Below, one piece after another: positions 1 through 64,000 of a stretch of 64,000 bases of DNA (its first letter is position 1; every line of letters begins with the position of its first letter). Under the pieces are notes generated by a model. The model had not been told where the DNA came from and ran no database searches. It saw only the letters and a program-made list of their open reading frames with translations. The position numbers and the translations under genes were made by a program. Origin of the DNA: Gautieria morchelliformis (Eukaryota > Basidiomycota > Agaricomycetes > Gomphales > Gomphaceae); contig WHVA01000341.1 of the NCBI GenBank assembly GCA_015179125.1, positions 1 through 64,000 on the forward strand. Reading direction: 5' to 3'.

Positions 1-123
1 TAATAGATGTAATAGATAGGAATAGATATAGTGTAATAGATAGATAGATATAGTGTAATAGATAGATAGATATAGTGTAATAGATATAGTGTAATAGATA
101 GGAATAGTGTAATAGTGTAATAG
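1..123. repeat. AT-rich minisatellite
   Basis: Tandem array of degenerate units built from taatagata, tagatagata and tagtg, ending in two copies of aatagtgt. It is non-coding and starts at or before the window edge. Confidence 0.9.
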
Positions 124-914
124 CCACGCTCAGCTCACCACTTTTCACACCAGAGATATTTCAAATTTCATCCGGCAATAAACCCCGCGACACCCCGATG
201 TGACTTCTGGATGAAAGTTGGATATCATTTGAAAATTGATACAAAACTCGCCAGGCGATTTTTTGGTCTAAAACACGGTGGCCCATTTAGTAAAATGAAA
301 CTCTTAGGCACGTCATTCGGTTGAATTCTTTTGGACCACCAGGCACGAGATCAAATCTATTCACGGAGTTCAAGTCTTCCGGATTCAGTCATATATTCAC
401 GTGTATATCCCCTCAACCGACCTCGCCGTAATTTTGTATGTTGCTAGTAACAGACGGTCCATATATTTACATGTATATCCATGGTAATCACACCTTGCCG
501 GGCTCGGGAAAGGTCAGAGGGCCGCACCCTCACATACGACGGAGAGCTCTTGTTCTTAGACCCACAGATGCTGCACTATTTAAGTGTCGCGATTAGTAGA
601 CATATATTACTTGATTTGCAACGAGGTGACCTCTCCTCGTTGCTAAAACATGCTATTGCCTTATCTAGATACATGACGTCGTGGCCCAATATCCTGGCCT
701 AAAGGGAGTGAATCGGGAAACTAGGTTTTGGCTCTGCGGTGAACCATAGTTTCTGTATGTCCACAGAAGCCCGTACGTCCTGGACTACTTTTCGGAGAGC
801 GCGGTCAGCTAGAAACGAGGGCGGAATTTCATATGACTGTATGCCATGAGCTTCATCGGTCGGCACATCGGCCGCAGTGGAGAGAGCACCATCATCTGAA
901 ATAGGTCAATGACA
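124..914. other. Intergenic, no gene recognised
   Basis: No coding region with a recognisable motif. A 73-codon open frame at 481-702 (+) has no family resemblance and no introns. A short AT-rich motif (catatatt.ac.tgtatatcc) occurs near 390 and 460. The stretch is the 3' side of the FunK1 gene. Confidence 0.5.
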
Positions 915-3422
915 TCATGTAAAGTGAATATACACAGGCGGAACATCACCATGGTGTCCCTGAGACTGCTGGTGTTCTCTGCGCATGCGCTTTGCAGGCG
1001 GAGCTTCGCTGTTGTCCGCTGTCTGTGGTTTTTGCTGCGAGAGGAGATGCAGGGAGGGCCCCAGAGTAGCAGAGTGTTGTGTCCCCGACAGGCTTGAGTA
1101 AACAGGCAGTGGGGCCAATTCAAGTTCTATGGAATCCGCCATGTTAATAAGTCGCTTGATCTCCGGGAAGAGCAATCGCTGTAGGAAGTTGTGCGCATGA
1201 AACTGATGCTCGGGAGGCACTTGTATGCCATACCAGGGGAACGAAAAGTAGCGCCAAAGCTCGTGAAGTGTCGCAGAAAATTCTGATAGTTTTTCCGGAA
1301 GCATCTCTTCCCACACCTCCCCCGTAAAACTCTCAAAGTGAGATCCACGAGCACTGCGGCGCTTCCCAATCTCGTGCTCCATGATGGCGTCAAATGTCTC
1401 CGAACGCACTTCTATGTTTTTGTAGCCGTCTGAACCTTTTGGGTTGGCACGGACCATGAAGAACACAATGACCCAGAAAATCGATTCGGCATCGTGGATC
1501 GCTTGGTGTGAAACATGCTTGTTCTTCAAACGTTTGTACGTGGCCAATTGTTGGAAAAACTGTTTATCAGAACTGTCTCTGTCAGTCTGGCGATGTGGAA
1601 TTATGGCCTTGTTGAGATCTTGCACATCTTGATAAAAAATATTTTGAACGGGTGCAAGGGAAGGGCGGGCGAGAACGTCTGCAATGAAAGCTGGTGTGCC
1701 CTGTCCCAAGAAGTTAACCCAGTGCTACACCATAAAAATTACACGCTTACAGTGATACCGCGCTGCTCAGCCTTACGTCGGACGTAAGACGATAATCAGA
1801 TTACTTGTAATGCCAACTTACCAGTTTGGCTTCATCGGGTGCGTGTCTGTGCCCCGTCCCATGAATTTTCATGGCATTGTCGAAATCCGTAAGAAGCACT
1901 TGCACTTTCGGCACCCTGGGATATGGCATGAGGTTATGCCGGGAAACAATCGAAATATATAACTCACCGCTGGTTTAAGATTCTGTCAATGAATGGAATG
2001 TTAAGGTCGTTTTCATCGGGACCCTCGAAATGTTGATAGTTGATAAGGATGTTTGCCCAACTTATGTCACGATGCAATATGCCCTTCGTTTCCACAAGGA
2101 CGCGATGAACTAAGGTTGGTTAGTGTCGGTATGGACAATAGAGCTACGCACAAACCTTCAGTGAGATCATACATGGCTTTCAAGAATTGCAAGACGTCCT
2201 TGCACTTACTCAAACTCTCCCCTGTTGTTGTTAAACGTACCATGCACGCTTCTCGAGTGTGATCCTTATGTCCCGGAAACTGGAATGGCCGTTCCGACGC
2301 GTCTTTCGAAATCCTCGGGACTCCTGGTAAATAGCCGTCTTTGTGGATTTCTTGAAGTATCTCCTCTTCGCGGAATCGGCGGGTGACATCCCGACAATAA
2401 ACTTTCAACGCGATAACCTTTGGAATCCCTGTGCTCCGAGTGGCTGTAGCTCCCAGCCCAACATACACCTGTCGGGAAAAACCCGAGCCATGGAAGAGGT
2501 CGAAGACGGAATATTCTACGCCTCGAACAGCGTATTTGAACGATGGCTTTAGACCGATGGCGGCGGTAGTTATCTTTGGTGGCTGAATGGGCTTCAAATT
2601 TGTGAATTGGCACGGCTGCGAGTTGGCTCCAGATTCAGGGCAGTACAGGGCATAAATATATTGAACCAGTGCATGATGGTTGTCATAGGAGTGATTCCAC
2701 GAGAGGGTCGCACTGTCCGGAAGACATTGTAAGGTGAAAAATCCGGTCTTGTACGCCATTATAGCCGTGTGGAGAAAGCGATTGGGTTGATAGCGGTTTG
2801 TGCACCAAACGTAGCTTAGCAGCTGGAGCAGATCCTCTTGGTTACTCTTCTCACGCATCGCAGATAACTTTATTTCGCCAACCGAGACCAGCTGGGACCA
2901 GCGCAAAGAAGAAAGCCGGTTTGGGATCCTATTCTTATCCAGGTAGTCTGCAACTTCATCGGCGTCTGCCTCAACACCTACGATGTCGGGCCTAATCACC
3001 TCTCCATCGTCAGCGTCTTGGACAGAATTTGCCCGGATTATAAACATTATCAGCGAACTCTTGTCGGTGAGAACGGAGTTCAGGGGTTTCGTGGAGGGCC
3101 TGGCGTGGACAAAGCGACTTATCTCCGTAAGCAGCTTGGTGACAGGCTTGTAGAGATCCTTTTCGCTTTTAGCGATCGCCGTGATTTCTTTGATATATGA
3201 AGAGCATTTATCCGTGGTTGCGGTGTCCAACGGTGTCGGCATCGGTCCCAGGTCTCTGTCGACTAGACTGAAAGTCTGGAAAGTCCTGGAATGTATAGCT
3301 GTTTCAATATGTTGGCGAAGGGCATCCGCCTTGAATGGTCCTGATAGCTTGTCACTGTTGAGTAAAGGGCGGTGCGGCATGGATGCGGCACTTCGGTTTG
3401 CTAACGTAAGCCGATGACGCAT
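915..3422 (-). CDS. FunK1 fungal-type protein kinase
   Basis: Predicted fungal-specific serine/threonine-type kinase of the FunK1 family. Four exons are inferred: 3422-2156, 2109-1968, 1915-1822 and 1724-915. All introns are GT-AG (46, 52 and 97 bp) and the joined frame stays open for about 770 residues, the usual FunK1 length. Visible kinase signals are the lysine in VIALKVY (about residue 340), catalytic loop HRDISWANIL (about 435) and metal-binding DFDNA (about 480, DFD instead of DFG). Upstream lies a putative PD-(D/E)XK-like pattern, RPDIVGV (about 144) and GEIK (about 182). The start is the ATG at 3422; a second in-frame ATG at 3380 is possible. The C-terminus is Pro/Gln-rich with a KRMRRE basic patch, possibly nuclear. 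Substrate unknown. It appears intact. Confidence 0.88.
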
Positions 3423-3435
3423 GCGCACTGTGGGT

Positions 3436-3490
3436 AGTCAACCCAATGAATCCCATTGGGTGGACCCACTGAGGATTCAGTATATAAACC
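3436..3490 (-). promoter_or_regulatory. Putative FunK1 core promoter
   Basis: On the minus strand a TTTATATA-type TATA element (about 3480-3488) lies about 60 bp upstream of the ATG at 3422. Between them is the inverted pair CCCAAT/ATTGGG (about 3441-3459), a CCAAT-box-like arrangement. Inferred from position only. Confidence 0.35.
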
Positions 3491-3789
3491 ATTATAGCTA
3501 GTGTAAATACCAGTAGAACCTGTTAAAAATTCAATGAATCGGTTTCAGTGGAAAAAGTTTCGTTTCAATGAGTTGGTTTCAGGGGTTGACTCATGGGTAT
3601 TCAGGGATCCTACAATGGAAGACCAATGGATTGAACCAGGCATTTCAAGTCCACGACCACTGGGTTCCCGTGAGATAGTCACTTATGACCCCGTGGTTCT
3701 ATCACCACATTTCAATGGTTATTGCCTTGCAATCTTGTTCAAATGCCATGGGATACCAGTTAAACTTCCCCATTATTTCAAGTCATAAA
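3491..3789. other. Intergenic, no gene recognised
   Basis: Contains repetitive-looking ggttTCAgtgg/ggtttcaggg motifs and an 84-codon open frame with no family resemblance. Nothing supported. Confidence 0.4.
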
Positions 3790-4224
3790 TCAACTAGAGG
3801 GAGGGCCGGCTTGTGCCTGGCAGAACCCTTGCTCACGGTAGTATATAAGAATGAACCTGGCGTGATGATGCATATCTCGAATTTGTGTATAGTGCAGACA
3901 TGAAAATTTATACGTGTACTCTACTTTGGTGCCGCAGACGGACGATGCTTCGTTGGTGATGTGGATGAGGGCCCAGCCATCAAGCTTTGTTTTGACGGAC
4001 TCTGAGGCATAGCCCAAGGTGAGGTGACGAGAATAGGAGAGCAAACAACGGTTCGAGGATGGAAAGTGGACGAAGATGAGATCATCAACGAAAAGATAAC
4101 CAGGTCGGTGGGAATGAATGGGCGGCGTTTGCTGGGCAGCACCATCACGCTCAGAGGAAAGAGATATCAAATGCATGAAGGCGCGAGGTGATATCCTCCT
4201 AACATGCAGGGTAACCGAGGCCAT
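3790..4224 (-). CDS. Possible small gene of unknown function
   Basis: An open frame of about 144 codons from the ATG at 4224 to 3790, preceded on the minus strand by a TATAAATAT element at 4319-4327, about 100 bp upstream. I do not recognise the protein. It is rich in His/Tyr/aromatic residues and may be the first exon of a longer gene or a remnant. Its promoter, leader and start codon are duplicated immediately upstream (4452-4657), which suggests a partial tandem duplication. Chance is a realistic alternative. Confidence 0.3.
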   Translation of the reverse strand: MASVTLHVRRISPRAFMHLISLSSERDGAAQQTPPIHSHRPGYLFVDDLIFVHFPSSNRCLLSYSRHLTLGYASESVKTKLDGWALIHITNEASSVCGTKVEYTYKFSCLHYTQIRDMHHHARFILIYYREQGFCQAQAGPPSS

Positions 4225-4409
4225 GATCAGTGAGGGTACAAAGAGGGCCAAAAAGTGAAGAAGACGTACAGGAGCAGTGGTGCAGAGACGAGTGACGGGC
4301 AGAAAGAGATCAAACCCGATATTTATACACGTCAAGAGAGGCTAGAGGGAGGGCCTAGCAAGAGATCAAAGCTCAGCAGCCCAGCGAAGACTTAGGGCAC
4401 GTCTCACCA
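4206..4409. repeat. Direct repeat unit 1 (promoter and start codon)
   Basis: About 204 bp, an imperfect match to 4452-4657. The unit covers the TATAAATAT element and the ATG of the small minus-strand frame. Confidence 0.8.
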
Positions 4410-4451
4410 CAGAGCAGGCATCACATGGGACCAATCATCAACCGATAATAA

Positions 4452-4657
4452 GCAGGGTAATGGAGGACATGATCAAGGAGGGTACAAACAGGTCAACAAG
4501 TAAAGAAGACGTACAGGAGCTATGGCGCAGAGACCAGAGAGTGGTAGAAAGACATAGAACCGGATATTTATACACGTCAAGGGACAGGTTAGAGGAGCGC
4601 CTAGAAAGAGATCAAAGCTCAGGGGCCCAGCGAAGACTTATGTAGGCCATGTCTCAC
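4452..4657. repeat. Direct repeat unit 2, abutting gypsy copy A
   Basis: Second copy of the unit at 4206-4409, with its own TATAAATAT (4564-4572, minus) and an ATG (4470) that leads to an early stop. The 5' LTR of gypsy copy A begins exactly at its end (4658). Confidence 0.8.
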
Positions 4658-5147
4658 TGTCAGGGGACACCCTGTTTTCCATTCCCAGTTCTGACACCAC
4701 ACCCAGTTCTGAATCCATGTCCGACTCCGCTTCCGGTTCCGATTCCATCTCCGCCTCCGCTTTCGGAAATGATTCCGCTTCTGGGATAACTTCCACCAGT
4801 TCTATTCAGCTTGCCAGTTCCACTCCAATTTCCGACTTCCACTCACGGAACAGTGTCGGAAATCAAGCGACTCGCATAATAGGTGGCATCAAGGGTCGAT
4901 CAAGGGTCAGGGAGGTCAGGAGGATGCAGGGTTGATGGCGGGTGCCAAGTGTTGTCCCTGGCTGCGCAGCGTAGTATAATACGGGCTCGCTGACATTGGG
5001 GGTCCTTAGACTTTTCTCTTTGGATTTCCCCTTGTCAGGTGAGAATCCCCTCTCTTGTATACTCTGTTCATTTATACATACTTTGGATTTCCCCTTGTCA
5101 GTTGTGTGGTAGTGTGATCTCCACAACTAGTCAGGGTTGCCCTTACA
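4658..5147 (+). repeat. 5' LTR of gypsy copy A
   Basis: 490 bp, TGTCAGGG...CCCTTACA. Contains two copies of ctttggatttccccttgtca, a TATAAT element at 4975-4980 and the probable transcript start near 5008. Confidence 0.9.
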
Positions 5148-5159
5148 GCAGAAAAGTCT
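4975..5159 (+). promoter_or_regulatory. LTR promoter and self-primer/PBS pair
   Basis: TATAAT at 4975-4980 lies 33 bp before AGACTTTTCT (5008-5017). The exact reverse complement, AGAAAAGTCT, is at 5150-5159, two bases after the LTR, where a primer-binding site belongs. This is the arrangement known from the Tf1/sushi group, in which the 5' end of the mRNA primes its own reverse transcription. No TGG tRNA-type PBS is present. Confidence 0.6.
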
Positions 5160-5334
5160 CTCCCCTAGAGGACCGGCGGTCATACTGCGCGTTGCATTCG
5201 CCATAGGTGCGTTCGGAATCGGAGACAGCGACTCGGAGATCGCAACCTCTTCCACACACACAGCGTACGACAGCCCCTCTTCTTACGTCGAGCTCCCAAC
5301 CCCGGAAATCCCGTCCCATATTTCTCCTTCCGAC

Positions 5335-6510
5335 ATGGATCCAGACGATCGCCTTCGGAATATGGAGGAGGAACTGACGCGGAACCGGATGAAGACCGAC
5401 GCGATTGAAACAGCCTTACAAGCGATTTTGGCTAAGTTAGATATTCCACAAAGTGGTGGAAATGAAATGCTGGATGATCCGGATTTCGGAAAAGCGGAAG
5501 CAGCGGAAGAGAAGATGTCCGCGAAGTTAGCAAAGGTCAAACCCGCTACTCCGGCGGACTTTGACGGAGATCGGGAGAAGGGATGTGCATTTTTCAACAC
5601 ATGCAGCATCTACTTCGCAATTGTCAGAGACCTCTTTCCGAACGACCAGGCTCGGATCCACTGGGCATTGTCCTTTTTCAAGTCGGACCGCGCAGCCCGT
5701 TTTGCAAACAAGGTGATCCGACATGAAGCAAAGGGAAAGGGGAACTACTTCCGGGACTGGGACGCCTTTGAGAAAACATTTTCCAACCAGTTCTGTGCGA
5801 AAAACGAGCAGCTCACAGCCCTTACGAAGCTCGAGGGGACCAGCTGGTACCAGGCCAAGGATCCGGTCGATGACTACATCGATCGCTTCCAGGAGCTCAT
5901 CGACCTTGCGGAGTATGACAACGACAAGACGATTGTCATCAAATTCTGACGAGGACTTGATCCGACACTCCAGAACCAAGTTGCACTGCTTGGGGATGGA
6001 GCTCCGGATTTCGATGACCCGGAAGGGTGGTACCAAGCTGCGCAGAGGGTGTCCCGGAACAGGGAAGCAAATGAGGCCTTCGTGGAGACAAACCGGAACA
6101 TGACACGCAGTTCCGCTCGTCCTACTCCACCCATGCCAAAACCCGGAAGTGCATTCATTCCCACACGGAAAATATTTCCGATGCTTGTTCCACCTGCTCC
6201 TATCAGGAACCCTAGCCCCCCTCCCTCAAAGTGTGGCCCTTCCCCGATGGATGTTGACCGCATGCGTGGAAAAGGCCACAGAACTATCACCTGCTTCCGA
6301 TGCCGACAACCAGGCCACTATGCTCGCGAGTGCCCCAAAGCCTTTGACATCCGGCTTATGACCACGGAGGAGAAACTCGAGCTCCTTCCAGAGTTCCTCG
6401 CACTTGCGGACATAAGCGGAGTGCCCACTGCGGAAGGGATTTCCAAAAATGCAGAACATGGTCCACCGGAAGCGGAAGATGCGTCGGATTTTGTGATGCG
6501 CAGTGGGTGA
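5335..6510 (+). pseudogene. Gypsy A Gag with CCHC knuckle, one stop
   Basis: Retrotransposon capsid protein that would package the RNA. The likely start is the ATG at 5335, after the LTR; the frame is open further upstream into the LTR. A single in-frame TGA at 5947 interrupts it, followed by CGA, so CGA-to-TGA is the likely lesion. The frame then runs to 6510. The zinc knuckle CFRCRQPGHYARECP (C-X2-C-X4-H-X4-C) is at about 6295-6340, near the C-terminus as usual for Gag. The N-terminal half is acidic and helical. Protease begins in another frame at the gag end. Confidence 0.85.
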
Positions 6511-9500
6511 GAAGTGTGCCCCTGCTGCCTGTACATAACCGGTTTGCCTGTCTTGAAGTAGAGAATGAAAAGCCCCCACCCCCCTCACTTCGTACAGACC
6601 CACCGGATAAAGTCACACAAAAACAAAATCCGACACCCCATCCATCCCGCATCCGCCCCTGGGAGAGACACCTTCCAAAGCGCTATGTTGTTGCTGCCAC
6701 CCCTGGCCCCAAGTCACTAGTCATTAAGGTGGAGATCCAGACGACAGATACGGCGGAAGTCAAATCCGGACCCGCCCTTGTCGATTGCGGGGCCACTGGT
6801 CAGTTTATAGACCGGGACTATGTGGAACGGAACCGACTGACCACGCGGAAGTTGCAACGTGCAATCCCGGTGTTCAATGTGGATGGAAGCCCCAATGAGG
6901 CAGGGTCCATCACGGAGATAGTAGACACAATTCTCCGCTACGATGGACACTCAGAACACACTTCCTTTGCAGTCACAAGCCTGGGGAAGCAAGACATCAT
7001 CCTCGGGTTTACCTGGCTTCAGGAGCACAACCCGGAGATCAATTGGCAGACTCGGAAGGTACTGATGAGTTGATGTCCAGCCAAGTGTCACATGTGCCGG
7101 TCGGAAGTGCGGAAGGAGCGCCAGGAGCAGCGGAAGACCGAACGGCTCATACAGACATGTCGTTCTGGCCCCCATCCACTGCTTGCAGAAGAAGACTCGG
7201 AAGCGGAATTTGAACCGGATCCCACTTCCAATTCCAATTCCAATTCCGACTCGGCCCGGAAGACACTCTGGCGGAAGGGGAGCGCTTGCTGTACGTAAAC
7301 CTTCCCCGGAGGCGGAACACATCCGCGCCACCGGAAATATTTCGCAACGCCTTGCTGAAGCCTCTAAGAGCATGATAGAGTGGAGGCGGAAATTCCGGAG
7401 TACCTGCGGGAGTTCGAGGACGTCTTTTCCAAGGAGTCGTTTGATGCCCTGCCTCCACGGAAGCTGTGGGACCACGCCATCGAGTTGGAGCCTGGGTCAA
7501 AGCCCACCAACTGCAAAGTCTACCCGCTGTCACCCAAGGAGCAGGTAGAGCTCGATGCATTCCTTGCGGAAAACCTCCGTACAGGGAGGATCCGCCCCTC
7601 CAAGTCACCCATGGCATCTCCGGTGTTCTTCATCAAGAGGAAGGACGGCTCGCTCAGACTTGTGCAGGATTACCGGGCCTTGAATGCGATAACGATCAAG
7701 AACCGGTACCCCATTCCACTCATTTCCGAACTGATCACACAACTCCGCGGGTGAGGTACTTCACTAAGCTGGATGTCCGCTGGGGCTTCAATAATGTCCG
7801 GATCCGGGAGGGAGACGATGGAAGGCCGCATTCCGCACCAACCGAGGCTCTTTGAGCCACAGGTCATGTTCTTTGGCCTCAACAACAGTCCTGCCACGTT
7901 CCAGACGATGATGAATGACATTTTCCGCGACATGATAGCAGAAGGGGTTGTCTGCGTCTACCTCGATGACATCCTCATCTTCACAAAAACAATGTCCGAG
8001 CATCGGGAAGTCGTGCGGAGAGTGCTGGAGCTGCTCCGGGAGTACAACCTGTGTCTCAAGCCGGAAAAGTGCGAATTTGAGCGGATGCGGATAGAGTATC
8101 TTGGGGTGATTGTGTCGGAAGGAAAGGTGGAAATGGACCCAGTCAAAGTTTCCGGTGTATCGGATTGGCCGTGCCGCGAACAAGAAGGAGGTCCAGTCCT
8201 TCATTGGGTTTGTCAATTTCTACCGGCAGTTCATCAAGGACTTCTCCTGCCACGCCCGTGCCCTCTTCGACCTCACCAAGAAGGAGGTTGGATGGCGGTG
8301 GGGAGAGCTGGAACAGGCCTCCTTTGACAAACTCAAAGAGCTGATCACTTCCGCCCCGGTCCTGGTCTTTCCCGACGACTCTCGCCCTTACTGAGTCGAG
8401 CGGATTCTTCCGACACAGCTACCGGAGCGGTCTTGTCACAACAATCATCGGAAGATGGTGGGGGGTGGCATCCGATTGCCTTCTTCTCTAAGAGCCTTAG
8501 TCCGGTCGAGCGGAACTATGAGATCCATGACAAGGAGATGCTGGCAACCATCCGAGCACTAGAGGAGTGGCGACACTTCCTCGAGGGTGCTCTATGCCCG
8601 TTTGAGATCTGGACAGACCACAAGAACCTCGAGTATTTCCGCACGTCTAAGAAGTTGAACCAACGACAAGCACGGTGGTCCCTACACCTGTCCCGGTTCG
8701 ACTTCATGCTCCACCACCGGCCCGGCCGCACCATGGGCAAGCCCGATGCCCTATCCCGCCGTGCGGATCATGGAAGCGGAAGTGGAGACAATGCGGATAT
8801 GACACTGCTCCGCCCAAGTCTCTTTGCAATCCGCGCCCTGGAAGGAGTGACGGCAGTTGGGGCGGAAGCGGAAATGCTCCGGGACATCCGGAGGCAGTAC
8901 CGGAATGGAGAGAAGGAGGAGTCGGTGGTGAAGGAGTGGAGGAACTTCGGAAAGGGCACTCACGGTCTGTACGGGCAGCGGAATGGTCGGAACGTGATGG
9001 ACTGCTCCACTTCAGAGGCAAGGTCTATGTTCCAGGTGGGGCGGACCTCCGCCGCCGCGTCGTGTCCCAGCACCATGACACATGGGTCGCTGGGCATGCT
9101 GGCAGGTGGAAGACGTGGAGTTAGTGGCTCGGAATTACTGGTGGCCTCAGATATCCCGCTACATCGGACAGTACGTAAAGACGTGTGACCTTTGTCTCCA
9201 AACCAAAGCGCAACGACATCCGCCCGTCGGAGAACTTGTTCCGCTCCCGATTCCCGAATCCCGCTGGGACACCATCAGTGTCGACTTCATTGTTGAACTC
9301 CCAGAGTCTCATGTCTACGACGCGATCATGAACGTCGTGGATTCGGTGAGCAAGGTGTCCCATTTCATTCCAACGCACACGACGATCACAGCCCTTGGAG
9401 CAGCCTGCCTGTTCCTTGCACATGTCTGGAAGTTGCATGGGCTCCCGAAACAAGTTGTTTCCAACCGAGGTCCGCAGTTTGTCGTGGAACTGACTCGGGA

Positions 9501-10386
9501 GATCTACCGCCTGCTCGGCATAAGGCTGGCTACCACCACGGCGTACCATCCGCAGGGTGACGGACAGACGGAACGGGTCAATCAGGAGTTGGAGCAATAT
9601 CTCCGCCTCTTTGTCAATGAGAGGCAGGATGACTGGGACGAGTTACTTCCACTGGCAGAATTCCAATACAACAACCATGTCCATTCCGCCACACAACAAA
9701 CTCCCTTCATGCTTGACTCCGGACGACACCCGCGGATGGGCTTCGAGCCACGCCAGGCTGACTCCTGACTCGAGACGGTCAATGAGTTCCGGGACCGCAT
9801 GGACTCCACCCTTTCGGAAGCCAAGTCGGCCCTTGCGAAGGCCAAGGATGACATGGCAAGGTACTACAACCAACGCTGGGTTCCTGCCCCAGAGTACCAA
9901 GTTGGAGACAAGGTGTACCTAGATGCAAGTGACATCCGCACCACACGCCCTTCGTAGAAGCTTGCCCACCGCTACCTTGGGCCCTTCACAGTGACGCAGA
10001 GGGTTGGACGGAATGCATACCGCCTCCGACTTCCGATGTCCATGTCCCGCCTCCACCCCGTCTTCAACGTGGTGAAGTTACTCCCTATGCTCGAGGACCT
10101 GATTCCAGGTCGGAAGGCTTGTCCGCCACCTCTGCCGGAAATTGTAGATGGGGAAGAGCACTATGTGGTGGAACGGATCCTGGACAGCCGGTTTGTGCGA
10201 GGACGACTCCAATTCCTCGTGAAATGGGAAGGGTATGGATATGAGGAGAATTCGTGGATCCCGGAGCAAGATGTTTCCGCTCCAGACAAACTCCGTGAGT
10301 TCTATAGGACACACCCCGGTGCCCCTCGCCGAATCTGCTCGCTGGAATTTCAATCCCTTGTGTCCCGTGCTTCGGGGACGCAGCAC
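6511..10386 (+). pseudogene. Gypsy A Pol: PR-RT-RH-IN-chromodomain, broken
   Basis: Domains in order: aspartic protease with DCGATG (about 6783), reverse transcriptase with YLDD (about 7958), RNase H (about 8430-8760), integrase (about 9080-9760) and a chromodomain (about 10150-10280, LVKWEGYG). Stops occur at 7071 (TGA), 8392 (TGA where copy B has CGA), 9766 (TGA) and 9956 (TAG). One-base deletions relative to B fall near 7300, 7370, 7750, 8165, 8400 and 9115. The second integrase catalytic Asp is Asn (VSNRGPQF, about 9463), also in copy B. Not functional. Confidence 0.9.
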
Positions 10387-10402
10387 GCTAGAGGGGGGGT
10401 GA

Positions 10403-10904
10403 TGTCAGGGGACACCCTGTTTTCCATTTCCAGTTCCGACTCCATTTCCGACTCCGCTTCCGGTTCCGATTCCATTTCCGACTCAGCTTCCGGTTCCGAT
10501 TCCATCTCCACCTCCGCTTTCGGAAATGATTCCGCTTCTGGGAGAACTTCCACCAGTTCTGTTCGCCTCGCCAGTTCCACTCCAATTTCCGACTTCCACT
10601 CTCGGAACAGTGTCGGAAATCAAGCGACTCGCGTAATAGGTGGCATCAAGGGTCGATCAAGGGTCAGGGTGGTCAGGGAGATGCAGGGTTGATGGCGGGT
10701 GCCAAGTGTTGTCCCTGGCTGCGCAGCGTAGTATAATACGGGCTCGCTGACATTGGGGGTCCTTAGACTTTTCTCTTTGGATTTCCCCTTGTCAGGTGAG
10801 AATCCCCTCTCTTGTATACTCTGTTCATTTATACATACTTTGGATTTCCCCTTGTCAGTTGTGTGGTAGTGTGATCTCCACAACCAGCCAGGGTTGCCCT
10901 TACA
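10403..10904 (+). repeat. 3' LTR of gypsy copy A
   Basis: 502 bp, same length as the copy B LTR (15526-16027) and apparently identical to it, but 12 bp longer than its own 5' LTR. It follows a G-rich tract (gagggggggtgatgtc). Confidence 0.9.
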
Positions 10905-11214
10905 GTTCTTGGGAATAAAAGTATGTGTGAGAGGAGGAGGACTGCCAATGGGGGAGCCATATGTGATATCGTGAAGGAGGTTGGGATAGCAGGACGCAAG
11001 ACCCGTATTATGCAGAGCCAGCTGCCACGCAGGCGGGTTGTAGGGGGTAATGACTTTGTACAGAATACGGGAGAAGCTAGTTGCGAGGAAATGCGGAGGC
11101 AGCATGATGCTGGTCACCACAGAGGGTGCAGGAGTGCTCTCCGTGTGTGGGAGAAGAGGAGTCAGAGCAGGAGCCACGGACATAGAACATAACACAGATG
11201 TGTTTGTTTGATTT

Positions 11215-11567
11215 TGTTATTTCGTTATTTCGTTGCCTGCCATGATGGGAAGGACCGGGAGGAGTCTGCACATTAACTCGAGTGCAGGAGATGTAGGGAA
11301 AAGAACTTGAGACTGATAGTGAGGACACTGTTAACTCACTCAACTGGACTCAACAATGTGAGTGAATGGGCTGAAACCAATGATTTGTTGTAGCTAAAGT
11401 CCTAGCTACTTATACAGTGGTGAACAGGGGTAAAACCCTATGGAACATTGGATTAGGAGTGCATACATCACCAATGATGTCAATGATGATGCTATGTGCC
11501 CCTAGGTGGATAATCCATTGATGATAATGTATGCCCCTAGGAAATACCCCTCTAGAATCCAATAACA
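11215..11567 (-). repeat. 3' LTR of TRIM-like copy 1
   Basis: 353 bp; the element's 3' LTR because the polypurine tract lies on its internal side (11568-11580). Confidence 0.9.
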
Positions 11568-12362
11568 CTCCCCCTCAAGCTTGATGTATCCCTAGACTCA
11601 CTAGGATACAGAGAGCTTGCATATTGACAGTGATTTTATGAATGGGTCAGGGGGGTGCTCATGGAAATGTACTTGGAGTCAGGATACACAGGAAACGGTG
11701 CCCTGGATAGGGCTCTCCATAATGCAAGACCCTGTGGCGGTCCTGAAGCTTATGGGTGCCTGGAATGAACGGTAAAGCCGTCAGGGCCTAGAGAAACATC
11801 CTTGGGTAGGTAAGTGAATAGTGAATGCCTTAGAAAATTCCAGGGTGCCGGTGAAAAGAGAAATCGAAGGGAATAAGGGTGTTGAATGAGTAAATGGTGA
11901 GCCCTGCATGGGGTGATGTTACTGGTGTCGTTTCACATGAAAATTGACATGGGAATCATGGAAACAGGGGTGGCATGCCCGGTGCAAGTCACAATCATAA
12001 TGCAGTGAAAGCTGCGCGGCCGGCGCGGCTTATGCGTCGAAAGAAAGGGTCTGGGAACCTCTTTGTGCGTCCCAGAGATGTATGCACACTCCTTGAAGTG
12101 TGTGTCGTCGTCCATGCTGTCCTGGAGCGAAATAGAGCGCGGGTGCGGTCATAAATGACGATGGAGTGGCGGTTGAGGTCTATGCGCCATCCAGAAGGTA
12201 TAAGGACCTCTTGATAGTCCCTAGCGATGAAGGATAGATGTGGAAAGGTTGAATCAGTGTTGTTGTTGGTCGTTGCACACGCAGTGTGCATCATAAGTGG
12301 TTGAAGACCGTCGTACGGTTTGTAAATCCGTGTGTCGTATAGAGAGAGAGCTCATGGTGAGA

Positions 12363-12379
12363 CCATGAGACTCTTAATC
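12363..12379 (-). promoter_or_regulatory. Half-tRNA primer-binding site (tRNA-Lys-CUU)
   Basis: Abutting the 5' LTR. The plus strand reads ccatgagactcttaatc, matching the anticodon arm of tRNA-Lys(CUU) (TGAGACTCTTAATC from memory). The element RNA would pair with the anticodon region, so the primer would be a tRNA cleaved near position 39/40, as in Drosophila copia. Confidence 0.65.
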
Positions 12380-12767
12380 TGTTATTTCGTTATTTCGTTG
12401 CCTGCCATGATGGGAAGGACCGGGAGGAGTCTGCACATTAACTCGAGTGCAGGAGATGTAGGGAAAAGAACTTGAGACTGATAGTGAGGACACTGTTAAC
12501 TCACTCAACTGGACTCAACAGTGTGAGTGAATGGGCTGAAACCAATGATTTGTTGTAGCTAAAGTCCTAGCTACTTATACAGTGGTGAACAGGGGTAAAC
12601 CCCTATGGAACATTGGATTAGGAGTGCATACATCACTAATGATGTCAATGATGATGCTGTGTGCCCCTAGGTGGATAATCCATTGATGATGGTGTATGCC
12701 CCTAGGAGGATAATCCATTGATGATGATGCATGCCCCTAGGAAATACCCCTCTAGAATCCAATAACA
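12380..12767 (-). repeat. 5' LTR of TRIM-like copy 1 (35-bp duplication)
   Basis: 388 bp, otherwise close to the other LTRs. The segment with ggataatccattgatgat and the following atgcccctag is duplicated. Confidence 0.9.
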
Positions 12768-14178
12768 GATTTGTCAACGAGTCGATCATTACGCCACTCA
12801 CAGAGGATGGGACGCTCAGGGTGGCTGCAGCGGGAGGAGGTGCAGCCAGAGGCATGATGCCCGATGGTGCCGCAATGCAAACAGTGGGCAGGCTTGCGGA
12901 TTTCCCGAAAGGAATTACCGGACCACATGTGGTCCTTGTCATATGGAGAGTAGCGCATAGAGTGCGAGGTAGCAGCAGGATCAGGAGCGGCAGTGTAACG
13001 AGAGGAGTGAGAATCCAGATAGGAAGAGGCCTGATGTGATATGGAATTCCATGCCCGCTCAAACATTGCAAAGTACATTGGATCATTCGGATCGACTAGG
13101 AAAGGCTTGTCAGTGAACTGCATGCATAGCATTCTGTCCAGAATGCGCGAGGCCGGTAGATGCGCGGTGAATGACGTGTCAGCCAACATGCGCACGTGAT
13201 GACAGTGCCATCCCTTCGCAAGAGCAGCATTGGCGATCTTGTCGACAACTGATAACCAATTCTGATATGCTTGCAGGAAGGTGGCTGTGTTGAGTGTGTC
13301 CTCAGGAGGAAAGAAGGAGTCGTCAAGCGATTGTTTCCCATCACCATTGCCAAAAGGCATCTTCTTGTAGCGCAAGTTGTCATTGCTACGAGTACGATCG
13401 AGAGCGGCTGTGGTGAGCATGGATAACAGAATGTAGATGCTATTAAAGGCCATTTGCATAATGGCAGCAGGCATTTTGACTACATCCATTTGCAGCTTGT
13501 TACCGACAGCAGCATGGATAGTGTGCAATGGAGGGAGAGTGTCAAAGTCACTGGGTCACAACTTAGCGTGGAGCATATTAGCCAGTGCAGTGAGATCCGA
13601 CGTGGAGGTGATAAGAGCCTGCAGATCAATAGCTTCGAGAGGATTGTCACCGGGAGGATCAGTATGGCCGTGAGGCAGGCTGGAGCCTTGCGGGGAGGTC
13701 GAATCCGTAGTGCCCACGAGCAGATGGGATGGAGCGGATGATGGTGAAGCGAGAGAGGGACCGGCAAGAACTTGCATGGAAGTACATGTGTTGGGAGGCA
13801 TAGGAACGGACAGTGTAATGGAAGGGTTGACGGCCGTCGCAGGTGTCACGAGCATAATAGAGGGAGTGACGACGCAACTGTTGAGGAAATCCACTAAACT
13901 GGGCAACTTGTCTTCGACATCATCGTCGGAAACGGGATCCCTGTTGCGAGGATTTGCCCTCTTTGCTCCTCTTACCAAGTTTAACTTACGTATCACAGCA
14001 TGCAGCTGATCAATCCAGACTATTGGAACACCCGGCAGTTTGGTCCAAATACCAAACCTTGCTTACCGTCGTTTCCCTTTTGGAGCAACTGTTGGACCTC
14101 CATCATCGGAGGCATCGCTTCACTGAGCAGTATGTATATAATGTACTCAATGCACCATTTAGAGCCTTTGTAGATCAC

Positions 14179-14647
14179 TGTCAGGGGACACCCTGTTTTC
14201 CATTTCCAGTTCCAGTTCCGACTCCATTTCCGACTCCGCTTCCAGTTCCGATCCCATCTCCGCTTCCGCTTTCGGAAATGACTCCGCTTCTGGGAGAACT
14301 TCCACCAGTTCTGTTTGCCTTGCCAGTTCCACTCCAATTTCCGACTTCCGCTCTCGGAACAGTGTCGGAAATCAAGCGACTCGCATAATAGGTGGCATCA
14401 AGGGTCGATCAAGGGTCAGGGAGATGCAGGGTTGATGGCGGGTGCGAAGTGTTGTCCCTGGCTGCGCAGCGTAGTATAATATGGGCTCGCTGACATTGGG
14501 GGTCCTTAGACTTTTCTCTTTGGATTTCCCCTTGTCAGGTGAGAATCCCCTCTCTTGTATACTCTGTTCATATATACAGACTTTGGATTTCCCCTTGTCA
14601 GTTGTGTGGTAGTTTGATCTCCACAACCAGCCAGGGTTGCCCTTACA
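14179..14647 (+). mobile_element. Solo gypsy LTR
   Basis: 469-bp LTR of the same family as 4658-5147, without internal sequence. It is flanked by the perfect 5-bp target duplication atcac (14174-14178 and 14648-14652). This is the expected product of LTR-LTR recombination after insertion. It lies within an exon of the gag-like gene. Confidence 0.93.
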
Positions 14648-14848
14648 ATCACCGTCCATTCGTGGTTTACACTTTCCAGGAGTCCAGGACGATGAAAATT
14701 GCTTCTTTGTCCTGAACCCTATGCACGGCGGGGAGTTACAATGTGAGTTGAGTATTGTCATACCCAACGTGCCGAACATTGGCCTGCATAGTTCTTGGAG
14801 ATATGGCTTGTCAGTTGTAAACCAAATGGCGAAGGGATAGCACGGAGG

Positions 14849-15525
14849 TCCTAATTCTGTACCAAGTCCAATGGCACCGGTCTGAAAGCCTCAGTGAGTG
14901 TATTTCTGTCGTTTTTCACTGTGTCCTCCCACATGCTCAGAATTTTCCTCATCCAACAGCGGGTCAGTGACCGGTGCGTTGGACCGCGAGGTGATTTCAT
15001 CGGTGTGGGGTGGGGAGCAAGGCGCAGGACGGAGTCGATAGACTCGTGAGAGGAGGCGACGGGTTGGGGGGCGGGTGGGAGAAGGGATTAGGTCGAGCAC
15101 TCTGGAAACTCGTGAGTGCACCATTGCACAACAAAGGTATGAATATTCACGCTGTATACATGGTCTCATGGTCCACTTGGTGGAGAGGAGTCTAGCTATT
15201 CTTTCTTTTCATTGATGTCCAGCCCCTTCATTTTGAGTTATTGGTCACATTTAGCCTTGCTCACATCCGTGCTCGTACCAGACTGACTTTTGCATTGAAT
15301 GGAAGTAATATAAGGGTGTCTATAATGAACAAAAAATTGCACTATTGTATACTCCAACCATTTCCAAGATCGGCTAAGTTGCATAAATCAAGCTTCTGTT
15401 CATGCAGGACATGCAAGGCGGCTTGCTGAGATTTTACATCGTCGGAATATAGTTCAGAGAAATGTGTGTTCGTCTCATAATGTCGTTGAATTTATTCGAT
15501 CTGCTTGTCGTCCAAATGTAGCATC
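14849..15525. other. Unassigned DNA between solo LTR and gypsy copy B
   Basis: No complete gene. An open segment at about 15382-15525 (+), beginning INQASVHAGHARRLAEIL, looks coding and runs straight into the LTR of copy B, so it may be another gene truncated by that element. The remainder shows nothing recognisable. Confidence 0.4.
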
Positions 15526-16027
15526 TGTAAGGGCAACCCTGGCTGGTTGTGGAGATCACACTACCACACAACTGACAAGGGGAAATCCAAAGTATGTATA
15601 AATGAACAGAGTATACAAGAGAGGGGATTCTCACCTGACAAGGGGAAATCCAAAGAGAAAAGTCTAAGGACCCCCAATGTCAGCGAGCCCGTATTATACT
15701 ACGCTGCGCAGCCAGGGACAACACTTGGCACCCGCCATCAACCCTGCATCTCCCTGACCACCCTGACCCTTGATCGACCCTTGATGCCACCTATTACGCG
15801 AGTCGCTTGATTTCCGACACTGTTCCGAGAGTGGAAGTCGGAAATTGGAGTGGAACTGGCGAGGCGAACAGAACTGGTGGAAGTTCTCCCAGAAGCGGAA
15901 TCATTTCCGAAAGCGGAGGTGGAGATGGAATCGGAACCGGAAGCTGAGTCGGAAATGGAATCGGAACCGGAAGCGGAGTCGGAAATGGAGTCGGAACTGG
16001 AAATGGAAAACAGGGTGTCCCCTGACA
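15526..16027 (-). repeat. LTR of gypsy copy B
   Basis: 502 bp, same length as and apparently identical to the 3' LTR of copy A. The outer flank is gcatc; no partner duplication is visible because the 5' end is missing. Confidence 0.92.
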
Positions 16028-19000
16028 TCACCCCCCCTCTAGCGTGCTGCGTCCCCGAAGCACGGGACACAAGGGATTGAAATTCCAGCGAGCAGATTCG
16101 GCGAGGGGCACCGGGGTGTGTCCTATAGAACTCACGGAGTTTGTCTGGAGCGGAAACATCTTGCTCCGGGATCCACGAATTCTCCTCATATCCATACCCT
16201 TCCCATTTCACGAGGAATTGGAGTCGTCCTCGCACAAACCGGCTGTCCAGGATCCGTTCCACCACATAGTGCTCTTCCCCATCTACAATTTCCGGCAGAG
16301 GTGGCGGACAAGCCTTCCGACCTGGAATCAGGTCCTCGAGCATAGGGAGTAACTTCACCACGTTGAAGACGGGGTGGAGGCGGGACATGGACATCGGAAG
16401 TCGGAGGCGGTATGCATTCCGTCCAACCCTCTGCGTCACTGTGAAGGGCCCAAGGTAGCGGTGGGCAAGCTTCTACGAAGGGCGTGTGGTGCGGATGTCA
16501 CTTGCATCTAGGTACACCTTGTCTCCAACTTGGTACTCTGGGGCAGGAACCCAGCGTTGGTTGTAGTACCTTGCCATGTCATCCTTGGCCTTCGCAAGGG
16601 CCGACTTGGCTTCCGAAAGGGTGGAGTCCATGCGGTCCCGGAACTCATTGACCGTCTCGAGTCAGGAGTCAGCCTGGCGTGGCTCGAAGCCCATCCGCGG
16701 GTGTCGTCCGGAGTCAAGCATGAAGGGAGTTTGTTGTGTGGCGGAATGGACATGGTTGTTGTATTGGAATTCTGCCAGTGGAAGTAACTCGTCCCAGTCA
16801 TCCTGCCTCTCATTGACAAAGAGGCGGAGATATTGCTCCAACTCCTGATTGACCCGTTCCGTCTGTCCGTCACCCTGCGGATGGTACGCCGTGGTGGTAG
16901 CCAGCCTTATGCCGAGCAGGCGGTAGATCTCCCGAGTCAGTTCCACGACAAACTGCGGACCTCGGTTGGAAACAACTTGTTTCGGGAGCCCATGCAACTT
17001 CCAGACATGTGCAAGGAACAGGCAGGCTGCTCCAAGGGCTGTGATCGTCGTGTGCGTTGGAATGAAATGGGACACCTTGCTCACCGAATCCACGACGTTC
17101 ATGATCGCGTCGTAGACATGAGACTCTGGGAGTTCAACAATGAAGTCGACACTGATGGTGTCCCAGCGGGATTCGGGAATCGGGAGCGGAACAAGTTCTC
17201 CGACGGGCGGATGTCGTTGCGCTTTGGTTTGGAGACAAAGGTCACACGTCTTTACGTACTGTCCGATGTAGCGGGATATCTGAGGCCACCAGTAATTCCG
17301 AGCCACTAACTCCAACGTCTTCCACCTGCCAGCATGCCCAGCGACCCATGTGTCATGGTGCTGGGACACGACGCGGCGGCGGAGGTCCGCCCCACCTGGA
17401 ACGTAGACCTTGCCTCTGAAGTGGAGAAGCCCATCACGTTCCGACCATTCTGCTGCCCGTACCGACCGCGAGTGCCCTTTCCGAAGTTCCTCCACTGCCT
17501 TCACCACCGACTCCTCCTTCTCTCCATTCCGGTACTGCCTCCGGATGTCCCAGAGCATTTCCACTTCCGCCCCAACTGCAGTCACTCCCTCTAGGGCACG
17601 GATTGCAAAGAGACTTGGGCGGAGCAGTGTCACATCCGCGTTGTCTCCACTTCCGCTTCCATGATCCGCACGGCGGGATAGGGCATCGGGCTTGCCCATG
17701 GTGCGGCCTGGGCGGTGGCGGAGCAGGAAGTCGAACCGGGACAGGTGTAGGGACCACCGTGCTTGTCGTCGGTTCAACTTCTTAGATGTGTGGAAATACT
17801 CGAGGTTCTTGTGGTCTGTCCAGATATCAAACGGGCATAGAGCACCCTCGAGGAAGTGTCGCCACTCCTCCAGCGCTCGGATGATTGCCAGCATCTCCTT
17901 GTCGTGGATCTCATAGTTCCGCTTGACCGGACTAAGGCTTTTAGAGAAGAAGGCAATCGGACGCCATCCCCCATCATCTTCCGATGACTGTTGTGACAAG
18001 ACCGCTCGGGTAGCTGTGTTGGAAGAGTCCGCCTCGACTCGATAAGGGCGAGAGTCATCGGGAAAGATCAGGACCGGGGCGGAAGTGATCAGCTCTTTGA
18101 GTTTGTCAAAGGAGGCCTGTTCCGGCTCTCCCCACTGCCATCCAACCTCCTTCTTGGTGAGGTTGAAGAGGGCACGAGCATGGCAGGAGAAGTCCTTGAT
18201 GAATCGTTGGTAGAAATTGACAAACCCAATGAAGGACTGGACCTCTTTCCTGTTCTGCGGCACAGGCCAATCCGACACACCGGAAACATTGACTGGGTCC
18301 ATTTCCACCTTCCCTTCCGACACAATCACCCCAAGATACTCTATCCGCATCCGCTCAAATTCGCAATTTTCCGGCTTGAGACACAGGTTGTATTCCCGGA
18401 GTCGTTCCAGTACTCTCCGCATGACTTCCCGATGTTCGGACATTGTTTTTGTGAAGATGAGGATGTCATCGAGGTAGACACAGACAACCCCTTCTGCTAT
18501 CATGTCACGGAAAATGTCATTCATCATCGTCTGGAATGTGGCGGGACTGTTGGTAAGGCCGAAGAACATGACCTGTGGCTCAAAGAGTCCTCGGTTGGTG
18601 CGGAATGTGGCCTTCCACTCGTCTCCCTCCCGGATCCGAACATTATTGAAGCCCCAGCGGACATCCAGCTTAGTGAAGTACCTTGCCCCGTGGAGTTGTG
18701 TGATCAGTTCGGAAATGAGTGGAATGGGGTACCGGTTCTTGATTGTGATCGCATTCAAGGCCCGGTAATCCTGCACAAGTCTGAGTGAGCCGTCCTTCTT
18801 TTTGATGAAGAACACCGGAGATGCCATGGGTGACTTGGAGGGGCGGATCCTCCCTGTACGGAGGTTTTCCGCAAGGAATGCATCGAGCTCTACCTGCTCC
18901 TTGGGTGACAGCGGGTAGACCTTGCAGTTGGTGGGCTTTGACCCAGGCTCCAACTCGATGGCATGGTCCCACAGCTTCCGTGGAGGCAGGGCATCAAACG

Positions 19001-19154
19001 ACTCCTTGGAAAAGACGTCCTCGAACTCCCGCAGGTACTCCGGAATTTCCGCTTCCACTCTATCATGGTTCTTGGAGGCTTCAGCAAGGCGTTGCGAAAT
19101 ATTTCCGGTGGCGTGGATGTGTTCCGCTTCTGGCGGAAGGTTCACATACAGCAA
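16028..19154 (-). pseudogene. Gypsy B Pol fragment: RT-RH-IN-chromodomain
   Basis: An 830-codon open stretch (19154-16662) runs without a break through RT (VYLDD at about 18475), RNase H with catalytic-type [10 protein letters not shown] and integrase zinc-binding and core regions. It ends at the same TGA as copy A. A TAG follows at about 16472-16474, then the chromodomain frame to 15738. The second integrase Asp is Asn (VSNRGPQF), as in copy A. There is no start codon or protease, so this is a fragment although most of it is undamaged. It is useful as the undamaged reference for reading lesions in copy A. Confidence 0.9.
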
Positions 19155-19206
19155 GTGTCAGGTGCTCCAGGAGACTGACTCCCCATAACTACATCGCACA
19201 GTGTAA

Positions 19207-19618
19207 TTATTTGTGCATGAGTCTAGTTTTAAAATTGGACATGGTAGTGAGGGTAGAAGAGTGGTCTTGCAAGTGGAAGCCCATGAATCAAGGAAGTATT
19301 TCTTCACATTTTTGCAAGTCCTTCAGAAAGGAGTTTGAGCTCCATGGCCCCTGCGATATAATGGCCCAGGAGTCAACGCCCAGAAGCAGCAGATGTGTCA
19401 TGCCACTGATTCTGCATCTGTGGCCTTGTAAGGAGTTGAGGCTGTGTTGCATCCAGATGGTTGAGGAACCAGCCACATTGAAGGGGGGAGCAGCTGCCAT
19501 TGGCAGTCATACAAGTGAAGAGGGGTGCATGTGTGGGAACTCCAGCATTAACTGCGAGGTGATGGTTGAACAACATCCACATGCACACCCCTCCCCAATC
19601 CACAACCTTGTATAGAGG
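19207..19618 (-). pseudogene. Tyrosine recombinase (phage-integrase-like) 3' fragment
   Basis: C-terminal part of a fungal tyrosine recombinase as found in Crypton- or DIRS-like elements. NHHLAVNAGVPTHAPLFT (from about 19608) is followed after a frameshift by GHRCRISGMTHLLLLGV (about 19430), the region of the H-X-X-R motif and the RxGG helix. Then come QGPWSS and a natural-looking end, FKTRLMHK, with a stop at 19207-19209. A TGA near 19288 also interrupts it. Identification rests on remembered agaricomycete relatives. The 5' part is absent. Confidence 0.6.
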
Positions 19619-20695
19619 TACAAGATCCAGCTGCACATATTCAAAACAATCAGGCTTGCCAGATACCACCCCAGTTGGCATCCTCAATTCACAGCTAACA
19701 TAGCCAACAGCAAGCCAGCAGTGGCGAGCAAAGTCAGGATGAGGATCGACAATGTGGACATCTACTTGGATGGACCAGGCTTCAAGGGCAACATTGGTGC
19801 AGCAGCAATCATCCCTCAGAATGGCGAGGCACTTCATTTCAAGCTTGGAAAGGAAACAAAACATACAGTATTTGAAGGCAAACTATTTGGCATTCTACTG
19901 GTGCTAGCGCTACTGGAGAGGCACCCCAAAGCCAAAACAGCGCTGATAACTCTAGACAACCAGGCTGCTATGCAGGCGCTGCAAAATAATCATCCTCAAC
20001 CAGCCCAATAAATTCTGGACAAGATCCACGCAGCCAACCAAAGACTAGTATGCAGGTGCTGACAGCTGCGCATCCACATAGAGTGGGTCCCTGGCCATGC
20101 AGGTGTTGAAGGCAATGAGCTCACCGATACACAGGTGAAGAGGGCCTCAGAAGGTGACACATCTGATGCTACTGCTACTGACCTCCCACAGCTCTTGCAG
20201 AAATGGCTGCTGGTGAGGGTCACGGCACTGAAGGCACATTGCAAGAAGCCACCCTGCGGCACTGGCCGAAAGCCTGGTCCCGCTCCCCTCAATTCCAAAG
20301 GCTGTCCAAAATTGACTCAATGATGCCCAACCGCAAGGTCTACAGGATTCTCAGTGCACTGCCACGCCGTGCCTCAAGTATCATAGTCCAGGTATGATCA
20401 GGTCACATATCCCTCAACCTGTTCCTCAAGAAAATAAAGGCGACAGACTCAGCACTGTGTAAACGGTGTCAGCAGCCCGAGACAGTTGTGCACTTCCTCA
20501 AACACTGCAACAGATTTGTGGACCATTACAAATGCTCAGGCACAAAGCCAGTAAGGCCAGCCACTCTGTGTCACACTTACTAGGAGACCCAAAGATCCTC
20601 CCTGCCACCCTTCAATACATCCAGGACACTGCCAGATTTGACCAGTATACTGATATTGCATCACACGAAGACAACCCAGCCTAAGCCCTCCTCTT
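19619..20695 (+). pseudogene. LINE (non-LTR retrotransposon) RNase H and 3' end
   Basis: Degenerate 3' end of a LINE pol ORF. The RNase H core is seen as YLDGPGFKGNIGAAAI (about 19770), a Glu in FEGKLFGILLVLALLE, the Asp in TLDNQAAMQAL (about 19955), and IEWVPGHAGVEGNELTD (about 20080). Downstream is the Cys/His tail typical of fungal LINEs: GHISLNLFLKK, then CKRCQQPETVVHFLKHC (about 20460). Several stops (for example near 20009) and frame changes make it non-functional. RT and endonuclease parts are missing. Confidence 0.75.
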
Positions 20696-20881
20696 ATGAA
20701 TCCGCTGAGCAACACTCATACTGACCCAGCTCTCGCAGTAACCCTAACACTCCAACCTTGGCTCTCATTTACTGCTGAACACGTTCCATGAGAGATTGGC
20801 CTCTTGTGCCTCCCCGGCCAATTTTGTTGTATACACCCCAGTCCCTCTGCTATTGCTCTAACTCTTACCCTGCCCCTGACC

Positions 20882-21857
20882 TCTGTCATGACTCATTGAT
20901 TTCTTGTATCCAACTATCCCCATTTTCCCTTTCATCACTCCACCTCTATGTTTGCTCCATTTGCTCTTTGCCAAATTCGCCAAATGACCATTCGCTACTC
21001 ACATCATTCACAAGTAGGCACACCATCGAACACGATTGACATACTCTACTCAGCGTGATGGTTCATCACTGGCCCTGCCACCCTCCCAATTCAACCCCCT
21101 TTGGGTGTTCTTATGGCTGGAATGCATTCGCCGGACGTCCTACCCGTATATCATGTGGGATCAACCCAGCAGACCAAGAGTCCATGCAGGGTAACATGTA
21201 TGCAGGTCTCAAGGCATGTTTTCTTACATAGGTACCTTTGTCCTCTCTCCCACCCATTGTTTCATGTTTGCACTCCTCCTTCCCTCCATTGTATATGTGT
21301 TTCATCTATTTGTATCCTGACTGCGCACCCCTATCCAACCCTGACTCATGATGGCCTCTTTTCTATTCGCTGATATCATATGAGCATTTGGTATAATTAG
21401 TTTACATTCACATGTATATTCTGTAGTTCAATTATCATACGTCTATCTTGTGCAAAAACTTGACCTCACTGTGACTATCGTCTTGAGCCCTCTTCTATAA
21501 ACTACTACCTTAGACCAGGGGAGGACTTGAACACCACTGGTGAGTTTCCATACATCCACCTTCACTACTTTAGTCTTCATACCATTGTCGGTGCTGTCGG
21601 TGAAGGGCTCCGAAGGAGCACCTTCACCGGCGAAAGGATTGTTACTACTAGACGACCTTTCCATGAGACCTTGTACATTACATCGTCAAGCACAGGCTAT
21701 TTCACTGCGACTGTAGATAGGGCGAGCTCCATTCGGGCAGCCCTCTTACCTTCTAAAACATTTATTGGCTTAGCCTTATTTGCTGAACTACACACTTCAT
21801 TGCACAAGCCGTTCAGGCATTCGCTGTGTTCACTAATACACAATATTAATGCCTAAA
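20882..21857. repeat. ~1-kb direct repeat, copy 1
   Basis: Diverged but collinear with 23482-24466, from a shared ctgtcatgac to aatattaa.gcctaaaa. Shared stretches include gacgtcctacccgta and ctgaCTCATGATGGCCTCTT. It has no coding motif. It could be LTRs of an old element or a dispersed repeat. Confidence 0.75.
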
Positions 21858-23481
21858 ATCCAACCTCCCCCTACCGAACCATACCATATCATGTATATGC
21901 ACCCACAGATGCACCGGAGATTCGAGGAGTTTTGACCGTCACTGGGGGACCAGTGACAGGCTCCCTCTGTCAAGAGGCAAAGACCCTGAGATGCAACCAT
22001 CTCCAAATGTAAAGAAGAGCGCAGCAGGTTTAGAATCGCGTCTCCAGCCCCATCCAGGGCCAGGTGCATCTCCGGATACACAATTTCACTCCTATCTCTG
22101 AATCACACACTTAGACACATTATTTTACTCAGTACACTCATAGATACAGTGCACCATAAGCGCCTGGAGCTTCCAGCACTATACTTGATACTCTGTCTCT
22201 GTCTCTCTCTCTCTCGCCACTCGTCATTGAGGGTCTGGCCACGAGACTAATGTGATCCGTGTCTTGGTATCGAAGCGGAGGTGACGCGATGTTGTGCACC
22301 CTGGTGGGAATTTAAACATGGCGGTAAGGAAGAGAAGGCAAAGTGAAAGTGGGAGAAACAGGAAGGGTGGAATGGAGACATTGCATGAGTTGCATGCATG
22401 GGGATATTGACAGTAGAGAGGGCAAGAAGGAAGGGGAGGAAGAGGGCAGGGAAAGGGAGCGCAGAAATGAAATAGCGAACTGGAAAGATGACTCACCACC
22501 TCTCCAATGTCCCTGAGATGTAGAGATGGTGTGATATTGGGCACCCTGATGGCGGGTGGGTAAAACAAAGAGGATAGAGTAAGGGAAAGGGATGACAGAA
22601 ATGGCAACGGCCAAATCAATGCACGGCTTGACGATGTGATAATTACTGTAGGATACAATACATATGCCAATGCTATCATCTGTATTCGCAACAAGTGTTT
22701 TTTTGTTATTATCATTTGTTTTGTCCGCAGGCTAGGCCTATGATGGACACTACATGCATGATACCTAACAAACAAGGTATGGTCTATCTCCGCTTGGTTC
22801 TTTTGTTCTGTAGCGTGTGGTCTGGCTTTGTAAGTGCTCGGCTGCAAAGCAGACATGCACAACATGGGCATCAATATCCAAGGGGCCAAGGGTCCATTGT
22901 TGATGATATCGATTGGGGCCGGTTGAGAGCGAGTGAGTGATGCTGGTGTTTTTGGTAATATAAGGATGATCATGCCTCCGAAACGCCAATACTCCCCTTA
23001 GCACCCCTTTAAAGCCAAACAGTCTAACCCATAAACTGCATAGTAATTGACCTTTTATTTGGGAATGTAATACCCATGTGTACTTCAGTTTGTAACCCTC
23101 AGCTGCGACACCACCTTGACACCTTTCCCGCACCGCAACGAGTGGCAGCAGCTGCAGTCTACTGCTGATGTTTCAGCCCAGCCTCCAGCTGTCGGTGTGA
23201 CAAATCATGATAGTATGGGTTACCTGGTACTCAAATGCATCAGTTGGATGGATTAGATAATTCGAGTAGGTGTTATCATGTTCCTAAAGGGTCGGTTCTG
23301 AATTGGAAGGGATAGTTGAGTATACCACCATTCATATTTGGGGCAGGCAATCAGATGTTATCGGCAATCGGTGTGGTGGAAATTTTTCAGAGTGTCTAGG
23401 GTGTTATCTCTGGAGGGGCCAGGATTGAATGCTCAGCCTTAGCTTATACACTCAACCCCCAGGGCAGGCTTACCACGAAGC
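21858..23481. other. Spacer between direct repeats, no gene
   Basis: Contains a (tctg/tc)n microsatellite at about 22190-22216. A 249-codon minus-strand frame (22224-22973) is low-complexity Pro/Ser/Leu sequence without a family match and was not accepted as a gene. Confidence 0.5.
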
Positions 23482-24466
23482 TGTCATGACCTGTCTATTT
23501 CCCTTACCCCACTGCCTCTACGTTCCCCCTCATCACTCCCTAGCATCTTCACCAGAGTTCACCCCACCCTTCGACCACTCTTCCTCTACGTTCGCTCCAT
23601 TCGATGTTCGACCCATTCTCCAAACCACTATTCGCTGCTCGCACATTTCGCCAGCAGGCACACCATCAAATACGACCGATACCATTTACCTGGGGTGATG
23701 GTTCATCACTAGCCCCATCATCTTCTCGATCCAACCCCCTTTAGGTGTTCATATGGTCGGGATGCATTCGTGGGACGTCCTACCCGTAGGTCATGTGGGA
23801 TCAACCCAGCAGACAAAGAGTCCGTGCAGGGTGGTGTATATGTGGGTCCCAAGGCATATTTCCGTACATAGGTGCCTTTTCCCCCTTTCCTCTCCATTGT
23901 TTCATCTTTGCACCCTTCTTTCATTTTATTGTATGTTTAATCCATCTATCTGTAATCATGACTGCGCACCCCTATCCAACCCTGACTCATGATGGCCTCT
24001 TTCCTATTCGCTGATACCGTACGAGCATTCAATAGAAGTAGTTTACATTCGCATGTATATTCCCCAGTTCAATTATCATACGTCCATCTTGTGAAAACTT
24101 GACCTCACTGTGATCATTGTCTTGAGCCTTCTCCTGTAGATTTCTATCTTCGACCAGAAGAAGAGTTAGGCATCACTGGTGAGTTCTCATACTTCATCTT
24201 TGTTGCCTTAGCCTTCGAACTATTTTCTATGCTGTCGGCGAAGGGATTGTCGCTACTTAGACAACCCTTCCGTGACACCTTGCACGTTACATCGTCAAGT
24301 GCCATGGGCTATTTCGCTATGACTGTAGATAGGGCGAGCTCCGTTTGGGCAGCCCTCTTATCTTGTGAACATTTGTTGGTTCACCTATTCACCAAATGGC
24401 ATACTTATTCGCACAAGTTATTCGGGAATTCGCTGTGTTCACTAATACACAATATTAACGCCTAAA
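23482..24466. repeat. ~1-kb direct repeat, copy 2
   Basis: See copy 1. The 2.6-kb spacing and same orientation would fit an old LTR pair, but no TG...CA ends or target duplication were found. Confidence 0.75.
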
Positions 24467-26341
24467 AACCAATCTTGACAGAAGCTACCACGGCCCCACC
24501 ACAACAAGTGTATTATCTCTAAGTTGGGAGGAGCCTAGCTTGTTGTGGAGAGTTTGACACCATCAGGGTACCAGACTGGTGTGTACTGGGGGGTTTCAAG
24601 ACACTTTGAGACATTGTTGAATGGGTGGAGATGGTATAGCAGGTTTGACATATTGACTCTTTTATGATTAAAATATTAGATCAATGCTTTTGACAAAGGA
24701 TTCCTATTGCTTAGTGGCTGGGTCCTCTATGTCTTCCCTTTTCCTGTGTGCTGACTAAGCCTCCTGAGGCGCGTCTGGGACTGATGGATGAAGGTCACGT
24801 GACCATATCGATGAAAGAATGGTCTCGATCTAGAGGATAGCTGTCTCAAAAGGCTTCGCTTTTGAGATAGTTTAGAGTAAACAATGATAGTAGACTCTTA
24901 ACGAATAATTGGAGAAAACTATCGAGATTTAATTTCTGTAGCTATCAAACAAGACTGCAGTAGCTTCAGGGGTGAAACAGTTGATTCTGGATGATTGATT
25001 CATACATCCATGGTAGCTACTTATACTATACTAGTGATAACTACCAGTGTTCGAGATAGTGAGTTAATGGGTCGAAAAACTACGTATAACTAGAGGGTTG
25101 ACTACTTATAGTCATAAAGACATGGGAGTGATGGGGATAGTATCAGGGGTGTTAAGCTTTGGAATAAAGTCTTGTACCTACTATACAAAGCCCCTGTCTA
25201 CATGGTGTCAAGATAGTAGTCAGCTGGTTGTGTCATGGAGCTCAATAGAAAATAGAAATCAAATCTCTCCTGTGTAGCATAAATGCTAGTCTTGGTGATG
25301 GGGCCCCTGTCTCTGTGCCTCTACTATGGGGACTCAACAATGGTTCAATCGTGGGGGAGCGTTGTGAATCCGAATGACCAATCACCGAGTCGGCACTACC
25401 CTCTCTTCTGATTGAGCACACGTACTTGGAATGACATTCTATAGTCATTCTGCGACGTCCGATGTTCCTGCACAGTCTGTGATCCTCTGCGGCATTTGGT
25501 GCCCACACCTCATTGGTGCCTGTGGCCTGGCACCTGTCGACGTCATGGCCGATGCCATCAGTCGATAGGCGTGCTGTCTCTGAATGGCCGCACATGGTCG
25601 ATGCTCTTGTTCCTGTATCTTATCTGATCCACAGATAAGATCGCTGCTTGGTCATGATGTCGTGTGTCTGTCATCTGTGTGTGTCGATGTTTGTCATGAG
25701 TGTCGTTCCTATTCTTTTAGTCAATTATTCTCTTGTTTCTTTTATTAGTTTCTTTATATATATAGATGACATTAAATAGAATAATTGCATGTATCACAAC
25801 AGACTCCACTCTGAGTGGCGTTAAATACAACCGTGGAAAGCCAGCCACTGTTAAGTCCTTAACGTGCTTTATGGGTGAGCGCGGCAAGGACCCAAAAGGG
25901 GGTGAAAGAGAGAGCAGCAATGGGAAAGGGGATATGTGGTAAGGACAAATTTCCGTGTTGCAGTGGGTCATGGATGAAGGAGAGAAGAAGTACGAACGGT
26001 GAAATTTGGACATGGGCTGGCTCCAGTACTTGGTGCTATAGCTGCCGCTGCACATCGGAACCAGCCGCTTAGGATGAGCACTGCAGCGGCACCGTATTTA
26101 TGGCAACGATAATCATAGTTGGAAGCATACCGTGACCACAAACCTGCTGGAAGCATAACATCTGCTGGAACACGTGGCAATCGCAGTGAGGCCAGTGGCA
26201 CAAAACAACGCCACCCACGAAGTGCAGCTGCAGTCGTGTACAGGGCCAATTCAATGGCTGATCGATGCACGACCGAGGGCACAGGTGCAGCCGCAACGAG
26301 AAGTCCTCAAGGGAAGCAGAAACAGCAACAACCATCATATC
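24467..26341. other. Non-coding region with hairpins
   Basis: No recognised gene. Two clear hairpins: 24841-24870 (12-bp arms with one mismatch, loop gcttcg) and 25617-25641 (ATCTTATCTG/CAGATAAGAT, perfect 10-bp arms, 5-base loop). The stretch about 24890-25240 resembles an LTR in base pattern (tagctacttatac) but its ends could not be defined. Frames at 25242-25595 and 25968-26282 (-) have no motif. Confidence 0.45.
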
Positions 26342-26694
26342 TGTTATTTCGTTATTTCGTTGCCTGCCATGATGGGAAGGACCGGGAGGAGTCTGCACAT
26401 TAACTCGAGTGCAGGAGATGTAGGGAAAAGAACTTGAGACTGATAGTGAGGACACTGTTAACTCACTCAACTGGACTCAACAGTGTGAGTGAATGGGCTG
26501 AAACCAATGATTTGTTGTAGCTAAAGTCCTAGCTACTTATACAGTGGTGAACAGGGGTAAAACCCTATGGAACATTGGATTAGGAGTGTATACATCACCA
26601 ATGATGTCAATGATGATGCTATGTGCCCCTAGGTGGATAATCCATTGATGATAATGTATGCCCCTAGGAAATACCCCTCTAGAATCCAATAACA
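26342..26694 (-). repeat. 3' LTR of TRIM-like copy 2
   Basis: 353 bp, TGTTAT...ATAACA ends; nearly identical to its partner at 27507-27859. Confidence 0.92.
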
Positions 26695-27506
26695 CTCCCC
26701 CTCAAGCTTGATGTATCCCTAGACTCACTAGGATACAGAGAGCTTGCATATTGACAGTGATTTTATGAATGGGTCAGGGGGGTGCTCATGGAAATGTACT
26801 TGGAGTCAGGATACACAGGAAACGGTGCCCTGGATAGGGCTCTCCATAATGCAAGACCCTGTGGCGGTCCTGAAGCTTATGGGTGCCTGGAATGAACGGT
26901 AAAGCCGTCAGGGCCTAGAGAAACATCCTTGGGTAGGTAAGTGAATAGTGAATGCCTTAGAAAATTCCAGGGTGCCGGTGAAAAGAGAAATCGAAGGGAA
27001 TAAGGGTGTTGAATGAGTAAATGGTGAGCCCTGCATGGGGTGATGTTACTGGTGTCGTTTCACATGAAAATTGACATGGGAATCATGGAAACAGGGGTGG
27101 CATGCCCGGTGCAAGTCACAATCATAATGCAGTGAAAGCTGCGCGGCCGGCGCGGCTTATGCGTCGAAAGAAAGGGTCTGGGAACCTCTTTGTGCGTCCC
27201 AGAGATGTATGCACACTCCTTGAAGTGTGTGTCGTCGTCCATGCTGTCCTGGAGCGAAATAGAGCGCGGGTGCGGTCATAAATGACGATGGAGTGGCGGT
27301 TGAGGTCTATGCGCCATCCAGAAGGTATAAGGACCTCTTGATAGTCCCTAGCGATGAAGGATAGATGTGGAAAGGTTGAATCAGTGTTGTTGTTGGTCGT
27401 TGCACACGCAGTGTGCATCATAAGTGGTTGAAGACCGTCGTACGGTTTGTAAATCCGTGTGTCGTATAGAGAGAGAGCTCATGGTGAGACCATGAGACTC
27501 TTAATC

Positions 27507-27859
27507 TGTTATTTCGTTATTTCGTTGCCTGCCATGATGGGAAGGACCGGGAGGAGTCTGCACATTAACTCGAGTGCAGGAGATGTAGGGAAAAGAACTT
27601 GAGACTGATAGTGAGGACACTGTTAACTCACTCAACTGGACTCAACAGTGTGAGTGAATGGGCTGAAACCAATGATTTGTTGTAGCTAAAGTCCTAGCTA
27701 CTTATACAGTGGTGAACAGGGGTAAAACCCTATGGAACATTGGATTAGGAGTGTATACATCACCAATGATGTCAATGATGATGCTATGTGCCCCTAGGTG
27801 GATAATCCATTGATGATAATGTATGCCCCTAGGAAATACCCCTCTAGAATCCAATAACA
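27507..27859 (-). repeat. 5' LTR of TRIM-like copy 2
   Basis: 353 bp; the primer site (ccatgagactcttaatc on plus) abuts its internal side at 27490-27506. Confidence 0.92.
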
Positions 27860-27864
27860 ATATC

Positions 27865-28215
27865 AAGCTTATAGTAATAGTAAAGAGCGTACTTTCGAGA
27901 GCAACGCCGTCAATCACATTATTAGCTAATCCACCGGCACCAGAGTACCTGTTATTTTCACAGACGCACACCACAGCTCATGAACATCTCGTCGCCGACC
28001 ACAAGCGTAGACGTCAGCCAGGGATCTCACAAGCGCAGTCCCCTGGAGACACCATTACGAGCAGATATATTCCCCCACTGGTCAGTAGCAGAGAAGAAGC
28101 TGGTATGGTTAAGGAGAAGGAAACAAAGAGGAGGTGCGCGACCAGTTAAAGTATGACGTACCTTCACAAACGCGGCACCTTAGGGACCTGGCCCGTGCAC
28201 AATGGTGCAAGCGCC
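27865..28215. other. Intergenic, no gene recognised
   Basis: No supported coding region. Short open frames only. This is the region upstream of U2 locus 1. Confidence 0.4.
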
Positions 28216-28223
28216 CACGGAGG

Positions 28224-28229
28224 TATAAA
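28224..28229 (+). promoter_or_regulatory. TATA box of U2 locus 1
   Basis: TATAAA, about 35 bp before the inferred RNA start. The corresponding place in locus 2 has no TATA-like element. Confidence 0.5.
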
Positions 28230-28260
28230 GCCCCCCTGGCCCGCAAAACTGAACTTCTTT

Positions 28261-28490
28261 ACCACTCTGGCCGTTTGGTACGTGCCCCATTAACTTACGA
28301 GAGCCCAGTAACTAACAGACCGTACAGGCTTAGATCAAGTGTAGTATCTGTTCTTTTTAGTTTAACCACTAAAATGACCGCACCGCGGTCATCATTGGTT
28401 AGCCAATTTTTGCCGCCCTCGTCCTTCGACCTCTGCTTGCACGTCGGGGAGCACGATGACCTTGCCATTGCAGTACTGGCTTGTGTCGTC
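28261..28490 (+). ncRNA. U2 snRNA locus 1, with mRNA-type intron
   Basis: U2 small nuclear RNA, which pairs with the intron branch site. Exon 1 is about 28261-28277 (ends GGCCGTTTG) and exon 2 starts at 28328. The 50-bp intron 28278-28327 has GTACGT, a TAACTAAC branch site and TACAG. Spliced, it gives GGCCGTTTGGCTTAGATC, the universal U2 5' stem-loop. Then follow the branch-pairing region AAGTGTAGTATCTGTTC, stem IIa (TTTAGT/ACTAAA), a TGACCG/CGGTCA hairpin, Sm site AATTTTTG (28405-28412) and stem-loop IV with CATTGCAGTACT. The 5' and 3' ends are approximate. One loop base differs from consensus (GGCCgTTTGG). Confidence 0.87.
28278..28327 (+). other. Spliceosomal intron inside U2 snRNA
   Basis: GT-AG intron, 50 bp, GTACGT donor, CTAAC branch site, acceptor CGTACAG. 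Same insertion point as in locus 2, but the intron interiors differ in sequence. Confidence 0.82.
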
Positions 28491-28574
28491 AGGGGATCTT
28501 CTGTTCGCTTACTCTTACAGCCTTGTCATTGTGCCCCTTATTAAAGGGACAGAACACTGCAGAAAGCGCCGGCA

Positions 28575-28799
28575 CCTAAAAATCAGATGAAACGGAACTT
28601 GATTTTCAGTACAAAACCAGCTAAAAATCAGTACTTGAGCACTGATTTTTAGCTCCCGAAGCGTTCCCGGCCCCTTCGACCATGAACTGATTTCTAGTAG
28701 TGAAAATGTCCCACTTTGTACTGTTTTTTTAGCTCAAAAAGAACTGAATTCCAGCTTGTTTAGCACTAATAAACAGTACATTCAAAACTAATTTTTAGG
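28575..28799. repeat. Small inverted-repeat element (MITE-like)
   Basis: About 225 bp with terminal CCTAAAAATCAG/CTAATTTTTAGG. Inside is a perfect 14-bp inverted repeat, AGCTAAAAATCAGT/ACTGATTTTTAGCT (28619-28632 and 28641-28654). No clear target duplication and no coding capacity. Confidence 0.4.
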
Positions 28800-30229
28800 G
28801 ACATTTATTATTGCCTAGCGAGCGGATATGAATGGGTACCGGATGGAAACAGGATGGAAACACTGAGATATGCAGCCACAATGAACTGAAGTATGAGCTG
28901 GTGCAGCGCCTGACAGGACTGGTAACAAATCGACCCACAGGAATTCCGGCGTCTATTCAAGGGAATATGTGGGAAACCCCTGCGAGTACGAGTGGCATTG
29001 CATCCATCACCCGAAGGTCTTGGAGACAGCATTAAGCGCGAAGGTGGGTCCCTAGTCAAGGTAGCCACGGACGAATTTGTGGCCTCTGGACGAGGGGAAG
29101 ACAGCAAGGGCAGACAAGAGAGGCGGTGTCGAACTCAACACTGAGCAGGAGAGGAATCAGGGGTGGACGCACTGCGCAGGGTACTGTGGGCCATTTCCTT
29201 GATATACAACGACGCAGGTGAGTGATGGTGCAAATAGATAGGAGCTGCGTACGTCAATTTCGCCTGAGAGTAGAACATCGTATAGGAAGGGCCATCCACA
29301 CACACGACACTACAAGCCAAGAGCTCCGTCTCGAGCGAGGTGCGCTGCGAGTCCACGTCGCCGTCCGACGGTGCGCACTGGGGCTCCCCCTCCGCACCCG
29401 CGCCGTTCGTGCGCTCGTGAGTATTTGTCATGGGGTCGTGTGGTGTTGCTGTGGGCCCTTTCATGTCATCAGGTGTCCGCGTGGCTGCGTCTTGAGTCCT
29501 CGACGCCTGTGCCGCCGCTGTCCCCCTCCTCACCATCTCTCTGTCACTCATTCCCATCCCCCTCGTCTCCCTTTCCCTCGGCCCCTTGTTACTCATCTCC
29601 TGGGCCTGCTTCACGGCTTTTTTCGTCGGTGCTGTGGGCTCGCGAGTCGTCGTGGCGGTCATGGCGATAAGGGTGTGCTTTGCGGGGTCATCTAGGGGTG
29701 CTGTGTGGATGGCACTCTGGTTGGCTCCGTGATCTCGCGCGTCCCTGTCGTGTCCTTGTTGGTCTTTCTGGCCGCTTCTGTCCCTTTTCTGTCCCTATCC
29801 CTCTGCCTGGTCCCTGTCTCCTTTGTCCCCATCATCTCGTGGGTCTGTGCTGCGACGTCGTTCGTCTGTGCCGCTGTCCCGCACGTCAGCGTGTTCTTGG
29901 GTGTTCCCTGCCCTGCATTGCGTCTCTGTGATGCGTCCTCGCGTGTCCCCGTCGCCGTGTCGTTCGTGCGCTCGCGAGTATTCGTCGTGGGGTTGTGTGG
30001 GGATGCCGTGTGGGACTGGGTCATGCTCTGGACCGTCTGTGTAGCTTCGTCCTGTGTCCTTGCCATCTCCCCTCTCTGCCTCGTCACGCTCTCCCTTGTC
30101 CCGTTCACTCTTCCCTCGTGCTCCCTTATTCCCATCTCGTTCCTGTTGTCCCTCGTCACCGTGATCTTGCGGGCCCACGTCGTGGCGTCGTTCGTCTGTG
30201 CCGCTGTCGCGTAGGCATAGGCATCGCTG
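28800..30229. other. Low-complexity C/T-rich region
   Basis: Long overlapping frames on both strands are biased translations. The minus-strand reading is Thr/Arg/Asp/Gly-rich (many TRD, TGT, RDK words) in two similar blocks around 29380-29660 and 29830-30180. No domain. Interpreted as degenerate repeat-rich sequence rather than genes. Confidence 0.5.
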
Positions 30230-30775
30230 GGACCTCCTGCGTGGGCACGGCGCCCGCGGTCCATTGCAACGTGTCGCTCCCCGTGAGAGTGACGCCGCTC
30301 CGCGGGCGGCCATCCTCCCAGAAGCCGCTGCCCGTCCGCATGCTCGCGAGCGCGCCCGCGCCCACGGCGGCGTCCCACGCGGGGCCGGACGGCTCGACCC
30401 AGAGGTACTTGCGCGTGGGGACGCTGAGGAGCGCGGCGCCCTGGGTGCCCCAGTCGGCGACGAGGAGGGCGTGCAGCGCGGCGTGGGCGGACATGGAGCT
30501 GAGGAAGGCGCGCGGGGAGGCAGCGGGGGCAATGGTGTGGGCGTAGGGCTTCCTGCGCGGCGGTCAGTACAAAGTACACGGTGATGCACATGCACAGGCA
30601 CAGGCGCAGGGGGACGCGGTGGCTTACGAGAAGAACACGACGTCGGCGTGTTGGATGAGCTGGGCGGCGGCACGGTCCGCGGGGTCAGCGTCCGTGATGA
30701 CAGGGGATGGGGGAGACGACACACCTGCTCGGCGCCCGCGCGGGTGACTCCGAGACTGAACACACAGCGGCAACA
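30230..30775 (-). pseudogene. pfkB-type carbohydrate kinase remnant
   Basis: GC-rich minus-strand remnant of a fungal pfkB (ribokinase/ketohexokinase-like) sugar kinase. Readable pieces are LGVTRAGAEQ, DPADRAAAQLIQHADVVFFS, then a GT-AG intron, then KPYAHTIAPAASPRAFLSS and HALLVADWGTQGAALLSVPT. The first two are in different frames. The C-terminal ATP/anion-hole motif (GAGD) is absent; the sequence dissolves into low-complexity DNA at about 30230. Family call from memory of fungal pfkB proteins (ADVVFFSK.YA and LLVA.WG..GA are characteristic). Confidence 0.6.
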
Positions 30776-31779
30776 ACAACAACAACAAAAATCCGGACGC
30801 TAGCTGAGTAAGCTATCACTGGGGTGAACAGATGACGTACCACTCATTGGCCATGGCCCATACGTCTACAGGAAGCATCCATAGGGCGGGTCACAGCCAG
30901 TCGCTGCGAAGATTATAAGTACGATGTCATGTCCATCAGTGAAAGAAGAGAAAAACATAAGAGGTCACAGTTCGTACGCGATGGTTTGGTAGCGACCGCA
31001 GAGGGGCGCCCACTGCGAACACACGACATGGAAGGTGCATAGAATGATAAGGATCGAACCGTGGGTTCTGACGAATCCGATAGAGTCAATGCTCGCGCGA
31101 TCCCGGAGAGGTGTCCTACTTACTGATACTCTGATAAGTCAGTGTCAAAATAGACCGCCTCAGCGGCGACAAGGTCGAGCTGCTCGTCGGCGACAATAGC
31201 GCACAGCTGCTCCACGAGTACTGAGACCACAAAGTAACAAGGCACAAGGAGGTGACAGAACATTAGCAGTCGAATGCCGATAGAAGAAGCTCCCATCTGA
31301 CATTCAGGAAACTGTTAATAGTCAGTAATACCCCACAACCACTCTCCGCAGACTGTCCCGTACATACTTCCAATTTTTTGGAATGCCAAGGCCCACTATG
31401 CACACGGGAATAACCACAACATTTCAAGACCGAAGGGTTGTGCCAACGCAGACAAGCATACGCAAAGTGATTTCCGTGAGCCGACAGGGAACAGCGCATT
31501 CCCCGCAGGCTGCTCTCAATGCCCAGACCTGCAGTTTCAAGCGAAATGCCATATATATTGAAGTTCATCAAGTTAAACATTGTGCCTCCGCCGTCAGTGG
31601 ACCTAATGCCGACAGAACATAAGACAGATCACTGACAAGCTGTAAGAAGTGAAAAACCCTGGATCACATTCAGGGACACAAGGAAGTTCTATTCACAGCC
31701 CGTTACAGTCATGCTCCTGGTCCCTTCAATAAGGGCGACAATGACAAAGCTGTAAGAGTAAGCGAACAGAAGATCCCCT
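30776..31779. other. Intergenic, no gene recognised
   Basis: Nothing supported. The part next to U2 locus 2 (about 31728-31779, minus) matches the sequence 3' of locus 1, including cttactcttacag and a CCCTT-atta-AAGGG hairpin, so both loci share their 3' flanks. Confidence 0.45.
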
Positions 31780-31992
31780 GACGACACAAGCCGGTAAGGT
31801 CATCGTGCCCCCCAACGTGCAAGCAGAGGTCGAAGGACGAGGGCGGCAAAAATTGGCTAACCAGCGATGACCGCTGTGCGGTCATTTTAGTGGTTAAACT
31901 AAAAAGAACAGATACTACACTTGATCTAAGCCTGTATGGTTAGTTGCTGTGCAGTCTAGGTTATTCCGCACGTACCAAAAGGCCAGAGTGGT
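31780..31992 (-). ncRNA. U2 snRNA locus 2, loop IV deleted (probable pseudogene)
   Basis: Inverted second U2 copy. Exon 1 is about 31992-31976 (ends GGCCTTTTG, the exact consensus). The intron is 31975-31932 (44 bp; GTACGT, CAACTAAC, CATACAG). Exon 2 runs from 31931 (GCTTAGATCAAGTGTAG) through stem IIa and Sm site AATTTTTG to 31780. Relative to locus 1 about 11 bases of stem-loop IV are gone, including the conserved ATTGCAGTA loop that would bind U2B''/U2A'. No TATA-like element is seen upstream. Probably a pseudogene, though its 5' domain is better conserved than that of locus 1. Confidence 0.82.
31932..31975 (-). other. Spliceosomal intron inside U2 locus 2
   Basis: 44-bp GT-AG intron at exactly the same U2 position as in locus 1, with the same donor hexamer and CTAAC branch site. 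Confidence 0.82.
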
Positions 31993-32560
31993 AAAGAAAA
32001 ATCGCATTTGAGCCCCGCTTGCATGCTTTTGTGGGCGCTTGGCAAAATACTCCACAGGCGCGTTGCCCACACTCCACGGAGCCTCCACCTACCGCGGCAC
32101 CTCCTATTCTCTTTCCTTTTCCTGCGCTTTACCCTCTTCTCTGCTAGTAGCTGCTGGGAGAAGATATCCGCTCGCAACGGTGCCTCCTGGGGACAGCGCT
32201 TGTGAGGTCTTGTGTCACATCTGGTTGTGCGTCGAGATGCTATGAGCTGCGGTGTACGTCGATGAAAATAACAGGTACGGTTGGTGCCTTTGTTTTAGTT
32301 CAATGATGCTGATTGAGCCACGTCGCTTTATAAAATTTGGGCTCTTCATTAGGCTTGATAAGAGATGCGCTGCGTTTCTGTTTGCTTGTAGATCCAGGCA
32401 TCTCCTGGCTTAGAGTCTTTCCACATGTTGTGAAATTCAGATCGCAGCAATGTCATATGTGTCTATCTAGCAAACCGTTGTCGACCAGGACTTGTAACAT
32501 ACAGATTGGCTACCATAACGACTCTCTATTCTGAGGCGGACAAAGAGAGTCCTTAATGTA
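31993..32560. other. Intergenic, no gene recognised
   Basis: Upstream flank of U2 locus 2 and downstream flank of the nuclease-like pseudogene. Short frames only. Confidence 0.4.
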
Positions 32561-32561
32561 C

Positions 32562-33732
32562 TGGGAACCCCCTCTTTGATCAAGGCTAGCGAAACACATG
32601 CCTATAAGTGCTTTATGCACAAGTGGATTATCATGAAGGTCATGAATCTCGGACAACGTCAACTCGTTCCTGCCGGTTTTGACGAAAATCATGATCACCC
32701 GACCGTTGCTCCCCAAGTGGTTTCAAAAAAGTACAGTTGACCCCATAACTACTCAGGAGTCAGTTCATCCTATGCTCTACTACATCAATTACATACCTGT
32801 CTCAGCAACTTAGCAGTTGATCCTTCCTGTGTCCATGTGAATGCTCCTGAGCCCCGGACAGCCACTGTAGAACTGAAAATATTTGTAAAGACATTATTTG
32901 GGTATCCCCACCACATCTTAACCTCGATGATAGCTGTGTGTCACTTCGGTTGTGAACCCATGTAAAGCAAGAAATCTGGAAACCCGGCATTGGTCTTTAC
33001 ACCTGGGGTGCGATGAGCCTTTGGGCAACTTCGGCCCCATTGTGGGTAAAATAAGGTCTGTGGAGCTTGACCAACATTGGATTCATAGCGTGACTGAAAA
33101 TGAGCCTCAGTCCACACTATTCTGCTCGTGAAACATGGCATGCATACCTCTAAAACCAAGTTGAGCAGTTCAATGATCTGGACATGAACCTCGTCCTGAA
33201 CTGCAGGTTCTGATGTCATGGCTGCAGGACTTCTCCGCTCATGCATAACAAACCATGGGAATAGTTTATCGAGGACATTGGCTTGCTGCTGCCGACTAGG
33301 GAGCCCAACTGTAACACCTACACACCGGCCAGTATGAATCCTTGGCACATTTGTTGCAGCGTGACCTGGGGGCACAACTGTTGGCACACCCGGGCCATCC
33401 GGCGAACCATATGCCACCAGATTATGAAACAAAGTGTCGCTTCGTCGAACGCACCGAAGTCGATCTTCACGTGGCATGTCCATAATTTGGCCAGCAGTTT
33501 GGGTGACCCCATGTTCTGTTTTGATCAGTGCAGCTTCCAGCTTTTTGCACTTCAAGGAGCGGGACAGTGGCGGATTCCCCAACGGTTGTGGGAATGGAAA
33601 CGCGTGCCATTCCTGATGTGGGAGCGGAGCATCCCGCCAATTGAGTGCATTAGGCCCAGCAACAATGACCTCGGGCATGTATAATCGCCTTTGTTGATTC
33701 AGACCTTGTGCAGCAGGCCAGGGCTGAGCCAT
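32562..33732 (-). pseudogene. PD-(D/E)XK-like nuclease family gene, broken
   Basis: Starts at ATG 33732 (MAQPWPAAQ). Exon 1 runs to 32797, a GT-AG intron follows (32796-32749), then exon 2 from 32748. Motifs compatible with a restriction-endonuclease fold are NAGFPDFLL followed by AIIEVKMWWG, i.e. PD ... E-x-K, then LLRQLWGQLYFF. A TGA at 32941-32943 lies between PD and ExK (CGA-to-TGA is the simplest cause), and a frameshift lies near 32715 before GRVIMIFVKTGRNELTL. The family is common in agaricomycetes as hypothetical proteins. The nuclease assignment is inference from the motif pair. Confidence 0.55.
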
Positions 33733-33798
33733 GACAGTCGGCGGGAATAGAGGGGTCCTGCGAAGCTTCCATGCTTTAAGTACTTAAGTATAGTATAT
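33733..33798. promoter_or_regulatory. Short divergent promoter
   Basis: 66 bp between the ATGs of two head-to-head genes. Contains the perfect palindrome TTAAGTACTTAA and an AT-rich tagtatatat element. Confidence 0.35.
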
Positions 33799-35099
33799 AT
33801 GTGCTCCGAGAAGTCATGTTCGAACATTCACACAGACCTCGCGCACCGCCAGGACCCCGGAGAAATCGCAGGCTCGACTTCCAGCGCCGATAATCTCTGC
33901 ACGTATGCAGGCAGGACTGTTCGTCGTAAGCACTTCTTGATTTGGGAGACGAGTAAGTGCCCTAAACCCGTTTCACAGCCATCGAATTCTTTCTCGTCTC
34001 TTGTCATCGGCGGCCTCATCAAAGTTAACGGTGTCCATGTCCCATCGACCTTATCTAAAGGCATTTCAAAGCCTGCAGAAACACTTATAGTCCCAGAAGA
34101 AGAGCTTGGTGTAGTGGGCGCTCTGCCACCTGTTCGTCCACCCTCCAAACTTCCGCCTCCAGGCAATCTCTATCTCCGCGTTTCCTTAGACTCGGACCGA
34201 CTCGGGTATGGCAGAGTGGGGTCGGTTTACCCCTTGACAATAGATGGCGCTGATCAGTACGCTCTTCCACCCCTTGTAATAAAAGTTGCTGGTCGACGTC
34301 GCTCCGAGGACTTGGCTCGTGAGGCCTGGTTTTACGAAGAACTGGAGCATATTCAGGGAGTAGCCATCGCGCGCTGTTATGGCTTTTTCACCGCGGAAAT
34401 CGATGCGAATAGCGAGGTTTTGGGCTGGGCAGAGTCTGACGCGAATTACGACGAGGAAGACGACCTGGACGAGGTCAATCAAATTCAGGGTGACAACGAT
34501 TCTAACGATAGCTGGAGCAATAGATGGGACCCCGAACCAATCGCCGAATGCTCTCCTGGTGAGCTAGGGACTAGAATAATTGGCTGGGACGAAGTTAATG
34601 AGAGACTACGGCTAAGGGATCCACCTGAAGATAAGCCGGTCTCAATCCCCAAGTCAACTCGTACCGTCCAGTCTCCAGTGCAAAATGGCAGCGAGAAGAC
34701 CATTCTTTCAGTTTTAGTGCTAGAACGACTTGGGGACCATCTCCCTATAGGTGTCTCAATGGATACGATCCAGTTCGTCTGATACATTGTAAGTATCACG
34801 CGGTCTCTGAAAGAACCTTATTTTTATAGGCCGGATGTCCATGAAATATACAGCGACATGGGTCGATTCGGTGTCGAACATATGGACGTCGCATGGAGAA
34901 ATATTGTGGCGGCACCCGCGACACAAGAGAGTATTGTCTGCCCTTATCACGGCCACAAGCACCAATGGCGGATTGTTGACTTTGACCGTTCGAGAAAATC
35001 AAACTTTCCACTTGACCGGATCGAATACGGTTCGGGCTCTTGGCTTAGTATCATATTTGATTGCTTGGCCGATGGATTTGTTATCGAGACAGGGCAATA
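33799..35099 (+). pseudogene. Kinase-like protein, HMD/DFD type, frameshifted
   Basis: Protein-kinase-like fold of the fungal APH/FunK-like kind. Visible signals are the glycine loop LGYGRVGSVY (about residue 136), the lysine in LPPLVIKVA, hinge LVLERLGDHLP, catalytic loop GVEHMDVAWRNIV (HMD in place of HRD) and RIVDFDRSRK (DFD). Exon 1 begins at ATG 33799. The frame meets TGA at 34780, but shifting one base restores SSDTL, and a GT-AG intron (gtaagt at about 34790 to ttttatag at about 34830) then leads into PDVHEIYSDMGRF. One indel near 34770 therefore breaks it. An acidic insert (residues about 210-245) is unusual. Head-to-head with the nuclease-like gene. Confidence 0.6.
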
Positions 35100-37099
35100 G
35101 ATGAAAGTTGTCTGGGTCGGTTCCTAATACAGCACGCAGAGCTTAGGATGCCTTTGTCGTTCCAATATCATGTCAACGTAAATGGACTCTGGTTTTTAAA
35201 GGGATGTTAATATACTTGCGCTCAATTTCGACGACAAATATTTTCCATATCGATTATGGATCGTGTTCTGATACGCTCCCAGACCATCCACCATGATGCA
35301 GTATCGGATACATAAGTGGGCGCGTTACAAAATGGCGTCGGCCAGAACACACCTAGGACTTGAATCCGCGCATTAAAATTACTTCCAGGCGAGCACTACA
35401 TGAGAGGCCAGGACAGTCTCAGACGAAGCGTTCGATGGGTGCTTTAACGGCGTGGGAGACCCAGAAGCCCAGTGCTGCACCAAGTGAAACAGGCTGGTGC
35501 AGAGTTTTAAGGTTGCCAGCAATCAGAGCAGAGAGCAGAACGTGCGGGTGTGCAATGTTGGAGCGAGCCTATGACGGCAGTTTTGAGGCAATCCTTTTCA
35601 GTCGCTTCACGGGGACCGACCGATGTCTCGAAGTAAGGAGCCACGATTGATAGCCATTCGCTACCCATGATACACACAGGGGTAGTAAGTTTGTGCTTAC
35701 AAAATCTTTACATAAGGCATTTGAGATGTTTCTTGACAGCCATCGAATTCTCTTCGTCTCTCATTTTAGATCGTAATACAGTATAGTCTATCATGGACAC
35801 CATATAATAATTTTTTTACATAAAAAACACTAAAAATATTTGGAGAATCTTTAGAGTTTTTTCAATGGTTTTTCAGACAAGAAAACTTTTATATGCTTCC
35901 AGTGTGTTCGGTTATCATTCCCATGAGAACTAGATGTCCTGGCGCGCAACTTGGCATATTCCTCATAGACAGATACTGCCTTTTCGATATCGAAGGAGAA
36001 ACATGCAATAATTTCCAGCCGTAGGCAGCGTGAGCTACTTTGTAAGCCAGCGATTCAATTTAATCGTATCACTCCTATACCTATATGTGATGTATATAGA
36101 TTCCACAGTTGCTCAGTTACCTGTATTCCCCTACTCTACCACGCTTTATCCAGACCCATACAGAACGGGTGTTGTCTGCATTCCCTGGACCATCAAACAC
36201 GCAGCACACACCAGACCTGCTATCCGGAGCTAGCGCACCCCGCTTCTCGCAACAACCTATCTATATCCCTCTGCACGACGCTACCCAGCTTCAACTTGTG
36301 CGTCTTCCGCTCGAGGAGAGATACCGTGTTGGATACAATCGCGTCCTGACGGGTTTTGTGGGATTCTGGACGGGTGCAGTGGGGTTGGGTTGAACGTTCA
36401 GTACCGTGTTGTTGTGTTGTGTTCAGTCTTCAGTCAGTGCACTAAGCCAGCACCATCACTCACCGATAATCTCGGTCACACTCCCCACCTCCCCCATTTT
36501 CTCCACGCCTACGCCATCATTAATACTGCCTAACTTCTCAACTCTCTGCCCAATTTCTTTGGCTACACACCAGGTGCCATATTAGATGACAGCACCACAT
36601 ACTACGTATACAAAATTTACCCTGATGTGCCATATGGACAATGGCTTTGAGAGCAGGCAGGGGCGCCTGTGTCAGCCGTGAGCATGAGAGCGAGCACGGA
36701 AGGAACCAATTGCAGATGCGGGGATGGATAGGAGGGGAGGAGAGGTGAATCAGGCAGCCAGTGGAGATGGAAATCAGGCAGCCAGTAGTCAGTAAGCTTC
36801 ACGCTATGGTGGGCTAGAGGTGTGTGGTGCATACCGTGCCATGCGGCAGACCGACAGCGCCATGTATATCGTCATCCTTGTGACCATCCCCGCGCGCATT
36901 CTCGGAGCTAGCGGGGACACAGTGAAACCAGTCAAACCACTACTCAATACTCGCTCGCTTGCTCGCACGCCTACACTGGTACTCACTTGGTCCCCTCAAT
37001 CACACCCCTCCTTCGCGCATCTACATATCCCAGGAGTTGCGCCTCTTTCTCCACGCATTCCGCGCTTATCTCTGCGAGTTTGTCTTTCCCCTTTCGGAC
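35100..37099. other. Intergenic, no gene recognised
   Basis: Scattered open frames on both strands (for example 35360-35650 and 36109-36393, +) lack motifs and splice support. An A/T-rich stretch lies at about 35810-35860. Confidence 0.4.
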
Positions 37100-40041
37100 C
37101 TAGTAACATTCCACGGAGTCGGCAAACTGTATCAGCCCAACACAACCCCAAACCCAAGGCTGATCCAGGATTGGACCCACCCTCTCATACGCATGCTCCG
37201 CAAGGTCCCGCAAGAGTGCATATAACCCCAGAAGGCGTGTCGTGCGTTGTTCTTCTTCATTCTAATACATTATACACCACCGAATGAGGCGCGGGACCAA
37301 ACAGTGGTCATGCACTCATCAGAGATCGACGGGAGAAAAACAGGAAGGGAACTTACCATCTGCAAATAGAGGCGGTTCAAGTCCGTTTTAGCTGGGGCAT
37401 TCTTGAGGCGCGCCCAGATATCATCTGAGTCTGGACCTTCCTCAGTCTCGTCCTTCCCCGTATCACCTAGACCCACACGTGGCTTTACGCGTGTGTGTAC
37501 ACGTCTTCGGGCAGCTTGGAGCAGTTTGGTTCTGGCAGGAACATGAGGCATGAATACCAGTCATAATCATCATAGAATGACCATGCAAGAAGGATTGCGG
37601 AAACACCAAATACTCAAGGTAACATGATCAGCCTGAACAGACAAGATTGCAGAAGACGAACACCATCATGCAACGAAAGACATATGCACACACCGGCACA
37701 CCCATGCGAGTAAAGCACGTCAACACAAGGCACAGAAGAAACCACACAGCACACAGTACCGCCCAATAAACAACATAGAAGACACCACAACCCACCTAAT
37801 CTCACTGACCTGCGTCTCAGCATTGGCGACCCGTTTGTCACCTGGTATGCCGCGTCCCTGTCCGGTCTCAATTGCGACCTCAATGGCAGCCTCGAGGGCT
37901 GTGAGGGTCGTTTCGATGTTTCGTGAATCTGCTTTTGTTCCTGAGTCAGCTATCGTCGACCCTGACTTCTCTGGTCCTGTTGCCGCTGATTCTATTGGGC
38001 TTGAAGTATTCGTAGACCCTGATGGTACACCTCGCATCCGTCCCAGCCTTTTGAGGACGTTATACCGTTCTCGGATGAACTATTTCTCGCGTTAGGTATA
38101 TGTCAGCTGGGTCTTCAAGTAAACGTTGAAACTGAGTATGGGATGTGCAGGTGAACGGTGTTTAGTGCAAGGCAGGCGACAACGGTGCGGGCGTATGGAC
38201 AGCTCGGGGAAATGGTGCGAAGAAAATGGAAAAGAAAAAGGGAAAGAAGGCGGGCGAGCGACAACACCCGGGCACAAGAAGGATAACTTAGCTAAAAGAA
38301 ACTCACACAAAGAACATCATCCACAAGCTCCTCACCCTCCATCCCCACGGCTGCCTGGTGACCATTCTGCCTTGCGTTGAGTAGGGTCCTGTGAGTGTGA
38401 TGTGAGTCGGGTGGCATTATTTCGTGTTCAATGATGGCACAAGTGTGTGGTGGCGTGGTTGAGAAAAGGTCCACGAAGGGATAGAAAAGGGAGCGTGGTT
38501 AATGAGTTAATAGCCTGAAGAAATAGGCGAAGGAGGAACAAATACGTAGAATGGATATTACACGAAAGCAACGCAAACAGAAATTCAAACCAAAATAAAA
38601 AGCGCAGCACTCACAAGCCCTCCTTCCGCGCTTCTTCCACCCTCCCGCTCAGTAAATGCAGCGCAGGGGGCGACGTCGCCGCCCGTATGAGCTACGAGCA
38701 GAGCAGTGCACATATTTCGTAAAGTAAAATATCCAATTATCCCATTGTAGTTATGCAAGAGTTGAATGCATATTCGAAGCCAGCGCCAGCGTTACAGTGA
38801 GTGCAAACGCAACGGCTAAGCCAATATTATACGCGTATACGCGGAGGGAGCTTACGTCGCTTGATATAGGCGCGGTTGCATTTGGTCTGGGATGGGAGCC
38901 GGCAATTTCGTACGGAAGTCTCGTTCGAATCGCCTCTAGCGCTGTGTCGAGTATTACTGTGGGGTTGGCCGGGTTCTCGTGTGTGCCGTGGATATCACTC
39001 AGTTATTATTACACCCCTCAGATCATAGAGAAACAGAAGAAAGAAAGAAAATGCAACAACTCACCGACCACACTTATCCACCAAATCCCCCAGTGCTTTA
39101 ATACGCGCAGCCCTCACTTCTTCCTTCTCGCGTAACGTCCGGAGTACATACTCCCGAGCGAGGATGGTTGCAAATGTGCGTTTGGAGGAAGCAAGATTTT
39201 CTGGAGAAGTAACAGGTGATGTGATATAAACATAAATCGGTGCAGTACGAGAGAGATCGGAATGGCGAGAGAAGCAGGGTTAGCGTTCCAGCAGAGAGTA
39301 ACACAATCGCAAGAATAACCGGGCGTGAGTCGAGCAATCGCACAATAGGAAGAACAAACGCACCATTCGAAGCATCCCCCTCTTGAATCAGCCCCTCCAG
39401 TTCCTTATTGCGTGCTGCGACGAGCGCACGCGTGCGGGTGAGTTTTTTTTGGGCCATGGTGTAGGTCTGGAATGTTGAGGGGCTGAAGAGCGCTGCTGAG
39501 GAGGGGTTCTGGGAGCGTTGTAGGCTAATGTCATATTTGTAGTTAGCTGTATTAAGGTTTTGTGGCGACTACGACGCAGAAAGAAGGCGTAAGGAAGATC
39601 CCCGACTGAGTATGCAAGTCCGAACGAACACACACAACTACAAGACAAAGATTGTACACAATATAAACTCACTCACCCTGCCAGCACCGCTCTAACCCTT
39701 GCCACCCTATCCCTCCCCAGTACATGTCGCACCAGAAACGTGAGCGCTGCACCAGCGTGGTTGGAGGGCTCGAGGATTCGGGAGAGGGTTGAGAGATCTT
39801 CAGGTGTGAGCTTTGGGCCTGTATGGAGGAACAGGTGGAATGGGGGGTTGGTTTGCAGATGGTCAAGTGTGCCGGTGGGGTTGGTGGCAGAGATGGGCGC
39901 AGCGGCAGCAGATACCTCGGTGCTGTGTGAAGGGGGTTTATGTGACGTGGCGGACTCAGCTGGATGATGCTCCCTCTTCCTCTGGGGAAGCCTTGACACC
40001 GCGTGCTCCCTCGCCTGTCCTCCTCGTCCGGTACTTGCCAT
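37100..40041 (-). CDS. Nine-exon gene, helical protein of unknown function
   Basis: Inferred exons: 40041-39677, 39524-39364, 39200-39065, 38997-38856, 38691-38615, 38388-38307, 38079-37796, 37531-37357, 37261-37100. All introns are GT-AG and every junction keeps phase, giving 527 residues. The start is the first ATG (MASTGRGGQ). The N-terminus is basic and Ser/Pro-rich. The middle is strongly helical and charged (for example AREYVLRTLREKEEVRAAR), suggesting coiled coils, and an acidic linker (DETEEGPDSDD) precedes a Leu-rich C-terminus. No catalytic motif is seen and I do not recognise the family. A structural subunit of a nuclear or cytoskeletal complex would fit, but that is speculation. 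It appears intact. Confidence 0.72.
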
Positions 40042-41341
40042 GCTAACCACAAAGTGTCGGGGACTACAAATCTTGGCTCGAAGCCTTCGGTGGACGCGTC
40101 AGTCGTGCAGTAACCTGAATTCCAACCCTGTATCTAAAAGCCTGAAATATTGCAGAATGCGAGGCAAGAGAGCGTGACAGAGCGACATGTCACGTTCACG
40201 GCTTCACGTGGCATTCCACCACCGCGTATGGTCACGTCTCCGGCGTTACACGACTACGCATGGGTGCGGGCCAAAAAAGTCTTCCTTCAAGGTAAGAGTT
40301 TCATGCGAGTCGTTGAGCTGCGGGAAGTGGTCTTAGAAAAACTGACATATAGACAATGTGATTGCTGAATGAGCTTCTCAATTTCTTCAGATGTGACATG
40401 AACATAACGTGCTTCGAGGTGAGCTGGCCATATTATCAAGGCCTGAGGCCTGAACCACTGTCACTGTCAGCGGGACTCGAATCTTTCAGGAATCATGAGT
40501 ACCTGCTACATACGCACTTCACATGCATTGCAAATACCGGTGTAAAATGCGCACTCGGCATATGCCACATTCCCTTTGGAACTACTAGCGTGCAGTTGAG
40601 TTCACAACGACATTGGGTGTTGGTGTTGAAACGCTGATTGAGTATTCATGGCATCTATCCATAGTTTCAAGGAGAGCAGCGTCGGCACTTACCAGTCCGA
40701 TTGTATAATTAACAGATTTCATGTCCGAGGTTTCGATGCATACTTAATACACGATGTAGAGGGGTGATTAATACACACCGAGTTACGTGGATGCAATTTG
40801 AATTACAGTGACTGCAAACCCGGGTTTATATATCTATATATCTATATAGTTTAATTCAACGTTCAAGTCCCAGGTAACCTCGATCCATGGAGAATTAATG
40901 GCATATATTTAGAAAAGTATGTTTGATACACTGCGAAGGTCGTGCATGAAGCTACTGAGATTGTGCACACTTGAAGTCGATGATGCTGCTGCAAGTATCA
41001 GCCCGCACGGCCATGTGCTCAAGATGTCAAGATCAACAGATGAAGTAACCATCCAAGGCGAAATATCCAAGTTGACTATAGTCGTCGACGCATATTGCAA
41101 TGCCTTAAGATGAAGATGAGGTCAAAAAATAAGTTATATACCGTGTTGTTGATCTGCCGTGACGACCTTGTAAGACGATGCTAGTAGCTGACGACCGTAT
41201 TTCACCCTGCCGGGACCACCTCGTGGAAGTCTTCAAGGAATTTCGTCACATCTGGATGCTTGGTCCAGACAGTGCCTGCATTCCGAATATCCACTTTATG
41301 TAAATCGTCGCTTCTTTCATGTCAGACAGACAGCGACCCTA
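40042..41341. other. Intergenic with one candidate small ORF
   Basis: At about 40157-40369 (+) a short coding-like segment, ASRGIPPPRMVTSPALHDY..., is followed by a plausible intron (gtaaga...atatag) and a stop a few codons later, giving about 53 residues. The family is unknown. An at-rich tat microsatellite lies at about 40828-40850. Nothing else is supported. Confidence 0.3.
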
Positions 41342-43105
41342 CTAGTATTCTCGCCTTCGAGACCAGGTCATATAGATCGTCATCTGCATGTCGCGGCTCT
41401 GGTCAGTCATCTCCTCTCGGGCAGCGTCGAAGGCATCAGAGTTCCAATGACCCATGTCAACGTCTTCCTGCATAGCTGAGAGCAATCGGCTCATGGTTCT
41501 TCTAAGCGATTCAGCGATGCGTTGGACTCCAATATCTGCCCAATAAACACGTAAAGCATGCCCCTTACAAACATCTGAGGATTTAACTCACCGGTATGTC
41601 CGTCCTCCCACCTCGAAATGGGAACCACTATTTTCCTTACATTGACTTCGCTGAAAATCCCCGAGGACTCGAGAATTCCCTGGAATGCTGAACCTGCACG
41701 AGGATTCATATTCTTACGTTCCTGATAACGCTGAAGGAGTTGCTGGAACTTTGATCGCTCTGATACGATCTGGAACCCAAGGCTGTCACGCAATACAGTT
41801 TCGGCGTCGTCCAGAAGTAGCCAGCCTCCAGGTTTGACAAGCTGCAGTGGGCGATTGAGGACTTCCTCAAATCCGGCAAGCTGTAGTGTCTGAATATCCA
41901 TATCCCATATCAGATGCGGTATCATCAACACGTACATGGAGAAAGACGAAACATGCATGCACGATGTCAAATAGGGCTGATCACAGTAGAGGATTTGGAG
42001 GGGATTTGATGGGGATTTGAGAAATGGATTTGGAGGGCAAATCCATCCAAATCCTCAAATCACCTCCAGGAGGTGATTTGGGATTTGTGCGTGGATTTGG
42101 ATTTGGATTTCGCCCGGCGCCATCGCGGGCCCTAAACCAGTCCCTCGGGATCTCCCTTTGTACCTGCAGAAAGTAACCCGGAAATTGAAGTACTCGCTAA
42201 AGTGACTCCATACCGCCGCTACAATCTAGTGGCCTGGTCCATGGCCATGCCGCCAACCAGTTATGACACCTGTGCAAGCCTTTGAATCTGGTCAATTCAG
42301 TAAAAACTCTAAAAAATACATAGTTCCATCTCTTTTTTTTATTCTTCAGTGTTTCTCTTCTATATTTTTATATAATTTTGAGTTTCTCTTGATCTATGTT
42401 ATTTGTTATTTTAAGAGGACACCTAAAGGTAAATTAATGCTTTCATATATGTTATTTTTTAGAGATACGTTATAGCGCAGAACCTACCTTCCGCTGACAG
42501 ACGGGCGAGAGTGCCATCCTGCCGTGTCCGGCACCAGCGTTCTCAAATCCACTCAAATCCAGTTTCAAATCGGGCTAATCACAGTTAAATCGCGATTTCG
42601 GGGCATTGTTGGGTGTTCTAAAAAAATCGAAATCCTCCGTCAAATCCTCATCAAATCCTAGCCAAATCCTCTACTGTGATCAGCCCTAATGTCTGAGGTT
42701 CAAAGGGAAATGGCTTTGAAATGTCAAGAATCCGGAAGGTTAGGTTTGGGGGCAGAGGCCTTGTTCCAGCATGAGCGAGAACTCATATATCAGCACAGAC
42801 AAAATACCTATGCGGAAGACTAAACAGGTCAACTTCGAGCACGTCTGCATCTGGAAACGCTTCCGCTGCTTGTGAGGCCCACATGCCGGTCCCACAGCTA
42901 GGAGACGTTAGCACCGGTCCTTCATTTTAACAGGTGGGAACTGACCCCATGTCCAGAATGCTTGTTGGAAAGATTGTGTTTTCGAGAGGGGCCAAAGTTA
43001 GTCTTCCTCCGAGGTAAAACTTGATGGCTTCATGCATGTTGTCGAGCCTGCATGAGTTATCCTCAAAATTATTGATACCTAGACAATGTGAATCATGAAC
43101 GAACC
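41342..43105 (-). pseudogene. SAM-dependent methyltransferase gene, TE-split
   Basis: Class I methyltransferase of the fungal LaeA/Tam-like kind, using S-adenosylmethionine; substrate unknown. Readable exons: ...-43105, 43047-42946, 42897-42808, 42759-42688 continuing at 41969-41936, 41889-41592, 41535-41342, with GT-AG introns in phase. Motif I ILDMGCGTGMWA spans the second intron junction. Acidic loop VLEVDL, then PPNLTFRILDIS, PFEPQTFDIVHA and LVKPGGWLLLDDAE follow in the expected order. A 715-bp inverted-repeat element sits between QT and FD; removing it with one AAT restores the frame. The 5' end is unclear because a 7-kb gypsy element is inserted just upstream (43220). Broken as it stands. 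Confidence 0.72.
41973..42687. mobile_element. 715-bp MITE-like element with AAT duplication
   Basis: Terminal inverted repeats agggctgatcacagtagagg at both ends, continuing imperfectly for about 50 bp. Flanking AAT on both sides (41970-41972, 42688-42690). The ends are built of GGATTTG/AAATCC words. A perfect 25-bp palindrome, CAAATCACCTCC-a-GGAGGTGATTTG, lies at about 42056-42080. The middle (about 42290-42475) is much more AT-rich than the surroundings. It encodes no transposase. Confidence 0.8.
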
Positions 43106-43219
43106 TCTCTATTTCCTGCGGCGTGTCATGGACGTGCTTCAAGCAGGTCAACTCGAGTCTGGTGACCTCGATCTGATATTGGACGATAGATACATACACT
43201 TAAAACATAGTCAGTCTGT

Positions 43220-43462
43220 TGTAGACGCGGATCGCGTCGACTAGAAGGAGATATGACTGTAGATCGCGCAAATAATAGTGAGATAGCGTGAGCGCGGCTA
43301 CAAGTACGAAGGTCAAGATGAAGAATGATCTGCTCCTTTGCGTATCGTCTCCGCTACGGTACAGCTCCTCAGATAGGGAATCTTCCCTCAACTACTATGG
43401 GCTGCTGTGGGTGCGCTGGCGCTAGATGCTGGGATGTGTGGGAGCTCATCCTGGCGTCTACA
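43220..43462 (-). repeat. 3' LTR of second gypsy family
   Basis: 243 bp with a perfect terminal inverted repeat TGTAGACGC/GCGTCTACA; carries a 5-bp ggtac segment missing from the partner. Confidence 0.92.
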
Positions 43463-43803
43463 CTCCCCCCTAAGAAAAGAGAACTAATTTCGAGAGCGTG
43501 GTATTGGGACCAAGAAAAAACGTTAGGAATCTGCTGAGTCAGGTCGCTCCAGGGCATTGCGGGAGCTATTTTTACTTGGCTATGTGGCTGATATACGGGT
43601 TCGCCGCTGCTGCTGCCCGCCTGTGGAGTCTATGACCTATGGGTTGGTATAGGTCTCCTGCTTCTTCCAGTTCCGTTTCTGACGGTTCTTCTGGTGGTAG
43701 TTCTCGTTGTGCGACTTCAGACGTCTCCTGGGGTATGAAGTTAAAGGGGAGTTCTTCTTCAGCGTCCTCTGGTATTCCCTCTAACGTTCGTAACAGGGTG
43801 TTC

Positions 43804-46800
43804 TCATGCTGTTCTGTTGTTGCGGCATTCGGTTCTTGGACTGAGTCGTGCGTTCGTAGGTGGAACTTCTTGAGGCGGTTTGTGTGTACCTTTCCTGTCG
43901 CTTTTCGACCCGATAAGTAAGCATTCTAAGTAATAGGAATTATTACTTCTCCCTGTGACTCTGAATGGTCCGAGCCATAGAGCTGAGAGTTTGTATTTGG
44001 CTTCTCTGGATGTGTTGAGCTTCGAGTTGTGTACTAGCATGAGGTCGCCTATTTCGAAGGTTGTGGGCTTTGCTTTCTTATCGAGCCACTCTTTCCTTCT
44101 CTCCTGAACGGCCTGTAAGTGTCCTCTGGTGACTTCGCGGTCTGCCTCCAAAAACGCGAATCTCGACCCTGTATCGAAGTCCAGGTCCATGACGTCGTCT
44201 ATGTCGAATGACCCGTCGATGGTACCGAACATGATTGCTTTGGGTGAGGTATTCAATACCGGTGTTCTCCTCTCGTTCAGTAGCGATACAGCTTTTGGCC
44301 ATTTCTTCGGCCAAGTGGCTGTGATACCTTCTGTACGGTTGGGTTGCTCAGATGCGCATTCCTTCCCTAAGATAGCTAGCAGCTGTCTGTTCTCGTTCTC
44401 TATGAGGCCGTTACAGTGTGGGGTATATGCTGGGGTGATCTCGTGTTCAATGCTGAACTCCTGTAAGACTGCTGTCATGTGTTGCCCCCTGAAGTGGGAT
44501 CCACCGTCTGTCAGAAGGCGTTTCGGAGGCTGCCATTCATGGCATATCGTTCGTAGTGCCGTCGCGGAGGCAAGGTTCGTTCCTGGTTTTTTGAGGATGA
44601 CCCCCCAGACGTAACACGTGAAGAAATCTACGAAGACGAGTGCTTCTGAGAAGCCTCCGACCCCTTTGGGGAGCTTCAGACAGTCGGCTGCAAGCATGTC
44701 GAACGGGTGTAACCTTATGATTGGTTGGAGTAAGAAATTCCATAGGCGAGGGCCGAATTGTTGACAGTTGGGGCATTCTGCGGGGATTTCTGTGCAGTCC
44801 TTCCTTAGTTGGGGCCAGTCGTAGTGTACGCGCAGTTCGAGGGTGAGGATATCTCTTGCCCAGTGTCCTATGTTTCTGTGTACCTCCAGTGCTTTCGCTC
44901 GACCTTCGGTTTCGCGAAAGTACTTCTACTGGGTGAGCCACTCCTGTTCTCAACCTCCAAAGCTTGTTGTCTTTGACGAAGTATTCTGCGGCTCGGCGCT
45001 TGATCGTCTCTCGTTCTCTTTCTGATGCGTTCCTCGGTAACGATAACATTAGGATCCAATTGAGTATTGTCGTGGTCTCTGGGTCCTCTTCGAACCTGGA
45101 CATCAGGTCTCCGTGCTGGTCGTTTGGTGCTAGTATAGTGCACGATACCCTTTGCACTGAGTACAGGTCGTTGATGACGCTGCGTTCGTGTTCCCACCCC
45201 GGGTCTATCGGTTCCTTCTCTGGTGGTCCACGGGCTAGACCTGAGCGTGATAGGCCGTCCGCTGGGTTGTTCTTTCCATCCTGGTGTATGAAGTCCACGA
45301 TGTCGTGTGCTAGGATTGCTTCCTTGTATCGAGCGTGGGTCGGGGGGAGGGACTTGTTCGAAAGTAGGTCCTTAACCGCTTGACAGTCCGTCTTCAGAAT
45401 GATTTGATGTCCCCAGACAAATTTGTGGAACTTATCCAGTGCCCATTTCACCGCTTTCAGTTCCAGTTCGAACGAGTGCTGTTTGTGTTCTGCTTCCGAA
45501 TTTCTTCGGGAGGCAAACGCAATTGGGTGGAGGACATCTTTTGGGGTCCCGTCTACGTTGCTGGTCGGTTGATACTGTGCGAGGTACGCAGCTCGCCCTT
45601 TAGCACTGGCGTCCGTTCCTATGATGAGCGGTCTGTCGTTTCGGATAGTGGACAGCACGGGGGCTTGTGTTAGCAGCCCTTTGAGCTGTGCGAATGCCTG
45701 GTCTTGTACGGTGGTCCATCTGCCTGCGAGTGATGTGTTGATCAGCGCCTTCTTGTACGCTCCCTTTTTCTGTATTTTTTAAGCGTCTGTTTTGACTGCT
45801 TGGATCCCGCGTATCATCTCGTATAGTGGATCGGCGACAATCGCGAAGGCTGGCATGCATGATCTGAAGTGGCTGACGGTGCTGAGGAAGGCTAGTGTTT
45901 CATGCGCTGTAGTGGGTGTGGGCCATTCCAATATGGCTGTGACTTTCGACAGGTCTGGACGGATGCCGTCGGCTGAGAGTTCCACTCTCGCCCATCGTAC
46001 GTGTGTGCAGAACAGGGAGAGTTTTGCTGGTGCTAGTACCACATTCTTTTCTCTACACCGTTGAAAAACCTTGGTTAACTTTTCGAATAGTTCTTCAAAG
46101 GTGTTAGACCCTTGACATATGTCGTCCATGTAGTGCTCTAAGTCCCGGCCTACCATTCCTTCGAACGCTTTGACCATCATCTCCAGGAAGGTGTTTGGTG
46201 CTCCTGTGAGTCCAAATGGCATTCTGATATACGTGTAATACCCTAAGTCTTCTACTCTGAATGCCGTCAGTCCCCAGTCGTCCTGTCTGATGAGGCACGC
46301 ATGGTATCCCATCGCTAGGTCCAGCACATTGTACAGCTTGTACCCGCTCATTTGGTGTTGTCTTCTCGTTAGGTCGCCTACTGGGAACGGCGGGGCTTGC
46401 GTATGTTTGTTCAGTGCACTGAAGTTATTGCACAGGCGCCATTGCGTGGGTGCTGGTGGTGGGAGAGGTCGGACTAATTCCTTGTCTGATGGTGCATCTG
46501 GGTGTGGTATGTCGACTCCTGCTTCTTTGCATGCCGCATTCACTAAGATCTTGAGTTCTTCTAGGGATCTGGCTTGGTCGTGTCTCGGTTTTGGGGCCAA
46601 GACGATCGGGCTGACACATCGGACATCGTTGTATGGGATTCTTAGGACGATCCCTGCCTCTACGAGTTTGTGTATGTGTTGATGCAACCATTCTCGTTGT
46701 GAGACTGTGAGCGGGCGTGACGTGTCGATCTTCGGTAGCTTGACGCCTTCTGGTATGTCTATGCGGTGCTCAATGAAGTTTATCGGTTTCACTTCGCTCA

Positions 46801-47751
46801 GTTGTAGAGCGAATATGTCAGCATATGCCCCTATCAGTTCCGTTACTCGTTGTCTCTGCTCTGGTAGGAGCGTGTTGCCTAGGGTTACGCTCGCTTGGAT
46901 TGTCTGTATGCGGCTGGGGTCGAATTTGTCACTCGCTGAGTCGGAGGGGCGTAACTGGTTGACGAGTTTTGCTGTGTCTGCTAGGCTTGGTAAGTCGGTC
47001 GCAGGGTCATGGATGCTCTTTGTACTGTCGCTGGGGATCGTCAGGGTGTCGACATGTGTTTGTTCTGTGTCTGTGGCGTGGGGTGGAGTTTCTGTGCCTG
47101 GGTGTATCGACGGTGTCACTGCTAAGGTATTGAAGATCTTCGGAGGGGGCTTTTGGAGTCTCAGATGCTCGAACGAGTTTGGAATGATTATCCTTTCATC
47201 TATCGTTTTCACTCTTAGCTCGTATGTTGTGTAGTCGTGTACTGCGGAGCATCATCCTAGCCACGGCTTCCCAAGCAGGAGTTCGAAGGAGCCTCCTGAG
47301 TCGAGTATTTCTACCTTATTTTTGTAGCGATTCCATGTACGTTGATAAACAGGTTTGTCCTCCCTATCGATTTCGTGACTGTCCCGTTCCCCATTATGCA
47401 TGCCAGCGGTGACGGCTCTAAGTCTCCCAGGGTTGCATGCCATTGTCTCCATAGGACGGAATCTAGAGCACATAGTAGGCCACCATCGTCTACTGTCCCT
47501 TCCACTCGAATCGTTCCTTTGTTCTTGCCCGTGATGTCTACTTTTGTTAGGAAGGGGTTAGAGAAAATATCTTCTTTTTCTCTCGGCAGGAACAGTTGGA
47601 CGACTTCTCTTTCTTCTACTTCTGAGACGAGTCGACCGTTTGCCTGCACCCTTCTCAGCGCTTCTTGAGACGATCTCATGTCTAAGAGTGTTCTTTCTTC
47701 ACCCATGTATCCAGAACTGGATGTATTGTAACTCTCTAGATTGTTTGACAT
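43804..47751 (-). pseudogene. Gypsy-2 Pol: PR-RT-RH-IN, broken
   Basis: Protease-like segment VEGTVDDGGLLCALDSV (about 47500; DDGG where DSGA is usual). After a frameshift near 47320, LLLGKPWLG ends at a TGA (47252). RT with FRVEDLGYYTYIRMPFGLTG and catalytic YMDD (about 46120). A TAA at 45779 lies at the RT-RNase H join. RNase H follows with GTDASAKGR, LELKAVKWAL and LKTDCQAVKDLL. A frameshift near 44930 falls before the integrase H2C2 zinc finger (HWARDILT ... CPNCQQFG). The integrase core is LVFVDFFTCY, LTDGGSHFRG, NGLIENENRQ (D,D,E intact). The frame ends at 43804. Confidence 0.9.
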
Positions 47752-47966
47752 GCAGTTGGTTACAGATGGGGATGAAAGCGTGATCTTATGGTTCTGACTG
47801 AGAGGTGTGCTGCTGTGGGCACCGGTTCCAAGAAAATTCTGATGGATAGGAAGTCAACTTGCTCTGGGCTGGGTGGGGTATTCGTCTCCCGACGACGTCG
47901 ATTCTCCTCGGGAGACCGTTGAAACGAACTGTAAAGAGTCTTGGGGTGTAGGAGAAGTGCGGCTCT

Positions 47967-49517
47967 TCATACGCATTCTCCTCCACCATTTTCCGACTCG
48001 TCACCTAATCCGCCCTCTGTGCCTTCTAGTTGTGAGGTGTCTCCTGTCTGCAAATACAGTAGCATGCGTTGTTGTCCTTGTCGGTTGGCTCTCGCCATGG
48101 CACGTGATGCCACTTTTCCTACGATCTCCCTGTATACCTGCTCTTGTCTCAGTAAGGTTCTCTGGGGATCGCACGCTGGGTCACCTTTCCTGTGTCCCTG
48201 TATGCCGCAGGTCCAGCATTCTTGGCTGCCTGGGCTCGGGGATCCCGGGGATAATGGGAACGGTTTGTCTAAGGATGGTACCGCGTTTTGGCCGTGGGTT
48301 GTGAAAAACGTTTTGACAGCTGCTTCGTACTTTCGTTTCCCTTCTGCTGACTCATCAAACAGGAGATCGACTGGTTTTGTTGAGCTTCCACCAGGTGTTG
48401 TTGGCTGTTGGCATTGTATTGTGTTGCTCGGGGTAGTGAGTGGCAGCTGGCGGTTTGGTGCAGGTCCGATTCTCCTCTCTCTTTCCCAAGCCTCCATTCT
48501 AGCTGTAGTATTGGCTAATTGGTGTCCCAGGTTGCTGACCTGGAAGTCAATTGCCGCTCTCATTGCGATCCGTTGGTGGTCCAGGTTCCGTAGCGCGAGG
48601 AGTAGAGCTTCGAAGTTCTGCATGTTCGAGTGGTCGAATGGGAGTGCTTCTTGGACGCACAACGGTAAATTCTGGAAGACGTAGTGGGATTTCGTCACTG
48701 AGTCCATGCCTGTAAGTCTTGCCCCTAGTTCACTCAGCGTTTGTGCGAACTTCACTAAGGCCCACACTGGTCTCTGTTCTTCGTCCACTGTCTTCATTAA
48801 CAGCTCTGCTTCGGAGATATGTGCTTTCTGCCAGTCACTGAAGGTCTCTGCTATCGTAGGTAGAATTTCGCGGCTTGGGCACACTTCTTCCCACTTCGTG
48901 GTGAACGCTGACCAGGACGTTCTGCAGGCGGGGTCCCAAGATCTAAACTGGCGCAGTGCTTCGCCTGAGAGGCACAATTTGAGGTATTTGAGCTTTTCTG
49001 TCTCGTCTGTGTCTATGCCTCTCTCGTAGCACGCCTTCTCGAATGTCTGCAACCACTCGTCTCCATCTTGTCCCGGGCTGCCTTTAAAGATGCTGACTTT
49101 AGACGACATGTGAGTGGGGTTCTTTTGTGCAACTTTTTGGGCTGTACTGGCTAATGGGGGAAGGGTGAACTTGTGGGGTGCGGTTGTGGCGATTCTCGAT
49201 GTACGCGGGATGTGCGGTGGTGAGAGTTTTGAATTGGGTGCTAGTACTAGCGGTTGGCCTAGTGGTGGGCGGTGTTGTGAGGGGGATAGGTGGGGTGGAG
49301 GGTCTCTTTTTCTCTCGACTAGCGGGGTTGCTTCCGGATGGAATACGAGTCGTGGGGGGGTTAGTATTGTTCCGGACTTGTCGAGATCTGATAGTGGAGA
49401 CGAAAGGTGTAGTGGGTCTCGGTTGGGGTCGGGTTCTTCTTTTGGTGAGGGGGACTCCAGGGTTACGGTTTTACGTGAGTGTTCCGTAGAATTCTTCGAT
49501 CTTCTCACAGACTGCAC
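47967..49517 (-). CDS. Gypsy-2 Gag
   Basis: Capsid/nucleocapsid protein. An uninterrupted frame from the region of 49517 to 47967, 516 codons if entered from upstream. The first ATG is at 49109 (MSSKVSIFKGSPGQDGDEW), giving 380 residues. The Gag-type helical core follows (EWLQTFEKACYERGI ... LKLCLSGEALRQF) and a zinc knuckle CWTCGIQGHRKGDPAC (C-X2-C-X4-H-X6-C, longer last spacing than usual) near the C-terminus. The 136-codon Pro/Ser-rich extension upstream of the ATG is open and overlaps ORF0 by 47 nt in another frame. Confidence 0.82.
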   Translation of the reverse strand: MQSVRRSKNSTEHSRKTVTLESPSPKEEPDPNRDPLHLSSPLSDLDKSGTILTPPRLVFHPEATPLVERKRDPPPHLSPSQHRPPLGQPLVLAPNSKLSPPHIPRTSRIATTAPHKFTLPPLASTAQKVAQKNPTHMSSKVSIFKGSPGQDGDEWLQTFEKACYERGIDTDETEKLKYLKLCLSGEALRQFRSWDPACRTSWSAFTTKWEEVCPSREILPTIAETFSDWQKAHISEAELLMKTVDEEQRPVWALVKFAQTLSELGARLTGMDSVTKSHYVFQNLPLCVQEALPFDHSNMQNFEALLLALRNLDHQRIAMRAAIDFQVSNLGHQLANTTARMEAWERERRIGPAPNRQLPLTTPSNTIQCQQPTTPGGSSTKPVDLLFDESAEGKRKYEAAVKTFFTTHGQNAVPSLDKPFPLSPGSPSPGSQECWTCGIQGHRKGDPACDPQRTLLRQEQVYREIVGKVASRAMARANRQGQQRMLLYLQTGDTSQLEGTEGGLGDESENGGGECV

Positions 49518-49950
49518 GTACGGAAACTGGGTGCAGAGGTTCTTCTGACGATGTCCTGACGACCCAAATGAAGTGCCACTTCTCGTGATGCCTGGTGATT
49601 GAGAAGACGATCCTCTCTATGTGGTCGTTCGGGAAACCGAGTCTGACGACTTCTGCGGGTTCAGTCAGTTCGGTTGTCACGATCTTCCACGCCCGTAGCT
49701 TGAGCGTGCTTGGGTAGTAGATCCCGGTCTTGAAGATTGGGTCCCACTTCTCTGCCCACACCAGTAAGGGAGCTGGTCCGGAAACTCGGGTGTGGAAAAT
49801 ACTCCTGTTTCTGCTGACTTCTACTTCTGGATTGACGGCGAATAAGGTACGTGTTTGTAGTTCTCTTATGGATCTAATTTGTGCGAATCGGATCACTGCT
49901 TCGGGGTCGATACTGTTCTGGGGGTTGCGGTCCGAGTGGCCTTCTTTCAT
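49471..49950 (-). CDS. ORF0 upstream of gypsy-2 Gag
   Basis: A 159-codon frame from ATG 49950 (MKEGHSDRN) just after the PBS and leader. It is unrelated to any Gag I know, with a compact mixed alpha/beta composition (HEKWHFIWVVRTS near the end). It ends inside the open extension of Gag (47-nt overlap, +1 relative frame). It could be a separate protein, the N-terminal part of a Gag read by frameshifting, or an ancestral single frame split by an indel. Confidence 0.55.
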   Translation of the reverse strand: MKEGHSDRNPQNSIDPEAVIRFAQIRSIRELQTRTLFAVNPEVEVSRNRSIFHTRVSGPAPLLVWAEKWDPIFKTGIYYPSTLKLRAWKIVTTELTEPAEVVRLGFPNDHIERIVFSITRHHEKWHFIWVVRTSSEEPLHPVSVRAVCEKIEEFYGTLT

Positions 49951-50027
49951 TCACCAATGATCAGGAACATGGGGTATTTCGAGAGCTGTGCGACTTCTGA
50001 TGATTTACGATCTCACCGTTGCCACCA

Positions 50028-50268
50028 TGTAGACGCGGATCGCGTCGACTAGAAGGAGATATGACTGTAGATCGCGCAAATAATAGTGAGATAGCGTGAG
50101 CGCGGCTACAAGTACGAAGGTCAAGACGAAGAATGATCTGCTCCTTTGCGTATCGTCTCCGCTACAGCTCCTCAGATAGGGAATCTTCCCTCCTCAACTA
50201 CTATGGGCTGCTGTGGGTGCGCTGGCGCTAGATACTGGGATGTGTGGGAGCTCATCCTGGCGTCTACA
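50028..50268 (-). repeat. 5' LTR of second gypsy family
   Basis: 241 bp, the same ends as its partner; PBS begins directly on its internal side (50027 downward). Confidence 0.92.
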
Positions 50269-51438
50269 CTGTGTTTGAGCCTCAGGATCAGGTTGATCTG
50301 GCATATAGTACTGTGTGACTTTCCGTAGAGCTATAAATTCCTAAACTCCATGTTCTAAACGTCGCGGAACATCGAGCCCAGTGCCAGCCGATCGTTTTAC
50401 AAGTCCGCTGTGACAGAAATTAATTTTAAACAAAAAGTCTAGAGCAGGGTCGCGACCCCCTCTCTAACCTAAGTATTTGCTGTTTCCTAAACCAAAAAAT
50501 GTGACATTTAGTGACAGCTTTGGCCCAACGAGGCGATTTCTTGCCCTACTTATTCGTGCCGGCCGGATGCCGATGACAGAGCACTTCCACCACTGCTTTG
50601 GCATTACGGTTTCGAAATATTCGGTCCTAAACTCGGCCCTAAACTCGGCAGCTCTTAGTAACCCTGAGTTCGAAGGAAGAACTTTATCACTACTGCGTAT
50701 AATAACGCGGAGCCGGTTTAGAACCAGGCGTTTGGGGATTTAGGGCCAGTGTCAAAGGAATCGGCGGAAGTTGATCGAAACCTATTCAATTCATGAACCT
50801 GGTTTCTGGACCCTGGACTCCGAGTCCTCCAGGTACCGGTCTTCAAAGGACCAATCTGAGCTATGCTAGTATCCTCATGTAAGTATGGTAATGGTGCCTT
50901 TTATGTCCGTTGTTCTGGCAATGCAACTCGAAACTGTGACAGAGTTGCACCAGACCTTCTTCTTCGAGTCTTCTCTTCTGTCTTCAAGTGTGGCAACAAC
51001 TCTCGATCTCTCGGCAATTCCGTACGGCACACTCTGTTCTGAGATACTACGAATAACAGTTTATGGCAATATTTTGTTGTATATGCTACGCAAAGGATAG
51101 CGTACTATATCAGACACGTTCTACCCCTCCATGCCTTCTTTACTTGTTTATAGGTGGCGAACACCTTTATATTACACTAGCTGATTATAAGCACCCGGCA
51201 ATTCTGATATTCTTGGCCCCTTTTAAGATACATACGTGTCTCATAGATACAAAGGTCAGTTATTCTTGAGTCTCAGGAACCGATTGATCGAAGCGCTCCA
51301 CCACCTGAGTTATAGAAATGCCTAGCTGAAGGTCGCGCTTGCCCGCGTCATTGAGGGACGACTTGCGACGTGTGTGAGTGAGTTTTCTCCGAAGCTGGAG
51401 TTCAAGAGCAGGTGCGGTGTGCTAAGCATACAAATGGT
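50269..51438. other. Intergenic; possible 5' exon of methyltransferase
   Basis: On the minus strand about 50274-50330 encodes QYYMPDQPDPEAQTQ, which would join the methyltransferase side if the gypsy element were removed. This may be its displaced 5' exon, low confidence. A palindrome GGGTCGCGACCC is at 50448-50459. Otherwise nothing recognised. Confidence 0.35.
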
Positions 51439-53124
51439 TCAGTGGATCCATAACAGAGGACGAGGAAGACAAACAGTGTTGGCACGCTTCCAATCGGTGC
51501 TCTGGCCAAACTATTTGTAAATTAGCATATGAAAGAACTGAAAGGCACATACTTGTTCCAGTGCGGATACAGATTCTCCGAAAAGGGCATTAGCTGGATG
51601 AAGATTATCGCCATTGCGATTGCTCCACACAGCACGGGCATTAAGTGACGATAACAATGAGTTTGTGTATAATTTAGAGAGCGGAAAGGCACAGATCAAA
51701 TTCCTGCCGCGAGTTTCATGTGAGGTTAACCATTTTGAGGTATCGGGAGGGATTACCCACCAGGTTGTACCCTGAAATGTCACGACATCAGCGAATGGAA
51801 CAGTCACTATGATGGGAATGAGCATTTACAGGAGCTGCAAGGTAAAGTACGACATCCAACGAAGCGAAGAGGGTTGTAATAGCACCAGTTTGTACAGCGA
51901 CTGGAAATATATTTGAATTTGTGACGGAATATGCCCCAGAAGAATACGTACGTCGAATCAGCCTATTGAGTGTCCCACCTGTAGCCGGAAGCCCTGCCCT
52001 AAGCTTAAGCTAGTCGTTGAGTAAAGCAGAATCACAAAGGCGAGATATCTTACTGAGGACCACACGAGGCTTGCCGTGATGACGATATCTGTGGCAGCTG
52101 AAGCTGCCAGCCAGGCAACAACAGCCACGTCGAATTGACGTATCTGTGAAAACTCCTGAAAGATTGCAGCACAGACGGGGGTTGCGATGCCTCCAGCTGG
52201 GATAACATTAGTCGGGTTCATTGAGTCTGACGGTTAGAAGGCATACCCAGCGCACAGAGTGCGAGGAAGCTAATGGCTATGGGGAGGAGCATGGAATGAC
52301 TGAGGACCTTGATACGCCAACTGATGAAGAGCTGCACCGGTGTCGATATGATCATCTATCGAAAGAGTATTAAATGACGCCATTGGTAGCGGTCAGGGTA
52401 TTTTACCGTCATGATCGGACCTAACAGAGGAAGTCGGTTGTGTACTTACACATGTGCGATTCGGCGAAGCTTAAAGAAACACATACCAGCGTAAAGCACT
52501 GAATATTATTGTCATATTCAGTTTTGGAGATAAAAAAGAGTGGCATCGAGTACTCACTAACTGGAAGGTATGTAGCTACATAAGTCGTAGCAATTAGAAT
52601 GGAACAATGTCTTATGGAGTATTCGGGACAGTGTAGGACTTACTAAATCGTTGAACAAGCGGTCCGTACACCATACCGATGACATATCCGGTGTTCAGGG
52701 TTTCGCAAACGAATAGATACAGGATCTGAAGGGTGAGTCACGTGTCTGCATACAACCCATAGATGTATAACTCACCAAGTATCTGATCCATCTGGCATCC
52801 CTAGGACGAAATTAAGACACTACAGCACAAGCAACAACAGGAAGCATACGTCTTATACGTCTGACAATAGGTAAACACCTATTTAAAAATACGAGATGGT
52901 ATTCATTTGACAGAAGATTGAGGTAACGCGGACCTGAACAACGGTAACCTGTTGTACCAGGAGTCGTTAGATTGGTCCACGTCATTAGTGAGCGATCTTA
53001 CTCCATAGAAAATGGTGTTTAGTAGTGTACCGATGAGCATCGGACCGAACCTGATTAGTGGAGTCAATAAAGGAAAGACTATCTATCCGACAGCTGAAGC
53101 TTACGAGAAGTCGCCACTAGACAT
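51439..53124 (-). CDS. DUF6534-type integral membrane protein
   Basis: Multi-pass membrane protein of a family expanded in agaricomycetes (DUF6534); function unknown. Twelve inferred exons: 53124-53105, 53050-53002, 52878-52850, 52800-52776, 52725-52644, 52560-52487, 52355-52247, 52196-52054, 52009-51952, 51900-51830, 51771-51553, 51510-51439. Phases agree throughout and yield 316 residues, the normal size. Family hallmarks are FGPMLIGTLLNTIFYGV, QTYKTDARWIRYL, VQLFISWRIKVLS, VAWLAASAATDIVITASLVW, LAVQTGAITTLFASLDVVLY and FPLSKLYTNSLLSSLNAR, with about seven hydrophobic segments. The 131-bp intron before exon 7 may be annotated differently. It appears intact. Confidence 0.85.
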
Positions 53125-53388
53125 AGTGAAAACTCTGGGACAACGGGTATAAACAAATCAGGGCTAATGAATGGTCTAATACACAAGCTACACCTGCGAA
53201 CATTTATATATGACGACGTTATCGCTTCGAGTATGCATGTCAACAGATAGCGCGACCCGACCTAAGATATGCGGCTTGAAATTAATAACAAGTATTAAGG
53301 CAAGGCCAAGAGGATTACTATTCCGAACTTGAAAGTTCTGAGATCTGAACGCAGTGTGTACATTCTCGTTCTGAGTCGATACCGTATA
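53125..53388. other. Short intergenic region 5' of DUF6534 gene
   Basis: Presumed promoter side of the minus-strand DUF6534 gene, then the copia insertion. No defined element. Confidence 0.4.
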
Positions 53389-53610
53389 TGTTAGTAATCG
53401 GGACGATGACACCGCCAAGGCAGAGCCGGCACGCACTTAGCCGGAGGTTCGAGATCGCTCTCGACCCCGGGTTGCTGGTGCACCGGCATCGCATCGGCAC
53501 AGCAGCTCGAAGGGATTGGTAATACAATGGACATCATATTTTGTATATAAGGCAGAACGATCTACTTGAGATCGTAGAATATCAGATTATTATATCTCCT
53601 TCGTTCCACA
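53389..53610 (+). repeat. 5' LTR of copia element
   Basis: 222 bp, TGTTAG...TTCCACA; a TATATAAGG element near its 3' half (about 53547) is the likely promoter. Confidence 0.93.
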
Positions 53611-53627
53611 GGTTATGGGCCCCGCGC
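53611..53627 (+). promoter_or_regulatory. Half-tRNA PBS (initiator tRNA-Met)
   Basis: GGTTATGGGCCCCGCGC directly after the LTR. Its complement contains GGGCCCATAACC, the anticodon loop of initiator tRNA-Met, so the primer would be an iMet 5' half as known for Drosophila copia and yeast Ty5. Confidence 0.7.
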
Positions 53628-53689
53628 ATAACTAAACTACTACAAATCTAACTACGCTCTATACTCCAATAACTCAATACCGATCGACG

Positions 53690-54898
53690 ATGTCGAGTAG
53701 CAACAACACGTACAAGATCGACCCCTTGAACAGGGATAATTACGCGGTGTGGCGCCGGCGGCTCGAGTGGATACTCGATGACTTAGATCTGTGGGACGTG
53801 GCTATCGGCAGGGAGACGGAACTGAGACCGGCAGATGCCAACAACGTCACTGCGACCGAGCAGCAGGAAATCGACGATTGGAGAAGGAAAGACAAAAAAG
53901 CTAGAAAAGAAATTTGCCTCAGAGTTGCCGATGAACAACTAGTTTACATCAATCAGATGATGTCTGCATTTGCTGTATGGACTAGTCTACAAGCAATATT
54001 TGAATCAAAGGGAGCAGTGGGGATTGTAAATCTCCGAAGAGATTTCTTCTGGACGCTTGCCGAGGACGGCGCGAACATGGAGGAGCACGTACGCAAGCTC
54101 CGCGGCATTCAACAGGAACTGAATGCGCGGGGACATTACATCAGTGACACCGAGTTCTCGAACACGTTGCTGACGTCATTACCAGATTCTTGGTCGGCGT
54201 TTATTACGGCAGTAAACGCCAGTGGAGCCGGGACAACAGCTGATATATTAATAGCTCAGGTCCTCAATGAGGATCGAGCACGGAAAGCTGGATCGGCACG
54301 GCAGACGGCGCTTAAGGCGCAACAACGTCACAGGACCAGGAAAGATGACTCAGGAGCAACAAAGGGAAAGTGCCGAAATTGCGGCAAGAAGGGTCATTAC
54401 GTGAAGGACTGCTGGGCGAAAGGTGGCGGCAAGGAGGGCCAAGCACCGAAATGGTTCAAATCAGGGAACAAAGAAACAGTCAAACAAGCAGAAGAAAAGG
54501 ACTTCGCATTTGTATCTAAGGAGGTAGCATACAGTGCTATATCTGCATCCGACTGGTTAGCCGATTCAGCGGCAACAACACATATAGCTCGAAGCCGAAA
54601 CGATTTCGCTAGCTATGCCGAGGAACCATCAGAAATCGAAGGAATTTCACCCGGTGCGGTACTACATACACAAGGCCGAGGCACGATCTACATGGAATTC
54701 AAGGTCGGCGCCAAGACGAACACGATCGAGCTACGTGACGTCAAACACGCACCAGATGCGCCGAACAACCTTATCAGTGTAGGGTGTTTAACTGATAAGG
54801 GTAACACGGCCACATTTTCAGGCACCGGCGTCGAATTCAAATCACGCGCCGGAGTTACCTTCGCACAGGGACAGAAGCGCGGCGGCTGTTCTGTATGA
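53690..54898 (+). CDS. Copia Gag-protease
   Basis: 402 codons from ATG 53690. Gag begins YKIDPLNRDNYAVWRRRLEW, the usual copia/Ty1 gag opening. The zinc knuckle CRNCGKKGHYVKDC lies at about residue 229. The protease site is WLADSAATTHI (DSAAT; DSGAT is more common). The frame stops at TGA 54896 just as the integrase N-terminus should start, because of a frameshift: the next residues continue in another frame. Confidence 0.88.
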   Translation: MSSSNNTYKIDPLNRDNYAVWRRRLEWILDDLDLWDVAIGRETELRPADANNVTATEQQEIDDWRRKDKKARKEICLRVADEQLVYINQMMSAFAVWTSLQAIFESKGAVGIVNLRRDFFWTLAEDGANMEEHVRKLRGIQQELNARGHYISDTEFSNTLLTSLPDSWSAFITAVNASGAGTTADILIAQVLNEDRARKAGSARQTALKAQQRHRTRKDDSGATKGKCRNCGKKGHYVKDCWAKGGGKEGQAPKWFKSGNKETVKQAEEKDFAFVSKEVAYSAISASDWLADSAATTHIARSRNDFASYAEEPSEIEGISPGAVLHTQGRGTIYMEFKVGAKTNTIELRDVKHAPDAPNNLISVGCLTDKGNTATFSGTGVEFKSRAGVTFAQGQKRGGCSV

Positions 54899-57706
54899 AG
54901 GCACGGGTCACTCGATCAGTCGAGGCACGGGACTTTGCCGCAGCAGCAAAAGGACGGTCATGGGACAAATGGCACAGGATACTCGGGCACGTCAACATTC
55001 TATAAAGATGTTGAAATCTAACGATCTAGTCACCGGACTTGAGATCGACGAGTCAAACGAGCCGAGCCAGTGCAAAGCATGCATACAAGGCAAACGGCAT
55101 GTGGAGCCGTTCCCCAAAAGAGCCGAGGACACTGTAGAACAGGTCGGTGACCTAACAGTATCCGATGTATGGGGACCTGCCCAGACCGAGGGACCATCGC
55201 GTGAGAAATACTTTTATTCTTTCACGGATATCAATCTAGGTACACGGTCATTTATTTCGGGAGCACCAAAGATGAAGCGCTCAAACACTTCGAGACGTAC
55301 AAGGCATTCCTCGAGACCCAAACAGGTCAGAAACTGAAGAGGTTTCGCTCAGATAATGGAGGGGAATATGTCAATAAAAATTTTAAGGAATTTTGTGCAA
55401 AATATGGCATTATCATGGAGACCACAGCTCCATACTCCCCAGCCCAGAATGGAATCGCCGAACGACTCAACCGGACCTTACTCGAGCACGCACGGGAGAT
55501 GATATTTGCCAAGAACCTGCCAAAAATACTCTGGCCCGAGGCCGTGGCTTACGCGTGCTATATCAAAAATCGATCACCCACGCGAGCGCTTGGAGATGAC
55601 GCAACGCCGTTTCAAGCACTATTCGGCAAGAAGCCGAACATAGCACATCTAGAGGAATTTGGAACAAATTGTTGGGTTATGGTGCCGGATCAACGTCGAG
55701 CCAAACTTGATCCAAAGGCAGAAGAACATATCTTCGTCGGAGTAGCAGAACATGCAAAAGCCTGGAGGTACTACAATAAAGCCTCAAAGCACATTCAAGT
55801 CTCTAGGAACATTACATTTGACGAAAATGACAACCGACTCTACCCCATCCCAGATAACGACGATGACGACACGGCACCGCTCGAGGGGGAGCACTCACCG
55901 CGCGAGCATGTGCCGGACCCGATCACATCTACCCCACAGACGTCATCACCCCAGACAACGCCCGTTCCTGATCCACCTGAACAAGCGCCAGCTCCACAGA
56001 TTCGACGGAGCGCGTGTATCACTCAAAGACCGGATTACCGGAAGCTGAATGATTCAGGACGCACCGAGCAGGTTTACATAACGAAAGAAATCGTCACTGA
56101 ACCTGAGAATTACAGAGCGGCGGTATCACGTGATGATGCGCCGATCTGGGAGAAAGCGATGGAAATTGAGATGGATCAACACAAGACGTTAGGAACATGG
56201 GAATTAACAAAACTACCACCCGGACGAGTAGCTATCGGTTGCCGATGGGTATACGCTGTCAAAACACAACCGGACGGACAATTCGATAAGGCTAAAGCGA
56301 GGGTTGTGGCTCAAGGATTCACACAGAGGCCAGGGATGGATTACTACGAGATAACCTCACCCGTGGTCAAATTCGATTCACTACGTGTTCTATTAGCGAT
56401 CGCAAACACACTCGATTGGGAAATCGAAATGATGGATGTCAAAGGCGCCTACCTCAATTCAACCATAGATGAGGAGATCTACATGCGCCAGCCCGACGGT
56501 TTTGATGATGGATCTGGACGCGTTCTAAGAATATACAGAGCGCTCTACGGACTCAAACAATCGGGGCGAGCTTGGCATCAGCGCTTACGCAAATTACTAC
56601 TCGATCTTGGCTTCCATCAAAGTACAGCCGATGAATGCGTCTACATCAGACAAGATAAGGATTCAATCGAAGTCATATCAGTATATGTGGACGACTTCGG
56701 ACTATTTGCTGACTCCAAGGGAGGGATGATTAAGCTCAAGGGGGAGCTTCATAGGAAATTCCCTTTAACAGATTTAGGAGAAATGAAGAAAATCTTGGGA
56801 ATTAGAGTTGAGAGGAATAGGGATGAGGGAACACTGATCATGTCACAAGGACATTACATCGACATCATACTCGATCGATTCAACATGACAACAGCACATT
56901 CCGTATCTACACCTCTGCATAAAATGATCAAACTCACAACACCCATGGACTCGACAGGTCCAACTGCCGAAGTACCCTATGCCAAAGCGATCGGATCATT
57001 AATGTATGCAGCACTCAGCACGCGACCTGATTTGGCCTTTACCGTACAACATCTGAGCCAATTCACTACTACTTATGGAACCGAGCACTGGACGGCGATC
57101 AAGCACGCGCTCAGGTACCTCAAGGGGTCACGTGACGACGGCATAACCTTCCGACGAGACGCTGGTCTCGACCTCGAAATATTCGTTGACTCAGATTATG
57201 CTAATAGAAACGACGCACTATCTATTAGTGGCTATGTAGCTATACTAGGAGGGGGAGCTATCGCATGGAGCTCGAAGAAGCAGCGAACGATCGCGCTATC
57301 TACCACGGAGGCCGAATACATGGCACTTACCGAGGGCGCCAAGCAATTAATCTGGCTGAGGCGTTTCATTGAGGAACTTGGAATCGATCAAACCCAGCCC
57401 ACGTCACTTCGATCAGACAATCTAGGCGCCATTACACTATCGCATGACGCAACGTATCATGCGCGTACCAAACACATCAATGTCGCATATCATTTCATCC
57501 GTGAGAAAGTGGCCTCTCACGAGGCATCACTTACGTACGTACCGACGAAGGAGAACATAGCGGACATATTTACAAAGGGATTGGATTTACACCAACACAG
57601 GTATCTATTAGGGAAATTAGGATTTTGTCGAAGGGACTTCTCGCTGAGGGGGAGTGTTAGTAATCGGGACGATGACACCGCCAAGGCAGAGCCGGCACGC
57701 ACTTAG
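54899..57706 (+). pseudogene. Copia Pol: IN-RT-RNase H, frameshifted N-terminus
   Basis: Integrase zinc-finger region WDKWHRILGHVN (about 54955) and CKACIQGKRH are in two different frames, and the core resumes in a third after about 55235 (RFRSDNGGEYV, then NGIAERLNRTLLEHAR). From 55415 to 57706 there are 763 uninterrupted codons: integrase C-terminus, RT with ISVYVDDFGLFAD (about 56690) and RNase H with IFVDSDYANR, STTEAEYMAL and LRSDNLGAI. Two or three indels between 54890 and 55240 therefore inactivate integrase while RT-RNase H is open. Confidence 0.88.
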
Positions 57707-57876
57707 CCGGAGGTTCGAGATCGCTCTCGACCCCGGGTTGCTGGTGCACCGGCATCGCATCGGCACAGCAGCTCGAAGGGATTGGTAATACAATGGACAT
57801 CATATTTTGTATATAAGGCAGAACGATCTACTTGAGATCGTAGAATATCAGATTATTATATCTCCTTCGTTCCACA
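57655..57876 (+). repeat. 3' LTR of copia element
   Basis: 222 bp, identical to the 5' LTR. The pol frame ends inside it (57706). Confidence 0.93.
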
Positions 57877-57881
57877 GTATA

Positions 57882-58913
57882 TATGTTTCGAGTAATGGAG
57901 ATCAGCCGACCGCGGGAAGAACCGGGAGGAGCAGAGAGAGCGCACATCGTCACAACTTGTTGGTCGATTCCCAGTATACTACTCGGACGCCGTGTTGGAG
58001 ACATGCGGGGAACGCTCAGTAGCCTTAAGCGCCGTCTGTCGATGTCGCCGTATACCGTATTTGTAACGAAGTTGTAATCGAAGCGATAGAGTCAGACTGA
58101 AGAAATCGAATTTTTAGGTAGAAAAGTATAATAATAATAATAATTCTTACACAACCAGTCGGAATTAACGTTGGATAAAGTGGGGTGCTAAGAGGCTCGA
58201 AGCACGAGCGTGACGAGACATACATCCGCCCGTGTTTGCTACCTGTTGCGCCCACATAGCAAATGACGATCGCCAATTCCCCGGACCAGCGGTGCCAGTA
58301 ACCCGATCTAGGAGACGCGCCGTCAGTGTGTAGGATAGACTCACTGTAACGCCGGGACCCGTTCCAGGTCCAATGGCAAAATGGCGACAGGACCTGGCTA
58401 CCGTACGCATCAACAAAACACTTGGCGGCCGTGGAATGCTATCTCGAAGAACAGGACCCCACGATAGAGGAGCTACCGAGAGGATGCAGTCAGTGTGAAA
58501 TCGCCGATCGGCAACAACGCGATTACTCTGCAGATACCGATCGCAGCCTCAGACAATCTATACAAGACAGGAGTTGTGACAAAAGTTGAATTTTTGCATC
58601 ACTCTCACTATGTCTGCCAACAACGCTGCGAATACGCATGCTCCCGCAACTCCTCCAACAGTGGCACAGTAGCTCGACGTTACACCAGTACGCTGGTGGT
58701 CCCGACCCGGGCGCTAAGTAGCGTCGAGCTATTGTGCCGCTGTTGGAACACGGCAGGAACCCGGTCAGTATACTACAGCACCGGGCTCGAAACTCCTAGT
58801 CCAGCAGATTATAATGGTGTTGCTGAAATGGCGACCGGCCCCTCCGACGACAAGATGCAAGGGATCTGTCCCTTAGAACTGTGGTTAATTTACCTCCATC
58901 GTTTTGGAGGAGC
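57882..58913. other. Non-coding, partial copy of the foldback arm
   Basis: No gene recognised. About 58150-58196 (cagtcggaattaacgttgg through gtgctaagaggctcg) is a partial copy of the arm of the foldback at 58914-59264. A short ata repeat lies near 58125. Confidence 0.5.
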
Positions 58914-59264
58914 CGGGGTAGATTACTAACGCCGACCCCATACATCCCTGACCGACTCCCAAAATAGACCAAGAAATACCTATAAAATGAGACCTACTTG
59001 CTTGTAAATAATCTTCGAGACGTACCCCAGTTTATCCAACGTTGATTCCGACTGGTCATCTCGAGAAACTACCCTAAGAACTCCATTTACCTTAGGGTAG
59101 CCTCTCGAGATAACCAGTCGGAATCAACGTTGGATAAAGTGGGGTGCTAAGAGTCTCGAGGATTATTTACAAGCAAATGGTCTCATTTTATAGGTATTTC
59201 TTGGTCTATTTTGGGAGTCGGTCGGGGATGTATGGGGTCTGCGTTAGTAATCTACCCCGGCCCC
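58914..59264. repeat. Foldback / long inverted repeat
   Basis: Two arms of about 165-170 bp, outer ends gccggggtagatt and aatctaccccggc, meet around a very short centre (about 59083, ccctaag...cttaggg). Arms agree at nearly all positions by eye, with a few mismatches (for example gagacgtacccc versus ggggtgctaagagtctc). RNA from it would form a long hairpin. It contains no gene. Confidence 0.88.
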
Positions 59265-61052
59265 TTCAACATGCATTATTGGACACCGCGAATACCGTCT
59301 CCTCCTGGACTACCGCATCCAGCAGGAAGTCGACCATCCTCACTGCTTGCAGTCGTGGACCTGCTTGCCATGGCAGTGGGGTTGAAACTCTACTTGCAAC
59401 TCCTTTCTACCAGACCGGATAGCCTACCAACACTGGCCCTATGAAGCCCCGGCCCGTGAAATTTCCGCGCTTTCATACCCATTACACCCCTCATTCTCGA
59501 CATCAAGTGTCGATCTGATCAGTTTGGCGATATATCCCACCAACCTTTCGAACCATAACATACACACGCAGTCATGCCTGGGTGCTGTACTATTTTTTTT
59601 GTGGATTGCATCTGCATGTAACGCAGCCTGAAGCGTCTCCTTCATGTAGAGATTGACTGCGTTACGAACACTCTTCTGGTGCACAGACCTACCAGTCCAA
59701 TTGTAAGCCATTCGTGCATCATGGTCTAAAAAGTTTTTTAATCATTTTATTGACCACAGGCTGTACCTATGGATGGTCATTGAGGGGTCTCATGGTCTAT
59801 GACGATATCAAGGCAATTCTTGCAATTGAAAAAGTTAAGGTCTTTTTACTTGTTATAAGACGTAGGCGACGGTCCCATTCAATGATCAGTCCTATCTGCT
59901 TGTCGCTGGTATGTTCAATATTTATGTAATGCTTGAGTGGTTGAGGCACAAATAGGTGATAGCACAGAATTGCCAATATATTGCTCGACTAGCACTCGAG
60001 TCATACTCTAAACCCGACTCGTCAAACGTGTAGACTGTTACCACAATGGCCTTCCTTGACCCCCCACCTTTCTCGGAGCTATCATGTTGCCTAGCGTCGA
60101 ACTCTTGTGGAGTTCAGCAGTCCATGCGTCATCATTTTATTTGCACCGCTGATCAGATTTGGGCCGGTGCTCATTGGTACGTTTCTAAACACCATTTGTT
60201 TTGGAGTAAGAACGATCGTTCCTCTGAATAATTAGTGCATTCTTACTATATCCAGTTGAGCAGATTGCTGTTGTTCAACTTTGTCTTCCTTCGGAATCAT
60301 TTCTGAAATTTACATGACCTAGAACCTTGGGCAGCCATTAATCTACTACCAGACCGTATGTGGTTTCAACTCGTCTATATGCTTGAGGACATCTATGGAA
60401 CACAGTAATGAGGTTAGTCCTCGTGTCTTTATACCGCACGAAAACCTGCAGCGTGCTCGTGAGGGCCCAATATGTTGCAGAATGTGTGACCCCACGTGGT
60501 GTTGCTCGACGCGATCGACGAGCTGCATTCGGGTTTTTGCTCCGTTGAGCCGGCCGAGGATGGAGAGCGCAGCATTCAATTTCATATGTCTGTTGACGCT
60601 TGCCAAGCTGTACGATGTGTGTATGTTGGTATTGTAATGCCACCCAGTCCCACGCCGCATTGGAGTCACGCACGCACACCATCATAGCTCTGATGTTCGA
60701 TTTGTTCGGGACTCGAGTTATACTTCATCCTTATCGCGGCAATTAGTATGTCTACCATTGTCATTTATGGAGTCAACTAAGCTATTGCTACATTATATAC
60801 AGCAGCTGATCTTGAACTCCAAAATGGCATCTACACAACTTCCGGATCGTCCCACTTTGACGAAGACAAGCTTGATTCTGACTTAGGAATCCTTGTAACA
60901 AAGGTGGACGAGCTCTTTGATGATAATCTGATAGCGGGAAGTAACTACTCCTTTATAAGACATGTAATGACGTAGGTCAGAAGTTCAAGGACCACCTGCT
61001 GTACGTGTTATATACCACTGAGGACGCAATATCGATCAGGCTAACGATAGGG
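59265..61052. other. Intergenic with candidate exon at 60801-60977
   Basis: No complete gene. On plus, about 60801-60977 reads LELQNGIYTTSGSSHFDED..., acidic and coding-like, preceded by a good intron end (caactaag, atatacag). The upstream exon could not be joined in phase. Frames at 59439-59711 and 60338-60685 (-) have no motif. Confidence 0.3.
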
Positions 61053-62368
61053 TCACTCCCACCCCTCTGCAAATCCATTCTCAATAAACTTCCTCAGATC
61101 AAACCACGTGGGAAGATGACTCCAAACGTGCTGTCGGGTTAAGTCCACGGTCTGCTTGAAACTTTCTATGCAGGCCACGCATGCTTCCCTAGTATGCTCC
61201 TCACGGTTCTGGCCGTTGCCAGATTCCAGCAGATCGCTGTTTGAAACTTCTATGGCAGCCGGGGCATCGTCGGCACCTAATTTTGTGACGCTATTATCAA
61301 CCTGCGAAGTGCCCTCTTTGAGTATCTCCACCGCGCATTTCATCACAAACAATGGATCGCTGTCCACACCCCCTGACACTCCCGCAGCCATGACAAGCAG
61401 TTCATGGGACAGACGTGCAAATGCCGCTACGCACGGATTTTCTGGCGTCGCGACTGGATCATGTGGATGCTGAATGTGAATATAACGGCAGAGTGGCGAT
61501 TGCACGCGATTTTCCACGCTAACATTGATGAAATCAGCGACATAGTGTTGTAGAATTTCTTTGCCACGCAATACTGCCGTTGTTTGTAAGACGGGGAGGT
61601 GGATTGTTGGGCGATCTAGTGTTGAGATAGATGGTATAGATGGGGCAGTAGTTCTGCGGTCGGAGGAGCTATTTGGGGTATTTGAGGTCGTCGACGGGAC
61701 TAAGGTGTATCCGCGGATGATCTCGGAAACAGGAAAACGCGCAATATCAAGGTATACAGGCACAAGAACCTGGGGGGCTCCTACTCGCAGCGCTAGACTG
61801 ACGACTTCCAGAGGATGGGGACGCTGATCGCGAATTGATCCCAGGCGATCACGACGTGCCGAGGGCGAAAATGCGTATGCTTCACGTGTGTCCCATCCAG
61901 AGAGGGTGAGAGGATAAGCCGCGATTAAATGACCCATGGTATGGTCTTGCAAGTGCGTAATGCGATATTTGTGAGAGAGCTGAAGGATACTAGCGAGAAC
62001 CGGGAAGTTTGTTGGTGAACAATCAACTGAAGCCCTTGAGCAAAATAAAATAAGGAAAAGGAACGTTTTTTTGTTAGAAATGCAACAAAGAAGACGTACG
62101 TTCCGTAGCATAACACCCTTATGAGCCGCTCGAAGTCCACAGGATCGTCGTCGAACATGAGGACGTCATAGCTTAGGAATGTAAACGGGTCGGAAAGAGT
62201 TTCTAAGGTATCAAGCATTCTACGGAACACGGTGGACCAACGGCTCACAATGCCTTTGTGAAGACGAAAAGCGAGGGTAGGATCTTTACCGGCAGCGAGG
62301 ACGATGTTTCCATCGGGAAAGAAAAATTCTGTATGCTTTTCGACAGTATGGGCTGGTAATTCGGGCAT
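61053..62368 (-). CDS. BTB/POZ domain protein
   Basis: Two exons, 62368-62100 and 62034-61053, joined by a 65-bp GT-AG intron, giving 416 residues from the ATG at 62368. The frame is open upstream, but MPELPAHTVEKHTEFFFPDG begins where agaricomycete BTB proteins usually start. The N-terminal 130 residues form the BTB fold: FFFPDGNIVLAAGKDPTLAFRLHK, then FRRMLDTLE, DDDPVDFERLIRVLCYGT and LQLSHKYRITHLQDHT. The rest, including ALRVGAPQVLVPVYLDIAR and a Cys/His-containing region, is the usual lineage-specific tail. Probably a protein-interaction adaptor; partner unknown. Intact. Confidence 0.85.
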
Positions 62369-62506
62369 CGCGACTTGAGAGTGGTTCGGATTGGTCTTGG
62401 CGAAGGAAACTATTTTGACAATCCTAGCCACCAACCACACCACACCGAGATCGATCGACTCATTGAGGTTTCTCACGATTCGGTATCACGTGACCGCGTC
62501 GCTGCC
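62369..62506. promoter_or_regulatory. Divergent promoter region
   Basis: 138 bp between the start codons of the BTB gene (-) and the mitochondrial-type gene (+); contains tatcacgtgacc with the E-box CACGTG. Confidence 0.45.
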
Positions 62507-63259
62507 ATGACTTTCCCAATATACCGCCTAGTGCGATTTCGTCCTCTTTTCAATCGTCGTTTTTCATCTGTGCCACCTTCTTCCCCTCCTCGACCTGTAA
62601 CGCTAGCCTCCCGCCCGATCCTCTTCATATCCATATTTGGTGTTTTGCACCAGTCCCTCGCCACTCTTTCCCTCCTTCCAGCCTACGGATACTTCCATTT
62701 CACGGACTCGTCAACAGCTTTTCTCGTAGGTCCACATGTGGCACATCTCTTACGCAAACCTCTTCCGTTTTCACACGGTGGGAGAACCATGGAGGATGTG
62801 CTTGACACGGTAATGGGCAGCTATATCAAGACGGGTTGGCGTTTCTGGTCTAAGTGGAACGGAAGAAAATCAGATGAGCGTGAGGCTGATGAAATTGTGA
62901 AGGAAGTTCTAGAGGAACTAGAGGAGAAAAGGAGCTGGAGAGCTGAATCATATGCCATGAAGAATCGTCTTGTCGAGATGAAAGATCGCGCTCTCGCTTT
63001 GAAAGCTGAGCCTTCGGAAACGATACAGGCTCTGAAGAATCGTCTTGTGGACATCAGAAATGGCGCTGTTGCGATGAGAGACGAGCCTCCGGAATGGATG
63101 TCTAAGATGAATCTGAATGCAGATCAGCTGCGGGAATGGAAGGATTGGGTTGCGGAGAGACTGCCTGTATTTGATGAGGTTGTTCAACCCAAGAATGGTG
63201 CACTGAAAGCTATGACGGATGCGGCTGCAGCATACCTCGTTGTCAAAGTGGGTCATTAG
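62507..63259 (+). CDS. Probable mitochondrial membrane protein, unknown
   Basis: Single exon, 250 residues from the ATG at 62507; the frame is open upstream to 62375 without coding character. The N-terminus MTFPIYRLVRFRPLFNRRFS is Arg-rich and lacks acidic residues, as in a mitochondrial presequence. A hydrophobic segment (about residues 40-62, LFISIFGVLHQSLATLSLLPA) follows. The remainder is charged and helical, with a duplicated unit of about 33 residues: MKNRLVEMKDRALALKAEP and LKNRLVDIRNGAVAMRDEP. The family is not recognised. Shares a divergent promoter with the BTB gene. Confidence 0.65.
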   Translation: MTFPIYRLVRFRPLFNRRFSSVPPSSPPRPVTLASRPILFISIFGVLHQSLATLSLLPAYGYFHFTDSSTAFLVGPHVAHLLRKPLPFSHGGRTMEDVLDTVMGSYIKTGWRFWSKWNGRKSDEREADEIVKEVLEELEEKRSWRAESYAMKNRLVEMKDRALALKAEPSETIQALKNRLVDIRNGAVAMRDEPPEWMSKMNLNADQLREWKDWVAERLPVFDEVVQPKNGALKAMTDAAAAYLVVKVGH

Positions 63260-63376
63260 CTTTTGTTTACTGTATATAAACTTCTAGTCTGGTTGACAGG
63301 CCTCAGCTCCTTTGCGCATAGCGCTGAACATATTTGTGACACCCAAAGTGGCCCGGCTACTCGTACGTCGCTGGGG

Positions 63377-63922
63377 ATGAGTTATGATATGGACGAGGTA
63401 TTGGCAGATACCTTTTGTGAATATTCGAGTCTCACAATGTAATATACCACGCTGTCCAACTGTTATCCCCAGATTGGATTATGTGTTATGGCATTTCCCC
63501 CAAGAAACCATACCTCGGACATCAGGCGGTTTAAGCGACAGCTCCAAACATACGTCTGAACCCCGATGAAAATCATGAGATCTTTGAATTCAGGCAAAGT
63601 GGACATGAGAACGAGAACGGTTAGAAAAGGAGACTCTAGCAGGGTGTGAAGGAGGACAGCCCGTTGGGAGACCGATGACTTTGGGTATTCCTGGCCAAAC
63701 AAGCTGTTATTGACACGAACGTGGAAAGAAGCGTACATCGCGTTCGAAGATGTCCATGAGTGCGATATCTTTGGCGGTGAGAGGACGACGGTACCTCTTA
63801 CAGATCTTTCGTCCTCGGCCAGTTTGCGCCGGAAAGGTGACTCTCGGATTCATAGGTCACGGTGTTTATGGTAAGAGGGCCCATCCTAATAGCGCTAATC
63901 ACTGGCAGGATGTAGTAGCAAT
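63377..63922 (+). CDS. Candidate multi-exon gene at right edge
   Basis: Possible gene of unknown family. The clearest exon is about 63662-63863 (RWETDDFGYSWPNKLLLTRT, WKEAYIAFEDVHECDIFGG), followed by a well-formed intron (gtaaga, ctaat branch site, actggcag) and a stop at about 63911. Upstream, an ATG at 63377 and a segment MAFPPRNHTSDIRRFKRQL could be earlier exons, but joins are uncertain. An antisense frame (63463-63738) looks less likely. Confidence 0.35.
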
Positions 63923-64000
63923 AACGGGCCTAGGTGGCAGGCGAGACTTGTAGATAGTCACCGGTCACCAATAGTGCCGACGTATTTTCTAAGGGTGAAG

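Follow-up and report, generated by a model that had tools for sequence, protein, structure and literature searches.

A U2 snRNA gene of Gautieria morchelliformis with a probable spliceosomal intron in stem-loop I, at a site interrupted in all U2 cores found in the assembly

Can an RNA on which splicing depends be encoded by a gene whose own transcript has to be spliced? The question is raised by a locus of Gautieria morchelliformis (Gomphales, Agaricomycetes), a fungus whose lifestyle is given as ectomycorrhizal in the accessible text of PMC7550596. The host assembly comprises 122 Mb in 1113 contigs, and the window, i.e. the whole stretch of 64,000 nucleotides that was analysed, corresponds to contig C384. 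A preliminary description had placed a 50-bp intron (GTACGT...TACAG) within the 5' stem-loop of a U2 gene, just past TTTG, and the sequence at 28261-28490 is as it described. We estimate at roughly nine in ten the probability that 28261-28497 is a U2 gene whose 50-nt U2-type intron is spliced out, with a promoter-directed start at or near 28261, new U2 being dependent on existing U2 snRNP; this estimate is drawn from comparative sequence analysis.

Two U2 matches were returned by the Rfam search in the window, one on the plus strand at 28312-28497 (model RF00004, 91.6 bits vs a gathering score of 46, E 6.4e-17) and one on the minus strand at 31773-31950 (75 bits). Both copies fit the first two dozen model positions poorly, because these positions were placed on intron letters. 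The plus-strand gene contains the branch-recognition GUAGUA, an Sm site and a stem-loop IV with a U2B''-type loop. Its exon 2 opens with GCTTAGATCAAGTGTAGTATCTG, and taking out the 50 nt yields GGCCGUUUGGCUUAGAUCAAGUGUAGUAUCUG, which is the U2 5' region; since G is both the last base of exon 1 and the first of exon 2, the boundary may also be placed one base leftward with the same product. The coordinates of both copies are collected in Table 1.

Table 1. Features of the two U2 copies (positions are those of the window)
Feature	Position	Strand	Remarks
PSE-like element TGGCCCGTGCAC	28189..28200	+	GTGCAC within it starts at -66 from exon 1
TATA box	28224..28229	+	-37 from exon 1
U2 exon 1 ACCACTCTGGCCGTTTG (5' end, U6-pairing strand, 5' strand and loop of stem-loop I)	28261..28277	+	
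Predicted spliceosomal (U2-type) intron, 50 nt	28278..28327	+	GTACGT...TAACTAAC...TACAG; CTAAC starts 16 nt before the end
U2 exon 2 (remainder of stem-loop I, GUAGUA for branch recognition, Sm site, 3' stem-loops)	28328..~28497	+	Rfam RF00004 match, motif check
Exon 1 of second U2	31976..31992	-	
Predicted intron of second U2, 44 nt	31932..31975	-	
Exon 2 of second U2	31773..31931	-	Rfam match; stem-loop IV loop lacking

A GT donor (GTACGT, an imperfect match to U1), an AG acceptor (TACAG) and a branch site at a usable distance are all present in the 50-nt stretch. The combination of GTnnG, CTRAY near the end and CAG was encountered in 4 of 200000 random window stretches of equal lengths; from this test, from the same interruption in all 20 cores found and from the higher profile score after removal (both below), a chance origin of the window intron signals was rejected.

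Two features went beyond the preliminary description. The loop of the window exon 1 is GTTT, a single-base change from the TTTT of the other 16 of the 17 copies compared below, and another U2 copy is present in the opposite orientation at a distance of 3.3 kb. The two copies belong to an inverted duplication (28023-28550 and 31720-32209) whose likeness extends about 240 nt upstream of exon 1. The minus-strand copy has lost its stem-loop IV loop, and a search of its 98 upstream nt showed neither TATA nor GTGCRC, so that it is probably decayed. The pair lies in a repeat-rich region, as judged from LTR-retrotransposon-like frames of the window at 5131-10692, 15738-19157 and 53636-57706 (by eye, two Gypsy-like in opposite orientations and one Copia-like). 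A direct repeat of 195 nt (100% identical, at 26500-26694 and 27665-27859) is found upstream of the U2 gene; its first copy begins at the edge of the searched stretch, and the repeat may thus be longer. At the right end of the window, the protein gene P0001 (62507-63377) is covered by two exon matches, one ending at 63247 and the next starting at 63297, which delimit an intron of about 50 nt, the single host intron with which the 50 nt of the U2 intron were compared. The protein encoded there has 100% identity, across 99% of a 250-residue query, with one of Gautieria morchelliformis, so that the window comes from this species or from a very near relative.

The census of U2 loci was performed with a core pattern (at most 2 mismatches) within the one 122-Mb assembly, a search that a U2 absent from the assembly or with more than 2 core changes would escape. 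The pattern was found at 20 places, compared with 0 for a control pattern, and these are the same 20 loci as those found by the Rfam search. An intronless U2 elsewhere in the genome, the counter-observation named in the preliminary description, was sought among them: none of the 20 is continuous, and all 20 carry an intron at the same site. In 17 of them exon 1 is intact and the intron measures 44-56 nt. The other three (L020, L021 and L022), in which exon 1 falls outside the strict pattern near the core, were excluded from the 17-copy statistics; L020 has a diverged loop with the intron at the same site, and in L021 and L022 the intron contains a retroelement, exon 1 standing beyond it at about 5.9 and 6.2 kb on the upstream side.

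Exon 1 was recovered at 22 places of the assembly without mismatch, and at 43 with at most 1 mismatch (reversed control, 23). The 22 exact places are the 17 copies, the L021/L022 pair and three places on contigs C292, C845 and C952, where exon 1 lies near a contig end and is followed by the same retroelement start. The inserts within the U2 intron, of about 5.9 and 6.1 kb in the stretches L073 (C1045:1-6300) and L077 (C1097:3300-10000), are non-LTR-retroelement-like; their frames, on the opposite strand, resemble by eye those of a reverse transcriptase, an endonuclease, RNase H and a zinc knuckle, and each insert is bordered on both sides by a short direct repeat.

The continuous U2 junction (GGCC, any four bases, GGCTNAGATCAAG) was found nowhere in the assembly at 0 mismatches. 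With at most 2 mismatches, the pattern matched 53 times and its reversed control 20 times; of the 53, 8 mark the intron ends of U2 copies already known, 2 proved on inspection not to be U2, and 43 coincide with none of the 20 U2 cores. The pattern matches L052 and L053 were ruled out as U2 on reading. Outside the host, the core pattern gave 0 matches in viral contigs and a longer U2 pattern 0 matches in prokaryote genome contigs. A 22-base U2 core occurred in four stretches of prokaryote contigs (L054-L057), on all of which U2 was placed by Rfam. The match runs gap-free over the intron site in L054, L055 and L057 (alignments viewed for L054 and L055); in L056 it begins past the intron site, and a second core match there is missing from the Rfam list. 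L054 also contains animal-type histone stem-loops. These four stretches tell nothing about related fungi.

Among the 17 copies, which are related and therefore are not independent observations, mean pairwise identity was 99.3% in exon 1 and 90.4% in exon 2, against 56.7% across the intron and 50.0% over the 98 nt that precede exon 1. Exon 1 is identical in 16 of 17, the window copy being off by its one loop base, and its 99% identity against 50-57% for the flanks indicates that it is under selection. In the introns, which fall by eye into about four classes, the donor is GTACGT in 6 copies, GTGAGT in 6, GTACGC in 4 and GTATGT in 1; GTnnG at the start and CAG at the end are kept in all 17, and CTRAY is located 12-21 nt before the intron end in 16 (the exception, L026, has TTGAC). 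Letters that drift while the splice signals are kept form the signature of an excised intron. An insert retained in the mature U2, as a lineage-specific expansion enlarging stem-loop I, would agree with the one fixed site and the limited length of 44-56 nt. It is nevertheless highly improbable: no common fold was obtained for the 17 introns (alifold 0.0), their stability does not exceed that of mononucleotide shuffles (z from -0.79 to 1.44), the part that is conserved is the splice signals, and the usual stem-loop is restored by removal.

Several copies are probably decayed: the minus-strand window copy and L025 are without the stem-loop IV loop, the Sm site of L025 is altered as well, L024 has one altered letter in that loop, and L026 has an altered U2 core in addition to its TTGAC branch. 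Such copies, and the two with a retroelement in the intron, might suggest that all intron-bearing copies are pseudogenes and that the working U2 is an intronless gene outside the assembly. We regard this as very unlikely, given the intron in every core found, the lack of any continuous junction in the search above, the selection apparent on exon 1, the TATA box kept in 14 of 17 copies and the fit of exon 1 to the U6 of the host.

This fit was evaluated on the U6 tail, which is complementary to U2 exon 1 over 9 bp with -17.1 kcal/mol (a helix II-type pairing), an energy that 12 of 20000 12-mers drawn at random from the window attain. Exon 1 is unlike the usual U2 5' end (compared with the U2 of L054), yet it matches the host U6 tail; U2 and U6 thus seem to have changed together, which suggests that exon 1 is part of a working U2 and no relic. 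The spliced and unspliced forms were scored on a small U2 profile that combines the Rfam consensus with two outside U2 sequences. That removal of the intron restores U2, as had been claimed, agrees with a higher score of the spliced form in 17 of 17 copies, by 9.7-12.5 bits (9.7 for the window copy); the match starts at profile position 11 when spliced and at 18-20 when unspliced, and stem-loop I folds in the spliced form of all 17.

Promoter positions were calibrated on the U1 genes of the host. GTGCRC followed by the U1 5' end occurred at 13 places, against 1 for the reversed control. Eight of these (L058, L060, L061, L062, L064, L065, L067 and L068) continue as U1 genes or pieces, and in 7 of the 8 TATA is placed at -34 or -35 relative to the U1 5' end; the remaining 5 were judged on the matched letters alone. 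Of the 17 U2 copies, 14 have TATA at -34 to -37 relative to exon 1 (none recognised in the other 3), and 14 have GTGCRC at -59 to -69 (absent in 3). As the TATA spacing is that of the host U1 genes, transcription of U2 most likely starts at exon 1 and runs through the intron. A start within the intron letters, giving U2 a new 5' end with no splicing, could appeal to the Rfam model, which can be stretched over these letters to position 1. This is barely conceivable, since TATA lies 34-37 nt ahead of exon 1 (34-35 nt in host U1 genes) but would be 88 nt away if transcription began at 28312, where the Rfam match has its 5' end, and since the stretched 5' stem contains several non-standard pairs and is unlike between the two window copies.

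We infer, with the intron reading, the transcription of U2, its splicing and its dependence on existing U2. A TATA/PSE-like layout of snRNA genes goes with RNA polymerase II, by which the intron-bearing precursor would most likely be transcribed, from the TATA/PSE-like promoter and with a start at or near 28261. In the numbering of mature U2, the intron would interrupt stem-loop I behind nucleotide 17 or so, with the helix II (U6-pairing) strand on one side and the branch-recognition region on the other. Existing spliceosomes would excise it and join UUUG to GCUUAG, after which the 5' end could fold stem-loop I and pair with U6. The excised spliceosomal intron first proposed accords with where the promoter lies, with the pairing of U2 to U6, with the unequal divergence of exon and intron and with the profile scores. 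Because the intron is in every U2 gene found in the assembly, a new U2 snRNP would need a pre-existing one. Neutral intron gain in an ancestral U2 gene, perhaps by reverse splicing, would be the simplest view of its origin, and the site common to all copies found would place the gain before their multiplication.

Other spliceosomal RNAs of the host were also surveyed. U5 (2 loci) and U6 (2 loci) are continuous, without intron. No evident intron was seen by eye in the U1 loci, which are divergent: L065 diverges past about 50 nt, and L062 is without a part. A genome-wide search with the Rfam U1 model returned nothing up to an E of 10, and the same model, applied with a limit of E 1 to 6 of the 8 U1 loci located through their promoters, matched none of them; the first-stem loop of the host U1 differs from the usual U1-70K site. 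For U3, sub-threshold matches alone were obtained (best 25.7 bits vs a cut-off of 34), and U3 was not clearly found. PSE-like elements are also present upstream of U1 and U4 genes. By eye, the U5/U6 genes (L027/L028, L040) have a common upstream stretch like ACGACAGGCTCRACCAAA, and U1, U2 and U4 genes have TGGYCYGTGCRC-like upstream elements rather than that stretch.

U4 was found at 11 loci, 9 of them above the Rfam cut-off, and here some copies carry an apparent intron. In L031, L032, L033 and L039, a GT..CACAG stretch of 54-60 nt follows the same 5' exon, inside the U4/U6 stem II strand; part of exon 2 is lost in L039. In L030 the donor side is shorter by one base, a truncated intron remnant is left in L034, L035 and L037, and the 5' parts of L036 and L038 are disrupted. 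L029 is continuous, the continuous U4 junction occurring once in the assembly. For L031, the one copy tested, U4/U6 stem II reaches -23.0 kcal/mol after removal of the stretch, as in L029, vs -10.6 unspliced. The U4 intron is less certain than that of U2, because its donor, GTTCGT, is unusual and the intron is about as conserved as exon 2 (77.5% vs 81.8% in the four copies).

Taking both RNAs together, a wider proposal may be put forward tentatively, at somewhat short of even odds: all U2, and part of U4, would be made solely by U2-dependent splicing, so that the U2 snRNP pool would be self-templating, inherited, self-amplifying and not rebuildable from DNA once lost; and the two intron sites, both at U6-pairing 5' segments (beside helix II in U2, inside stem II in U4), would be traces of introns that had reverse-spliced into the RNAs of the spliceosome. 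On the main reading, the spliceosome would be strictly self-dependent, an essential catalytic-core RNA being encoded, as far as found, by intron-interrupted genes alone. The host could then serve as a natural test of how introns get into spliceosomal RNAs (by reverse splicing close to the catalytic core), of whether splicing capacity is buffered or amplified by the self-dependence loop, and of the U2 snRNP as an inherited, non-DNA requirement. For annotation, covariance-model searches may give a false 5' end to such genes, as in the Rfam match at 28312-28497, which misses the predicted start at 28261.

Known systems resemble this one in part. In the U3 snoRNA, short spliceosomal introns close to the 5' end are broadly distributed in Basidiomycota, and only U3 and U6, among small structured RNAs, are known as often interrupted by introns, according to the accessible portion of PMC5832005. 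The U3 introns and the Gautieria U2 intron are both short and close to the 5' end of a small structured RNA; U3 is outside the spliceosome, so its introns entail no self-dependence. Introns in fungal U6 genes (Tani & Ohshima 1989, 1991; Canzler et al. 2016; all as reported in citing papers) likewise concern a spliceosomal snRNA that needs splicing, but this is a different snRNA, and the two U6 loci of the host are continuous. In the open-access literature, against which the statement of the preliminary description that no intron is known at this U2 position in mushroom-forming fungi was compared, no report of this U2 site or of U4 introns was found, the relevant older papers being outside that coverage. 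The preliminary description had mentioned mRNA-type introns in snRNA genes of Rhodotorula/Rhodosporidium-type yeasts, and one is indeed on record in the U2 gene of Rhodotorula hasegawae (Takahashi et al. 1993, Mol Cell Biol 13:5613, as cited in the accessible part of PMC2586383). R. hasegawae and Gautieria would then both be basidiomycetes with a spliceosomal intron in U2, here deduced from sequence. The intron of R. hasegawae, a member of Pucciniomycotina and thus of a different subphylum, is said to lie just downstream of the branch-recognition region, whereas that of Gautieria lies upstream of it, in stem-loop I; its presence in all 20 U2 cores found is counted as a further difference. This difference in position would argue for separate gains. 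An intron in U2 is thus already known as a kind, and its position and host group appear to be different here.
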